Shown here: positions 1 to 52,312 of the stretch, one piece after another | Layout of the letters: every line of letters begins with the position of its first letter | Position numbering within the stretch: the stretch's first letter is position 1 | Notes under the pieces: generated by a model | What the model saw: only the letters and a program-made list of their open reading frames with translations | Databases searched by the model: none | Told to the model about the DNA's origin: nothing | Made by a program: the position numbers and the translations under genes | Source of the DNA: a bacterium | Lineage (GTDB): Bacteria; Patescibacteriota; Gracilibacteria; UBA1369; GCA-2718715 | Assembly (NCBI GenBank): GCA_018662325.1 | Contig: JABJGM010000010.1 | Coordinates: 1 to 52,312, forward strand | DNA length: 52,312 bases | Direction: 5' to 3'

Positions 1-962
1 CCTCCAAATTTGATATCTTCTTGATACATATATTGTTCAATCAAAGAATGACCAGTTTTGTATCTAACTGGAATTCCACCATTATCTTTAATATCATTCT
101 CTAGTACTTTGGAACACTTAGCATCAAAAACAACTTTACTTCCAGGGTTACGACTCAAAAAGTCACGAGCAAATATAGCAACTAAAAAGTCTAAAGTGTA
201 AAATTTTCCATTTTCATCCACAGCTCCAACTCTATCAGCATCACCATCAAAACCAATACCAAAATCCGCTCCTACTTCAATCACTTTCTGAGATAAAGCT
301 ATCATATCTTTAGCATATTGTGGATTTGGAGCTTTATTTGGAAAAGTACCATCAACTTCATCATAAAGCTTAACTATTTCAATATTTGGATTCACAAACA
401 TTTGATCTAAAAATGGGCCTAAAACAGCATTAGCAGTATCAACAACAATTTTAATTTTTTTATGGATAGTAACTTTGGAATTTATATACTCAAAATAACG
501 ATCTGAAATATCAATTTCATTGTATTCACCTTCACCCACAAGAAAATCTTGATCTTGAATCATTTTTTTCATGATTTGCAAATCTTCACCAAAAATTGAA
601 TGAGCATTATTTCCCACCACCTTAAATCCATTATAAACATATGGATTATGAGAAGCAGTAACGCAAACTCCGCAATCAAACTCATCCTGAGACGAGGCAA
701 AATAAAGCATTGGAGAAGGACAAACTTCAATATTAGTCACATTTATACCAGTAGATAATGCTCCTTTTATAAACTGATCCTGAAACTCTTTAGATGTAAG
801 TCTAACATCTCTTCCACAAACTAGTGACTTCGAACCTTTTTTTAATAAAAAACTAGCACAAGCTTTACCAAAGTGTAATGCAAACTCCGCATCCATTTCT
901 ATCTCATTACCCATAGCTTTACCACGGATATCATAAGTTCTAAAAATTTTTTCAGAAAACAT
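1..962 (-). CDS. Phosphomannomutase/phosphoglucomutase, C-terminus cut off by the window edge
   Basis: Alpha-D-phosphohexomutase that interconverts hexose 1- and 6-phosphates (glucose or mannose) for cell-wall and glycan precursors, in the cytosol. I translated it directly: about 320 residues are visible from ATG at 962. Seen: N-terminal TYDIRG (9-14), the active-site serine loop TASHNP with Ser at about 104, the Mg2+ loop GFDGDADR (238-244) and a sugar-binding-loop candidate KTGHS (302-306). All the early family motifs are intact; the phosphate-binding C-terminal domain lies outside the window. It ends 10 bp upstream of smpB on the same strand in reading order, so the two may be cotranscribed. 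PMM versus PGM specificity cannot be told from these motifs. Confidence 0.93.
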   Translation of the reverse strand, partial: MFSEKIFRTYDIRGKAMGNEIEMDAEFALHFGKACASFLLKKGSKSLVCGRDVRLTSKEFQDQFIKGALSTGINVTNIEVCPSPMLYFASSQDEFDCGVCVTASHNPYVYNGFKVVGNNAHSIFGEDLQIMKKMIQDQDFLVGEGEYNEIDISDRYFEYINSKVTIHKKIKIVVDTANAVLGPFLDQMFVNPNIEIVKLYDEVDGTFPNKAPNPQYAKDMIALSQKVIEVGADFGIGFDGDADRVGAVDENGKFYTLDFLVAIFARDFLSRNPGSKVVFDAKCSKVLENDIKDNGGIPVRYKTGHSLIEQYMYQEDIKFG

Positions 963-972
963 AAATAATTTA

Positions 973-1416
973 TTAATAATACTTCAAAGCTTTTTTAGCC
1001 TCTAAATTTTGTGTTCTTTCTTTTAAAACAGCTCGTTTATCATGAGATTTTCGTCCTCGAACAAGTCCTAAATTAACTTTAACAAGTCCTTTTTTAAAAT
1101 ATAAACTTAAAGGAACAAGTGTTAACCCTGCTGTGTTTAATTTATTCTCAAGTTTTACAATTTCTTTTTTATTCAACAATAAAAGTCTTTCTCTTGTTTC
1201 ATCATAGCTTTTATTATCAGCAAATTTATAAGGAGAAATATGCAAATATTTTAAAACTACCTTATCCTCCATAATTAAAGCATAAGAACTTTTAAAAGAA
1301 ACACGAGCTTGTCTTAAAGACTTAACCTCTGCACCAGTTAAAATAATACCTGCTTCAATTTCTTCTAAGATATCAAAGTCAAATCTAGCCTTTTTATTAC
1401 TTGCAATTACTTTCAT
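973..1416 (-). CDS. smpB: SsrA-binding protein SmpB
   Basis: Binds tmRNA and brings it to stalled ribosomes for trans-translation. 147 aa, normal family length. The protein starts with the typical strand pattern ASNKKARFDF, followed by ILTGAEVKSLR, the glycine-rich GLVRGRKSHDKR and a basic tail. The frame stays open upstream of 1416, but the family's conserved N-terminus begins exactly at ATG 1416, so I chose that start. The tmRNA gene itself is not in this window. It lies directly upstream of the phosphohexomutase gene and is divergent from the small ORF at 1525. Confidence 0.96.
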   Translation of the reverse strand: MKVIASNKKARFDFDILEEIEAGIILTGAEVKSLRQARVSFKSSYALIMEDKVVLKYLHISPYKFADNKSYDETRERLLLLNKKEIVKLENKLNTAGLTLVPLSLYFKKGLVKVNLGLVRGRKSHDKRAVLKERTQNLEAKKALKYY

Positions 1417-1474
1417 AAAGAAATTTATATACTGAAATTTTACGTAGATTTGTATAAAATAGCAAACTTGAGTA

Positions 1475-1503
1475 TTGACAAAATCTTTCAGTTGAATTAT
1501 AAT
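1475..1503 (+). promoter_or_regulatory. Sigma70-type promoter for the 1525/1660 gene pair
   Basis: TTGACA at 1475-1480, 17-bp spacer, TATAAT at 1498-1503: a perfect consensus. The expected transcript start near 1510 leaves about 15 nt before the ATG at 1525, which supports the small ORF being translated. Confidence 0.85.
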
Positions 1504-1524
1504 AGTTAGATTTAAACATTTCAA

Positions 1525-1641
1525 ATGAAGTTTTACAAAATCAAAGCTAAGATTAAAAATTTTGCAGAGAACTATGGAGTTTTTTTAGTATCAATGTTTA
1601 TTTTACTATTAAGCTTTACTATTTCAGCAACCTTAACATAA
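1525..1641 (+). CDS. Small single-span membrane peptide (38 aa)
   Basis: Short ORF from ATG at 1525 to TAA at 1639-1641. A basic N-terminus (MKFYKIKAKIKNF) is followed by one hydrophobic stretch of about 18 residues (VFLVSMFILLLSFTISA), so a single membrane span with the N-terminus inside is expected. It sits about 15 nt downstream of a perfect TTGACA-N17-TATAAT promoter and 18 bp before the host-attachment-like gene, so the two are probably cotranscribed. No family recognised. No Shine-Dalgarno sequence, as for the other genes here. Confidence 0.55.
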   Translation: MKFYKIKAKIKNFAENYGVFLVSMFILLLSFTISATLT

Positions 1642-1659
1642 TAATTTAACCTTTATAAA

Positions 1660-2124
1660 ATGCATAAAGACATTCAACTACCAAGTCACATTAGAAGATT
1701 TGAAGAAACTACTTTAATTCTACAAATTACCAATTACCATTCAAGAGTATTCCTAGGACACTCTAACCATTTAAAAATTATGGACAACTGGATTTGCCAA
1801 GAATTAGAAGAAAATCATTATTCAGATAATGAAGGTCACTCTAAAACTGATCATTTTAATGGATATGCAAATACCTCCAGAGAAAACAATCACAATAAAG
1901 AACATGATGAAAAACACTATTGTAATTTCCTAGCTGAAAAAATTAACTTTCATTACAACCAAGGAACTTTCGATAAACTAATTTTATTTCTTCCGGCTCA
2001 TATGCATAAAACCCTAGAGAAAAAATTAGACCAACATGTCTTAAACAACATTCAATTTATGAATGGAACATTCAACTATGATTCCCCTCTCCAATTAATT
2101 GAAAGACTTTACGTACTAAAATAA
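1660..2124 (+). CDS. Host-attachment/baeRF-like protein
   Basis: 154 aa. The second half matches the pattern of the bacterial host-attachment/baeRF family (eRF1-like release-factor fold): FLAEKINFHYNQGTFDKLIL, then LPAHMHKTLEKKL, then a closing helix SPLQLIERL. The first half has the usual opening strand (LILQITNYHSRVFL) and a His/Asn/Glu-rich, poorly ordered insert at about 55-85. In this family the early names came from attachment phenotypes, while structure relates it to peptide-release factors; the biochemical role is not settled. It follows a small membrane peptide under one promoter and is closed by a strong terminator, so the pair forms a compact unit. Confidence 0.6.
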   Translation: MHKDIQLPSHIRRFEETTLILQITNYHSRVFLGHSNHLKIMDNWICQELEENHYSDNEGHSKTDHFNGYANTSRENNHNKEHDEKHYCNFLAEKINFHYNQGTFDKLILFLPAHMHKTLEKKLDQHVLNNIQFMNGTFNYDSPLQLIERLYVLK

Positions 2125-2129
2125 AAATA

Positions 2130-2150
2130 AGCCCACACGGGCTTTTTTTT
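2130..2150 (+). terminator. Intrinsic terminator after the 1660 gene
   Basis: Stem AGCCC / GGGCT with an ACAC loop (2130-2142), followed by a run of Ts, 5 bp after the stop codon. Confidence 0.85.
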
Positions 2151-2188
2151 TAATCAAATTTACCAACTAAAAATTAACCAAGTCTTGT

Positions 2189-2668
2189 TCATTGACTTAC
2201 ATTTCTTAAATGAAACAAAACCACACTTGCAGCCACTGATACATTTAAAGACTCTTTTTCACCCTTCATCGGTATAAAAACATGCTTTGAATATTCATCC
2301 AAAACACTTTGATCAACCCCTGAAACTTCGTTACCTAAAACTAATGCTGAATTTTCCCAATCAAACTTTGAGTAATCAAAATAATTTTTTGCTTTTTGAC
2401 TTAACTCCAAACAAAATATATCTACTCCTTTCTGACTAAGACTTTTTAAACACTCCTGTGTTGACTCAAACCTTTCAAATTCCACAGTGTTTTCGGCCCC
2501 TAAACTAACCTTCGTAAGCTTTTTTAATTCTAAACCATATTTATCTTTAGGACCTGGCGTGTATCCACATAAGCAAATTCTAATTTCTTTGGCACCCAAA
2601 GCATCACAAACTCTAAACAAAGTCCCAACATTATGGCTTGAGCGAATATTATCCAAAACTAAATACAT
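2189..2668 (-). CDS. SpoU/TrmH-family RNA 2'-O-methyltransferase
   Basis: 159 aa, a single SPOUT domain without the N-terminal substrate-binding domain of the larger TrmH/RlmB proteins. All three motifs are present: motif 1 NIRSSHNVGTLFR (8-20), motif 2 LVLGNEVSGV and motif 3 IPMKGEKESLNVSVA, which form the trefoil-knot SAM site. Likely acts on ribose 2'-OH of tRNA or rRNA; the target position cannot be assigned from the sequence. ATG at 2668 is immediately before the first strand. It is separated from the lipoprotein unit by that unit's terminator, so it needs its own promoter. Confidence 0.9.
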   Translation of the reverse strand: MYLVLDNIRSSHNVGTLFRVCDALGAKEIRICLCGYTPGPKDKYGLELKKLTKVSLGAENTVEFERFESTQECLKSLSQKGVDIFCLELSQKAKNYFDYSKFDWENSALVLGNEVSGVDQSVLDEYSKHVFIPMKGEKESLNVSVAASVVLFHLRNVSQ

Positions 2669-2742
2669 ATTTAAAATTAAATTCTTTTTCTACTAGCATA
2701 AACTATAACTTCTTTTGCAAAAATTATACAAGATTCAAAGCA

Positions 2743-2769
2743 AAAAAAAAGCTCCAACTTATTGGAGCA
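2743..2769 (-). terminator. Terminator of the lipoprotein operon
   Basis: On the minus strand GCTCCAA / TTGGAGC forms a 7-bp stem with a 4-nt loop, followed by a run of nine Ts. It lies 7 bp beyond the stop of the 2776 gene. Confidence 0.85.
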
Positions 2770-2775
2770 ACATAT

Positions 2776-3774
2776 TTATTCATCACAGTGTGTAATATTC
2801 GTTGTAGTACCAGTAGTAGAATATACTTTAATCCAATATCTATCATTTCTATTTCTAATTTCATAGACATTCCGTGTAACAACATCCTCTAAAAAATGGG
2901 ATTCAGTAAACACTTGATTTGAATGTAAATGAGAAGTAATAAAATTAAAACCTGTAAATACGTAACAACCATTGGCTATTATTTCTTCTCGTAATTCAGG
3001 CATGACAGCTGAATATTCAACATCAATATTTGAAAATTGAGTAGGGCAAACCTCACTAAATTCAATAGATCCGTCATTTAATCCATGAAAAAATCTTTGA
3101 AATATTGACCTTAAACTCATTTCTTGTCTCGGAAAATTAACAAAGCAAGTTGGATATGAATTATTTACCATAATTAGATCCGGATCATTAAAATCCTCTA
3201 CTGAATTTTCAGGCAACATAGCATCAACTTCTACAGCTTGGTCTTCAACTAGAGGCATTTGGTCTTCCACAGGTACACCTTGGTCTGCAGAATTCATCAT
3301 TTCTCCCATATCTGCATCATCTACACCTTGGTCTGCAGAATTCATCATTTCTCCCATATCTGCATCATCTACACCTTGATCCTCGGGGTTCATCATTCCT
3401 CCTGCATCTAGAACAGGAACACCTTGATCCTCAAAATTCATCATTTCTCCAATTTCTGCATCTGATAAATTATGATCTAAAGATATATTTAAATCAAATC
3501 CATCATCAAGACCTGGTCTCAAAGGTAGATCACCTTTTTCACACAATCTAATTACATCAGTATAATCACAGATATATTGCGGATCACCTAAACAGTTTTC
3601 GTATTTAGCAAAAGCAGTCTTACAACTTTCATCTCCCTGTGGTGGAGAAGTTGGATCAATATCTTCACAAGCTACTAACGAAGTTACAGCTAAGATCCTT
3701 AAAGTTATTCCCCGAAGTAAATTTAAAAACTTTCTGGATGGTTTTTGGCATGTAAGCTTTAACAGTGGTTTCAT
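2776..3774 (-). CDS. Repeat-containing acidic lipoprotein
   Basis: 332 aa. A basic and hydrophobic N-terminus leads to a lipobox LVAC at about 33-36, so it is predicted to be lipid-anchored outside the membrane. Next come a Cys-rich segment (four Cys within about 30 residues), a very acidic stretch with 16-aa repeats of the type GEMMNSADQGV (about 107-170), and a C-terminal 120-residue domain with several more Cys. DQG-rich, low-complexity linkers after a lipobox are usual in surface lipoproteins, but I do not recognise this family. It follows the related lipoprotein at 3781 after only 6 bp and shares its promoter and terminator. Exact DNA repeats inside it could change length by slippage. 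Confidence 0.7.
   Translation of the reverse strand: MKPLLKLTCQKPSRKFLNLLRGITLRILAVTSLVACEDIDPTSPPQGDESCKTAFAKYENCLGDPQYICDYTDVIRLCEKGDLPLRPGLDDGFDLNISLDHNLSDAEIGEMMNFEDQGVPVLDAGGMMNPEDQGVDDADMGEMMNSADQGVDDADMGEMMNSADQGVPVEDQMPLVEDQAVEVDAMLPENSVEDFNDPDLIMVNNSYPTCFVNFPRQEMSLRSIFQRFFHGLNDGSIEFSEVCPTQFSNIDVEYSAVMPELREEIIANGCYVFTGFNFITSHLHSNQVFTESHFLEDVVTRNVYEIRNRNDRYWIKVYSTTGTTTNITHCDE
3283..3470. repeat. 48-bp tandem repeat inside the lipoprotein gene
   Basis: Two exact 48-bp units (3283-3330, 3331-3378), a diverged third (3379-3426) and a partial fourth from 3427. The unit is a multiple of three and encodes 16 aa, so gain or loss of copies keeps the frame. Confidence 0.9.
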
Positions 3775-3780
3775 AAATAT

Positions 3781-4188
3781 TTAATTAGACATATCTAGAG
3801 ACTGAGTTTGAACAGGAAACATATCACTTGAAAAATTAGCACTTCTTATACAATCTTGATAAGTTTCAATCAAAGATTCACATATATTATTGACTTGTTC
3901 AAAACTAGTATTACAATCAGTTTCGTCTGGAACATTTTGATCAACAGAATAATCAAGAATGGCTGAATCAAGCGATGTAGTATCTTGATTCAAATCCATG
4001 TCACCAGAATTATTTGGATTGTAACAATATTGTGAAAAACAATCATCAAGAGCTGTTTTAATCTCAGTTATCTGGTCACAAAAAACAGTTCGAGATACAA
4101 CACCAGGATGCCCGGTAGTAAGAGAGTCACATCCGATACTCAAATTGAGTGCAGATAACAAAAGTGTATTTTGAATAATTCTTTGCAT
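3781..4188 (-). CDS. Small Cys-rich lipoprotein
   Basis: 135 aa from ATG at 4188. The N-terminus MQRIIQNTLLLSALNLSIGC is a lipoprotein signal with lipobox LSIGC (Cys at 20). The mature part is acidic (D/N/E/Q-rich, with the same DQN/DLNQ flavour as its neighbour) and holds several Cys in a spaced pattern that suggests disulfides outside the cell. The frame runs on to a TTG at 4212, but the promoter places transcription start near 4210, so 4188 is the better start. First gene of a two-gene unit with 2776. Family unknown; probably a diverged paralogue of its neighbour in its Cys-rich part. Confidence 0.65.
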   Translation of the reverse strand: MQRIIQNTLLLSALNLSIGCDSLTTGHPGVVSRTVFCDQITEIKTALDDCFSQYCYNPNNSGDMDLNQDTTSLDSAILDYSVDQNVPDETDCNTSFEQVNNICESLIETYQDCIRSANFSSDMFPVQTQSLDMSN

Positions 4189-4216
4189 TTTTAAACATAA
4201 TTTTACTATCAAGCGA

Positions 4217-4244
4217 ACTATAGCATTTTTCTTCAGAAAGTCAA
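4217..4244 (-). promoter_or_regulatory. Promoter of the lipoprotein operon
   Basis: On the minus strand TTGACT (4239-4244), 16-bp spacer, TATAGT (4217-4222). Predicted start near 4210, about 20 nt before the ATG at 4188. Confidence 0.75.
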
Positions 4245-4246
4245 AT

Positions 4247-5209
4247 TCATTTAAAAAAACTTAAAACCTCAATGAGTTTTTTTTGAGCAGAATTTAAATT
4301 CAAAACACTACCTTTCCAACTTTGTAGACATCTAGTCTGAAGAGCTCTTCCAAATGAATAACTACTTAAAACAGTAAAATTGAAATCATCCTTATATTTA
4401 TTTAATAATTTTAATGTTTCAATAGCTTCTGAATCCTTAATACCTCCGCTTATAAAAGCAATACCACCTAAATTTTCAGGAAGCACACTCTTAAAATTTT
4501 GAATCGTATCTTTTGCAGTTACTTGAGGATCTACTTGAATATCCAAACCTTGCCTAACAAAACTTGGCTTTAAAATAATTTCCTCCATATCAACACCACA
4601 ATCTCTTAGTTTTTCAAAAACAATTTTTAATACAAAACTTGAAACTTCTTTGATTTTATTAGAATCAAAATTTCCTTTTAGTAAAATCTCTGGCTCAACA
4701 ATGGGCACCAAACCATTTTGAGTACACTTTAAAGCATAATCAGCAAGAATCTCTGCATTTTTTTCTATATTTTCTTTTGTTGGAGTATTATCTGAAATAA
4801 TAAATAAAGCCCTCCACTTAGCAAAACTTGCTCCGTTTTCAACATAGTACTTAATCTTTTCATCTAAATTTTCAGTAGGATTACAAAGCTTTTGATTATC
4901 TGGAGTATCACTTAATCCTGAATCAAGTTTAATACCAACTAAAATGTTTTTCTCTAATAGCAAATCAATTAAACGAGAATTATCATCAAGTATTTGATCA
5001 AAAGTTTCACTATAAGTAATTACACCTGAAATATAATCTTCAAGATTTGGAGTTGAAAATAAAAGTTTACGATATTCGGTTCTATTTTCTTGAGTGTTTT
5101 CAACATCTATCATATCAAAACGCTTTTTAATTGTGCCAATACCTTCATCAGCCGCTAAAACTCCTTTAGGGAAATCACATAATTTTTTTACAATTTTTTT
5201 AAGAGTCAT
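4247..5209 (-). CDS. Fructose-bisphosphate aldolase, class I
   Basis: Cleaves fructose 1,6-bisphosphate to dihydroxyacetone phosphate and glyceraldehyde 3-phosphate through a lysine Schiff base, in glycolysis. 320 aa, slightly short of the animal-type enzyme. Seen: GVLAADEGIGTI with the active-site Asp at 21, VGIKLDSG (Lys 94), FAKWRALF (Lys 131), VEPEI (Glu 172/174) and the Schiff-base lysine in IILKPSFV (Lys 214), then SGG and SFGRALQ near the phosphate site. This is the eukaryote-like class I type, not the metal-dependent class II enzyme of most bacteria. The lipoprotein promoter lies just downstream of its stop, in 4217-4244. Confidence 0.93.
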   Translation of the reverse strand: MTLKKIVKKLCDFPKGVLAADEGIGTIKKRFDMIDVENTQENRTEYRKLLFSTPNLEDYISGVITYSETFDQILDDNSRLIDLLLEKNILVGIKLDSGLSDTPDNQKLCNPTENLDEKIKYYVENGASFAKWRALFIISDNTPTKENIEKNAEILADYALKCTQNGLVPIVEPEILLKGNFDSNKIKEVSSFVLKIVFEKLRDCGVDMEEIILKPSFVRQGLDIQVDPQVTAKDTIQNFKSVLPENLGGIAFISGGIKDSEAIETLKLLNKYKDDFNFTVLSSYSFGRALQTRCLQSWKGSVLNLNSAQKKLIEVLSFFK

Positions 5210-5253
5210 TTAACTTTTTATTATATATTTGAAGTATACAAGATTCATGAAGC

Positions 5254-5281
5254 TTGAAAAAGATCAAATAAAATATATAAT
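5254..5281 (+). promoter_or_regulatory. Promoter for the epimerase gene
   Basis: TTGAAA (5254-5259), 16-bp spacer, TATAAT (5276-5281). The expected start near 5289 rules out the in-frame ATGs further upstream (5229, 5247) and selects 5301. Confidence 0.75.
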
Positions 5282-5300
5282 ACAACAAAATGACAAAAAC

Positions 5301-6203
5301 ATGAGAAAAAAAATAATCGTACTTGGAGGATCAGGACTAATTGGAAGAAATTTAATTCCCAAATTACTAATCGAAGGATTTGAAGTCTTAAATATAGATC
5401 TACACAAACTGGAGTTCAAGGACCAAAATTATAAATTCAAAAAACTAAATTTATTAAAGAGTAATCTTAATGCTGATTTGATTAAAGATGCAAAAGCTGT
5501 AATTAACTTAATTGGACATCCAATTAATAAAAGATGGACGGACAAAAATAAAAAGTTAATCTATAATAGTCGAGTAATAAGTAATCAAAAAATAGTAAAT
5601 ACTATAGAAAAATCTGAAAAAAAACCACATGTTTTAATTTCAGCAAGTGGTATTTCCGTTTACAAGAAAAACTCAAGAAAAAACACTGAGAACTCACCAA
5701 CTGATGATAGGTTTATTGCTAATTTAGTAAAAGACTGGGAAGAACCTGTTCTAAAATGCAGCGGTACTAGAAACATATGTTTTAGACAAGCTTACGTATT
5801 TGCAAAAGGTGGTGGTTTATTTGAAACAATTATAAAACCTTACAAATTCCTAGTATCACTTCAAATATTTAAGGAAAAACAAATTATACCTTTTATACAT
5901 ATCGAAGACTTATGTGAAATTTACATTCAAGCAATAAAAAACCAAGAATACAAAGGTATAATAAACGCTGTAAGTCCAGAAAAATTAACTTCGTCTGAAA
6001 TTTTTAAATTGATAGAAAGAGCAAAGCATCCATTTTTTCATATTCGGATTCCACACATAATTTTAAAATTAATTTTCAGTGATTTTGCAGAAGAAATAAA
6101 TACTAGCATAGATGTTAAACCTCAAAAACTAGAGCATTTAAAGTTTAAATTTAAATATTCACATCCAAGCACATGTATTTTAAATCTAATAAATAAAGAA
6201 TGA
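5301..6203 (+). CDS. YfcH-type NAD(P)-dependent epimerase (SDR39U1-like)
   Basis: 300 aa from ATG 5301. Extended SDR fold: Rossmann glycine motif GGSGLIGRN near the N-terminus, VINLIGHPINKRWT, the SASG segment followed by Y (ISVYKK), and FIHIEDL near the sugar-side loop. The GxPI...RWT signature is that of the TIGR01777/YfcH group, whose substrate is not established. The visible YxxxK is degenerate (YKKNS), so catalysis may differ from classical epimerases. It overlaps the next gene by 4 bp (ATGA), so they are translationally coupled. The frame continues upstream, but the promoter excludes those starts. Confidence 0.8.
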   Translation: MRKKIIVLGGSGLIGRNLIPKLLIEGFEVLNIDLHKLEFKDQNYKFKKLNLLKSNLNADLIKDAKAVINLIGHPINKRWTDKNKKLIYNSRVISNQKIVNTIEKSEKKPHVLISASGISVYKKNSRKNTENSPTDDRFIANLVKDWEEPVLKCSGTRNICFRQAYVFAKGGGLFETIIKPYKFLVSLQIFKEKQIIPFIHIEDLCEIYIQAIKNQEYKGIINAVSPEKLTSSEIFKLIERAKHPFFHIRIPHIILKLIFSDFAEEINTSIDVKPQKLEHLKFKFKYSHPSTCILNLINKE

Positions 6204-6937
6204 GCATCCGAAGTTTTTCGAGTGAATTAAAGCATAATCTTAGTCAAACTTATGATATCTTTAATGATTTAAAAATAATTAAAAGTAATGGTGTTTGCAA
6301 AGGAGCATATAACCAATTTGAAAGACTACCAAGTTGTGATCAGATTCAAAAAGTATTTAGAAGACAAATAAGGTTCATCAGACACTCTCTTCAAGAGTTT
6401 TCTTTTCCAGATCTTTTGATAACACCACTAGGAAAACCCCTAGAAGAAATTATAAATTTAGTTAACACAAAAGAAAACCTAAATCTAGAAACAAGATTTA
6501 GTATTAAAACATTCAATGATTTAAATCGAAAAATATACTACTATCCAAGTTACAACAATTTAAAACCGATACATAACAACACTAAATTAGATATTATTAA
6601 TGAGATAGAAGGTGTGTTTGAAATTTCTATTTTAAATAAAGAACCTAACAAATACTGTGCAAAATCTCCTTATGAAATCCACTCAAATTCGCTTCAAAAT
6701 AATAAGATAAACCTCACACTTGAAGATTTTATATGTATTTATGCTAGAGAGAAGTATCTGCAAAATTCAAGTATTGATTTTAAAACTCCAACACTAATAA
6801 CTAACTCACACATTGAGATAACAAACGAATTCTTTATATGTTATGAAAATCAAAAAAAAGATTTAATAATTAACACTGTACACATGTATAACCAGATTGA
6901 TTATGATTTTCAATGTTTTAATAAATTAATTCTTTAA
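6200..6937 (+). CDS. Unknown cytosolic protein coupled to the YfcH-like gene
   Basis: 245 aa, no signal peptide or membrane span, no recognised family. Rich in Asn, Lys and Ile as expected from the base composition. Contains an RRQIRFIRHSL basic patch at about 54-64 and a central LITPLGKPLEEII. The ATGA overlap with the preceding epimerase means the two are made together and may act in one pathway. Its 3' end overlaps the convergent oxygenase gene by 12 bp, with no terminator between them. Confidence 0.65.
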   Translation: MSIRSFSSELKHNLSQTYDIFNDLKIIKSNGVCKGAYNQFERLPSCDQIQKVFRRQIRFIRHSLQEFSFPDLLITPLGKPLEEIINLVNTKENLNLETRFSIKTFNDLNRKIYYYPSYNNLKPIHNNTKLDIINEIEGVFEISILNKEPNKYCAKSPYEIHSNSLQNNKINLTLEDFICIYAREKYLQNSSIDFKTPTLITNSHIEITNEFFICYENQKKDLIINTVHMYNQIDYDFQCFNKLIL

Positions 6938-7891
6938 ACCAATTTCAATTAACCTTTGGTTTAAAAAGTCTCCAGCTAAAATAGAATCAAAGCTTTGTAT
7001 ATGAAATTTTTCTTTCAAATCAGAATGAACTCCAAGTGGCATGTTATATGACGGATGTAAAAAAAATGGAGCCGAAAGTCTTGATCCATAAAAATCATTT
7101 GGACATATAACTCTATGCATTGTTGAGGGCAAATAATTACCTGTCATCAATGAAAGCATATCACCCACATTCATCGCAAGCTCACCTGGCTTAGCAACAT
7201 AATCTAACCAACGATTTTCACTATAAATTTGTAACCCTTGCTGAGTTGAACCAATCAACAATGTAATTAAATTTATATCAGTATGAGCCTCTGCCCACTT
7301 AGGTAGATCATAAAACGAGTCATTGGAAATCAGTTTCAAATCATTATAAGAAAAATAATTCAAGATTCTCATAATAGAATTACCATAATCAGTATATGTT
7401 TGAAAGAACTCAAAGTTTATCCCGAGCCCAAGGCTAATAACCTCTAACACCTGCATGGAAACCGTGTTTAAAACATTGTAAATCTTTTTCATTTTAAGTT
7501 CAAAATCAGGGAAATCAACCAGAGATGGATTCTCATAGTATCCTAATTCCTTAGTATAAGATGCTTTTGGTGGCCGACCATATTGATAAAACTCTTTTAA
7601 ATCAGGTATCTCAGAACCTTGGGCTGTCTCAACTAATGGCTTAGTATAACCTCTTTGTCCAAAAATATCAGGAAAATAATATCTATCTTTGATAACATTT
7701 GAAGAGCTAAAAAAACTATCTGCTTCAGAATACAAAGAACTTTCTAATTCAGAATTAAAAATCGTATCCTTTATAATGGCAAACCCATACTCTCTTAACC
7801 CTTGAATAAAATTATCTGCTATATCTTTTTTTTTAATAGTAATAGCAGATTGAAATTCAGCTATACTTAAATATCTTAAATGCGAATTCAT
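6926..7891 (-). CDS. 2-oxoglutarate/Fe(II) oxygenase (isopenicillin-N-synthase-like)
   Basis: 321 aa, the usual length for this superfamily. The N-terminal DIOX_N-like part has REYGFAII (33-40). The iron ligands are HTD (His 203, Asp 205) and MHRV (His 259); the 2-oxoglutarate-binding RLS (Arg 271, Ser 273) follows 10 residues later. The jelly-roll strands around GLQIY and AMNVGDML are recognisable. Expected reaction: oxidation of a small molecule with 2-oxoglutarate and O2; the substrate is unknown. An O2-using enzyme in a reduced genome suggests at least occasional oxic conditions. It stands alone, divergent from the P-loop gene at 7990. Confidence 0.88.
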   Translation of the reverse strand: MNSHLRYLSIAEFQSAITIKKKDIADNFIQGLREYGFAIIKDTIFNSELESSLYSEADSFFSSSNVIKDRYYFPDIFGQRGYTKPLVETAQGSEIPDLKEFYQYGRPPKASYTKELGYYENPSLVDFPDFELKMKKIYNVLNTVSMQVLEVISLGLGINFEFFQTYTDYGNSIMRILNYFSYNDLKLISNDSFYDLPKWAEAHTDINLITLLIGSTQQGLQIYSENRWLDYVAKPGELAMNVGDMLSLMTGNYLPSTMHRVICPNDFYGSRLSAPFFLHPSYNMPLGVHSDLKEKFHIQSFDSILAGDFLNQRLIEIGLKN

Positions 7892-7930
7892 ATTTAAAAT
7901 TAAATCATTGTATGATTTTAAATTATCATA

Positions 7931-7958
7931 TTGAAACTCAGATTCAATTAAGTATAAT
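7931..7958 (+). promoter_or_regulatory. Promoter for the NadR-like P-loop gene
   Basis: TTGAAA (7931-7936), 16-bp spacer, TATAAT (7953-7958), giving a start near 7965 and a leader of about 25 nt to the ATG at 7990. Confidence 0.7.
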
Positions 7959-7989
7959 TGACGTATACATTAATATCTGAATAATTTAA

Positions 7990-8568
7990 ATGACAATCAA
8001 CATAGTTCTAACCGGTCCACCATCAGCAGGAAAAACAACTACTTTTCAAAATTTAAAGAAGAAAATTAAAAATGTTAACTTTTGTAAAGAAATATCAAGA
8101 GAAATAATAAAAGAATCCCTAGAGACAGGCTCTGATATTTTACCATGGAAAAACGCACAGGAATTTGATCGTAGAGTCGTAAGCTCACGTAATAAAGATT
8201 ATCTAAATCAAAAAAATTTATTAGAAACAAGACAAGGACTAAAAATAAAAATTTATGACAGGTCTCCAATAGACACGTACGCATATTCTAAAAAATTTGA
8301 ATGTATAGAAACTAACACAGTAAAAATTTGTAAATCACTACATTATGATTTGATTTTCTTCTTTCCATTTGAAAAAGAGATATACACCCAGGACGATGAA
8401 AGAAAAGAGTCTATACAGCTAGCCATCGATCTAGAAAAACATTTGATGGAGAGTTATATCGAATTTGACAATGAACTAATAACTGTAAATTTTGATACAA
8501 TTGAAAACAGATCTAATTTTATAATACAAGAGATAGAAGGAAGGCTAAATCTAGAATTAGATAGGTAG
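7990..8568 (+). CDS. NadR/AAA_28-like P-loop kinase or ATPase
   Basis: 192 aa. Walker A GPPSAGKTT at residues 9-17 directly after the first strand, then FCKEISREIIKE, a segment typical of the NadR-kinase/AAA_28 group, and IYDRSPIDTYAYS, which resembles the Walker B region of nucleoside/nicotinamide-riboside kinase-like proteins. Likely an ATP-dependent small-molecule kinase or a regulatory ATPase; the exact substrate is unknown. The N-terminal DNA-binding and adenylyltransferase domains of full NadR are absent. The 3' end overlaps the convergent membrane-protein gene by 12 bp. Confidence 0.75.
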   Translation: MTINIVLTGPPSAGKTTTFQNLKKKIKNVNFCKEISREIIKESLETGSDILPWKNAQEFDRRVVSSRNKDYLNQKNLLETRQGLKIKIYDRSPIDTYAYSKKFECIETNTVKICKSLHYDLIFFFPFEKEIYTQDDERKESIQLAIDLEKHLMESYIEFDNELITVNFDTIENRSNFIIQEIEGRLNLELDR

Positions 8569-9162
8569 ATAAATTAAGTCCTTAAATTTTTCACAAACTT
8601 TCTCATTAGAATCTAAGTCTTTAAAGCATTTATTAACCATTAATGAATATTTTTGGTTCGCAAAAATAGATTCAAAGTCTTTAAACCCACAGTTATAAAG
8701 CTCTTTTTCTAATTCAAGACCCAAATAATTCAAAGGAATTACATCACCTAGAAAACTATCTCCTAAATAAACTTTATATACAAACATAGTCTTATTCATT
8801 TCATTAAGATCAACAGAACAACTTTCTAAAAAAACTGTGGAGTCAATTAAATTTTTGGCAAAAGTAATCTGAGAAGAAATCAACCTATCTTCCAAGGCTG
8901 AAAAAGCTTGATCAAAAGTATCTTTCAAATCCGGAAAGCTGGATTCAGTTAAGCTATTATATTCGTTTAATCTCTCATTAATTTCATTTTGCTGATTTAG
9001 AATCCTTGACTCTAAGGCATCAATAGTTTTCTGTTGTTTATAATTAGAGCTAAGAGCTAAAAAAAGACTTAAACAAAGAGTAATCAAAAAGATAACAGTA
9101 TTTCTTACTTGATATTCTTTTATCTCATAAAAGAAATTATAAATATTTCTAAAAATTTTCAT
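8557..9162 (-). CDS. Membrane-anchored coiled-coil protein
   Basis: 201 aa. One transmembrane segment (about 22-42, TVIFLITLCLSLFLALSS) after a basic cytosolic N-terminus, then a heptad-rich coiled coil (about 45-75, with LESRILNQQNEINERLNEY) and an extracytoplasmic C-terminal domain with four Cys that could pair. Topology and Cys suggest a periplasmic/exterior partner-binding protein. No family recognised. Last gene of the minus-strand run after osmC (7 bp gap). Confidence 0.6.
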   Translation of the reverse strand: MKIFRNIYNFFYEIKEYQVRNTVIFLITLCLSLFLALSSNYKQQKTIDALESRILNQQNEINERLNEYNSLTESSFPDLKDTFDQAFSALEDRLISSQITFAKNLIDSTVFLESCSVDLNEMNKTMFVYKVYLGDSFLGDVIPLNYLGLELEKELYNCGFKDFESIFANQKYSLMVNKCFKDLDSNEKVCEKFKDLIYLPI

Positions 9163-9169
9163 TGGTAAT

Positions 9170-9586
9170 CTAGTTATAGTCTAAAATAAATTCTGTTTTA
9201 ACTGAATTGAGAATAAAACAATTATCTTTAGTAAAGTTTATTAATTTTAAAAATTTTTCAGTATCATCGGTAGTATACTCAAATTTAAGAGAAACAACTT
9301 TTACAAAAGGTTTCGAATTTTCTCCTCTGTCAATCAAAGATGTTGCACTAATATTCTTAAAAGAAAAAATTAAACCGACATCACCTGCTAATTTTAAAAA
9401 AGTAGTAAAAAAACAAGAGATCATTGAGAACATATAATAATCTTCAGGAGATAAAGCTCGAGCTTGTCCGTTAAACTCTTTTGGTATATCACATCGTAAA
9501 TTAGTAGAATTAAAATTAGCTATAATTAAATTATTAGCAGAAAAATCTTCAATACTTAATTTAAATTCTACTGGGTAATGAAACAT
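9170..9586 (-). CDS. OsmC/Ohr-family peroxide-detoxifying protein
   Basis: 138 aa. OsmC-family layout: the central LSPEDYYMFSMISCFFTTFL carries the first conserved Cys at the start of the long helix, and the second Cys is in KDNCFILNSVK near the C-terminus, where the family has its CPV-type motif. These two cysteines reduce organic hydroperoxides in characterised members. It lies 2 bp downstream of msrA, so the pair makes a small oxidative-damage operon together with the methionine sulfoxide reductase. Confidence 0.82.
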   Translation of the reverse strand: MFHYPVEFKLSIEDFSANNLIIANFNSTNLRCDIPKEFNGQARALSPEDYYMFSMISCFFTTFLKLAGDVGLIFSFKNISATSLIDRGENSKPFVKVVSLKFEYTTDDTEKFLKLINFTKDNCFILNSVKTEFILDYN

Positions 9587-9588
9587 AT

Positions 9589-10032
9589 TTATTTATTATA
9601 ATAATTTTGATGGTAATCCTCTGCCTCATAAAATTTTTTAAAAGGAAGAATTTCTGTTACAATTTTTGCTTTCAAAGAATTTTGTATTTCATTTTTAATA
9701 TTTTTAAGAATTTCAAATTCATCAATAGTTTCATAAAAAGCAATTGAGCGATAATTAGTACCGATATTAGGGCCTTGTCCATTTATTTGGCATGGATTAT
9801 GCATATGAAAGAAAAATTCACTTAAAGAGCTAAAAGAAACTTTCTGGTTATTATATATCACCTTTACAGTTTCTGCGTGACCTGTATTGCCTTGGCAAAC
9901 TTGCTTGTAAGAAGGATTCAAAGTATTCCCAGCACTATAACCAGAAATAGCTTCTATCACACCATCTAAATTTTGGAATTTATTTTCTACACTCCAAAAG
10001 CATCCAGCGGCAAAATATGCATTTTTTATCAT
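9589..10032 (-). CDS. msrA: Peptide methionine (S)-S-oxide reductase MsrA
   Basis: Reduces methionine-S-sulfoxide in proteins. 147 aa, a compact MsrA. The catalytic motif GCFW is at 10-13 (Cys 11), and the conserved GYSAG, GHAETVKV, FFHMHNPCQINGQGPNIGTN and YRSIAFY blocks follow in order. Thioredoxin-type recycling is expected. Cotranscribed with the OsmC gene and, 20 bp upstream, with the two ATP-grasp genes. No separate promoter is evident. Confidence 0.95.
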   Translation of the reverse strand: MIKNAYFAAGCFWSVENKFQNLDGVIEAISGYSAGNTLNPSYKQVCQGNTGHAETVKVIYNNQKVSFSSLSEFFFHMHNPCQINGQGPNIGTNYRSIAFYETIDEFEILKNIKNEIQNSLKAKIVTEILPFKKFYEAEDYHQNYYNK

Positions 10033-10052
10033 ATAAAAACGTTACAAGAAAA

Positions 10053-10913
10053 TTATAACATTTTTTTATTAGCAATTAAACTATCAATAAAAACTTCAGC
10101 AATATTAATTCCCGTCATATTTTGAGTCATAGCAAAATTACATGGTGAATTCTTTTCACAGGCTAAAAAAGAACCATCATTACCAAATAAAATATCGTAA
10201 CCAGAAAAATTGGCAACTAATATAGAATCAATTTTGGAAACATAATCTTTTACATCTTGCTCAAATTCATAATTTTTTCTTTTTCTAATAGAGTTATCAC
10301 CTACGTTTGAACGAAAATCATCACCAACTATATTTAAGTGCCCCGCAACAAATTTCTTATCAACGGTAATGTATCTCCCTTGAGAATGATGAGGATAAAA
10401 CTCTTTAAATGAGTAATTATAATTCTCAACATCAAATAAATTTATCATATGTTTAAGTTGCTCAATATTATCAACTTTAAAAACACCTTCCCCTTTAGAT
10501 AAACCAGATCTTTTCAAAACGATAGGAAAATCACCTAAGTGATCAACAATTGATTCTAAAGAAAGGTCATAAAGCTTAAAAAATTTTTTAGAAATTGTTT
10601 TTAACCCACGTAAACCTAATCGTATCAAATTTAAATCAAACTTAATATCATTAGAAAAAAATGTAAAAATATTATCAAATTCACTTATTGTATTATGACT
10701 TAATGTCTCTACTAACTTATGTCGTGTAGAATATCCTAACCTAATTAAATAATGTGGAAAAGAATTCAAAGATTTAATTTTTAATCTATCATCTAAATCA
10801 AAAAAAGAAATTGGTACGAACTGGAGACCCTTATTTTCAGCTGCTTTTTTAAAAAGATCTAACCTCTCCTCATAACCATATGTAGTAGGATTGTAAACAA
10901 TAATTAATTTCAT
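10053..10913 (-). CDS. RimK-like ATP-grasp ligase
   Basis: 286 aa. ATP-grasp fold: a pre-domain (1-100), then FPIVLKRSGLSKGEGVFKV (129-147) with the ATP lysine at 134 and a glycine-rich loop, the middle sheet with GRYITVDKKFVAGHL and DDFRSNV (199-204), and the Mg2+-binding end GYDIL (Asp 240), EKN (Glu 253, Asn 255) and TGINIAE. This is the RimK/lysine-biosynthesis LysX type, which joins an amino acid to a carboxylate through an acyl phosphate. The substrate is unknown. Its start overlaps the end of a second, degenerate ATP-grasp-like gene by 4 bp, so an active/inactive pair is likely. Confidence 0.8.
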   Translation of the reverse strand: MKLIIVYNPTTYGYEERLDLFKKAAENKGLQFVPISFFDLDDRLKIKSLNSFPHYLIRLGYSTRHKLVETLSHNTISEFDNIFTFFSNDIKFDLNLIRLGLRGLKTISKKFFKLYDLSLESIVDHLGDFPIVLKRSGLSKGEGVFKVDNIEQLKHMINLFDVENYNYSFKEFYPHHSQGRYITVDKKFVAGHLNIVGDDFRSNVGDNSIRKRKNYEFEQDVKDYVSKIDSILVANFSGYDILFGNDGSFLACEKNSPCNFAMTQNMTGINIAEVFIDSLIANKKML

Positions 10914-11701
10914 AAAGATTCTAAATTAATAATTTTACGGAAATCGTTTAAATCAGCAATTTCAATAAATAAAGTATTTATTCCAAAATTAAAACTAGAG
11001 AAAAAATACTCATTTTGAGTTTTCACCATCTTAAAGGTAATAACACCAACGGGAAGTTGCTTAGATAGAACATTTAAACTATTTAAAATATCTTTATCAA
11101 GATTAGACTCTAAAATGATTTTATTTGCATTATAAACATACAAAAGCTTTTTATCTTTAAAAACACATTCTAAAAAATCATCTTCATTATGATTTTGACT
11201 TAAATAAAAACCAGAATCTAATTCAAAAAACTGTGAATAGAAAAGATCAAATGATTTACGATCAATAGCAACCAATTTTTCGTCTTGATCATCATAAGAT
11301 TTAAAAATAATTGGAAAGCCATTTAATAATTCGATAGTATGTTCAACTGATCTATTATAAATCATAATTTCATGACTAGTTATTTTCTTTACATTTTTCA
11401 AATCTAATAAATCAAAAAATTTTCCAGAGTATTTAAAATGAAAATAAGATCTAAACAAAAACTTTAGATCAAAACATGTTATGGAAGATGAAGAAACCAA
11501 AAAAGTTATAAGCTCATGAGATTTAACAGTATTACATAAATCCAATACGTAAATTTTTCTATTCAAAAAATATTTTTGTAAATCAAAAACATTCAATGGA
11601 TCATCTATATTTATTAACTTAAAATCATTAAAGAAGTTTTTAAGTTTATTTAATAAAAAATCTGAAAAATTTTGATTTGAAACAAAAATTACAAGTTGCA
11701 T
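10910..11701 (-). CDS. Degenerate ATP-grasp-like partner protein
   Basis: 263 aa. It is a diverged relative of the next gene: FPIIFK occupies residues 129-134, exactly where the active protein has FPIVLK, and the C-terminal FNFGINTLF sits where the partner has its Mg2+-binding ExN and TGINIA. The glycine loop (here YDDQDEK), the catalytic DDFR region and the Mg2+-binding Glu/Asn are gone, so it probably neither binds nor hydrolyses ATP. The 4-bp ATGA overlap with the active gene suggests a fixed-ratio complex in which this protein is a substrate-binding or regulatory subunit. Identification rests on my hand alignment only. Confidence 0.5.
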   Translation of the reverse strand: MQLVIFVSNQNFSDFLLNKLKNFFNDFKLINIDDPLNVFDLQKYFLNRKIYVLDLCNTVKSHELITFLVSSSSITCFDLKFLFRSYFHFKYSGKFFDLLDLKNVKKITSHEIMIYNRSVEHTIELLNGFPIIFKSYDDQDEKLVAIDRKSFDLFYSQFFELDSGFYLSQNHNEDDFLECVFKDKKLLYVYNANKIILESNLDKDILNSLNVLSKQLPVGVITFKMVKTQNEYFFSSFNFGINTLFIEIADLNDFRKIINLESL

Positions 11702-11751
11702 AAAGTTTGATTAACAATAGTTAATATAATTTCAAATTTTATAAAAGCAAG

Positions 11752-13122
11752 TTATTTAGATTGACGAGCAACAAGATTTAAATAATTAAATATAGTTTGC
11801 ATTCCAATATTCATATTAAACAATCCAAAACTTTCATTTGGAGAATGAATATTATCCTCTTCCAATCCAAATCCCAAAAATATAGTTTCTTTGTTTAAAT
11901 GGGATTTAATCATAGAAGCAACTGGTATCGAACCTCCACACATAACAGGTAAACATTTAACACCAAAAGATTCTTCCATAGCTCTAGCGGCAAAAAGATA
12001 ATAAGGAGAATTTAAATTTGTAGCATAAGCAGCCCCGGAATTTTCGGTAAAATCAAATTCTATATCTAAAGTATCAGGAGCTATAGATTTAATATAGCTA
12101 ACAATTTGTGATTGAACCTTATCTGGATCTTGATTGGCCACTAATCTAAACGTAAATTTAGCTGAAGCTTGATTTGGAATAATAGTTTTCATTCCTTCTC
12201 CCTGATAACCTCCTGTAATTCCAACTACGTCAAAAGTAGGTCTAATTGAAGCTCCTTCATAAGCAGAAAAATTAGGCTCTGACAATAGCTTCTTAACTTG
12301 AAATTCAGAACAGACCTGATCATCAGATGGCATTTTTGAAAAAACTTGATTAAACTCATTTCTTTCAGATTCCGTATAATCTAAAACATCATTATAAAAA
12401 CCTGGGATTAGAATTTTTCCATCAGAATCCTTCACCTTTGCAATAATATGCGACAAGACATTGATTGGATTATCCATCATACCACCATACACTCCAGAGT
12501 GAACATCTACCTTTGGCCCTTTCACTGTAATCTCCATTGAAGTCATACCACGAACTCCTGCTGTGATAGAAGGCTGGTGATTTGATATAATTGAAGTATC
12601 ACTAATTAAAATAAAATCAGAATCAAGCATAGACTTATTATCTATAATAAAGTCTTCAAGATTAGTAGAACCTATTTCTTCCTCACCTTCTAAAAATATT
12701 TTTATATTCAATGGCCAAGAATCATTTTTAAACATGTATTCTAAAACTTTCATATGCATAAACACCTGTCCTTTATCATCAGCAGCGCCACGTGCATACA
12801 CTTTTTGGTTTTTAACTATCATTTCAAAAGGGTCAGAATCCCAACCATCCTCTTTAAAAGCAGGCTGAACATCATAGTGCCCATAAATTAATACAGTTGG
12901 AAGATTTTCATCTATGATTTTCTCCGCATATAAAACTGGATTCCCTTTTGTCTCAATTAATTTAGAATCCATACTAATTGACTGGAAAAAATTAAATAAA
13001 TAATTGGCACAATCTAAACATTCTTTCTTAAATACCGAATCAGCTGAAATAGATTTAAAAGCTAAAAACTCTGAAAGTTCTTTTAAAAAAGAAACTTGGT
13101 TCTGATTAATATAATCCTTCAT
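11752..13122 (-). CDS. M20-family metallopeptidase (dipeptidase/carnosinase-like)
   Basis: 456 aa, the typical length of the CNDP/PepV-type M20 peptidases. Di-zinc site: GHYDVQP (His 82, Asp 84), the bridging Asp in RGAADDKG (about 115), and EGEEEIGS with the catalytic Glu and adjacent ligand at 147-148; the late His is in HSPNES. The lid domain begins near VRGMTSMEITVKG. Hydrolyses di- or short peptides in the cytosol, which fits an organism that scavenges amino acids. The gene is 15 bp downstream of trmB and about 50 bp upstream of the ATP-grasp pair. Confidence 0.9.
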   Translation of the reverse strand: MKDYINQNQVSFLKELSEFLAFKSISADSVFKKECLDCANYLFNFFQSISMDSKLIETKGNPVLYAEKIIDENLPTVLIYGHYDVQPAFKEDGWDSDPFEMIVKNQKVYARGAADDKGQVFMHMKVLEYMFKNDSWPLNIKIFLEGEEEIGSTNLEDFIIDNKSMLDSDFILISDTSIISNHQPSITAGVRGMTSMEITVKGPKVDVHSGVYGGMMDNPINVLSHIIAKVKDSDGKILIPGFYNDVLDYTESERNEFNQVFSKMPSDDQVCSEFQVKKLLSEPNFSAYEGASIRPTFDVVGITGGYQGEGMKTIIPNQASAKFTFRLVANQDPDKVQSQIVSYIKSIAPDTLDIEFDFTENSGAAYATNLNSPYYLFAARAMEESFGVKCLPVMCGGSIPVASMIKSHLNKETIFLGFGLEEDNIHSPNESFGLFNMNIGMQTIFNYLNLVARQSK

Positions 13123-13137
13123 TTTGATAAATTAAAA

Positions 13138-13773
13138 CTATTTAAGCTTAAAATTTTTTAAATTAAATTTCAACCTTTTTATCTTTTTACCTAAATTAAG
13201 ATACTTCATCTCAAATACAGTTTTAAAGTCATAAGAAATTGGATATTCATTAACAAAAGTAAAATCTGTAAAATTCAAATTATACTTATTTATCTGAAAC
13301 AAAGTGTAATTATACATCAGCACAGAATCTGTTTTCAGATAAACATATCCACTATCAGTAAGAAGTGATTTATAGATATTTAAACAAAAATCAAAAGTTA
13401 ACCTTTTTTTTATACCAGAAAGCTTTGAATGAGGATCCGGAAATGTAATCCAAATTTCATCAAATTTAATATTTTTCAAATGGTCTTTTAGAAAAACAAC
13501 AGGACAACGAAAAAAATAAAGATTTTTTAAACCTTCTTGGATTCCAATATTAGCACCCTTAAAAATTCTATCCAATTTAACATCTATACCTAAAACAAAA
13601 GTATCTGGATTGTTCTTAGCATACTCTAAAGAAAACAATCCATGCCCACAACCAATTTCTAGAATCTTTTTCTTATATCCTTTAGCAAATTTAAAGTCAG
13701 ATAGCTTTTCAAGCGCATAAACATTATCAAACTCTAAAGCTTCTTTAAATCTAATTAACTTTTTTCTAGCCAT
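13138..13773 (-). CDS. trmB: tRNA (guanine-N7)-methyltransferase TrmB
   Basis: Makes m7G46 in tRNA variable loops. 211 aa. SAM motif I is ILEIGCGHGLFSLEYA (37-52), motif II region LGIDVK, and the family signature FPDPHSK is at 111-117 with the following K-RLTFDF. The basic C-terminal tail is usual. First gene of the minus-strand run that reaches down to 8557, with no terminator visible between the members. Confidence 0.93.
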   Translation of the reverse strand: MARKKLIRFKEALEFDNVYALEKLSDFKFAKGYKKKILEIGCGHGLFSLEYAKNNPDTFVLGIDVKLDRIFKGANIGIQEGLKNLYFFRCPVVFLKDHLKNIKFDEIWITFPDPHSKLSGIKKRLTFDFCLNIYKSLLTDSGYVYLKTDSVLMYNYTLFQINKYNLNFTDFTFVNEYPISYDFKTVFEMKYLNLGKKIKRLKFNLKNFKLK

Positions 13774-13814
13774 CTTTTTTTATAAAATTACACCCTGAGC
13801 TTAAAAAAGGCAAT

Positions 13815-13840
13815 AAAAAAAGCCCAGCATTAGCTGGGCT
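13815..13840 (-). terminator. Terminator of the S-layer-type gene
   Basis: AGCCCAGC / GCTGGGCT, an 8-bp stem with a 4-nt loop, followed on the minus strand by six Ts. It lies 16 bp beyond the stop of the 13857 gene and separates it from trmB. Confidence 0.88.
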
Positions 13841-13856
13841 TAAAAACATTTAACAA

Positions 13857-16661
13857 TTAGTTAAAAACTTCACTATTAGTAGTTACATCTCTTAAGTATT
13901 TAAAGATAGCAACTGCAACTTCTCCACGAGTCATTGGAGAATTAAAATCAACAGAAGCTTGAGATCCACTTCTTGATTCTAATAAATTGAATTTTTCAAC
14001 AACATAGAAAAACTCTGGTCCCCAAACTGAACCATCAGTAGGAACTAAAGATTGATCTTGTGATTTTAAGAAATCAATTTGATCTGTAGATAATCCTGTT
14101 GGATTAGCACTTAATAACATCTTAAAGAATTCACCAGTTGAAACAGTATTAGCTGGTTTATAAGTACCATCCGTGTAACCATTAATTACACCTGTTCTAT
14201 TAGCTACAGTTACAAATTCTGTATACCATTCACCAGCTGGAACACCAGGAAATTTTTGAACAAATGATTCCATATTAAATTGAGCCATAACATTTTCAAC
14301 ATTCATGAATTTAGAAACCATTAAGAATTTAGCAGCTTCTGCTCTATTTACTTCTTTATCTGTTCTAAAAGTTCCATCTGGATATCCACCAATAATATTA
14401 TTAGCTTTAAGACAATGAGCAGCTAAACTTTCAATATTTGTTGCGTCATAAGCTAAGTCATTAAAAGTTCCATCAGCTACTGGATTATAATTTCTTTGAC
14501 ATACAGTAAAATCAAATTCTGGAATTTCATATTCATATGAATAATCCCAAACATTATTTATTTCTTCAACCAAATTTTCTTCAACTTCTTGTTCTACATT
14601 TGCAAATTCTTCAACTTGATCTTGAGGAAGTTCTGTTGCTTCATAAATAACATCTTCAACAGTAGTAGGAGTTTCTTCTTGTACTTCTTCTGGTAATTCA
14701 GCGTCAGCATAAGTAGTTAATGTTTCTTCAGCATATTGAGCTTGTTCTTCTACAGCTTCCATTTCATTTTCTTCATTTTGCTCAACTTCTTGAACTATAG
14801 AACGAGAAACTTCAGGAATTTCAGTCCATCTTACTCTTTTAGCTAAATCAGCAAGTAAAGCATAATCATAAACTACATCAAAAATTCCTTGAGCAGCTCT
14901 ATCTAAATTATAATCGTTTAATTTATTAGGAGTAGCATCTGCTTTTACAGATAAAGAATTTCTTAATTCTAAGAAAATAGATTTAAAAACAGGCCATTTA
15001 CGCGGATATCTATCTTGTATCTCATCTATCAAACTATCTCTAGATTCTAATATTCTATCGTATACCTTTTCAACTTTTTCATCATTCAACCTAGGTAAAA
15101 CTTGAATTAATTCACGAGTTTTAAGAAATGACTTATTTAAAGCAGGACGAATAATACCAGCTTCTCTTCCACTAACATCAGAATTAACGCTAACATCAAA
15201 CTTAACTTTGATTTTGTTTTCTTGTAGCTTATTTCTATTATATTTATTTCTTGAAGAATCAGCTTGATTATCCTCATTCACTTGGTCTTCAACAACAGGG
15301 TTATTGAAATAATCACAAAATCTAGAGTAATTTGAAGAACTCATTGTGTGAGATTTCGAATTATATTCGTAAACAACTCTTGATGTAGCGTTCAAAGGTG
15401 AAAAAGTTCTTAAAGTAAATTTCTTTAAGTTTCCATTTTCACAAAATTGACGGAAAAATTCATTAGCAGGATCTGAGTCATTATAAGAAAGTGAAACTTC
15501 ACTGTAAGATTTAGGTTTAAAAACCAAATAATCCTTAGTAACACCAGATTTGTCGTAATGGTAATAATCAGTATCAGACTTAGCTAAATAATTAGTTGCA
15601 TCTTGATAATAATCTTCCCAGTAATCAACATCATTATATCGACCGTAATGACTACCACTTCCAATTTCAACTAAATACATAAAATCATCCTCTAAACCTT
15701 TTAATTGATAATTATTATTAGGAATATTAGAAACAGACATTCTTAACTTAGAGCTATTTGAAGAGAAAAATACTCTTGGAACATTAGTTTTTCTTAAAGT
15801 TGAAAATTTATATTCATTTGATGCATTATCAGTTGCTGGCTCTTGCTCTTGAACTTGAGTTTGAACTGGCTCTTGAGTTTGAACTGGCTCTTGAGTTTGA
15901 ACTGGTTCTTGAGTTTGAACTGGTTCTTGAGTTTGAACTGGTTCTTGAGTTTGAACTGGCTCTTGAGTTTGAACTGGCTCTTGAGTTTGAACTGGTTCTT
16001 GAGTTTGAACTGGTTCTTGAGCTTGAGCTGGAGTTGCAGTAGGTGAATAAGCATCTACAGAATCACAGAATCTTGAATGAGTTGAAGAACTCATAGTGTG
16101 AGATTTTGACTCATATTCATATACCATATTTTCATTAGTACCAGCCGGAGAGAATGGTCTTAGAGTAAATTTTTTAAGGTTACCATTTTCACAAAATTGT
16201 TTAAAAAACTCATTAGCTTGACTTGAATCAGTGTGATTCAAAGAAATTTCATCATAAGTTCCAGGTTTGAAAACTAAATAATCTCTAGTTACACCAGTTT
16301 GATCATAATGATAATACTCATTATTAGAATTCATTAAATGATTTGCAGCATCTTGATAATAATCTTCCCAGTAATCACTGTCATTGTATCGGCCATAATG
16401 ACTTCCACTTCCAATTTCAAGAAGATACATGAAATCATCTTCGAAACCTTTTAGTTGATAATTGTTATTTGGAATACCATTTACTGCAAGCCTTAAATGT
16501 GAGCTTGTAGATGATATAAACGGATTTGGTACCGAGGTATCTCTCAACGAAGTAAAGTTATAGTCTGCTAAAGCAGCTCCCAACGTTGAAAGAGATAATG
16601 TAGTTATTAAAACTAAACTACAAAATCGACGACCAAAAGTTTTTAAAAACGATTGATTCAT
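13857..16661 (-). CDS. S-layer-homology surface protein with duplicated N-terminal domain
   Basis: 934 aa, exported. Signal peptide 1-32 ending ALGAALA-like (TLGAALA). Two copies of a roughly 165-residue domain (about 33-200 and 282-450) share blocks such as EIGSGSHYGRYND and CENGNLKKFTLR; they are separated by nine EPVQTQ repeats. A helical region follows, then a Glu-rich spacer (about 620-715) and three SLH-type segments at the C-terminus (GGYPDGTFR, NGYTDGTYK, SPMTRGEV), which bind cell-wall polymers. Likely the S-layer protein or a major wall-anchored surface protein. No family recognised for the duplicated domain. Own terminator downstream; the gene stands alone. Confidence 0.88.
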   Translation of the reverse strand: MNQSFLKTFGRRFCSLVLITTLSLSTLGAALADYNFTSLRDTSVPNPFISSTSSHLRLAVNGIPNNNYQLKGFEDDFMYLLEIGSGSHYGRYNDSDYWEDYYQDAANHLMNSNNEYYHYDQTGVTRDYLVFKPGTYDEISLNHTDSSQANEFFKQFCENGNLKKFTLRPFSPAGTNENMVYEYESKSHTMSSSTHSRFCDSVDAYSPTATPAQAQEPVQTQEPVQTQEPVQTQEPVQTQEPVQTQEPVQTQEPVQTQEPVQTQEPVQTQVQEQEPATDNASNEYKFSTLRKTNVPRVFFSSNSSKLRMSVSNIPNNNYQLKGLEDDFMYLVEIGSGSHYGRYNDVDYWEDYYQDATNYLAKSDTDYYHYDKSGVTKDYLVFKPKSYSEVSLSYNDSDPANEFFRQFCENGNLKKFTLRTFSPLNATSRVVYEYNSKSHTMSSSNYSRFCDYFNNPVVEDQVNEDNQADSSRNKYNRNKLQENKIKVKFDVSVNSDVSGREAGIIRPALNKSFLKTRELIQVLPRLNDEKVEKVYDRILESRDSLIDEIQDRYPRKWPVFKSIFLELRNSLSVKADATPNKLNDYNLDRAAQGIFDVVYDYALLADLAKRVRWTEIPEVSRSIVQEVEQNEENEMEAVEEQAQYAEETLTTYADAELPEEVQEETPTTVEDVIYEATELPQDQVEEFANVEQEVEENLVEEINNVWDYSYEYEIPEFDFTVCQRNYNPVADGTFNDLAYDATNIESLAAHCLKANNIIGGYPDGTFRTDKEVNRAEAAKFLMVSKFMNVENVMAQFNMESFVQKFPGVPAGEWYTEFVTVANRTGVINGYTDGTYKPANTVSTGEFFKMLLSANPTGLSTDQIDFLKSQDQSLVPTDGSVWGPEFFYVVEKFNLLESRSGSQASVDFNSPMTRGEVAVAIFKYLRDVTTNSEVFN
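15857..16024. repeat. 18-bp minisatellite (nine units) in the surface-protein gene
   Basis: Nine 18-bp units encode EPVQTQ. Units differ by one synonymous base (GGCTC or GGTTC on the plus strand) in the order c c t t t c c t t, a pattern expected if blocks of several units were duplicated by slippage or unequal exchange. All changes keep the frame, so the linker length can vary. Confidence 0.93.
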
Positions 16662-16735
16662 TTTTTTTGGGTTAATATATACTATTTATATCAAATTCCA
16701 AGCCTTAACTTAATAACAAATCAACTTTTTGTAAA

Positions 16736-18022
16736 CTACAAAGGAAATCTCTTGCTAATTTCTTTGAAAAAACAATCACCTCTATCGTGAAAATTCTTAT
16801 AAAAGTTATAACTTGGACCTCCTGGAGAAAACAACACAACACCAGACTCTAAATTTAAATCTCTTAAACAATCAGTTAAAAATTCTAAATTTGGGCAAAC
16901 TTTATAATCGAAAGAAAAACCTACAGAATCTAAGTCTGGAAGTACAAAAACATTGGGAATTTGTAAGTCAGTAATCAGTTTATTAAGCATAGAGTAATCA
17001 TAACCTCTATCTTGACCGCCTAAAATTAGAACATTTAAATTATCTTTAAAATTATTAATTGCGGCTATTGTAGATTCAGGCGTTATTGAAGCTGAATCAT
17101 TAACAAAAATAACTCCCTTTTTTGCTTTATATATTTCTTGTCTAAAAGGTAGCTTTTTAAAAGTTTCAATTCCTTTCAAAATATAATTAAGAGAAATTCC
17201 TGTATCTAACAAAAATTCAATTGCACCTTTAAAATTAGATTGAATCTCTAAACCAAGATTATTCTGATAACTGTAACTTGCACCCAAATAATGCAAAGTA
17301 TTATTGGAAAATTTAACCTTACAAGAATCAAAAGGTGTATAGCTAATATCATTTTCAATTAAATGATTTTTAAGATCTTGGTTTTGATCGTTTATCACAA
17401 GCTTTTTACAAACATCAAAAAACCGAAATTTTGCATTTTTATAATTCTCATAACTGCCATGAACATCCATATGATCCGGGAAAAAAGATGTAAATATCCC
17501 ATAGTCAATTTCACCCTCAAAATCTTCAAGCATATATGAAGAAATTTCAAACACATAATAATCAATATCATCGTACAAATAATCAATTGCTGGATTCCCA
17601 ATATTACCAATCAATTGCGACTTAATATCAGCAATTTTCAATACATTATCAATAAACGTTACAGTAGAAGACTTACCTTTTGTTCCTGAAACAGCGATAA
17701 CTGGTTTTTTATTTAAACTAAAAAATAAGTTAATCTGATTTGAAAACTTAACTCCATTTTTTTTAGCATCTAAAATTTTTGGTAGGTTTGATGGAACTCC
17801 TGAAGATTTAAAGACTAAATCTAGATCACATATAGAATCTAAATAAGTTTTACCCAACAACATAGAAACATTTAAAAGAGTATCTGGATAATCAATCGAT
17901 ATATCTGTATCCATAACAAATACTTCACCTTTAAAATCAATTTTTTCTAAAAATCTTAATAAGCTTTTGCCCTCTCTAGCAAAGCCAATAATTCCAATCT
18001 TTTTAAAATCATGCAAATTCAT
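16736..18022 (-). CDS. murD: UDP-N-acetylmuramoyl-L-alanine--glutamate ligase (MurD)
   Basis: 428 aa, typical Mur ligase. Nucleotide-sugar domain starts GIIGFAREGKS (10-20); the ATP loop VSGTKGKSST is at 111-120; FEISSYMLE and the dissociation-domain GGQDRGYDYSML and SPGGPSYNFYKNFHDRGD are all present. It adds glutamate to UDP-MurNAc-L-Ala. Because it overlaps murL by 14 bp, I expect it to be the L-glutamate-specific type (MurD2 of Xanthomonas), which the sequence alone cannot prove. Confidence 0.9.
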   Translation of the reverse strand: MNLHDFKKIGIIGFAREGKSLLRFLEKIDFKGEVFVMDTDISIDYPDTLLNVSMLLGKTYLDSICDLDLVFKSSGVPSNLPKILDAKKNGVKFSNQINLFFSLNKKPVIAVSGTKGKSSTVTFIDNVLKIADIKSQLIGNIGNPAIDYLYDDIDYYVFEISSYMLEDFEGEIDYGIFTSFFPDHMDVHGSYENYKNAKFRFFDVCKKLVINDQNQDLKNHLIENDISYTPFDSCKVKFSNNTLHYLGASYSYQNNLGLEIQSNFKGAIEFLLDTGISLNYILKGIETFKKLPFRQEIYKAKKGVIFVNDSASITPESTIAAINNFKDNLNVLILGGQDRGYDYSMLNKLITDLQIPNVFVLPDLDSVGFSFDYKVCPNLEFLTDCLRDLNLESGVVLFSPGGPSYNFYKNFHDRGDCFFKEISKRFPL

Positions 18023-19334
18023 CTTTTATTTTTAAATACCAATTCTTATTAAAATTATACTCATTTTGTAAAACCATAAACTCGTTTAGATCCTTAAATT
18101 CAATCTTTCCATTTAAATCCATTACCAAACTATGACCCTGCCAATCTTTATGTGATTTCAAACTTGAAAATGCAGCTTTACATTCTTCAAATGTACCAAC
18201 GCACTCAAAAGGCTTCTTACTTCCAAGCCCACATAATTCATAACAAACTAACTCAAGAGAATTTTTAAGGAATAAATCTTCTCCAAAAATTTTAACTAAA
18301 CGATCACGTGAAAGAAAAGGCGCAAGAATCAAGAAAACAAAAGCACACTTTTCACATTCGCCACAAAAAAGTTTGTTTTTCAAATTTTTATTATCGTCAT
18401 AATGAAAATTACGGTTACAAGATGAGAAAACAGGAAAGTAACTCTTTGCCTCCTTTGCAAAAATACTTGCAATTTTCAATTCATAAAAAGGCCTTAATAA
18501 ACTAAAGTAGTTTAATTCTTTATGAATAAAATTGTGAATATAAGAATTAATTCTATACTCAAAATCAGAACCTTTAGAAAACTGATGATTCACTAAACAC
18601 CCTTGGTATTCAAGATTTCCTTCGTCAGAAGAAAATTCATTTGATAAAACAATATTCTTGTACCCATTCATTAAAGCTACAACAACTTTAATAAAAGCTA
18701 ATATTCCAGTTATTGGAACATGACCATTGTAAGTATCAGAAAAATTGTTAAACTCACTTAACCTCGGGTCTAACTTACGCTTCACTTCAAAAAATTCATT
18801 ACCATTTACTTTTGCAGTATTCTCTTTAATTCTATCAGATTTAACACTGAAAAGATCATAATTCTGACCTAAACGATCTAATATTATAGAACTAACAATT
18901 GAATCCTTTCCTCCTCCCCAAGCTAATAAGCTTCTGTCCTTCAGATCAATCTCAAAAGATTTATTCTCAGGGCAATCTGAAGCATAAGCTGTAAAATCCG
19001 GCACGTTTTTAATGAAATCTAACTTGTTTTTATAAATAAATTCACTTAAACCATTTTTATAAAAGAAGTTTAAAAACTCAGCTTGTTCTTGATTGATCCT
19101 CAAAGAACCTAGATCTACTTTTTTACAGGCATACAATTTATAATAGCTAATACCAGAAACCAAAAATAGGATTTTAAAAGATTCAGATAGTTGATTAATA
19201 TCAATTTGTGATTGTTTAAACACAGAAAAATCTAAAGTTTCCTTAAAATTAAAATCTAAATGAGAAAATCCATACTCCATTTCAAGAGTAAAAGCTTTAG
19301 AATCGAACTTAAAACCAATAAATTTAAAAATCAT
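18009..19334 (-). CDS. murL: UDP-MurNAc-L-Ala-L-Glu epimerase (MurL)
   Basis: 441 aa, the usual size. PP-loop ATP-pyrophosphatase motif WGGGKDS (139-145), then NGHVPITGIL (203-212), SNEFSSDEGN (231-240), VNHQFSK (248-254), SLLRP (278-282), PVFSSCNR (301-308) and a CxxCxxC cluster at 324-330 followed by FVFLILAPFL. From memory these blocks match MurL, which uses ATP (to AMP and PPi) to invert the terminal L-Glu of UDP-MurNAc-Ala-Glu. The 14-bp overlap with murD is the same MurD2-MurL pairing known in Xanthomonas. It would replace free glutamate racemase in making D-Glu. Confidence 0.8.
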   Translation of the reverse strand: MIFKFIGFKFDSKAFTLEMEYGFSHLDFNFKETLDFSVFKQSQIDINQLSESFKILFLVSGISYYKLYACKKVDLGSLRINQEQAEFLNFFYKNGLSEFIYKNKLDFIKNVPDFTAYASDCPENKSFEIDLKDRSLLAWGGGKDSIVSSIILDRLGQNYDLFSVKSDRIKENTAKVNGNEFFEVKRKLDPRLSEFNNFSDTYNGHVPITGILAFIKVVVALMNGYKNIVLSNEFSSDEGNLEYQGCLVNHQFSKGSDFEYRINSYIHNFIHKELNYFSLLRPFYELKIASIFAKEAKSYFPVFSSCNRNFHYDDNKNLKNKLFCGECEKCAFVFLILAPFLSRDRLVKIFGEDLFLKNSLELVCYELCGLGSKKPFECVGTFEECKAAFSSLKSHKDWQGHSLVMDLNGKIEFKDLNEFMVLQNEYNFNKNWYLKIKDEFA

Positions 19335-19371
19335 TTTTTAAAATATTAGTACAAAAACCACAAAAAAACAA

Positions 19372-20529
19372 CTATTTATACAAATGGAAAGCCATTTTAA
19401 GAGCCATAACTCTCTCCTTTAAATCAGATACAAAATTATAATCCATTAAATCAGAGTGTTCTAATATTTTCTCTATAAGATTAATTTCGTTTGTAACACT
19501 AATACGATCACCCTGGGATAGAAGTTTCATTACTCTTTTCGAATCTAAGTAAACAATTAAATAAAGTTTAAATTTTTTTTCAAAATTAAATTGAGCTAAC
19601 TTTTTAGCAGTTTTTAAATCAGTTTCAGCTAACTTAGCATAAAAAATTAAAAAGTTAAAAAACTCCATTAGCGCATGAAAATTATAGCGATCCCCAAAAT
19701 TAGAAAACCTACTAACTACTAGTAAGTAAGATCTTAAAGATCTTATATTTCGTATTTGTTGAATAATATCCTTTGAAAAAACAGAATTCGAAAGCCTATA
19801 ATCTTTAAGTCCTTCCTTAAATTCACAAATAACACTTAAAAAGTCGGTAACCTTTGGTTTAGGAAATTTAAATAAAATTAAAATCTGAGTAAAATAATCT
19901 CGAACACAAGTTATAGTCTCATCAAGAGGATAGAAATCACAAAGCTCAACTAAAGAAACAAATAAATCTGTTAATTCAGATTTAACTTTCAAATAAACGT
20001 TATAATCATAAATTAGACCAAAAAAATCAACAGAGGAATCTAGAAAAGAGTTAACCCTATGCCCCAAGGACTCTAATTCAGTTCCATAAACTAAGGACTT
20101 TTGCCTATCTATATCAACACTAGAGATATCTAATTCAAGACGTGTATCAATAAAACAAATCGTCCTTGATGCAAAATCAAATTCAAATTGATCCGGACTA
20201 TAAAAAGAGTCTGAATCAAGGTCGTGAAAACCAATTTTTTCAATGAAGCTTCTAGCAGCAACAAATTTATGTTGAATTTCAAACTCGTCACGTAAATGCA
20301 TCTGTTGATCATAACTAATAGAAGAAATTGAAACATTCTCCTTGAGATTAATATCTAAATATCCATCCAAGACACCTCCTATTTTACAACGGAAAATCAT
20401 TTTGGCGACCTCCATAAAATAATAACCATCTCCCACTCCCCTTCTTTCCAAATCTATTTGTGGACTAATTTCATAAGAATCAATATTCTCAGTTTCAAAT
20501 TTATAATTCACGGTAGAATTTAAACACAA
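19372..20529 (-). CDS. Unknown cytosolic protein (385 aa)
   Basis: No signal peptide or membrane span and no recognised family. The N-terminal half is beta-rich (FDFASRTICFIDTRLELDI), the second half helical with many Leu, Phe and Lys (about 170-385). The frame begins with TTG at 20529; a GTG at 20511 is an alternative, and no ATG occurs until residue 38. Part of a minus-strand set of unrecognised genes with 20591 and the calpain-like gene; the gaps of about 60-70 bp do not prove one transcript. Confidence 0.55.
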   Translation of the reverse strand: MCLNSTVNYKFETENIDSYEISPQIDLERRGVGDGYYFMEVAKMIFRCKIGGVLDGYLDINLKENVSISSISYDQQMHLRDEFEIQHKFVAARSFIEKIGFHDLDSDSFYSPDQFEFDFASRTICFIDTRLELDISSVDIDRQKSLVYGTELESLGHRVNSFLDSSVDFFGLIYDYNVYLKVKSELTDLFVSLVELCDFYPLDETITCVRDYFTQILILFKFPKPKVTDFLSVICEFKEGLKDYRLSNSVFSKDIIQQIRNIRSLRSYLLVVSRFSNFGDRYNFHALMEFFNFLIFYAKLAETDLKTAKKLAQFNFEKKFKLYLIVYLDSKRVMKLLSQGDRISVTNEINLIEKILEHSDLMDYNFVSDLKERVMALKMAFHLYK

Positions 20530-20590
20530 TAAAAATATACACTCTTTAAGAAAGACTAATGAAATTTAAGATAGCCAAAAAAAAAATTAT

Positions 20591-21289
20591 CTAAAAAACT
20601 ATACTCTTATCTAACTTAAAATCTCTTAGAAACTTAAGATACTGATTTCTATAATAGCCTAAAACACTAATCACAGGTATTTCATTCTCATAAAAAACTT
20701 CTTTACCAGCAAGTAAAGAGTTTAAACTTGAAAGACTATACATCGATTGGTTTATTTTTTTATAGAAAACAATTTCAGCATAAATATCACGCAAATATAT
20801 AGAAGTCTGAAAGTACAACTCTTTCTTTACATCAACGAGTAAAGACTGAATAAAGAGATCAAATGATAAATTGCTAAAAAGTGGGTTTTCAACTATTATA
20901 GATTCCATAAGCTCTAAAACGTCTTTATTTAGTAAACTATAGTTAAAAACTCTACCCTCCGATCCTACCTTAGACAAAGAATACACCATCATAACGACAA
21001 CGTCATCAGGCAGATTAAATTCGTCTGCTAAAAGGTTTAATATATCATACGGAACTTCATTCGATTTCAAAGTATCAATCAAAACTTTATCTTTTAAAAC
21101 AGAGAAAAAGTTACTATAGCCAACATACGCAATTAAATTCAAAAAACCAATATCTAAAAAATAAGCATAAAAACTTCGAACTAGGTTTAACTGAGATAAG
21201 CGCAATTCCCCACGATCTAAAACAGTTAAATTAGACTGATGTCTCTCCAAAATATTATCAACAGGACTAGACTCAAAAGAAATGTACAC
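20591..21289 (-). CDS. Unknown helical protein (232 aa)
   Basis: ATG at 21289. Mostly predicted helix with alternating hydrophobic positions (FNLPDDVVVMMVYSLSKVGS near the middle); no signal peptide and no clear membrane segment. No family recognised. Lies between the calpain-like gene and the 19372 gene, same strand, 61-67 bp gaps. Confidence 0.55.
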   Translation of the reverse strand: MYISFESSPVDNILERHQSNLTVLDRGELRLSQLNLVRSFYAYFLDIGFLNLIAYVGYSNFFSVLKDKVLIDTLKSNEVPYDILNLLADEFNLPDDVVVMMVYSLSKVGSEGRVFNYSLLNKDVLELMESIIVENPLFSNLSFDLFIQSLLVDVKKELYFQTSIYLRDIYAEIVFYKKINQSMYSLSSLNSLLAGKEVFYENEIPVISVLGYYRNQYLKFLRDFKLDKSIVF

Positions 21290-21356
21290 GAATATGTTTT
21301 AAATTAAACAAAAACTAGCAAACAAGCTAAGAAAAATAAAGAAAATAATCTTAAAA

Positions 21357-23219
21357 CTAATTAAAAACTTGTGTAGTAATACTATTAAATTCAATTAAAA
21401 TATTAATATCATAATAAGATATATGCTCAAGACTCATATGAAAACCTTCTACGTCTTTACAAGTTAAAATACTAGGCTCAAAAAAAATCTTATGTTTTAA
21501 GTCAAAAAACTTTTTGGTTTCAAACATATTTCGAGAAAACTTTATCTCCTCTCCATTTACAAGGAAATAAAAAGTATTTCTTTCGGGAGCAATTTGAAAA
21601 ATTACTAATTCACCAAATTGCTCTAATCCAAAAAACCTAATAAATATAGGCTTAATTAATTTTTTATAACTATAAGGTACTCTTAAAGTACTATTTTGGG
21701 TATTTGTTATTAAATCAGGATAAATACAGACAGCATCAACAGGAGAGTTCAAGACAAGGTACCCTTTAGATACATTAAACCTAAAAGAACTATGAATATT
21801 AGAATTACTAACATTAGGAACGTGACAATAAGATCTTATAAAATCATAAGGAACCTCAAAAACCTTATTGAATACAATCTCTATTGGGTCATCGGCATTT
21901 AAAAAAGATGGTTCATTGTAATAATATTGACTATTTGTCAGCAAAGGTAAAAGTTCACAAGAATACCTATCATATAAACGGTACTCCCCATCTACAAGCA
22001 AAATATTATAGTCAGAAATCACAGTAGATATAATCATATTAGGATTGAAATCCAGCCAAGAATCCTCACCGGCATTTACATCAGAACAATTTCGATCAAC
22101 CAGCTTTTTTTCAACAATTGAAAGAGGTGTATTTCTAACAAAATTCATAGGATCAAAAGAATCATACCTATCCTTAAAGCAAGCATACTCAAGTGTGCAC
22201 AAACTTGAAAGAAATGATGAAAAAGAAAAATGAATTTGCTTAGAAATATTATTTGGATCAACCAAAGTGACCATATCCAATTTAGACGAGTAAGTCTTAA
22301 AATAATAAGTATGCTCAGTTCGCAATTTAATACGCTCACTCGAAAGAGAATTATAGGCTTGAAAATCCTTAAAAAAGGAAACAATACAAATATAACTATC
22401 AGGTAAAACCTCTAATTCCTTAGTGATTTCTATTAGCTCATAAACTCTAAAGTCCCTATCTCTGAGCTCAGAGTATGTTAAAGAACCATCCACAAAACTT
22501 TGATAACTACCAAAAGAGCTTAAAGTAAACTGCATCCGCCCAGAATCACTAGCTATATTTTTAAAAAGGAAAAAAAGAACAGAAACTGAAAAAAAACCAT
22601 CAGCAATCTCCATTGTATTTTTTTGACTCACTTCATTAGGACAATTATATCTTTCCTTGTTGCTTCTAATGAGTGGTTCCATAGCTTTCAACAAACCATA
22701 TGTAAAGTAAACATAAAAAGGGTCTCTAGCATTCAAAAAAAGAGAATTATGTAGACCATCATCAGACTCATAACTTCTTTCAAGAAATGTATTTTTTACA
22801 TCAAACTTTACTCCAACTTCAGAGGTATCCCTAGTTGGCCTTTTGAAATTCCACGTAAAACACTCGACCTTTTTTAATACATCTTGAACAACTAAAACAC
22901 CCCAAGGTTTATCTAAAAGAGCATCCAAAAGTGCAACCTCCCAGCAATTACCTAAATTATCTTGTTTGAAGTCGGTAGGACTCAAAGCATGTATAGATGT
23001 ATCTACAAAAATTTCCTTAAAAATAATCTCAGATAAAGTATAGACATACCTTGGGATAAAATTCAAATCACCTGTAGTTGCAAAATCTAAAGTACTTGTG
23101 AAATCAGTAGGCGGTAAAACCCTAGAGGAATCTTCAAAAGAGTCACCAGCATGGATTGGATTAACAGGCTTAGTAGACTCACCTTGAGATATAAAACCAA
23201 ATTTTTTACTTAAAGACAT
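21357..23219 (-). CDS. Calpain-like cysteine-peptidase protein
   Basis: 620 aa from ATG 23219 (a GTG at 23240 is also in frame). The segment FKQDNLGNCWEVALLDALL (84-102) matches the calpain active-site pattern Q-x2-LGxCW, with the oxyanion Gln (86) six residues before Cys 92. A candidate His lies in RTEHTYYF (His 303), and LVDPNN places Asp 321 where calpains have the Asn of NPW. The triad would be Cys-His-Asp. No calcium-binding (EF-hand or C2) domain is visible; the C-terminal 290 residues are unassigned. No export signal, so it should act inside the cell. A 53-aa acidic protein is encoded 43 bp upstream. Confidence 0.6.
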   Translation of the reverse strand: MSLSKKFGFISQGESTKPVNPIHAGDSFEDSSRVLPPTDFTSTLDFATTGDLNFIPRYVYTLSEIIFKEIFVDTSIHALSPTDFKQDNLGNCWEVALLDALLDKPWGVLVVQDVLKKVECFTWNFKRPTRDTSEVGVKFDVKNTFLERSYESDDGLHNSLFLNARDPFYVYFTYGLLKAMEPLIRSNKERYNCPNEVSQKNTMEIADGFFSVSVLFFLFKNIASDSGRMQFTLSSFGSYQSFVDGSLTYSELRDRDFRVYELIEITKELEVLPDSYICIVSFFKDFQAYNSLSSERIKLRTEHTYYFKTYSSKLDMVTLVDPNNISKQIHFSFSSFLSSLCTLEYACFKDRYDSFDPMNFVRNTPLSIVEKKLVDRNCSDVNAGEDSWLDFNPNMIISTVISDYNILLVDGEYRLYDRYSCELLPLLTNSQYYYNEPSFLNADDPIEIVFNKVFEVPYDFIRSYCHVPNVSNSNIHSSFRFNVSKGYLVLNSPVDAVCIYPDLITNTQNSTLRVPYSYKKLIKPIFIRFFGLEQFGELVIFQIAPERNTFYFLVNGEEIKFSRNMFETKKFFDLKHKIFFEPSILTCKDVEGFHMSLEHISYYDINILIEFNSITTQVFN

Positions 23220-23262
23220 ATTTTTTAAAAACTGTAACACATTTTACCGAAAAGTCAAAGTT

Positions 23263-23424
23263 TTATTCCTCAGATGAAGGATTCAGAATATTATCAATAG
23301 TGTCCTTAATATCTAATTCAATTACAGAAGCTCTTTCATCATCATATGTGTAATCTTCCGTATTATTTTTAGAAGAATTTTTTATTTCTTCTAAAAAAGC
23401 ATCCCAATTTAAATCTTCAAACAT
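23263..23424 (-). CDS. Small acidic protein upstream of the calpain-like gene (53 aa)
   Basis: ATG at 23424, TAA at 23263-23265. The product begins MFEDLNWDAFLEEIKNSS and ends NILNPSSEE, strongly acidic (about a third Asp/Glu), with a helical start. Codon use resembles the neighbours, it lies 43 bp before the calpain-like start on the same strand, and no other gene covers the stretch. It could be an inhibitor or partner of the peptidase, by analogy with protease/inhibitor pairs only. No family recognised. Confidence 0.5.
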   Translation of the reverse strand: MFEDLNWDAFLEEIKNSSKNNTEDYTYDDERASVIELDIKDTIDNILNPSSEE

Positions 23425-23504
23425 GTAAAAATATTATATTAATAACATAATATCAAAAGCATTAGTATAATTAAACTAAAAATATATTCTTAAATATTGA
23501 ATTC

Positions 23505-23525
23505 AAAAAAAAGGCCGTAGGCCTT
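23505..23525 (-). terminator. Terminator of rpmB
   Basis: AAGGCC / GGCCTT stem with a 3-nt loop (23511-23525), followed on the minus strand by eight Ts. It is 3 bp beyond the rpmB stop. Confidence 0.85.
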
Positions 23526-23528
23526 AAT

Positions 23529-23807
23529 TTATGAATTCTTAATAAATCTTTTAAACAATCTATTTTCTCTATTTAAGAATTTTTTTCTTTGAGCTCTAGC
23601 AAAATCTAACATTTTTCTAGGATTCTTAGTGATAATTCTTAATGCATGCATTGAAATTTTTGCATAAAATTTTTCACCAGTTTCAGGATCAATAAATGAT
23701 TTTAGCTGTAAATTTGGCACAAAAGTTCTTTTAGTTTTCCTATTGGAGTGAGAAACATTGTGACCTGATTTTGTCTTTTTACCTGTATAAGCACATTGTC
23801 TAGCCAT
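23529..23807 (-). CDS. rpmB: 50S ribosomal protein bL28
   Basis: 92 aa. N-terminal MARQCAYTGKKTKSGHNVSH with the paired residues of the L28 start, then SNRKTKRTFVPNLQ, the family signature, and a basic helical C-terminal half that is a little longer than in E. coli. ATG at 23807 fits the family start exactly. Single-gene unit ended by a strong terminator. Confidence 0.95.
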   Translation of the reverse strand: MARQCAYTGKKTKSGHNVSHSNRKTKRTFVPNLQLKSFIDPETGEKFYAKISMHALRIITKNPRKMLDFARAQRKKFLNRENRLFKRFIKNS

Positions 23808-23907
23808 TTTTTTAAAATTAAATACTGTACGGGATTCCGTTTTTTATAAACTTAGTAAATCAAATATACCAAAAAAAACAATTATTACAAGTAAAAAAAT
23901 ACTAAAC

Positions 23908-23936
23908 TTGACAAATTAAAGCAAAAAGTGTATAAA
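23908..23936 (+). promoter_or_regulatory. Promoter for the HAD hydrolase gene
   Basis: TTGACA (23908-23913), 17-bp spacer, TATAAA (23931-23936). Start expected near 23943, about 13 nt before the ATG at 23956. Confidence 0.8.
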
Positions 23937-23955
23937 TGCAATAATAAAGAAAAAA

Positions 23956-24993
23956 ATGGTATATAGATATAAAAAAGAAAAAAAATATAGTCTCCAAGAA
24001 GAACACAATTTTCAAAATAATTTTCAAAATTTAGATGATTTTCAAAATTTAGATGATTTTCAAAATTTAAAAAGATCAAAATCTATAAGATTTATAAATC
24101 TAAAAATTTTAACCCAACTTGATAATATAGAAATTAAAAAAATAATAAAAACTGAAAATTTAGATCTGATTTACAAACAAATATCAAGATTGAATCCAAC
24201 TGCATTCAGGGATAAAAAAGATTTTTTTAAATTATTTCTATCAACAAAAGTTAAAATTGAAAGAATATTAGAAAAAGAACCAAATTCTATAATTTTTGAT
24301 TGTGACGGTACTCTTGTTAATACCGAAGAACTTAGCGATATAACCTTCCAAAAAATAGGGGAAGAAAGAAAAGTATCTTTTGACATTGTAAACAGAATTA
24401 TTAATGCTACAAAAGGAATGATGTTTCAAGAAGCATTTTTCTCAACAATTGAAGAGATTAGTACAGAGTTTATAACAGAACAAAATGACTTTAGACGAGA
24501 ATACAGAAGAATAAGTCAAGAGATAAAAAAAGAATTAGGAATTAAACCAACGACAGGAAGTAAAAAAATTATCAAATCTGGAATTAATTTTATAGTAGCC
24601 TCAAATACTCCAAAAATAATAATGGAGGAAAATTCAAGGGCACTAAAAATACCAAAAGATAAAATGTTATCAGCTCATGATCTCCCGAGCAAAGAAGGAA
24701 AACCTAGTCCTGAATTATTTTTATTAGCAGCAGAAAAAATGAATTCAAAACCAGCAAAAACACTAGTTATAGAAGACAGCACAACCGGGATTCAAGCAGG
24801 ATTAAAGGGAGGATTTGAAGTTATTATATTTAATAATGGCTCAAATCAAGAAGTTATCAATCAATTTCCAGACTTGCTTAGTATATCAGACTTAAGCATA
24901 TTAAAATACATTATTAGGCACAAACACATATTCACCAAAGAAAATATCACAGATACTATCAAAAGATTAGAAGGATTACAAAAAACTAAATAA
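23956..24993 (+). CDS. HAD-superfamily hydrolase with a low-complexity N-terminal extension
   Basis: 345 aa. Residues 112-300 form a beta-phosphoglucomutase/phosphatase-like HAD domain: motif I IIFDCDGTLVNTE (Asp 115 nucleophile, Asp 117), a helical cap, motif II IVASNTP, a Lys in GKPSPELF, and motif IV VIEDSTTGIQAG. It should dephosphorylate or isomerise a sugar phosphate or similar small molecule. The first 110 residues are unusual: a basic start, then FQNLDD repeated in tandem, then a helical segment. The repeat is the protein reading of an 18-bp DNA repeat. The promoter supports this distal start rather than one nearer the HAD core. Confidence 0.85.
   Translation: MVYRYKKEKKYSLQEEHNFQNNFQNLDDFQNLDDFQNLKRSKSIRFINLKILTQLDNIEIKKIIKTENLDLIYKQISRLNPTAFRDKKDFFKLFLSTKVKIERILEKEPNSIIFDCDGTLVNTEELSDITFQKIGEERKVSFDIVNRIINATKGMMFQEAFFSTIEEISTEFITEQNDFRREYRRISQEIKKELGIKPTTGSKKIIKSGINFIVASNTPKIIMEENSRALKIPKDKMLSAHDLPSKEGKPSPELFLLAAEKMNSKPAKTLVIEDSTTGIQAGLKGGFEVIIFNNGSNQEVINQFPDLLSISDLSILKYIIRHKHIFTKENITDTIKRLEGLQKTK
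24021..24069. repeat. 18-bp tandem repeat in the HAD gene
   Basis: Unit TTTTCAAAATTTAGATGA occurs twice exactly (24021-24038, 24039-24056) and a third time in part; it codes for FQNLDD. In-frame, so copy number may change without a frameshift. Confidence 0.88.
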
Positions 24994-25059
24994 ACAAGTC
25001 TAAATTTCAATTGCATTTTAAAAGATGCAAAAGTAAAATTAATTTAAATAACAAAGCAA

Positions 25060-25665
25060 ATGCAGAATTTAAATTATCTTAGTTTTATCACAAGTATACT
25101 TATTACACTTACAATTCATGAAGCTTCACACGCCCTTGTAGCTTATATTCTGGGAGATAAGACGGCATATCAAGAAGGCAGACTATCTTTAAACCCATTA
25201 AAGCATTTAGACTTATATGGAAGTTTAATGTTTTTACTAGTAAATGTTGGATGGGGCAAACCTGTACCAGTTAAACCCGAAAACTTCAAAAACCCCAAAA
25301 TAGATCAAGCTATCGTTGCATTAGCAGGGCCATTATCTAATTTTATATTAGCATTAATCATCACAATCTTTATAAGTAAAACCAACTCAAGCAACAGCTT
25401 TTTATTTTTATTACGAGAAATAAACATAGCACTATGTGCTTTTAATTTACTACCAATCCCACCCTTGGATGGATCTAAAGTACTAGCTATATTTATGGAT
25501 AATTATCAATACTACAAGTATGAAGTATTTTTACAAAAAAATCTTGCTTATATTTTAATGATATTCTTTATAGATATACAATTTTTAGGACAAAATGGTA
25601 TATTTTTAAATCTTTTAGGAATTATAACAAGCTTTATCAAGGCAATTTTATTTAAAGTAGTTTAA
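25060..25665 (+). CDS. Site-2-protease-type M50 metallopeptidase
   Basis: 201 aa intramembrane zinc protease. Motif HEASH (His 20, Glu 21, His 24) lies in the first membrane helix, NPLKHLDLYGSL follows, and the third zinc ligand is the Asp of LPIPPLDGS (Asp 137). About four to five membrane segments. This compact group (YwhC/rhomboid-neighbour type) lacks PDZ and CBS domains. It should cut a membrane protein within the bilayer, possibly for signalling; the substrate is unknown. The promoter of the following RNA overlaps its stop codon. Confidence 0.88.
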   Translation: MQNLNYLSFITSILITLTIHEASHALVAYILGDKTAYQEGRLSLNPLKHLDLYGSLMFLLVNVGWGKPVPVKPENFKNPKIDQAIVALAGPLSNFILALIITIFISKTNSSNSFLFLLREINIALCAFNLLPIPPLDGSKVLAIFMDNYQYYKYEVFLQKNLAYILMIFFIDIQFLGQNGIFLNLLGIITSFIKAILFKVV

Positions 25666-25689
25666 ATTTCAATCAAAAACATCTATAAT
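25661..25689 (+). promoter_or_regulatory. Promoter of the structured RNA candidate
   Basis: TTTAAA (25661-25666), 17-bp spacer, TATAAT (25684-25689). The expected start is at about 25696, exactly where the RNA's closing stem begins. Confidence 0.65.
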
Positions 25690-25695
25690 TAAAAT

Positions 25696-25849
25696 GTCTA
25701 CTAAGTTCGAAAACATCTGGTGTTACATTCTAGTTTTTCATAATACTAAGGGAGATCAACATTTCTTATCCTCGCGGGGTTAAGGTGCGAACACCCACTT
25801 TACAAACGGAACGGTAGTTCCTCCATTTGTAAAAACGGCTTAGTGGATC
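25696..25849 (+). ncRNA. Candidate structured non-coding RNA (~155 nt)
   Basis: No gene covers this stretch. The first ten bases GTCTACTAAG (25696-25705) pair fully, with two G-U pairs, with CTTAGTGGAT (25839-25848). Inside are further hairpins: GGTG-CGAA-CACC, GGAAC-GGTA-GTTCC held in an outer TTTACAAA/TTTGTAAA stem, CC-TCGC-GG and AACA...TGTT. It has its own promoter whose start falls on the first base of the closing stem. GC content is higher than the surroundings. Closed-end design, length and a private promoter fit 6S-like regulatory RNA, but I cannot match it. SRP, tmRNA and RNase P signatures are missing. No clear intrinsic terminator follows. Confidence 0.6.
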
Positions 25850-25876
25850 ACACTCAAAATAAAAAAGAAAATTACA

Positions 25877-26434
25877 TTAAACATTAATTTTCTCTTTTAA
25901 ATAAATCTGTAAATTGGTATTTAATATGAAAAACAATGGACCCATCAACATATAAACAGCTGCCATTGCTGGTGGGGCATGTAAACAATTACAAATTTCC
26001 AAGGGAGGAAAAGCAACCGTCGCTAAATTTTGAACGCCAACAAAATAATAAAAAAACCATTCGCCAAACAACATAATTAAAACGTAGTAAACAAAATAAA
26101 TTATAAGCTCAAGTCTTAAGTTTAAAGATTTAAGTTCAAAAAAATCTAAAATTTTATAAAACATATAATAAGAAGCATAAAGACCAACACCAAAAGCCAA
26201 AAAAGGAAAAAGGTCAAAAAGATTTAAAACTTTATAACTAAAAGAGTAATTATAAAAATCAACCGAAAAAACAGACCAAAACAAAGAAACTCCAAAAGAT
26301 AAAAGTAAGCTACTTTTATGGTATCTATCATAGATAAACAAAATCAATGTCAAAGAAAATAAAGAAAAGAGTAAAAATTGTGTTTTAAAAAGAAAACTAC
26401 CTATTATAAAAAGAAGAAGAAAAAAGAAAGTCAT
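25877..26434 (-). CDS. Polytopic membrane protein, unknown
   Basis: 185 aa, five or six hydrophobic segments starting at residue 2 and an uncommonly aromatic (Phe/Tyr) composition. A C-terminal loop carries a conserved-looking PPLEICNCLHAPPAM. I do not recognise the family. Its ATG overlaps the stop of the YbaK-like gene by 4 bp (ATGA), so it is the second gene of a coupled pair. Confidence 0.6.
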   Translation of the reverse strand: MTFFFLLLFIIGSFLFKTQFLLFSLFSLTLILFIYDRYHKSSLLLSFGVSLFWSVFSVDFYNYSFSYKVLNLFDLFPFLAFGVGLYASYYMFYKILDFFELKSLNLRLELIIYFVYYVLIMLFGEWFFYYFVGVQNLATVAFPPLEICNCLHAPPAMAAVYMLMGPLFFILNTNLQIYLKEKINV

Positions 26435-26916
26435 GAAAATAAATTAAAATCAAAATTCGAAAAATGAAATTGATTTAAATACTTATAAAAACCTTTACGA
26501 TCAACAACCAGTGTTTGCGTATTTAAATTAGGATGAAAGGCAACTGATTCAGCATCCAGAAGCTTTTGATCAACAATTAGTTCAACCTCAGAATCTGTAT
26601 CAAAAATTTTGCCAAATATAGATACACTCCCGGGTTCAACATTTAAAAAACTTTTAAGATCTTCAGCTTTTCCAAAAGAAAACTTCATTCCTCCTAATTT
26701 TTTCCCGAATTCTTTTAAGTCCATCTTAGAATCCTGTGACATTGAAACTAAAAAGAATTTTTTTGATTTTTTATCTTTCAAAAATAGATTCTTTGTTTGA
26801 TGTCCAGGTATTTTAACACCTAAAGATGTATCATCCCCTACCCTATAAATAGGAGGATGTTCGTATAAGTCGTAATCTATTTCTAGATCTTTTAAAAATT
26901 TTAATATTTCATTCAT
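26431..26916 (-). CDS. YbaK/ProX-family aminoacyl-tRNA deacylase
   Basis: 161 aa. Typical of the INS superfamily: YDLYEHPPIYRV near the N-terminus, KTKNLFLKDK-type core (here HQTKNLFLKDKKSKKFFL), then GGMKFSFG, EPGSVSIFG and VAFHPNLNTQTLVV. Such proteins remove wrongly attached Ala, Cys or Ser from tRNAs in trans; the ProXp-ala type (KNLFLKDK) is the closest by motif, so it probably clears Ala-tRNA(Pro). First gene of the pair with the membrane protein. Confidence 0.88.
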   Translation of the reverse strand: MNEILKFLKDLEIDYDLYEHPPIYRVGDDTSLGVKIPGHQTKNLFLKDKKSKKFFLVSMSQDSKMDLKEFGKKLGGMKFSFGKAEDLKSFLNVEPGSVSIFGKIFDTDSEVELIVDQKLLDAESVAFHPNLNTQTLVVDRKGFYKYLNQFHFSNFDFNLFS

Positions 26917-26988
26917 GAAAAAATATTAAATCAAATTTTAATAATAATCAAATATTGATTGATAATTCTACCTTGAAAAAATAAGAGT

Positions 26989-27016
26989 TTTAAAAAACCC
27001 AAAAAAAAAGTATAAT
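26989..27016 (+). promoter_or_regulatory. Probable promoter for the DUF805 gene
   Basis: TTTAAA (26989-26994), 16-bp spacer, TATAAT (27011-27016), with the ATG at 27044. The -35 hexamer is weak. Confidence 0.5.
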
Positions 27017-27043
27017 AAAATAAAATCAAACTAACTAAAAAAA

Positions 27044-27376
27044 ATGCAAAACATTAAAACTTGCTTTCAAAAATACTTTGTATTCTCGGATCGTGCTTCG
27101 AGATCGGAATACTGGTCATTTTTCTTTTTCACTTTGATAACCACAATCATATTAGGTGGAATCAGCTTATATAACAGTTACTTCATTAGCATTGCTAATA
27201 TATTTGGAATAATAACATTTATTCCTGGTATAACAGTTATGGTAAGAAGGCTTCACGACACTAACAGAAGCGGATGGTGGTTTTTTATAAACCTTATTCC
27301 TATAATTGGAAACATTGCATTTATTGTATTCCTACTTCAAAAAAGCCACCCATCTAAAAATCAATGGAATAACTAA
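27044..27376 (+). CDS. DUF805 membrane protein
   Basis: 110 aa. Typical DUF805 pattern: FVFSDRASRSEYWSFFFF near the N-terminus, a double membrane-segment core, then VRRLHDTNRSGWWFFI and a last hydrophobic stretch. The function of this family is unknown. It is followed after 8 bp by a second membrane protein, probably on one transcript. Confidence 0.9.
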   Translation: MQNIKTCFQKYFVFSDRASRSEYWSFFFFTLITTIILGGISLYNSYFISIANIFGIITFIPGITVMVRRLHDTNRSGWWFFINLIPIIGNIAFIVFLLQKSHPSKNQWNN

Positions 27377-27384
27377 TATATAAA

Positions 27385-27789
27385 ATGAATTTTTTAAAAC
27401 CAACCAAAAAAAAGATAATATCTACAATAATTATTCTATTGACGATATTTGTAACTTCTTCATTAAAAGAGGAAGTTGTAGTAAATACAATTAACAATAG
27501 TCCTATTGGAGAAAATATGGAGGATATAGCAAATAATCTTTCTAATTTAACAGACGAACAAAAAAAAGTTATTCAAGAAGTCGTAGGCGATGAAGTTATA
27601 GAATACTCAGAGGAAATCCAGAAAGAATTTGAAAATGAAGATTTTAGCTTTATATTTGAAATTTTCAAAGAAATAGGAAAAGTATTTATTATAAACACAA
27701 TTATCGAAATATCGATTATTTATATTAGTGTATGTTATATATTAAGCTTTTCAATAAAAGGTAAAGCCTATACAGAAAACCTCGAATAA
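27385..27789 (+). CDS. Two-span membrane protein, unknown
   Basis: 134 aa. One membrane segment near the N-terminus (about 10-28), a middle acidic helical region (about 45-90, ELTDEQKKVIQE-like) outside, and a second membrane segment near the C-terminus. No recognised family. Cotranscribed with the DUF805 gene and ended by a two-way terminator. Confidence 0.6.
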   Translation: MNFLKPTKKKIISTIIILLTIFVTSSLKEEVVVNTINNSPIGENMEDIANNLSNLTDEQKKVIQEVVGDEVIEYSEEIQKEFENEDFSFIFEIFKEIGKVFIINTIIEISIIYISVCYILSFSIKGKAYTENLE

Positions 27790-27804
27790 TAAATAATTAA
27801 ACAG

Positions 27805-27831
27805 AAAAGACTTCTAACTTAGAAGTCTTTT
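27805..27831. terminator. Bidirectional terminator
   Basis: AAAAGACTTCT / AGAAGTCTTTT pairs over 11 bp around a short loop, with A/T runs on both sides. It separates the convergent genes ending at 27789 and 27838. Confidence 0.85.
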
Positions 27832-27837
27832 AGAATT

Positions 27838-28812
27838 TTAAGTATCTATTTTTGACAAAAATCTTTCAATAGATTGCATCCTTAACGATTGATCACTTCT
27901 ATCTTTCACATAATTAGGTCTAGACTGAGTTTCTAAAAACTTAAAAACCTCAAGTAAGAAAGGTTTTGCAAATTCTGCAAACAAAGCTCTTCTATAAAGA
28001 AGTATAAAAGATTTAAAACTTAAAGGCATACAACCAAATCTATCATAGTGGTTTATATACTCATCTAAATTATCATATTTAACATCTTCAAGAGTGTTTG
28101 ATTTATTATATATAGATTTAAAACTTCCAAACCTAACTTTTTTATATGTATCTAAATCCGAATTTTCTCTTTCAAAAGTTTTATAAATTCTAATATCATG
28201 ATATCTATCAATATCTCCTCCATATAAAGAAACTGTATCTGAAGTTGTATTCAAATGTAAAACAGCCTTATCTCTTTTCAAAGTCATATGAACTCCACTC
28301 TTTACTAACTCTTGTTTTTGAAAGTTATAATAATACAAATCTATCCTATGCAAGGAATGAAAAACAAAAGAATACAAAGAAGTATCTAAAAATTCTTTAT
28401 TAAAAAATTTCAATTCTGGAAATAAATATTTATACCTTAAGAACTTATCTCTAAGTAATAAAGTGTTAATTGATTTCGTATCTAAAAAAAAGTTTGGAAG
28501 AAAATTTTTAAAGTCACCAATTGCATCTAAAACAGTAAAATTATCTACTACTTCAAAGTTAGTATTTAAATCAAAATTTAATGAGTCAGCATCTAGATTC
28601 AAAATTTCTGTAATTTCTCTTTTAGATTTAAAAAGTTCTAAATTAATTAAAGCTATAGACTCCTCTTCACAAGGTAAAGGTAAAGGTAAACAAGAATCCA
28701 AATTAGATTCTTGAAGTTTTACAAGTCTTTTATACAATGAAGAGATGAAGACAACCACCTTCTGATAAGATGGTGCTAAATGCTCATTTACAAAATTAAC
28801 TTTTTCTATCAT
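27838..28812 (-). CDS. Unknown cytosolic protein (324 aa)
   Basis: ATG at 28812. No signal peptide or membrane span. N-terminal helical region, then a mixed alpha/beta part (KAVLHLNTTSDTVSLYGGDI at about 185-204) and a helical end with LLYRRALFAEFAKPFL. Within it is a short low-complexity LPLPLP run. Family not recognised. It stands apart from 28930 by 117 bp with no gene. Confidence 0.55.
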   Translation of the reverse strand: MIEKVNFVNEHLAPSYQKVVVFISSLYKRLVKLQESNLDSCLPLPLPCEEESIALINLELFKSKREITEILNLDADSLNFDLNTNFEVVDNFTVLDAIGDFKNFLPNFFLDTKSINTLLLRDKFLRYKYLFPELKFFNKEFLDTSLYSFVFHSLHRIDLYYYNFQKQELVKSGVHMTLKRDKAVLHLNTTSDTVSLYGGDIDRYHDIRIYKTFERENSDLDTYKKVRFGSFKSIYNKSNTLEDVKYDNLDEYINHYDRFGCMPLSFKSFILLYRRALFAEFAKPFLLEVFKFLETQSRPNYVKDRSDQSLRMQSIERFLSKIDT

Positions 28813-28929
28813 TTTTGAGAATTACAGATAATCATAATAATAGTATTTTTAAAATTGTCAATAAAAACGTATACTTAAAAACTTTAAGAAATAACGACTC
28901 AAGGGCAAATACTCTTTAGTATATGTAAC

Positions 28930-29547
28930 TTAGTTAGATGTAGGTTTTAATAACGAACTAAAATTATCAACAACTCTAACAAAGGCATTAAATTCTTCAT
29001 TAGAATTTCTTGATTGGCATTCTTTCAATATTGAATCAAGAGCTATTTTAAAAATACGCCCCTCATCTCTAGATACAATCATACCTAATTCAGCTCTTTG
29101 CATTAAAATTATTTGTAATGCAATAGGCAAACTCTCTAAGTCGTCAATCATATCATAAAATTCAGACTTTTGAATTATTGAAAGTCTCTGGTTTGAAACA
29201 AAAGAATCAAAACAAGCCCCAACGATCAAAAGTGATAAGTAATAATCATCAAATTTATAATTTTCCATGATTTCAGGTAAAACATCATGAGCCTCTGGTA
29301 AAAACCTGAAATTCTTGGTCTCATCTTTATAAGAATATTTCAAGGAAAACTCAGAACAAACTTCAATTACTTCATATAAATCATCATAAGATGAGAGCCT
29401 TTTCAAAACATCTGGCAAAGTCATTAAATTATCAATAGAACCACTGAATACCAAATTACAATTATCTTTTGTATAATAAATAGATTCGTCTTGTAGAGAC
29501 CCTCTTAAATCTGGATATTTTTTACTCATATAGGAATTTTGTTTCAT
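28930..29547 (-). CDS. Unknown helical protein, paralogue of the 48902 gene
   Basis: 205 aa. It aligns by eye with the 203-aa product at 48902 over a DDLxEVxxxCxxxSLK block (near residue 55 here) and a LPxxLxxIIxxR block followed by IxxxExxIFxxxL. Entirely helical in appearance, no export signal. The duplicated pair and the shared spacing suggest a small family of cytosolic proteins of unknown role. Separated by 42 bp from the upstream 29590 gene, so it may be cotranscribed with it. Confidence 0.6.
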   Translation of the reverse strand: MKQNSYMSKKYPDLRGSLQDESIYYTKDNCNLVFSGSIDNLMTLPDVLKRLSSYDDLYEVIEVCSEFSLKYSYKDETKNFRFLPEAHDVLPEIMENYKFDDYYLSLLIVGACFDSFVSNQRLSIIQKSEFYDMIDDLESLPIALQIILMQRAELGMIVSRDEGRIFKIALDSILKECQSRNSNEEFNAFVRVVDNFSSLLKPTSN

Positions 29548-29589
29548 AATAGTTTGTTGAATAATATATAGATTTATTAAAATGTAAAG

Positions 29590-31068
29590 TTAAGAACAAA
29601 TTTGCATTTTAGGCAAACCAGGAGTATACCCCATATCTCTTGGATCGTAATAATATAAAAAATCATTCATTCTATCTTGAGTTTCATAATCTTCTTTTAT
29701 ATCATGAATGTTAAAAGGAATACCATACCTAAAATTCGCATCAAAAATAGTGTCACTTTCTAAAGCGTACCATCTTTTATATCTATCAAGAACCATTTGC
29801 ATAGCATCTTCAGAATTTAATTCATCAAGAAAACTACCTTGACGGATTTGAGACAATGAATATCTTAAATTCTTTTGAGAACATGATATGTAATCATGAG
29901 ACAAACCTCTAGATTCAACAGTATCTAAAAGACCTGAATAAATACTTCCACTAGCCCCCTGGGCTCTAGCCCAATCTTGGAAATTAAGGACAGCATTAGA
30001 TTGTTGATAAGCAGATTGCGAATGAAGTTTTTTCTTATTAAATAAACTTACACCTTTTTCCATACAATTTAAAAACTTATCACCATTAGTTGTAACAGGC
30101 CACGGGCAAATCTTTAAAACGTTGGTACAATCTTTTTCCTGAATGTTACCAAATTCATCCAAAGTTAAATTAAAAGCTGAAAAAAGAGCAAAAGCCGGGG
30201 CAGTCTCAGAAAGCTTCCTTGTAGGATCATAAGAACCCGGTAAGAAAAATTTAGTATCATAACTAGTATCAACAGTTACAATTGAAGAAATAAGAGCCTG
30301 AACCATAGGGAAAGCTGATAAACCAGACCACATCTCAAATCCCCGACCTTGATAGTATCTATCATCCAACAAAGATATTTGATAATTCAAAGTTGCATAA
30401 TCTACACAAAGTCGACTTAGATTAGAAACTTCATCATTATAATAATTTTCTCTAAGAATAATGACAGGATCAGCAATTCCTTTTCCAGATCTTAAAAAAT
30501 TGTATAAACCAGGATGAATTTTGGTAATATCAAAATCTAAACTTAAAAATGTAGTATTATTTTTGATAATATTATCAAAACCTAAAACTTTTTTAGCTGA
30601 ATCAAAATTCAAAGCTCTAGCAAAACCAAAACTAAATTTAGATTCAGAGGTAAACTCAAAAAAAGTGTAACTAATTGAAATATATGGTATTTCTTTACTA
30701 ATCTCAATAATCATCTCAATAATTTGTCTCTTTAATAAAAAAGAAATAAATGTTTTAGAATTAAATAATAGATTAACGTGAAAATTATATTTTAATTCAT
30801 CATAATATCTCAAAGACTTTTCAATAGCTTTGAAGTATCTTTCTAAAGATGCATTAGTAGCATCTTGAATCCTGACAATAGTACCAAGACAAACTTCAGT
30901 ATTTTCAATATATCCAGCTCTATAAATAGAATCAAAAGAAATCGCATCGGATTCAGACAGTAGCTTGGGAGGTTTAACTTGATCTCTTAAGTTAATTAGA
31001 CTACCATCTTTATCCATAATAAAGCCTTTCTCACAACATTCTGTAGCAATATCTTTAATATCAATCAC
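29590..31068 (-). CDS. Unknown protein, possible GT-A glycosyltransferase fold
   Basis: 492 aa, GTG start at 31068 (an ATG at residue 18 is the alternative). The region 60-215 alternates strands and helices as in nucleotide-sugar transferases: TIVRIQ, VNLLFNSK, ISISYTFFE, GFARALNFDSAKKVLG and FLSLDFDI, where LDFD (Asp 178, Asp 180) could be the DxD metal site. The second half (250-490) is unassigned and rich in Tyr/Asp near the end. No transmembrane segment. The call is weak: no family match, only the pattern. Upstream of 28930 on the same strand. Confidence 0.4.
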   Translation of the reverse strand: MIDIKDIATECCEKGFIMDKDGSLINLRDQVKPPKLLSESDAISFDSIYRAGYIENTEVCLGTIVRIQDATNASLERYFKAIEKSLRYYDELKYNFHVNLLFNSKTFISFLLKRQIIEMIIEISKEIPYISISYTFFEFTSESKFSFGFARALNFDSAKKVLGFDNIIKNNTTFLSLDFDITKIHPGLYNFLRSGKGIADPVIILRENYYNDEVSNLSRLCVDYATLNYQISLLDDRYYQGRGFEMWSGLSAFPMVQALISSIVTVDTSYDTKFFLPGSYDPTRKLSETAPAFALFSAFNLTLDEFGNIQEKDCTNVLKICPWPVTTNGDKFLNCMEKGVSLFNKKKLHSQSAYQQSNAVLNFQDWARAQGASGSIYSGLLDTVESRGLSHDYISCSQKNLRYSLSQIRQGSFLDELNSEDAMQMVLDRYKRWYALESDTIFDANFRYGIPFNIHDIKEDYETQDRMNDFLYYYDPRDMGYTPGLPKMQICS

Positions 31069-31123
31069 TTTTATTTTTATTAGAAGGATTTATATTAACA
31101 TATTATATTTAAATGTCAAGTTA

Positions 31124-32647
31124 TTAGCTTGTTGGGTCATAATCATCTGAACTTTCAATTACGGTTAACTCAGATGAGTTATTTAAAAGAGCTCGACAAG
31201 TTTCTTGTGCTCGAGTAACCAAAACCTTTTTACCAGCAGCTTGATATCTTTCTACAACAGAATTAATTGCCTCTAAACTTGATGTATCCATAATCTTTCC
31301 ATATTTAAGATCAATAATAATTTGCTCAGGATCATTTTGAACATCAAAAGAATTTTTAAAAGCTAGACTTGATCCAAAAAATAAAATTCCATTAATTTTA
31401 TAAATCTTCTCTCCCCTTTTATTTACAGAAGTTCGAACTTCAATTTGCTTACCTTTCTCCCAAGAAAAAACCAGAGCCGAAACAATTATCCCAATTACAA
31501 CAGCAGTTGCTAAATCAAAAACTATTGTTGCCATACTTGTTAAAAGAACAACTACAATGTCAGAAGTTGGAAGTTTACCTTTATATTTAAATGTTTCCCA
31601 CTTAAAAGTCGAAATTACTACCATAAACATAAGCCCAACTAAACTCGCAAGCGGAATTGAATTTACAACCGGTGCAGCAAACATCAGAAATACTAAAAGC
31701 CCTAATCCTGCTGTAATTCCAGAAAGACGAGTTCGTCCTCCAGACTGGGTATTGATAATCGACTGACCAACCATGGCGTCTCCACCCATTCCTCCAAAAA
31801 ATCCAACCACTAAATTACCAAGACCTTGCGCAAAGTATTCTTTATTCATGTGACCTCGAGTACCTGTCATTTCATCTAAAACTCTTAACGTCAAAGTAGC
31901 TTCAGTTAATCCAGCTAAAGAAGCTGTAACCGCGAATGGGAAAATTATTTTTAAATTCTCTAAACTCCAAATAAATTCAGGAATATGAAAACTTGGCAAA
32001 GTTCCAACTAACAAACCTCCAGCAAAATCAGCAACAGTTTGCAAATGATAAACTCCTTGAATATCCAAAAGTACAGCCACTAAAGTCATTGCACCAATTC
32101 CAACTAAAGCCGAAGGAATAGCTTTTGTTAAACGCGGTAAAAAGTGAATAATCAACATTGTAATTACAACAAAAAGTAACATAATTCCAAAATCCATAAA
32201 TGGAAGATAGCTTCCATCAACTTTAAAAAGCTCAAATTGAGATTTAAAAATCAAAATTGCAAGTCCATTCAAAAACCCAAGTACAACTGGATACGGTATA
32301 ATTCTAGTATATTTTCCAAGCTTAAATACGCTACATAAAACTTGCAACACCCCCATTAATAAAACACAGGCAAATAAATATTCATTTCCATAATGAGCAA
32401 TTAATGGAGCTAAAACAACCGCAATCGCAGCCGTTGAAGAACTAATCATTCCAGGTCTCCCAGTGAATACAGCGGCAACTAAGGCCATTAAGATTGCCGT
32501 TTGCAAACTCATTAAAGGAGTCACCCCTGCTACAAAAGCAAAAGCAATTGCCTCTGGAACTAAAGCTAAGGCTACAGTTATACCTGCCAAAATATCAGCC
32601 CGAAAATATTTTTTATTTAGTTTAAAAGATTCTAGAATTTTTTGCAC
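31124..32647 (-). CDS. SulP-family anion transporter with STAS domain
   Basis: 507 aa. Ten to fourteen membrane segments, beginning FRADILAGITVALALVPEAI, the SulP signature, with GxxxMISSSTAAIAV and the later GGMGGDAMVGQS. A C-terminal cytosolic STAS domain (about 400-500) has IIDLKYGKIMDTSSLEAI. Takes up sulfate, bicarbonate or another anion, coupled to H+ or Na+. The start codon is GTG at 32647; the promoter just upstream supports it. It stands alone next to the first tRNA-Thr gene. Confidence 0.93.
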   Translation of the reverse strand: MQKILESFKLNKKYFRADILAGITVALALVPEAIAFAFVAGVTPLMSLQTAILMALVAAVFTGRPGMISSSTAAIAVVLAPLIAHYGNEYLFACVLLMGVLQVLCSVFKLGKYTRIIPYPVVLGFLNGLAILIFKSQFELFKVDGSYLPFMDFGIMLLFVVITMLIIHFLPRLTKAIPSALVGIGAMTLVAVLLDIQGVYHLQTVADFAGGLLVGTLPSFHIPEFIWSLENLKIIFPFAVTASLAGLTEATLTLRVLDEMTGTRGHMNKEYFAQGLGNLVVGFFGGMGGDAMVGQSIINTQSGGRTRLSGITAGLGLLVFLMFAAPVVNSIPLASLVGLMFMVVISTFKWETFKYKGKLPTSDIVVVLLTSMATIVFDLATAVVIGIIVSALVFSWEKGKQIEVRTSVNKRGEKIYKINGILFFGSSLAFKNSFDVQNDPEQIIIDLKYGKIMDTSSLEAINSVVERYQAAGKKVLVTRAQETCRALLNNSSELTVIESSDDYDPTS

Positions 32648-32673
32648 ACTTATTAATTAAATTTTTAAATCCA

Positions 32674-32702
32674 AATCTACTAAACTTTTTAGAATTTGTC
32701 AA
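32674..32702 (-). promoter_or_regulatory. Promoter of the SulP gene
   Basis: On the minus strand TTGACA (32697-32702), 17-bp spacer, TAGATT (32674-32679). Start near 32667, 20 nt before the GTG. Confidence 0.7.
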
Positions 32703-32761
32703 ATTATATTCAAGGTAAATGTTCAATTCATGACAATATCTGTAAAAATGTTGAAATGCCT

Positions 32762-32876
32762 AAAAAATTAAAACTTGATACCCTCACAAATTCTGCTAAA
32801 TTAAGTTAAGAACAAAATTAAACTAAACGCCATTATAGCTCAGTTGGTAGAGCGCACCCATGGTAAGGGTGAGGTC
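32762..32876 (+). repeat. 115-bp direct repeat, copy 1 (tRNA upstream plus 5' part)
   Basis: Identical base for base to 38872-38986 (offset 6110). It covers 67 bp of upstream sequence and the tRNA-Thr gene up to the variable loop. The identity stops exactly where the T-arm begins. Confidence 0.95.
32775..32802 (+). promoter_or_regulatory. Promoter of tRNA-Thr copy 1
   Basis: TTGATA (32775-32780), 16-bp spacer, TAAATT (32797-32802). It lies inside the direct repeat, so copy 2 has the same promoter at 38885-38912. Confidence 0.6.
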
Positions 32877-32904
32877 ACCGGTTCAATCCCGGTTAATGGC
32901 TCCA
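32829..32904 (+). tRNA. tRNA-Thr(GGU), copy 1
   Basis: 76 bases including an encoded CCA. Acceptor GCCATTA/TAATGGC, D-arm GCTCAGTTGGTAGAGC, anticodon arm CACCC-ATGGTAA-GGGTG with anticodon GGT, T-arm ACCGG-TTCAATC-CCGGT, discriminator T. Fold is complete. Copy 2 differs only in the T-arm. Confidence 0.96.
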
Positions 32905-32959
32905 TTTTTTTAAATATTAAAATCTTTAAAAATTAAAACTTATAATATTTGTAAAAGAC

Positions 32960-32987
32960 TTGACAAGTATTTCATATGTGATATAAG
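32960..32987 (+). promoter_or_regulatory. Promoter for the 33019 gene
   Basis: TTGACA (32960-32965), 16-bp spacer, TATAAG (32982-32987). Start near 32994, 25 nt before the ATG. Confidence 0.75.
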
Positions 32988-33018
32988 AAATATGATTTAA
33001 GTATTTAACAATAAAAAA

Positions 33019-33618
33019 ATGGAAAACCACATAAAAACACCACCCAAAAACATTAAAGAGCTTAAGACTCTTCGTTTAGATGAAATTATGGAACTGAAAA
33101 GCGACATACATTTAAGATTAAGCAAACGTTATGAATATCTAGAAGATAAACGTCCTAAAGACAAGTGGCAAACCTACACATCGGTTAGTTATAACGTTAA
33201 TCAAGAAATGGAAGCACTTAACGCTATATTAAAGTCAGAGGAGAAAATATTAAAAACATCACTAGATTTACTCTCGAAATCATACAATTTTACGACAGCT
33301 TACGATTCAAGTTTTATATTTCATAACACCAAAGATCATGTATTACAAGAATTAGCGTACGGAGGATTGTGTCACCACATTCGAGTTGTAAAGCATCGAG
33401 GTCAAGAATATATGACAAATATGATACCTAAACCTAACATATACAAAGGGGTTAGAGAAAGATATTTAATTCAATTCAAAATAAACGAACCATTAGATGC
33501 TATCGAAAACTTTGAACAATTCAGAAAAAAAGACCCTGAAATAGCAGGTATTGCTTTTTTATTCAATTTCGATGATTTTGAAGCAACAAATCAAGCTATT
33601 CAAACAATTAAAAAATAA
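33019..33618 (+). CDS. Unknown protein, first gene of the tRNA-flanked segment
   Basis: 199 aa. Highly charged, helical first half (KTLRLDEIMELKSDIHLRL at about 16-34); the second half has GGLCHHIRVVKHRGQEYM (about 113-130) and ends in a short alpha/beta segment. No signal peptide. I find no family. It has its own promoter and a terminator about 90 bp after its stop, so it is a monocistronic unit. The stretch 33619-33710 shows no further gene. Confidence 0.6.
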   Translation: MENHIKTPPKNIKELKTLRLDEIMELKSDIHLRLSKRYEYLEDKRPKDKWQTYTSVSYNVNQEMEALNAILKSEEKILKTSLDLLSKSYNFTTAYDSSFIFHNTKDHVLQELAYGGLCHHIRVVKHRGQEYMTNMIPKPNIYKGVRERYLIQFKINEPLDAIENFEQFRKKDPEIAGIAFLFNFDDFEATNQAIQTIKK

Positions 33619-33710
33619 GCTGATGAGCAACAAACTGACAATATACTTTCAAGTTGTATAAGAAAATCTAAACACACAGGATCTCAAAATTTCTAAACAA
33701 AATGATCCAA

Positions 33711-33740
33711 AAGACCTAGTTTTAGCTAGGTCTTTTTATT
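33711..33740 (+). terminator. Terminator after the 33019 unit
   Basis: AAGACCTAG / CTAGGTCTT (33711-33719, 33726-33734) with a 6-nt loop, then a T-rich run. Confidence 0.85.
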
Positions 33741-33803
33741 TTTTAATAATAATTAACCCAGAGAAACTAATCCAGAACCATAGGGCTTTTTCAGGTATTC
33801 CAT

Positions 33804-33832
33804 TTTACAAAAAAACAAATATGTAATATAAT
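33804..33832 (+). promoter_or_regulatory. Promoter for the small gene at 33858
   Basis: TTTACA (33804-33809), 17-bp spacer, TATAAT (33827-33832). Start near 33839. Confidence 0.65.
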
Positions 33833-33857
33833 AAAAGGATTGATATAATTAATTAAA

Positions 33858-34001
33858 GTGATAAACAATTACAAAAGACAATTAATTGATAAAGACGACC
33901 CATTCATTAAATTAAATTTATATTTACAGCCAATTTTCATTATTGGTATTTTAACTCTAATAAACACAAAAAAACGTAGAGGAATTCCTAATAAAATGTA
34001 A
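33858..34001 (+). CDS. Small membrane peptide (47 aa), GTG start
   Basis: The frame from GTG 33858 to TAA 33999-34001 encodes a peptide with a polar N-terminus, one hydrophobic segment (LYLQPIFIIGILTLI) and a basic end KKRRG. A promoter lies 26 bp upstream. It overlaps the methyltransferase remnant at 33964 in another frame. Could be a real short membrane protein or a chance frame in decaying DNA; the promoter and composition favour the first, moderately. Confidence 0.4.
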   Translation: MINNYKRQLIDKDDPFIKLNLYLQPIFIIGILTLINTKKRRGIPNKM

Positions 34002-34185
34002 AGATTATTTAAATCCAAATGGCACAGTTCATTTAACTTGGGCTTCCCTTTCTAAAATAGAACCTATCAAAGAAATTTTATCTACCCTCAACTATCAATA
34101 TGATCTAGGTACTTCAGTCAATAAATATGCTTGAATGTCCGTGTATTCATCTTTAATTATAAATTTCTTTATTGATCTTTCATGA
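33964..34185 (+). pseudogene. Remnant of a methyltransferase-like gene
   Basis: In the frame open from 33964 the product VEEFLIKCKDYLNPNGTVHL followed by TWASLSKIEPIKEIL looks like the C-terminal half of a PrmC/HemK-like class I methyltransferase (the usual late strand LKPNG-x-h-h, then the closing helix). It has no start codon, lacks the SAM-binding half, and meets a TGA at 34132-34134 followed by 16 more in-frame codons. I read it as decayed. Standard code applies elsewhere in the window, so the TGA is not simply a Gly codon. Confidence 0.4.
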
Positions 34186-34216
34186 AAGTTTTTTAACCCA
34201 TGTAATAAAACATACA

Positions 34217-34463
34217 TTTCAAAAACATCAAACCTATCACGACATCTAAAACAAACAAATTTGATATAGTCGATTTAAACGATTATGAATTCTTAGTCAA
34301 TTCATGCACTAAAAACACAGGGGATACAATTAAAGACCTAGAAAGTGCAATTATAAAAAGTACAATATCAAATGAAAATTCTGAAGAGAATTACACAATA
34401 GAAAATCTAAAACAAACATCTAAAGAATTATGTATTGATATTATGAGAGTAAAAAATCTTTAA
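34217..34463 (+). pseudogene. ORF remnant without a start codon
   Basis: Open frame from after the TAA at 34214-34216 to TAA 34461-34463, product ending with NLKQTSKELCIDIMRVKNL. It has codon use like a gene but no ATG, GTG or TTG start, and is next to the methyltransferase remnant. No family recognised. Confidence 0.35.
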
Positions 34464-34487
34464 ATTAAAAAGCAAAAAAAAAAGAAT

Positions 34488-34512
34488 AAAACACCCAACT
34501 AGGGTGTTTTTT
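34488..34512. terminator. Bidirectional terminator at the end of the MFS gene
   Basis: AAAACACCC / GGGTGTTTT (9-bp stem, 5-nt loop) with T runs on both strands; 15 bp beyond the MFS stop. Confidence 0.88.
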
Positions 34513-34526
34513 AATTCAAAATTTAA

Positions 34527-35690
34527 TTAGCCAGCCTCAACATTTCGTAAGCTAACAACATACAAAATCAAAAAGAGATTACTCAAAACTGCAATTAAAA
34601 AGAATACACTTTCAAGTCCAAAAGATTCTGATACAAAACCAGTTAAAAGCAAAATCAAAGAAGAAAAAATTGTTAAAAATTGACTATTAACAGACAACAT
34701 AGTTGAACGATTTGCATCATTTACTTTCTGATTAATAAAATTTGAAACTGTAGGATTATAAAGTCCTCTTAGAAAATAAAAAATAGACACAATACTTATC
34801 AAAATAAAAGTCTGCTTTAATACTCCAAACAACATTAAAAATAAAGTAAAAACTAAAGAGTGCAAAACTAAATATCGATCTACATTAAAAATTTTTCCTA
34901 CCGCATCCGATTTCAAAGCACCCAGCGCACGAAACACAAAAGTTATGGCAGCAATCACACCAAAATACTTTTGATTAATACCCATTTCCACATAAAAAGG
35001 CTGTAAGTATTGAAAAGTCACTAAAGCCAAAGATCCAATCAAAGCTGAAAAAACAAAAACTTTAGAAAATTTTGGTGTTTTAAATGCAAATTTCAAACTC
35101 TTTTTTAAGTGATCAAAAACTTTAACCTTACGATTATTTACAGGTTTCTCTTTCAAAAAAATAATTAAAAAGATTGATGAAATCGATAAAATAAATTCAA
35201 TCAAAAATGGTAGCCTAGGATTTAAAACATACAAAAAACCACCACTAATCGATGCAAAAACCCAAAACATATTCAAATTAAATTCAATTTTTCCATAGAT
35301 TTTCTTAAAATCTCTTTCTTTATCTAAAAGCTTTAAATCATTGTAAATAAAAGCCACATCCGCTCCCCCTTTCATAGCCTGACCACTTCCAAGTAAACTA
35401 TAACCAGCTAAAAAAATATAAAAATTATCAGCAAAAGCAAACAATCCAAATCCAAAAGTCATTAATATAGCTCCAATTAATAAACTGACTTTATTTCCAA
35501 AGCGATCCGCAAAAACACCTGCCGGAATTTGAAACAAAGATGAACACAATAAAAATCCCGCCACAACCATTGAAACCTCAGCTAAGCTAAGCCCCATCAA
35601 AATCATAAAAACAACAAATACTCCAATTGAAAAACTTGAATCCATGGAGATCATCGATAAAGCCAGTAATTTAATGTTTTTAGAGTACAT
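34527..35690 (-). CDS. MFS transporter (drug-efflux type)
   Basis: 387 aa, twelve membrane segments. Motif A between TM2 and TM3 is AGVFADRFGNKVSLLIG. The central loop (about 180-205) is basic. Likely a proton-coupled exporter; the substrate cannot be read from sequence. It is a paralogue of the MFS protein at 49593 (383 aa; TGVIADKFSRKLSVVLG in the same place). It follows the large repeat protein gene by 17 bp, so the two are probably cotranscribed within the tRNA-flanked segment. Confidence 0.88.
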   Translation of the reverse strand: MYSKNIKLLALSMISMDSSFSIGVFVVFMILMGLSLAEVSMVVAGFLLCSSLFQIPAGVFADRFGNKVSLLIGAILMTFGFGLFAFADNFYIFLAGYSLLGSGQAMKGGADVAFIYNDLKLLDKERDFKKIYGKIEFNLNMFWVFASISGGFLYVLNPRLPFLIEFILSISSIFLIIFLKEKPVNNRKVKVFDHLKKSLKFAFKTPKFSKVFVFSALIGSLALVTFQYLQPFYVEMGINQKYFGVIAAITFVFRALGALKSDAVGKIFNVDRYLVLHSLVFTLFLMLFGVLKQTFILISIVSIFYFLRGLYNPTVSNFINQKVNDANRSTMLSVNSQFLTIFSSLILLLTGFVSESFGLESVFFLIAVLSNLFLILYVVSLRNVEAG

Positions 35691-35707
35691 ATTTTTTCTT
35701 TGAGATA

Positions 35708-38700
35708 TTAACTTCTTTTCATTTCACGATAAGCTCTTAAATACATCATAGCAAAATTCCTATGTGGGGATACATATAATTGCCATCTGTTTTTAGCCCT
35801 ACCTCTTGTATGTCTTTTTCCATGAGATGTCCAAAAGCTAGCCCAATTAATCTCTTCAACATTTAACAATTGATCATTAATCGAATTTAAAAGTGGACGA
35901 TTTATAGCCATTGCTCCAGTACCTTTAGTAGAAATAATTTGAGCATTAGCAGACCTATTCAAAACATCACCAACTCGAGTATACCCACCACAAGACCCTA
36001 AAAAAACAAGTTTAGTATTTCTATCAATACTGGGTAGCGACCCACCAACATGATAACTATGCCCTCTATGCACCAACATATGAACGGGCAAATCACCCAT
36101 AGCAACCTTAACCGCTTCCAAGTTCCTATCGACCATATCTCTATCCTTTCCTGGCTTTGTTACATACATTCTAACCTTTCTTTCCCCAACTGACTTTTCA
36201 ATTATAACGTATTCGTTAGTTTCAACCTTCGGCCTTGGCTGTTTAGCAAGAAAATGATTAAAAGAACTATTTGCATCTTTGTCATAATAAAATAAATGCA
36301 TCTGAACATTTAACTTCCCTCCCCTTTTTTCTGGATCATCTATAAACATATCCGAAGTGTCTAAGGATTGAACTACTCTCATCTTGTAATTTTTCGAAAT
36401 TTCAAACAATTCACCTTCATTAATACCTAAAGTACTGATGAAAGTTGTGATTAAAAGACCATATAAAATAACAGAATTCTGATTCTCACTCTCTAACACT
36501 CGTTGATAATTTTCTAATAATAACTCACTAAACTCCTCTTTATACTTACCAGCACTACCACCAATTATTTCAGACACCGCTGTAAATTCGTGTAAATAAT
36601 TATCCTCCTCATCTAAATTATTTATAGTTTTCTCTAGCAATACTTTAGCATTGTCCTGAGACATAGTTTTTAAGAAATCGTCCAACCTTCCATATGTAAC
36701 ACACAATTTAATAAATGTTCTAAAGCCACTAAAATTAACGCTTTGTAATAATTCAAAAGCTGAATTCTTTACTTTTTTTAAAAAACGATTGAAAATACCA
36801 TTAAAAGTAGAAGTATACATCTCAGCTTCACCATGAACCATAATAACATACATTTCAAAAACAGATTTATCCTTCAGAGAGCTAAACCTTATACTATCAC
36901 TAGAGTTGTGTAAATCATTAATAGATCTCACCATTCTTTCAGATTGTGAACCAAGATAAAACCTTAAAAATTTAGAACTAGAGTAATATTGCTGAACAGT
37001 AAAATCTCTCATAAGAACTTGTAACCGATCATTTGATAGGTTTTCTTCTGAGGTCGATTCATACTCAAACAATACAATCACATGCCACTCCTCTTGAAAT
37101 TCTACAGAAGAATAAAGAACCTGCTTAATCTGGGGCAAAAATTCTAATAACGTATTATATGCTCCCTTCTTAAAAGCAGCATCTACAATCCGCCTACATT
37201 TCTCAACACCTTGATTTCCATAAACCTCCTTAACCTGAGGCAAGACTCCTAATAAATGCGCATATTGATAGTACTGAAGAGCACCATCAACAATCTCCTT
37301 ACATTTTTGAATACCTTGATCTCCATAAACCTCCTTGATTTTAAACAAGACTACCAATAAATCCTTATGTTTACCGTTGTTAAGAGCACCATCAAGAATC
37401 TCCTTACATTTCGCAAAACCTTGATCTCCATAAATACTTTTTATAAAATCTAAACGATGGACAAGTTCACCAATATAAAAACCATCATAGAGATTAATAA
37501 AATGTTCAACTATTGCCTTACATTTTGCAACACCTTGATCGCCATAAAACTGCTTAATCTGTGGTAAACATCCTATTATACCATCTGGAGAATACGACTG
37601 CATAACTTCTGTAATTATATCCTCAAATTCTTGCTTCCATTTTTGATCTCCATATACATCCCTCAGTATATCTGGGTAAGACAAAAGAGATAAACCTTTA
37701 TCATTAACGATATCCGATATATAAGTAACAATCTCCCTACATTTATCAATACCTTGATTTCCGTAAATATCTTTTACTATATCAAAGTATGGTAACAACA
37801 GATAGTGGTACCCACCACTCAAAAACTCCTCTACAACTTTCTTCGCTTTATCATTACCAAGAGCTTTTTTAATAACCATTAGATTAGAAGCTAAAACATC
37901 ATTAATTGATAAATAAATAGAATTCAAGCATTGATCTAAAATTAAATTACAAAACTTAATTCCTTTTCTTTTTTTAATTAATAACAAATTTGGTAATAAC
38001 AAACTCAAATCAGTAGTAAGATTAAAACTATCAAATTCTTCCTCTCTTAAACTTATTAAACTTTGAAAATCTTCAACTCTAGAATTAGACCTCAAACAAT
38101 CGACTCTTACATACAAATCAGCATCACTAAAATCAATTTCGTTACCGTTAGAATCTATAACTGTTTTAACTTTTACTTGATTCACTACTACAATTTCACC
38201 CTGATCATTGGTTGCCCTTAAAGCAGCAACAACTATACGTGAATTTAAATCTAAAGTAACTTGTGAAACATCAGTCTGAATAATTTCTTGAGGTATTCCC
38301 TCTAGATTATAAAAAGGATTAACCTGTTTCGAAACCTCAAAGCGGTCAAAAAGAGGTAAAACACCTTCCCTTAATTCCCCATTAACATCTAATAAACCTC
38401 GATCAGCATCACTAACCATATCCTCTAATCTTTCATTAACCATTACAAAATTCGAAGCAAAATCTCTTATCATCCAAAGCTTTATAACAATAAGTACTTT
38501 CTTAAGTTGCTTTCTCTCATTAATTTCCAAAGCAGACACACTAAAATCACTGGAAATCATCCTATTCATTAAATCACGGGTTTTAGGATGTTCCATGTAC
38601 CTTCGATATTGTTCATATTCCACATCAGACTTCAATCTTAAAATTTTTTCACGAGAGTCTTCAATAATATCTTCTTCCACAAAAGACTCAAAACTTGGTA

Positions 38701-38737
38701 TAGTTAATAGTTCACCAGGTGTATTTCTTTCTACCAT
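35708..38737 (-). CDS. Large helical-repeat protein with caspase/CHAT-like C-terminal domain
   Basis: 1009 aa, cytosolic (no signal peptide or membrane span). About 290-560 holds at least six helical repeats of 37-43 residues keyed by VYGDQGxxKCKEI (variants IYGNQG, FYGDQG, SIYGDQG, EVYGNQG, and a last degraded one). Residues 560-800 are helical. The C-terminal domain (about 850-1009) has MLVHRGHSYH (His 890/893) and, after a hydrophobic strand, LVFLGSCGGY with Cys 916: the hydrophobic-strand/His and strand/Cys pattern of clan CD peptidases (caspase, CHAT, separase). STKGTGAMAINRP follows. Likely a sensor plus peptidase effector. The MFS gene lies 17 bp downstream. Confidence 0.6.
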   Translation of the reverse strand: MVERNTPGELLTIPSFESFVEEDIIEDSREKILRLKSDVEYEQYRRYMEHPKTRDLMNRMISSDFSVSALEINERKQLKKVLIVIKLWMIRDFASNFVMVNERLEDMVSDADRGLLDVNGELREGVLPLFDRFEVSKQVNPFYNLEGIPQEIIQTDVSQVTLDLNSRIVVAALRATNDQGEIVVVNQVKVKTVIDSNGNEIDFSDADLYVRVDCLRSNSRVEDFQSLISLREEEFDSFNLTTDLSLLLPNLLLIKKRKGIKFCNLILDQCLNSIYLSINDVLASNLMVIKKALGNDKAKKVVEEFLSGGYHYLLLPYFDIVKDIYGNQGIDKCREIVTYISDIVNDKGLSLLSYPDILRDVYGDQKWKQEFEDIITEVMQSYSPDGIIGCLPQIKQFYGDQGVAKCKAIVEHFINLYDGFYIGELVHRLDFIKSIYGDQGFAKCKEILDGALNNGKHKDLLVVLFKIKEVYGDQGIQKCKEIVDGALQYYQYAHLLGVLPQVKEVYGNQGVEKCRRIVDAAFKKGAYNTLLEFLPQIKQVLYSSVEFQEEWHVIVLFEYESTSEENLSNDRLQVLMRDFTVQQYYSSSKFLRFYLGSQSERMVRSINDLHNSSDSIRFSSLKDKSVFEMYVIMVHGEAEMYTSTFNGIFNRFLKKVKNSAFELLQSVNFSGFRTFIKLCVTYGRLDDFLKTMSQDNAKVLLEKTINNLDEEDNYLHEFTAVSEIIGGSAGKYKEEFSELLLENYQRVLESENQNSVILYGLLITTFISTLGINEGELFEISKNYKMRVVQSLDTSDMFIDDPEKRGGKLNVQMHLFYYDKDANSSFNHFLAKQPRPKVETNEYVIIEKSVGERKVRMYVTKPGKDRDMVDRNLEAVKVAMGDLPVHMLVHRGHSYHVGGSLPSIDRNTKLVFLGSCGGYTRVGDVLNRSANAQIISTKGTGAMAINRPLLNSINDQLLNVEEINWASFWTSHGKRHTRGRAKNRWQLYVSPHRNFAMMYLRAYREMKRS

Positions 38738-38871
38738 AAATAATATTTAATAAACTATTCATAATATTTTAACACAAAAAATTATATATGTCTAAGTAAT
38801 TAAACAATAGGTTAGGTTAATTTAATTCAAGAATCTATTCTACCCTAACTTACAAGTAATTTATTATTAAA

Positions 38872-38986
38872 AAAAAATTAAAACTTGATACCCTCACAAA
38901 TTCTGCTAAATTAAGTTAAGAACAAAATTAAACTAAACGCCATTATAGCTCAGTTGGTAGAGCGCACCCATGGTAAGGGTGAGGTC
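38872..38986 (+). repeat. 115-bp direct repeat, copy 2
   Basis: Exact copy of 32762-32876. The stretch 38738-38871 between the large protein gene and this repeat has no gene. Confidence 0.95.
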
Positions 38987-39014
38987 TCGGGTTCGATTCC
39001 CGATAATGGCTCCA
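38939..39014 (+). tRNA. tRNA-Thr(GGU), copy 2
   Basis: Same acceptor, D and anticodon arms as copy 1, anticodon GGT, encoded CCA, but the T-arm is TCGGG-TTCGATT-CCCGA. Both T-stems are fully paired. The changes on one side of the stem are matched on the other. Confidence 0.96.
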
Positions 39015-39109
39015 TTTTTAAATATTGAAATTTACAAACATATAAAATTACAAATTTGCTATTAGAGGACACACGTAGTATGTTAACACCAAACTAAAGC
39101 GACTATACT

Positions 39110-39925
39110 ATGACACGAAAATTTTATATAGTTATCTTAATCATAAGTTTAATGTTTGGGATACATTATTACTACAATCAGTTATCTGAATTTAAAACTA
39201 TAGAATCTCAAAAAGAATCTGTAGCAAGCAATGATTTCATTCAAGCAGAAAATCAAGACAACCTAAGTGACACTCAATCATTTATGACTTTTAATATTAG
39301 TGAAAATATTACAGCTTACAAAAACCTATATTCATTCGCAAACCAAGAAAAAGTGAATATAAACGGATACCATATTAAAGACAGCTATCTATTTTATAAA
39401 AACACAAAACTCAAAGATCAAACTTTAAATAAACTAATGGATCGGATGATGGATAAACATTACTTAACACAAGTAATATCTAAGGGACCTGTTGACCATC
39501 TATATTTTCAAACTCAGGCAGACTGCTGTCAATGCTACTTCTTCAACTCTAAATACATAGAAGTTGATAGAAAAACAAAACAAACATTAGTCCAAGAATT
39601 TACTAATCAAGACTCTTTCATGTTTAGAAACTCTGCTATTATGAATTATAGCCTAACCTCACCAGATGGAACCAAAATCGCATATTTAAAATTCGACAGA
39701 TATAATTACGACTATTTTTCTGAAGTTATTGGTCCAGAAAGTATTTTTATCTTAGATCTGATCACAAATGAAGAAAAGCTTCTAGGTAATGTCCAAAATG
39801 GAACAAGCCTGGTTTCTATAAATCGAGATCCGTCATATTTTGACTCATTAGTCATAAATAAAGATCTAATATATTGGCAGAACAATCCACAAGAATTGAT
39901 TGTAAAAGTACCATATTCTAAATAG
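39110..39925 (+). CDS. Membrane-anchored extracytoplasmic protein, unknown
   Basis: 271 aa. N-terminal anchor (about 5-22, FYIVILIISLMFGIHYYY), then an outside domain. Contains a CCQC cluster (about 138-141) and SPDGTKIAYLKFDRYNYDYF, which resembles a blade of a TolB/WD-like beta-propeller. A single propeller blade is not enough to call the fold. First gene after tRNA copy 2; the start lies next to a TATACT element, so its promoter is unclear. Confidence 0.6.
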   Translation: MTRKFYIVILIISLMFGIHYYYNQLSEFKTIESQKESVASNDFIQAENQDNLSDTQSFMTFNISENITAYKNLYSFANQEKVNINGYHIKDSYLFYKNTKLKDQTLNKLMDRMMDKHYLTQVISKGPVDHLYFQTQADCCQCYFFNSKYIEVDRKTKQTLVQEFTNQDSFMFRNSAIMNYSLTSPDGTKIAYLKFDRYNYDYFSEVIGPESIFILDLITNEEKLLGNVQNGTSLVSINRDPSYFDSLVINKDLIYWQNNPQELIVKVPYSK

Positions 39926-39954
39926 CTCCACTTTTAACAGTAAACATTTAAGAC

Positions 39955-40647
39955 TTAAATAGCTCGCGGTTTTAAATAAACAACTGGCATTGATAAATTA
40001 TCACTCTCTAAACATTGCATCATTATCACATTAGCAACATCTTGAAATGAAACACCTTTTTCTTCTACAAAATTTTTAAAACGAATATTAGGTGGCACTA
40101 CACAAACCATATTTACATTTTTCGTAGCTAAATTCTCTTGCATAGTTTCTGTAAAACGAATAACCGCAGCTTTATCAGCAGAATAAACAGGACAACTGCC
40201 CTCATTCACAGCAGATACAGAGCTCACATTTACAATAGTTCCAGATTGTCTTTCTAACATATATGGCAAAACTAATTTTGTCATATAAACAATCGATCTA
40301 TAAGTCGTATGAATCTCAGCGTCAATTTGGTCTACTGTAATTTGTGTTAAATCCCAACCAATCAAACAATCTGAAGCAGTGTTCACAACAATATCAATAT
40401 TACCAAACTCACTAAGAGACTTATCAACTATATTTTGACATTTAGAAAAATCCTTTACATCTACCTCAAGAATAAGAGATTTTACTTCAAGCTCATTTAA
40501 TTCAGCTTGTAGACTTTTTAAAGATTCCAAACTTCTGCCTGCCAAAACTAAGTTCGCACCAGCTCTTGCAAAACTTTTAGACAAAGTAGAACCCAAATTA
40601 CCACTAGCACCAGTAATTAGAACAGTTTTATTCTTAAAATCAAACAT
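39955..40647 (-). CDS. Short-chain dehydrogenase/reductase
   Basis: 230 aa classical SDR. NAD(P) motif TGASGNLG (12-19), NTAS (89-92), Ser 142/143 in NVSSVS, and the catalytic YSADK (Tyr 155, Lys 159). AGRS after the second strand suggests an NADP(H) preference. Slightly short (no C-terminal substrate loop), substrate unknown. Monocistronic; the 167-bp upstream gap shows no gene. Confidence 0.9.
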   Translation of the reverse strand: MFDFKNKTVLITGASGNLGSTLSKSFARAGANLVLAGRSLESLKSLQAELNELEVKSLILEVDVKDFSKCQNIVDKSLSEFGNIDIVVNTASDCLIGWDLTQITVDQIDAEIHTTYRSIVYMTKLVLPYMLERQSGTIVNVSSVSAVNEGSCPVYSADKAAVIRFTETMQENLATKNVNMVCVVPPNIRFKNFVEEKGVSFQDVANVIMMQCLESDNLSMPVVYLKPRAI

Positions 40648-40814
40648 TTAATTTTTAAAATTAATATTAATGAGACAACATATTAAGTAAGCTCAAACAA
40701 AATAATATCAAAAAACGATATCTCAAACAAGTTACCAAAATTATCTTTCATCCTTTTAAATAATTATTTTCAACAGATTTACAGCTAAATAGCACTTGGC
40801 ATCAACCCAAATTA

Positions 40815-41678
40815 CTAACCTAAAAATTTTTGCACTCTATCATTCCAACTACTAATAGTTTCTGATAAATCCTTTAAACGCTCTAAAGATTGATATTCTT
40901 GTTTTAAAGTATCCAAACGTTTACTCAAAACTAAATCATTAGACAATATATCAGCAGATTCAAAAACTGGATTTAAATCAATCAAACTACTTATTTCGTT
41001 ATATTGAGTAAGTAACACTTCGCCAGTTAAAATATCTGCCTCTAAATTACTTAAGGCACTCTCAATAGAAGAAACATCTTGCAAATTAAATTTGTATCTT
41101 ATATTACCAGAGTCGTTTACTAGAAACATTTGACTCTTCTCTTCTAAAAAACTATTTAGATATCGAATCATAAAATACAGAATTCTATCAATAAAAGCTC
41201 TAACAGTTTTTGAACCCGATGGTCTTAAATCATATTCGTTATATAAATAGGAACCTTTTTGAATAAGTAATTCATCACATCCCAAAGCATAATCCGTTAA
41301 CAAATATGCTTGAACATCCAGATCTTCGTCCTCAACCTTTAAAGCAACGCTATTTTTTGGCCTTGAGGTCTCATACAAATGCTGTAGCTTTTCTAAAAGT
41401 TTTAACATATCTAAGGGATCAAATCTATCTTCAAATCCATTACAAAGTTTAAAAAAAATTCTATCAACACATGATGTATTATGCTCTAAAACATGAGACA
41501 TTTGATCATTTAAATCAATCTGTCTACAAAGTTCAAATGACAATTTAGTCCGCCAAGAACGTCTTCTTGGATCAACAAAAGGAGTAGTCCTGCCAGCAAT
41601 CAATCTCTTAAGAAGACTACCAATCTCTTCAATGTTTATATACGGCTCATGTTTAGAAGCCAAAATTTTTTCATTCAT
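40815..41678 (-). CDS. Unknown helical protein (287 aa)
   Basis: ATG at 41678. Helical, charged, no membrane segment or signal. Near the N-terminus a basic PRRRSWRTKL (about 37-46); C-terminal third looks like a coiled coil (KRLDTLKQEYQSLERLKDL, about 250-268). Family not recognised. Divergent from the TrmB-type regulator at 41843, with the latter's promoter between them. Confidence 0.55.
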   Translation of the reverse strand: MNEKILASKHEPYINIEEIGSLLKRLIAGRTTPFVDPRRRSWRTKLSFELCRQIDLNDQMSHVLEHNTSCVDRIFFKLCNGFEDRFDPLDMLKLLEKLQHLYETSRPKNSVALKVEDEDLDVQAYLLTDYALGCDELLIQKGSYLYNEYDLRPSGSKTVRAFIDRILYFMIRYLNSFLEEKSQMFLVNDSGNIRYKFNLQDVSSIESALSNLEADILTGEVLLTQYNEISSLIDLNPVFESADILSNDLVLSKRLDTLKQEYQSLERLKDLSETISSWNDRVQKFLG

Positions 41679-41731
41679 AATTTTGTATTAAAATATATTT
41701 ATTTAAAAAACCAAAATTGATTTTTCATAGA

Positions 41732-41760
41732 TTGACAATATGTTACATTTCAAGTATAAT
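41732..41760 (+). promoter_or_regulatory. Promoter of the TrmB-type regulator
   Basis: TTGACA (41732-41737), 17-bp spacer, TATAAT (41755-41760): a perfect consensus. Start near 41767, which puts the in-frame frame extension upstream of 41843 in doubt and supports ATG 41843. Confidence 0.85.
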
Positions 41761-41842
41761 AAAGGCAACAAAAAGAGTTTTACGCAAGCCAAAAACCGCA
41801 TCTGTAAAACAAAATTACCTGTCGAATAATCTGACAAAACCT

Positions 41843-42586
41843 ATGTATGAAAACATATTAATCCAAAATGGATTCACCCCAAAAGAAGCAAAAGTATACC
41901 TCTCGATTCTTGAATATGGTCAAGCAACCATGTCAATGATTGCAAGAAAAACTAACCTCGAAAGACCAACAATCTACGATATAGTTAGTCGCCTAGAAAA
42001 CAAAGGATACGCTTCTACAATAAAAACCAAAGGAATCAAACATGTTACCGTTACCCCACCAAGTATAATTATTCAAAGACTTAAAAATTCGGTCTTCAGA
42101 GCAGAAAAAATTCTTCCAGACCTAATGGAAATGGCCTATAAATCACCCATAAAACCTCGAATTAAATTTTACGAAGGAACTAAAGGCTTAAAACAAGTTC
42201 TAACTGAATACTCTCAAGCATATGATGAAACATACGTATTTAGTGATTACTCAACTTATCCCAAAGATGTTCTTGCATTTATTTATAAAGAAATAATACC
42301 GGAAAGAATTCGCAGAAATTCCTTTACAAAAATGTTAGTAGTAAACACCCCTAAACACATTGATGTCAAAAAAAACGAAAAAAAATATTTTCAAGAACAC
42401 AGACTTATCAACTTTCCTTCAGGCATGGGACTAGAAAACCTAGAAGTACTACTTTGGGAGAACAAAATTGGATTTTTATCTTTTGGTAACAACGAACTGT
42501 TTGGCATGATAATCGAATCCAAATCAATCTCTCAAATGCTTAAAAATGTCCACTGCCTAATCTGGGAAAACGCCACCAAGCTTTAA
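41843..42586 (+). CDS. TrmB-type sugar-sensing transcription regulator
   Basis: 247 aa. N-terminal winged helix (about 5-70): NGFTPKEAKVYLSILEYGQA followed by MSMIARKTNLERPTIYDIV, typical TrmB (PF01978). A helical linker leads to a C-terminal sensor domain with IKFYEGTKGLKQVLTEY. It probably represses or activates a sugar or metabolite operon. The next gene is a second copy with a broken frame; upp comes after. Start chosen because the promoter excludes the longer frame and because the second copy has the same NPMYENIL start. Confidence 0.85.
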   Translation: MYENILIQNGFTPKEAKVYLSILEYGQATMSMIARKTNLERPTIYDIVSRLENKGYASTIKTKGIKHVTVTPPSIIIQRLKNSVFRAEKILPDLMEMAYKSPIKPRIKFYEGTKGLKQVLTEYSQAYDETYVFSDYSTYPKDVLAFIYKEIIPERIRRNSFTKMLVVNTPKHIDVKKNEKKYFQEHRLINFPSGMGLENLEVLLWENKIGFLSFGNNELFGMIIESKSISQMLKNVHCLIWENATKL

Positions 42587-42615
42587 AAGATTCTCTATTT
42601 ATACACCAAGTTGAA

Positions 42616-42644
42616 TTGACCAAAAAGTGAAAATAAGGTATTAT
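42616..42644 (+). promoter_or_regulatory. Promoter of the second TrmB-type copy
   Basis: TTGACC (42616-42621), 17-bp spacer, TATTAT (42639-42644). So the duplicated copy still has its own promoter. Confidence 0.55.
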
Positions 42645-42687
42645 AAAAAGATTTAAAATTCACTTGCTAAGTAATCTGACAAATCCT

Positions 42688-43431
42688 ATGTATGAAAATA
42701 TTTTAATTAAAAATGGCTTCACACCAAAAGAAGCAAAAGTATACCTATCAATCCTTGAATACGGACAAGCAACCATGTCGATGATTGCAAGAAAAACTAA
42801 ACTCGAAAGACCAACAATCTACGACATTGTTAGTCGTTTAGAAAATAAAGGCTACGCAAGCACACTTAAAACTAAAGGCATTAAACACGTAACTGTCACG
42901 CCACCAAATATTATTATCCAATCACTAAAAAGCTCACTCAAGCAAGCAGAAAAAATCCTTCCAGATTTAATGGAAATGGCTTACAATTAACCCATTAAAC
43001 CTCGAATTAAATTTTACGAAGGAATAAATGGGATGAAACAAGTACTAAGAGAATACTCTCACTCAACTCAAAATGCATATGTAATTACTGATTACTCAAC
43101 TTTTCCCAAAGAAGTTTTAGAGTTTATTTACAAAGAAATAATACCAGAAAGAATTCGCAGAAATTCCTTTACAAAAATGCTTGTAGGAGAAAACCTAAAA
43201 CACAGAAATGTCAAAAAAAACGAGAAAAAGTATCTTCAAGAACACAGACTTATAAATTTTCCAACAGGAATGGGCTTGGAAAACCAAGAAATATTACTTT
43301 GGGAAAACAAAATTGGATTTTTATCTTTTGGAAACAAAGAAATATTTGGAATGATAATTGAATCCAAATCCATTTTTCAAATGCTTGAAAATATCTTCTG
43401 TCTAATTTGGGAAAACGCCGATAACCTTTAA
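42688..43431 (+). pseudogene. Second TrmB-type regulator, split by one in-frame stop
   Basis: The frame from ATG 42688 to 43431 is a close paralogue of the preceding gene over its whole length, apart from one TAA at 42988-42990 after MAYN. The intact copy has AAATCACCC here; this one has AATTAACCC, so TCA (Ser) became TAA by a single base change, with a nearby silent-type change. No frameshift follows, and the sensor half continues with PIKPRIKFYEG and KQVLREYSH. Either a recent pseudogene, or two halves made separately: a DNA-binding domain of 100 aa and a sensor domain (ATG at 43033). Confidence 0.7.
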
Positions 43432-43515
43432 AAAAATCAATAGAATTACAACCATCTATTACAAAAACCTTGCATACTTAGTAAACAATTTCAAAAAACC
43501 AACTAGGCAATTTTA

Positions 43516-43543
43516 TTTACAATTTTTAACAATTAAATATACT
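43516..43543 (+). promoter_or_regulatory. Promoter of upp
   Basis: TTTACA (43516-43521), 16-bp spacer, TATACT (43538-43543). Start near 43551. Confidence 0.65.
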
Positions 43544-43567
43544 AGATAAAATAACCAATCTTACAAA

Positions 43568-44263
43568 ATGGATTACACAGAACCAATCATTATAAAATCA
43601 CAAGATCTTCAAAGCAACTTAGAAAAAATATCTTTTGGCTACCCGGATCTTAGCTTTGAAAAACAATGCAAAGGTCAAGAATTCAGAAAAGCTGCAAACC
43701 AAATAATCTACGACGTAGCACTAAAAACTATGTCCTTAATTCAAAACCCAGATAAAACTGCCATAGCACTCGCCTGGAGATCCTCGTTACCATTCGCTGA
43801 AAGCTTTAAAGAATTTGGAATAAGCAACTTTATACATTTTGATATATCTAGAGACGAAGAAACTCTCCAACCTGTTTGCACATACATATCAGAAATTCCA
43901 GAACACATTGAAACAATAGTAATTAGCGACCCAATGCTTGCCACAGCTGGAACTGCAAAATTTATGTATGAAAATATGGATCAAGAAAACCGTAATTTTA
44001 TTTTCACAAGCCTTATAAGCGCACCCGAAGGAATTCAAGCCATCCAAAACATAGAAAAAAATCACAATTCTCCAATCATTACAGCTCGCTTAGACTCTCA
44101 TTTAGATGAAAAAGGTTACATAGTGCCAGGAATTGGTGACTTTGGAGACAAATGGTTCTACGATTTAAATATAAATGAATACTTAAACAAACTTCAACAA
44201 GCTCAAATCATAAATAGCAATGACAAAAAACTACTAATAAAAAGAGTAACAGAGACTAACTAA
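43568..44263 (+). CDS. upp: Uracil phosphoribosyltransferase
   Basis: Converts uracil and PRPP to UMP, pyrimidine salvage. 231 aa. The PRPP loop DPMLATAGTA is at 121-130 (usual form DPMLATGGS), and the uracil-binding EKGYIVPGIGDFGDKWF is at 181-197. Early LAWRSSLPFAE corresponds to the flexible arm region. A C-terminal tail of about 30 residues beyond the typical end is unusual. It follows the TrmB-type copies but has its own promoter, so regulation by them is only a possibility. Confidence 0.9.
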   Translation: MDYTEPIIIKSQDLQSNLEKISFGYPDLSFEKQCKGQEFRKAANQIIYDVALKTMSLIQNPDKTAIALAWRSSLPFAESFKEFGISNFIHFDISRDEETLQPVCTYISEIPEHIETIVISDPMLATAGTAKFMYENMDQENRNFIFTSLISAPEGIQAIQNIEKNHNSPIITARLDSHLDEKGYIVPGIGDFGDKWFYDLNINEYLNKLQQAQIINSNDKKLLIKRVTETN

Positions 44264-44264
44264 A

Positions 44265-45359
44265 TTAGTTACTTACGGGAGAAACAGGTTTCACATTCAA
44301 ATCTTTGCTAAAATCATAATTCAACTGCTTCAAAATTTTATCAGCTAAATCCCCCTCCACAAATTCCGGTTGTACAAAATTATGCATAAAATAAGGTAAA
44401 AGCTCAACCGAGCGAACTCCAAGTATATTGAAATTTAATTTCAGCATTATTCCAGCTTTTGTATTAAAAGAAAAAGGCTGATCAAAAACAAAGTTTCCGA
44501 GTGAATAAAAAATATACTTTCCTTTATATTTTTCCATGGACTGAACAACATGTGGATGATGCCCAATTACAACTTCGGCTCCTAAATCAATCGCTTTTCT
44601 TGCAAAATCAATCTGAAACTTATTTGGTTTATTTACATACTCATTTCCAGCATGCATAGACACAAAAACTAACTCTGCACTTTCTTTTGCTAAGCTCATA
44701 CTAGTCTCCAAATTTTCAAAAGACATAAAAGCAGTTCCAGCTGAATTAGCAGTTGCACCGTAACTTTTTGGAACAAAAGCAGGATCCAAAAAAGAAATAA
44801 TCGCTAATTTATAACCATCAACTTCTAATACGGTTGGCTTTAAAGAATCCTGCAAATTAAGACCTAAACCACTATGCAAAATATTTTGATTATCCAAATT
44901 CATGATAGTTTCGACTATCCCCTTTTCTCTAAAATCTGGTGTATGATTATTAGCTAAACTAACCAAATCAAAACCTACATTTTTTAAAACTTCACTTGTA
45001 GAAATATTAGATCGAAATACCATTTCATTATCCATAATTGGGCGGCCATCCATAATTGTCGTCTCTAAATTTGCAAAAGCAAAATCTGCTTTTAAAATTT
45101 CAGCCTTAGTTTTTTCAAAAGGATAATACAAATTATCTCTATTTTTCACAGCTCTTTCAACTGCCCTAGAGTAACTTACATCACCAACTGCCAAAAAGGA
45201 TTTCTCATCATAGATAAAATCTAAAAATGGCAACTTATACTCTATTTGATTCTTTTGAAGATAACGAAAAAAAGAATTAGCCTGCAAGTAATTTAAAGAC
45301 AGACCTCCAAAGATTAAGAATCCAATTAAAAAAATAGAAAAACTAACTCTTTTTAACAT
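44265..45359 (-). CDS. CapA/PgsA-type metallophosphatase-like protein
   Basis: 364 aa. N-terminal membrane anchor (8-25), then a CapA domain: LAVGDVSYS (metal-binding GD), ANLETTI, SLANNHTPDF, and VVIGHHPHVVQSME, with YSLGNFVFDQ. In bacteria CapA proteins take part in making poly-gamma-glutamate capsule, but many family members act on other surface polymers. It is convergent with upp after only 1 bp. Here no other cap gene is nearby, so the polymer is unknown. Confidence 0.88.
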   Translation of the reverse strand: MLKRVSFSIFLIGFLIFGGLSLNYLQANSFFRYLQKNQIEYKLPFLDFIYDEKSFLAVGDVSYSRAVERAVKNRDNLYYPFEKTKAEILKADFAFANLETTIMDGRPIMDNEMVFRSNISTSEVLKNVGFDLVSLANNHTPDFREKGIVETIMNLDNQNILHSGLGLNLQDSLKPTVLEVDGYKLAIISFLDPAFVPKSYGATANSAGTAFMSFENLETSMSLAKESAELVFVSMHAGNEYVNKPNKFQIDFARKAIDLGAEVVIGHHPHVVQSMEKYKGKYIFYSLGNFVFDQPFSFNTKAGIMLKLNFNILGVRSVELLPYFMHNFVQPEFVEGDLADKILKQLNYDFSKDLNVKPVSPVSN

Positions 45360-45402
45360 AAAATTTATTAATTAACATAAAACTAACAATTTATCTTAAA
45401 AA

Positions 45403-46944
45403 TTACAAATCAACATATTGATCCACATCCACACCTTCACTCTTTACAAGAGCCAAATACAAAGCCCTATGTACTATATTCACAGGTACATTAGGCATTA
45501 ACTCCGTATTCTTCCAAACTCTAGTAAAATTAAGATCATCTTTGTTATCAATCTCGTTTTGAACAGCCAAATCAGCATCTAGATTGGAATTGTCTCTCTT
45601 CTGATAACATTCAAAATCAAAACCAAAAATTTCTAACTGTATACTCCCGTCTACCAAAATATTAACTTTATAAGCAAAACCAGTATGATCATTATTAACA
45701 TATCCATTACGCAAAACTACTTCCTCAAGTAATCTTTTTGCTTGTGTTAACAACCTATCTGCTTTAACCAATACAAAATCGCGATAAGAAAATTCAACAT
45801 TAGCGTTCTTCATACCAAAAAAACTTAAAACTTTATCAAGAAAATTTGAAGATTCATATCTTTGAACCAAAGGATGTTTTAAAAACTTTCCTAAATCGGA
45901 TCTAACTTGTTTAAATTCAGACTCAAATTGAGCAGGTCTTTCAAACATTTCAGACACCAACCTAGAATAATCTTCTTCCTTTGACAACAAACCTCCTTCT
46001 TTTTCATAAACAGCAAACTGATAACCATCAGGAAAAGTAACGGAAGCCAAAGGAGTTTCCCAGTTTACCTTAAACATACCTTTTTCCAACACACAATGAT
46101 CCTGAAAATATTGAGCAATCTTAAATTCCTCAAAAGAATTAGCACCAGGTCTATGACCACCTTTTAGAGTGTGTATATGTTTATTTGTTTTCATTTCTTT
46201 AAGAAAAAACACATTAGACCCAACGCTAATTTCATAAACACGATCTTTAAATTGCTTACGTTTTTTCCAATAAATAGGATTTAAAATCTCTTGTTTTTTT
46301 ACAGGATCTTCAATGTCACAATATATTTCTATCCCACTAGGTAAAGTCACATGATCACCTGAATTATTGATTAAATCCTGAGAATCAAAAATCTCTGTCA
46401 TCAAAGCAAGCATCTTTACATCACGTGCAAAACGATATCTCTGAGCTATCATCACTCTTTCTGCATTAGTAATCCCTTCTTGAAAAGTTCCGTCCTGGAC
46501 ATATTTATCCAAAGCAGTCTGAAATTCTTGACTATCGATATCAAAAAACAACGACAAGCGTCTAATTATTTCTTCAGGAGTCTGCAATCGAGGAGCATAA
46601 GTTATATCTGGCTTAATTTGTTCATCTTCTACTGCGTTCAAACTTACATAGCTTAATATTTGATTTGAAAATTTACTAATCAATTTATGAATTGAATTAT
46701 CAGATGACAATTTATCTAAAAATTTCCGAGGCAAATCTTCACCAACAGAAGCATTACTAAAACCCAACACTAAAGATCTTATTTCAGCATCAGCTAATAA
46801 TTTTCGACGAATAGACTCAGTGATTAACAACCATTGTTTATCTATATCACGAATATTATAACCCAGTAAGGATTCTGTATCTAATACAGGAACTCTCTTC
46901 GGAATATTTTCCAATAAATTTTTATTTTTTTTGAGGTCTTTCAT
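45403..46944 (-). CDS. Unknown protein with a possible protein-kinase/APH-like fold
   Basis: 513 aa. The first 230 residues are helical. The remainder resembles kinase-fold proteins: FFLKEMKT (Lys 249 as the ATP lysine), SFEEFKIAQYF (270-280; a Glu of the C helix), a hinge-like FAVYEKEGG, and a late block DHTGFAYKVNILVDGS... ending IFGFDFE (445), which mirrors the H-x7-N-I-L ... D-F catalytic segment of aminoglycoside-phosphotransferase-like kinases (His 420, Asn 428, Asp 443). The HGD aspartate is not conserved here, so it may be inactive. Pattern reading only. Own promoter at 46968. Confidence 0.4.
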   Translation of the reverse strand: MKDLKKNKNLLENIPKRVPVLDTESLLGYNIRDIDKQWLLITESIRRKLLADAEIRSLVLGFSNASVGEDLPRKFLDKLSSDNSIHKLISKFSNQILSYVSLNAVEDEQIKPDITYAPRLQTPEEIIRRLSLFFDIDSQEFQTALDKYVQDGTFQEGITNAERVMIAQRYRFARDVKMLALMTEIFDSQDLINNSGDHVTLPSGIEIYCDIEDPVKKQEILNPIYWKKRKQFKDRVYEISVGSNVFFLKEMKTNKHIHTLKGGHRPGANSFEEFKIAQYFQDHCVLEKGMFKVNWETPLASVTFPDGYQFAVYEKEGGLLSKEEDYSRLVSEMFERPAQFESEFKQVRSDLGKFLKHPLVQRYESSNFLDKVLSFFGMKNANVEFSYRDFVLVKADRLLTQAKRLLEEVVLRNGYVNNDHTGFAYKVNILVDGSIQLEIFGFDFECYQKRDNSNLDADLAVQNEIDNKDDLNFTRVWKNTELMPNVPVNIVHRALYLALVKSEGVDVDQYVDL

Positions 46945-46967
46945 AGATTCACAATTACCATCATTGT

Positions 46968-46996
46968 ATTATACATAAAAAAGGAAATTTTGTAAA
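46968..46996 (-). promoter_or_regulatory. Promoter of the 45403 gene
   Basis: On the minus strand TTTACA (46991-46996), 17-bp spacer, TATAAT (46968-46973). Start near 46961, 17 nt before the ATG at 46944. Confidence 0.75.
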
Positions 46997-47279
46997 CGAC
47001 GCAATCAACAAAGAGATTAGATTAACTGTAAGCGCAACAATGTAAATACATACTGACCTTTTATTTACAAAAAGTTAGTCTTTAAAAAATTTAAAAATAT
47101 TACTTTCAATATTAAAACTGAAGATATCAAACATAGAAAAAAAGAAGAATTCAATTAAACCATTAAGTTAAGTGACAAAGAAAGAAAGAATCAATCATGA
47201 ATCTAATCAAGGAAGAGGTTTAGTAAACGAACCTTAAGTCAAAGAACATATCAAGTTTATTAAAACATAATTCTATAAA
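46997..47279. other. Intergenic stretch without a recognisable gene
   Basis: Apart from the promoter at 46968-46996, the 335 bp between 46944 and 47280 contain only a weak hairpin (ACTGAC.../...GTTAGT, about 47055-47085) and short AT runs. I see no RNA gene or long frame. Confidence 0.4.
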
Positions 47280-47936
47280 TTGTATAAAAGCATAAAAAAT
47301 TACAGCAAAAAACTAAAAAGCATTCAAATAACCAACCCAAATAAATGGAGTGAATTACATTCTAAAATTAAAGGGATCATGATTGTGGGCTCAACATGCT
47401 CGGGAAAATCAACTATTGTAAATCAAATTCGAAATTCTTTAAAAAAAGTTAAAGTTCCTAAAAGAATAATAACCAGACCTCAAAGGCTGAATGATAATTT
47501 AATAGAAAATACATTTCGAACAAAAGATGAATTCCAAAAAATGATTACAAATCATGAAATTGGACTTAATTGGACTAGAAAAATGGAAGGAAAACGTGAA
47601 GAACAATATGGATTTGAAATTGTTGCAAAGGAAAAGTTTGCAGTATATTCAGGTAATAATGCCTTGTATAACAATAAAGAAAGCGTAAGACCAAAAGAAC
47701 TATTAGAAAACCATTTATATGTAGGAATATACGCACCTGATAAAATTCGCAAAGAAAGACTTTTAGAAAGATCGCCAGACATGAAAACTGAAGAAGTATC
47801 ATACAGATTAAATGATAAATCTGAAAATATCTTAGAACACTGTCACATAATTGTGAATAATTTTGATTCATACCAAAAAAATAGTGGAAAAGAACTTATG
47901 GATTTAATCAATTTCCTGCAAAATAATTTTGAATAA
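47280..47936 (+). CDS. Guanylate-kinase-like P-loop kinase
   Basis: 218 aa. Walker A GSTCSGKST (about 37-45), then IITRPQRLNDNLIENTF and KDEFQKMI, which resemble the GMP-binding segment of guanylate kinase and PhnN. The region is longer than in PhnN and lacks the usual TRxxRxGE spelling, so substrate specificity is uncertain. The frame opens with TTG at 47280; a later ATG at 47379 lies too close to the P-loop strand to be preferred. N-terminal 33 residues are basic and of unknown role. It stands alone. Confidence 0.65.
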   Translation: MYKSIKNYSKKLKSIQITNPNKWSELHSKIKGIMIVGSTCSGKSTIVNQIRNSLKKVKVPKRIITRPQRLNDNLIENTFRTKDEFQKMITNHEIGLNWTRKMEGKREEQYGFEIVAKEKFAVYSGNNALYNNKESVRPKELLENHLYVGIYAPDKIRKERLLERSPDMKTEEVSYRLNDKSENILEHCHIIVNNFDSYQKNSGKELMDLINFLQNNFE

Positions 47937-47939
47937 CAC

Positions 47940-48190
47940 AAAAAGGAATTAGGCATAACTAAGTATGCAATTACCAAGCAATTTCTATATTGTGTCTAAC
48001 AATCAGAATTGCACCCTATCTTGTCTTATAAGCTCCTAAGTAGATTAAAATAAATTTCAGAAAGCTATGCATATTAGTTGTAAAAATAGATAGTTGGATT
48101 TTTCAACTTAAGATATATCTCAATTTATATTTTCAATTTTCCCTTCTAATTAATTGAATTAATAACTTTTTATTCTAAAAATACATTTTG
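47940..48190. other. Intergenic stretch before cspA, nothing recognised
   Basis: About 250 bp of AT-rich sequence with no open frame of note and one 5-bp hairpin (AGTTG/CAACT). It carries no signal I can name. Confidence 0.4.
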
Positions 48191-48192
48191 TC

Positions 48193-48221
48193 TTTACTAA
48201 AACAATTGTTTGTTGTAAGAT
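48193..48221 (+). promoter_or_regulatory. Promoter of the cold-shock gene
   Basis: TTTACT (48193-48198), 17-bp spacer, TAAGAT (48216-48221). Start near 48228, giving an 85-90 nt leader. Confidence 0.65.
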
Positions 48222-48234
48222 GGACGTGTCACGC

Positions 48235-48282
48235 TTTATATGATTCTTGCAGTTTATAGTAAACCTATATGAGTCATATAAA
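48235..48282 (+). promoter_or_regulatory. Leader hairpin of the cold-shock mRNA
   Basis: TTTATATGATTC (48235-48246) pairs with GAGTCATATAAA (48271-48282), 12 bp with one G-U pair, and the loop holds a smaller hairpin GTTTA-TAG-TAAAC. It lies in the untranslated leader 32 bp before the start codon. Such leaders of csp mRNAs can refold with temperature in E. coli; function here is inferred. Confidence 0.6.
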
Positions 48283-48314
48283 TAAGTTGATAAAATATTT
48301 TTATAAAAAACAAT

Positions 48315-48518
48315 ATGCAAACTGGAAAAATAGCTAGATTAACTGATAAAGGTTTTGGGTTTATCGCTCAAGATGGAGAATCAAAAAACATTTTCTTTCA
48401 CTCAAATGAACTTGTAGACGTAAGATTTGATGACCTTAAAGAAGGTGACCTAGTAACATTTAACGTTGCTGAAGGACCAAAAGGACTTAATGCTACAAAT
48501 GTACAACTAGCTAATTAA
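48315..48518 (+). CDS. Cold-shock domain protein (CspA family)
   Basis: 67 aa single cold-shock domain that binds single-stranded RNA and DNA. RNP1 KGFGFI (about 12-17) and RNP2 IFFHS (26-30), with the characteristic ending NATNVQL. The gene is a single-gene unit: promoter, structured leader, terminator. Confidence 0.94.
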   Translation: MQTGKIARLTDKGFGFIAQDGESKNIFFHSNELVDVRFDDLKEGDLVTFNVAEGPKGLNATNVQLAN

Positions 48519-48563
48519 TATAGCCACAGAAAATTGATCCAATCTTTTTAGTAAGAAGATCAA

Positions 48564-48596
48564 AAAAAAGCTCTTTATAAAAAAAGAGCTTTTTTT
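48564..48596 (+). terminator. Terminator of the cold-shock gene
   Basis: AAAAAAGCTCTTT / AAAGAGCTTTTTT pair with a short A-rich loop, followed by Ts. Confidence 0.88.
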
Positions 48597-48611
48597 AATG
48601 CTAAGAGGAAA

Positions 48612-48842
48612 CTAATCCTTACAAGTTAAACAAGTAGTAGCTGCTAAATACAAAGCAGACAAACCAACTAAACAATAAACAATAGTCGGAAGCATTTCTA
48701 CTGAAGAAAATAGCATTTGCACTAGATCCATATCAAAGAAACCAACCATTCCCCAATTCAAACCACCAACAATGGTTAAAACTGAAGCTATTTTATAAAG
48801 CATGCTTTTATTTGAACACATAATCAAAAAAGTTAAATACAT
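48612..48842 (-). CDS. DUF378 membrane protein
   Basis: 76 aa (or 69 from the second Met at 48821). Two membrane segments with VGGLNWGMVGFF between them, the DUF378/YuzA signature, and a last segment VYCLVGLSALYLA. Function of the family is unknown. It ends with three Cys (TTCLTCKD). Stands alone. Confidence 0.9.
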   Translation of the reverse strand: MYLTFLIMCSNKSMLYKIASVLTIVGGLNWGMVGFFDMDLVQMLFSSVEMLPTIVYCLVGLSALYLAATTCLTCKD

Positions 48843-48901
48843 TATAAATATACATCAATTGTATCTTCATAACAAAAAATTAAACTTGTCAAAACTAGCG
48901 C

Positions 48902-49513
48902 TTAATGAATTGAAACAGACTCAACGCTAGTTCCACAGAATAAATTTGTAAATTTATTAACTTGCATTAAACTAATTTCAAAATCTTCAAATGTAAGTTC
49001 ACTTTTTAGCAAACCTAAAGCAATTTCTAATTTATTTAAAAAGATCTCTTGATCAACATGTGATATAAGCAATGGCTTTGCGGATCTTTCCAAAATAATA
49101 TCTCTTAGAGAATCAGGTAATTGCATTATCTGGTTTTTCATTAACATAAAATCTTGAGAATCTTGAATGTTATTATTTAAATAATTAATAATTATCTGAG
49201 TCGTCAAAGGAAATAAAAAATCGTTAACTATACGTTGATAAGCAAAAGGATACTTACCAAAAATAATAGCCATTAACTTAGGCAGTGTACTGATATCATA
49301 TTGTAAAGTACTAACATCAATATGTTTCAATGAAGTTTTCGCGCAATCATTTAAAACTTCTGTCAAATCATCCGCTGAATCAAAAACATTATAAAAACCT
49401 TCAAGATTAACAACAGAACTTTCAAGACTAGAAGCAACAAGACTTTGATTAAGATCACCAAATAAATCAGATTTTTTAGATTTAGCTTTAAATTTTGGTT
49501 TTATTTTTTTCAT
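48902..49513 (-). CDS. Unknown helical protein, paralogue of the 28930 gene
   Basis: 203 aa. A lysine-rich start (KKIKPKFKAKSKK) is followed by a helical domain. It shares with the 205-aa product at 28930 the blocks DDLTEVLNDCAKTSLK and LPDSLRDIILERSAKPLLIS. The shared domain is about 150 residues. No family found. The lysine-rich start is absent in the paralogue and might target RNA or membrane. Single gene. Confidence 0.6.
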   Translation of the reverse strand: MKKIKPKFKAKSKKSDLFGDLNQSLVASSLESSVVNLEGFYNVFDSADDLTEVLNDCAKTSLKHIDVSTLQYDISTLPKLMAIIFGKYPFAYQRIVNDFLFPLTTQIIINYLNNNIQDSQDFMLMKNQIMQLPDSLRDIILERSAKPLLISHVDQEIFLNKLEIALGLLKSELTFEDFEISLMQVNKFTNLFCGTSVESVSIH

Positions 49514-49592
49514 GATTATGAGTTAGTAAGATTAAATACTAACACATTATAAAGATAAGACAATTTAATTGAATTTAAATATAAAAGTAAAA

Positions 49593-50744
49593 CTAGATAT
49601 CTAACTCAGCTTTATGAAATGCAATATAAGCAATAAACATAATCAAAGCTAAAATCAGAGATACTACAGTAAATGAAAAACTAATTAAATAACCCAATAT
49701 AAAAGTCAAAAACATTCTAAAAAATTGATTCAACATACTAACTCCAGAAAAAAAAGTGGATCTAAAAGAACCTTCTAAATGAGCATTAATGTCTTGGTTC
49801 AAAAAAGTGTTTCGCGTCATTCCAATACCCACAATTAAAACCAAACTAATTGAACCTATCCAAACATTGGAAGAAAGACCTAATAATAAGAATAACAAAG
49901 CAATCAAAAGCTGAGAATTCTTAATATAAAAACCAAGAGAGCGTTTAAAGTAAGGTACCAGAAAATTAATCAAAACTTGCATCACAACCATTCCAGCATG
50001 TAATACACCAAAAGCATAAACTGAAGCTGAGAAAGATTGTAAAAAGGGCTGATAAAGCCAAATTCCCATAAAAGCAACTGCCGGAACAAAAGCTAAATCA
50101 AAAGCAAGAATCTTTAGCTTACGATTTGTTTTCAAAACATCAACAACAGATTTAAGAACACCTTTATTTCTTTCAATCTCGGATTCATTTTCCTCTTTAA
50201 TATCTTTCATCAAAATAGCTGAAATCAAACCACAAAAACATGCAATACCAGTAATAAAATAAATATTCTCTAGACCAAAATAATCAGTCAAAAAAACACC
50301 ACTCAAAGCAGAAATAAAAATCCCAATTAAACCAAGATTAGACAAATACCCTAGATTTCTTTTATAATTAGGCATTGAATCAACTTTTTGATGACTATCA
50401 TAAAACAAACTACCAAAAGCACCAGATGTTAAAGCAAAACCAAGTGCAATTAAAAACTCAGCCACCATCGCATCAAAAAAAGAATTAGCCTTAAACATCA
50501 AATAACTTGCAACAACTGCAGAAACAGATCCTAAAACAACAGACAGTTTTCGAGAAAACTTATCTGCGATTACACCAGTTGGAACTTCTAAAGCAAAAAT
50601 AAAAAAACTAAATAAACCTTGCAGATAAAAAAACTCAGAAGTAGAAAGCCCTACAATATTAGAAAAATACAAAAGCATAACCGGAGAAAAAAAATGTAAT
50701 CCATTAAAAAACTTGAATGCAAATGATAAATATATATTTTTCAA
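49593..50744 (-). CDS. MFS transporter, paralogue of the 34527 gene
   Basis: 383 aa, twelve membrane segments. Motif A TGVIADKFSRKLSVVLG between TM2 and TM3, and a basic/acidic cytosolic middle loop around 180-200. Probably a small-molecule exporter; substrate unknown. Similar length and motifs to the MFS gene at 34527. No obvious operon partner. Confidence 0.88.
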   Translation of the reverse strand: MKNIYLSFAFKFFNGLHFFSPVMLLYFSNIVGLSTSEFFYLQGLFSFFIFALEVPTGVIADKFSRKLSVVLGSVSAVVASYLMFKANSFFDAMVAEFLIALGFALTSGAFGSLFYDSHQKVDSMPNYKRNLGYLSNLGLIGIFISALSGVFLTDYFGLENIYFITGIACFCGLISAILMKDIKEENESEIERNKGVLKSVVDVLKTNRKLKILAFDLAFVPAVAFMGIWLYQPFLQSFSASVYAFGVLHAGMVVMQVLINFLVPYFKRSLGFYIKNSQLLIALLFLLLGLSSNVWIGSISLVLIVGIGMTRNTFLNQDINAHLEGSFRSTFFSGVSMLNQFFRMFLTFILGYLISFSFTVVSLILALIMFIAYIAFHKAELDI

Positions 50745-50818
50745 AATTTCATATTATTTATAGCTACTTATTCTATAGCATTGTATTTAACAATGTCAAA
50801 GTAATAAACTTAAAATCA

Positions 50819-51361
50819 TTAACCTTTTGAATACTCAAAAAGATTTAGATACTTTCTAGTTACTATAAATAGTAAAAACGGAAACAAATAAATAAGTCTA
50901 AAAGTAAAAGGAATCAAAAGAAGCAAATTTAATCCAAAAAGACTAATTACAAAGTTCCTATTGAAAACTGCTGGCTTCATTTTTTTAAAAGTCTTAAGCA
51001 AAGAATCTTTTAAATTTAAATCAAAAATCAAAATAGTAAAACCATTTAATCCAACAAGAGACATAAAAACAAAATAAAAATTTAAATAAATAATTCTCAA
51101 AACTCCATCTAAGAAAAAATATGGAGAACTCAAAACTCCAAAGACTAAGGACCAAACCGTTAAACTAAAAAGAGTATTCAATTTTAAACAATGAACATTT
51201 GTAATCTTAAACTCATAAAAAACTCTTTTAAGGACAAACAGAAGCAAAAAATATAAAGCAATTAAATTTAAAAATCCTCCCTGCAAGATATAAAATAAAA
51301 AAGTAAAAAATGTGTAAATTCCTAAAAGACAAATATCTAAAATATAATTTTTATTCAGCAT
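50819..51361 (-). CDS. Polytopic membrane protein, unknown
   Basis: 180 aa from ATG 51361 (the frame continues to a TTG at 51391). Five or six hydrophobic segments; a cytosolic loop KDSLLKTFKKMKPAVFNRNF lies between the fourth and fifth. No recognised family. It sits after the FMN reductase and before the MFS gene, each about 75 bp away or more. Confidence 0.6.
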   Translation of the reverse strand: MLNKNYILDICLLGIYTFFTFLFYILQGGFLNLIALYFLLLFVLKRVFYEFKITNVHCLKLNTLFSLTVWSLVFGVLSSPYFFLDGVLRIIYLNFYFVFMSLVGLNGFTILIFDLNLKDSLLKTFKKMKPAVFNRNFVISLFGLNLLLLIPFTFRLIYLFPFLLFIVTRKYLNLFEYSKG

Positions 51362-51466
51362 ATTGTTTAGTTCGTTTATACAATTATACAAGTAAACGAT
51401 TTAGCTAAAAAAAGTTTACTACACAAAGTATAGCAAACTCTAAAAATTCCTAAAAGGTATTCCCAC

Positions 51467-52051
51467 CTACATTCCGTAAGGATAATCTTCTAAATTTATC
51501 AAACCTGAATCTTGAAGTGGAGCTAATAACTCAGCATGCTTAATTAATAAATTTAACCCATAATCAAGCCTCTTTCTTAAGTAAGAATCATCAGCTTTAT
51601 CATTAAACATATTTGCACAATCTCTAACAATTAAATGCTCAGGCAAATACATTATTTGATTATTTTTATAAGATGACATTCTTAGTTCAGCAATTGGATA
51701 AGCTCCGCCTCGTGAAGCAGACACTCCTATTAAATAAGCGGGTTTAAACATAAAACCTCCACTCATCAACATAAAGTTCTTTAAACCTGGAGTAACCATA
51801 CCTCCCCACTCCGGAGACATTACAACATAAGCGTCGCAACTTGAAATATTCTCTTGTAAATCATTAAGTGTATTTTTCACCAAATCAGATTCATCATCCC
51901 AAGCATCCTCGGACCATAAAGGCAATGGATTGTCTTTTAATGAATAATGGAAAACTTCAACACCCTTTTTTTCTAATTCCTCTTTTACAAACAAAGATAT
52001 TCTATCAGTTTCACAAGCTCTATGACTTCCTGAAATCACTGCAATTTTCAT
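51467..52051 (-). CDS. NADPH-dependent FMN reductase family protein
   Basis: 194 aa flavodoxin-like. The FMN phosphate loop ISGSHRACETDRIS is at 6-19, the isoalloxazine loop SPEWGGMVTPGLKN at about 99-112, and SASRGGAYP at about 131-139. Reduces FMN, quinones or chromate-type acceptors with NAD(P)H in characterised relatives. An ATG at 52051 precedes the first strand directly. Monocistronic. Confidence 0.88.
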   Translation of the reverse strand: MKIAVISGSHRACETDRISLFVKEELEKKGVEVFHYSLKDNPLPLWSEDAWDDESDLVKNTLNDLQENISSCDAYVVMSPEWGGMVTPGLKNFMLMSGGFMFKPAYLIGVSASRGGAYPIAELRMSSYKNNQIMYLPEHLIVRDCANMFNDKADDSYLRKRLDYGLNLLIKHAELLAPLQDSGLINLEDYPYGM

Positions 52052-52107
52052 AATAATTTTTTTTATTAAATTTATTTATATAAAATATAACACAAAATAT
52101 TAATTCA

Positions 52108-52185
52108 CAAAAGCCCCTCCCAGCAGTAGCTACAGAACCAAAAGTAGGCTCTGAAGGATCACAATGAATTAGGCGATTATTAGTA
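52108..52185. other. GC-richer intergenic island at the window end
   Basis: In an otherwise AT-rich 260-bp stretch with no gene, 52108-52185 is clearly richer in G and C, contains a CAGAACC/GGCTCTG pairing with one mismatch and can be read without stops in a short frame on either strand (for example ending with VATEPKVGSEGSQ on the plus strand). It could be a structured RNA or a small repeat element. A further hairpin TATGTAC-N10-GTACATA lies at 52196-52219. Confidence 0.3.
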
Positions 52186-52312
52186 ATATAATATGTATGT
52201 ACAACCTAAACAGTACATAATAATTAAATTTTTAAACTTAGATCTTATATCAAAATTTATAAATGTTTAAAAGTAATTGATTTAAATTGCAAAAAAAAAA
52301 GAAAAAGAATAA

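Follow-up and report, generated by a model that had tools for sequence, protein, structure and literature searches.

6S RNA is widespread in bacteria, and the partner that it needs is the primary sigma factor RpoD. In the described systems its layout mimics an open promoter and holds the housekeeping holoenzyme, which is freed by transcription of a product RNA (PMC8414754; PMC9130861). A reported hallmark of the product RNA is a GG at positions 4/5 or 5/6 (PMC8414754). A literature search of partial coverage found no paper that treats 6S RNA of candidate-phyla-radiation bacteria. The locus described here lies in a stretch of 52,312 nucleotides (the window) and is almost certainly the genome's single 6S RNA gene (ssrS), a sequence-divergent representative whose RNA would sequester the RpoD holoenzyme. 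The genome is from the Peregrinibacteria, which within the candidate phyla radiation belong to the Gracilibacteria side.

Gene Context and Promoter

The RNA is located between an M50-family peptidase gene and a convergent ORF, in about 210 bases of intergenic sequence, and starts about 30 nt past the stop codon of the peptidase gene on the same strand. The features of the locus are:

25060-25665, forward strand: M50-family site-2-protease-like peptidase, upstream neighbour of the 6S gene and syntenic with it throughout the order (PF02163, 53 bits)
25661-25689, forward strand: predicted sigma-70-type promoter with the -35 element TTTAAA (25661-25666, overlapping the M50 stop codon), a spacer of 17 nt and the -10 element TATAAT (25684-25689), from a motif scan and the conserved -10
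25692-25853, forward strand: 6S RNA (ssrS), extent of the covariance-model match
25877-26434, reverse strand: membrane-protein-like ORF, convergent to the M50 peptidase and the RNA

No ORF of at least 40 amino acids overlaps the RNA and every frame contains at least one stop inside it, in agreement with the initial annotation, which had seen no gene across the region. It had also described the region as GC-richer than its surroundings, and indeed positions 25696-25848 have a GC content of 40.5%, compared with 29.0% in the window as a whole and 26-28% in the genes on either side; a GC content at least as high was found in 86 of 5216 segments of the same size. The proposed promoter, TTTAAA-N17-TATAAT, was recovered with 10 of 12 consensus matches, in a region where the scan alone would yield 2.4 ± 1.8 such sites by chance. 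The position of the -10 element is conserved, such that in 53 of 59 6S loci a TANNNT hexamer precedes the model start by 0-7 nt, compared with 6-18 of 59 loci in the other upstream 8-nt intervals. The sequence thereby points to a 6S gene with its own sigma-70-type promoter, from which transcription would begin at about 25696 and yield an RNA of about 155-160 nt. A search for an intrinsic terminator at the locus found no clear one.

In relatives an M50 homologue adjoins 6S at 44 of 58 loci, 40 of which have it upstream in the same orientation. Ribosomal protein L28 is encoded near 6S at 17 of 58 loci, likewise in the window. Database contigs that have the gene pair of M50 and 6S carry the names Candidatus Peregrinibacteria, Candidatus Gracilibacteria and Patescibacteria group bacteria. 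Elsewhere in the window, this reduced genome has two tRNA-Thr genes, both with the anticodon GGT, at 32829-32904 and 38939-39014, separated by about 6 kb.

Identification as 6S RNA

A default Rfam scan of the window reported only two tRNAs and made no 6S call, and a search of the genome with the 6S family RF00013 and its filters missed the window site; both misses are limits of sensitivity. At relaxed thresholds RF00013 aligns end to end (1-187) to positions 25692-25853, scoring 27.2 bits at an E of 8e-4 for the stretch, and the next-best Rfam family at the site has an E of 1.5. The Rfam 6S search suggested in the initial annotation thus returned a full-length alignment, but one that falls 19 bits short of the gathering score of 46.4 bits. 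This score is an annotation threshold rather than a biological feature. Among 148 relatives, RF00013 detects 6S at E<=1 in 61 genomes, with one match each, of which 23 are above the gathering score and 38 under it, and none belongs to the window's own family.

A covariance model, R1, was trained on 30 of these 6S RNAs, which come from the window's order and class, leaving out the window and its family. Since RF00013 itself finds 6S in the relatives, the training set of R1 is 6S. When applied to the 980-kb genome (G000), R1 matches the window site over its full length (1-159) with 70.6 bits and an E of 3e-14, whereas the second-best site reaches 10 bits, so that the window site is the sole credible match. 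One R1 site is also present in each of the three other genomes of the window's family (f1), giving four of four. The covariance search in relatives, which had been proposed as a check, matched 76 of 97 related genomes, almost always at a single site; the match is built in for the 30 training sequences but not for the window's family. A match to a model from other genera, with one site per genome, is strong evidence of orthology. The conserved motifs are AAGGGA opposite CACCCAC, and TCG...ACGGC flanking the bulge. The observation underlying the initial annotation, a structured small-RNA gene, is therefore confirmed, and its interpretation is partly supported: the RNA is structured, with a promoter of its own and a closing helix, but the 70.6-bit match to the 6S model and the full-length RF00013 alignment contradict the view that it is new and matches no named family.

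Conserved Structure

The structural elements, as defined by the family alignment and the window sequence, are:

25696-25706, forward strand: 5' arm of the closing stem, GTCTACTAAGT, paired with 25838-25848
25711-25750, forward strand: 5' strand of the central bulge, single-stranded in the family consensus
25751-25795, forward strand: apical arm, in which GGGAGATC (25751-25757) pairs with 25789-25795, followed by the hairpin UCUUAUCCU-CGCG-GGGUUAAGG (25764-25785)
25799-25833, forward strand: predicted 3' hairpin facing the central bulge, UUACAAA-CGGAACGGUAGUUCCUCCA-UUUGUAA
25838-25848, forward strand: 3' arm of the closing stem, GCTTAGTGGAT, paired with 25696-25706

A DNA similarity search of relatives returned one genome only, too few for a covariation test, and covariation was assessed in 59 sequences aligned to the model. 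In this alignment, which was fitted to the structure and thus favours it, 93.0% of the cells are paired, and compensatory double changes occur at least once in 26 of the 30 pairs. The alignment reaches a covariation score of 0.684, compared with 0.231 ± 0.010 for shuffled alignments and 0.109-0.135 with slid partners. Unfitted MAFFT alignments recover the same closing and apical helices, with double changes at 22 of 30 and 21 of 27 pairs.

The closing helix, which the initial annotation had recognised, comprises 11 bp, all of them standard pairs in the window when G-U is counted, and 9 of the 11 pairs show compensatory changes among the 59 sequences. Its strands co-vary even inside the window's family, reading UCUACUAAG/CUUAGUGGA in the window and UCUGUUCUUC/GAAGAAUGGA in the family member G001. 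In the apical arm, the family alignment shows covariation at all nine pairs of the apical stem (25764-25772 with 25777-25785) and at all four of the lower helix, and the window itself carries mismatches at 25755/25791 and 25769/25780. The resemblance to the 6S layout was well observed, as closing stem, central bulge and apical arm are all conserved in the family. Both internal hairpins proposed at the outset are present in the sequence and in its minimum free energy structure, but GGTG-CGAA-CACC conflicts with the conserved apical stem and was rejected as a conserved structure, because GGUG joins that stem in the family alignment and the bases of the hairpin pair otherwise there. The 3' hairpin folds with z = -2.1 in the window, with a mean z of only -0.6 over the 59 sequences; a hairpin at the corresponding place was reported for 6S RNA of lactic acid bacteria and for 6S-1 RNA of B. 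subtilis (PMC8414754).

The minimum free energy of the whole RNA is -39.1 kcal/mol (z = -2.45), and 4 of 200 shuffled sequences fold equally well, so that the folding energy of the single sequence is suggestive and not decisive. With a modest fold z and a promoter scan at chance level, the single sequence is unable to settle the matter; the decisive evidence beyond chance is homology, in the form of the covariance-model match.

Proposed Function and Alternative Explanations

By homology to known 6S RNAs, the fold with its closing stem, asymmetric central bulge and apical arm would mimic the melted DNA of an open promoter, and the RpoD (sigma-70) holoenzyme would for this reason bind the RNA and be kept off genes when growth slows. 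Once nucleotides return, the 5' side of the bulge would serve the polymerase as template for a short product RNA, leading to release. Based on the layout described for known 6S RNAs, positions 25711-25750 would correspond to the side used as template (PMC8414754). The genome encodes the primary sigma factor RpoD (ORF at L143; 367.9 bits with TIGR02393, whose cut-off is 354), for which SigA/RpoD are the best structure matches and region 4.2, VTRERIRQIEAK, is intact. Polymerase binding, the product RNA and a physiological role are proposed for the window RNA by homology. Its sequence supports every structural premise of the 6S mechanism except the product-RNA start: the 5' bulge is aberrant, with two extra bases and without the UCUCUCU motif (the UACUCUCUCU-like stretch of the family), no CC that would template the GG of a product RNA is recognisable at the expected place within 25711-25750, and the start is not placeable by alignment.

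This deviation could indicate a 6S-derived RNA that has kept the fold and changed its function, either binding polymerase without release by a product RNA or binding the core polymerase like actinobacterial Ms1. The loss of the UACUCUCUCU-like motif and the gain of two bases, the lack of a visible GG-type start and the low Rfam score would be in line with such a change. However, compensatory changes have preserved the closing stem, the apical arm and the CACCCAC/AAGGGA motifs, the promoter and the synteny are intact, the primary sigma factor is encoded in the genome, and product-RNA starts differ between lineages in any case, so that a change of function is improbable. Likewise, we consider it unlikely that 6S in this family retains the promoter-mimic fold, has lost the canonical product-RNA start and is released by another route.

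That no Rfam family reaches its gathering score at the site might instead argue for a novel class of structured RNA with a superficial likeness to 6S. This is very hard to reconcile with a significant, full-length and unique match to a 6S model built without the window, with a gene neighbourhood common to clear 6S genes and with conserved motifs common to 6S relatives, and a novel class is accordingly given a very low probability. The RNA has the orientation of the M50 gene and begins so soon after its stop codon that its position could also suggest a UTR or attenuator of a neighbouring mRNA, namely the 3' end of the M50 transcript. Yet the conserved promoter element belongs to the RNA itself, the next downstream gene is on the other strand, and four relatives have kept the RNA with the M50 gene on the opposite strand or on the other side, which makes a UTR very unlikely. 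A divergent 6S RNA is therefore the preferred reading.

Distribution and Annotation of 6S RNA in the Lineage

The locus shows that 6S RNA, with its predicted global role in sequestering polymerase, is retained in the highly reduced, probably host-dependent genomes of Peregrinibacteria. More than half of the 6S genes that can be recognised in the lineage escape the default Rfam thresholds, and a lineage-specific covariance model would improve their annotation. The finding is mainly of value for annotation and for tracing how widely 6S occurs among candidate-phyla-radiation bacteria. In another family of the same order (f3; G005, G020, G031, G037, G044 and G055), full candidate scoring found 6S in none of the six genomes, the best match having an E of 3.5 and about 12 bits. 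Five of the six are 97-100% complete and most of the order has 6S; a lineage-specific loss or a very divergent 6S RNA is possible.

The genome G087 has two matches to the 6S model, C32:1539-1699 (73.6 bits) and C107:181-333 (33.7 bits), reflecting either a second 6S RNA or contamination, which is about 5% in G087. Weaker matches to the 6S model are located beside M50 homologues in Kazan (L129, 3676-3818, 46.1 bits), Gracilibacteria (L124, 3321-3476, 26.7 bits) and Shapirobacteria (L134, 5345-5511, 25.6 bits). Judging from the latter three matches, 6S may be distributed more widely in the candidate phyla radiation.

Comparison With Known Systems

The canonical layout is common to the window RNA and E. 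coli 6S RNA (ssrS), and the CUCUG..AUGUUCG 5' strand and the CGGC 3' strand of the lineage resemble those of E. coli 6S. The window RNA differs from E. coli 6S in being about 20-25 nt shorter, in its gene neighbours and in that the product-RNA start is not recognisable. Ms1 RNA of Actinobacteria also has a 6S-like fold and binds RNA polymerase (PMC9130861), but it is the core polymerase that is bound, the synteny is another, and nothing in the window points specifically to Ms1. The closest counterparts are the 6S RNAs (RF00013) from genomes of its own order and class. Among those aligned, even the nearest is at most 56% identical to the window RNA, which is further distinguished by the altered 5' bulge motif, a 2-nt insertion, the two mismatches in the apical arm and the Rfam score below the gathering threshold. 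At the same time it shares with them the length, the closing stem, the central bulge, the apical arm and possibly the 3' hairpin, as well as the AAGGGA...CACCCAC and UCG...CGGC motifs, the position of the promoter and the M50 neighbour.
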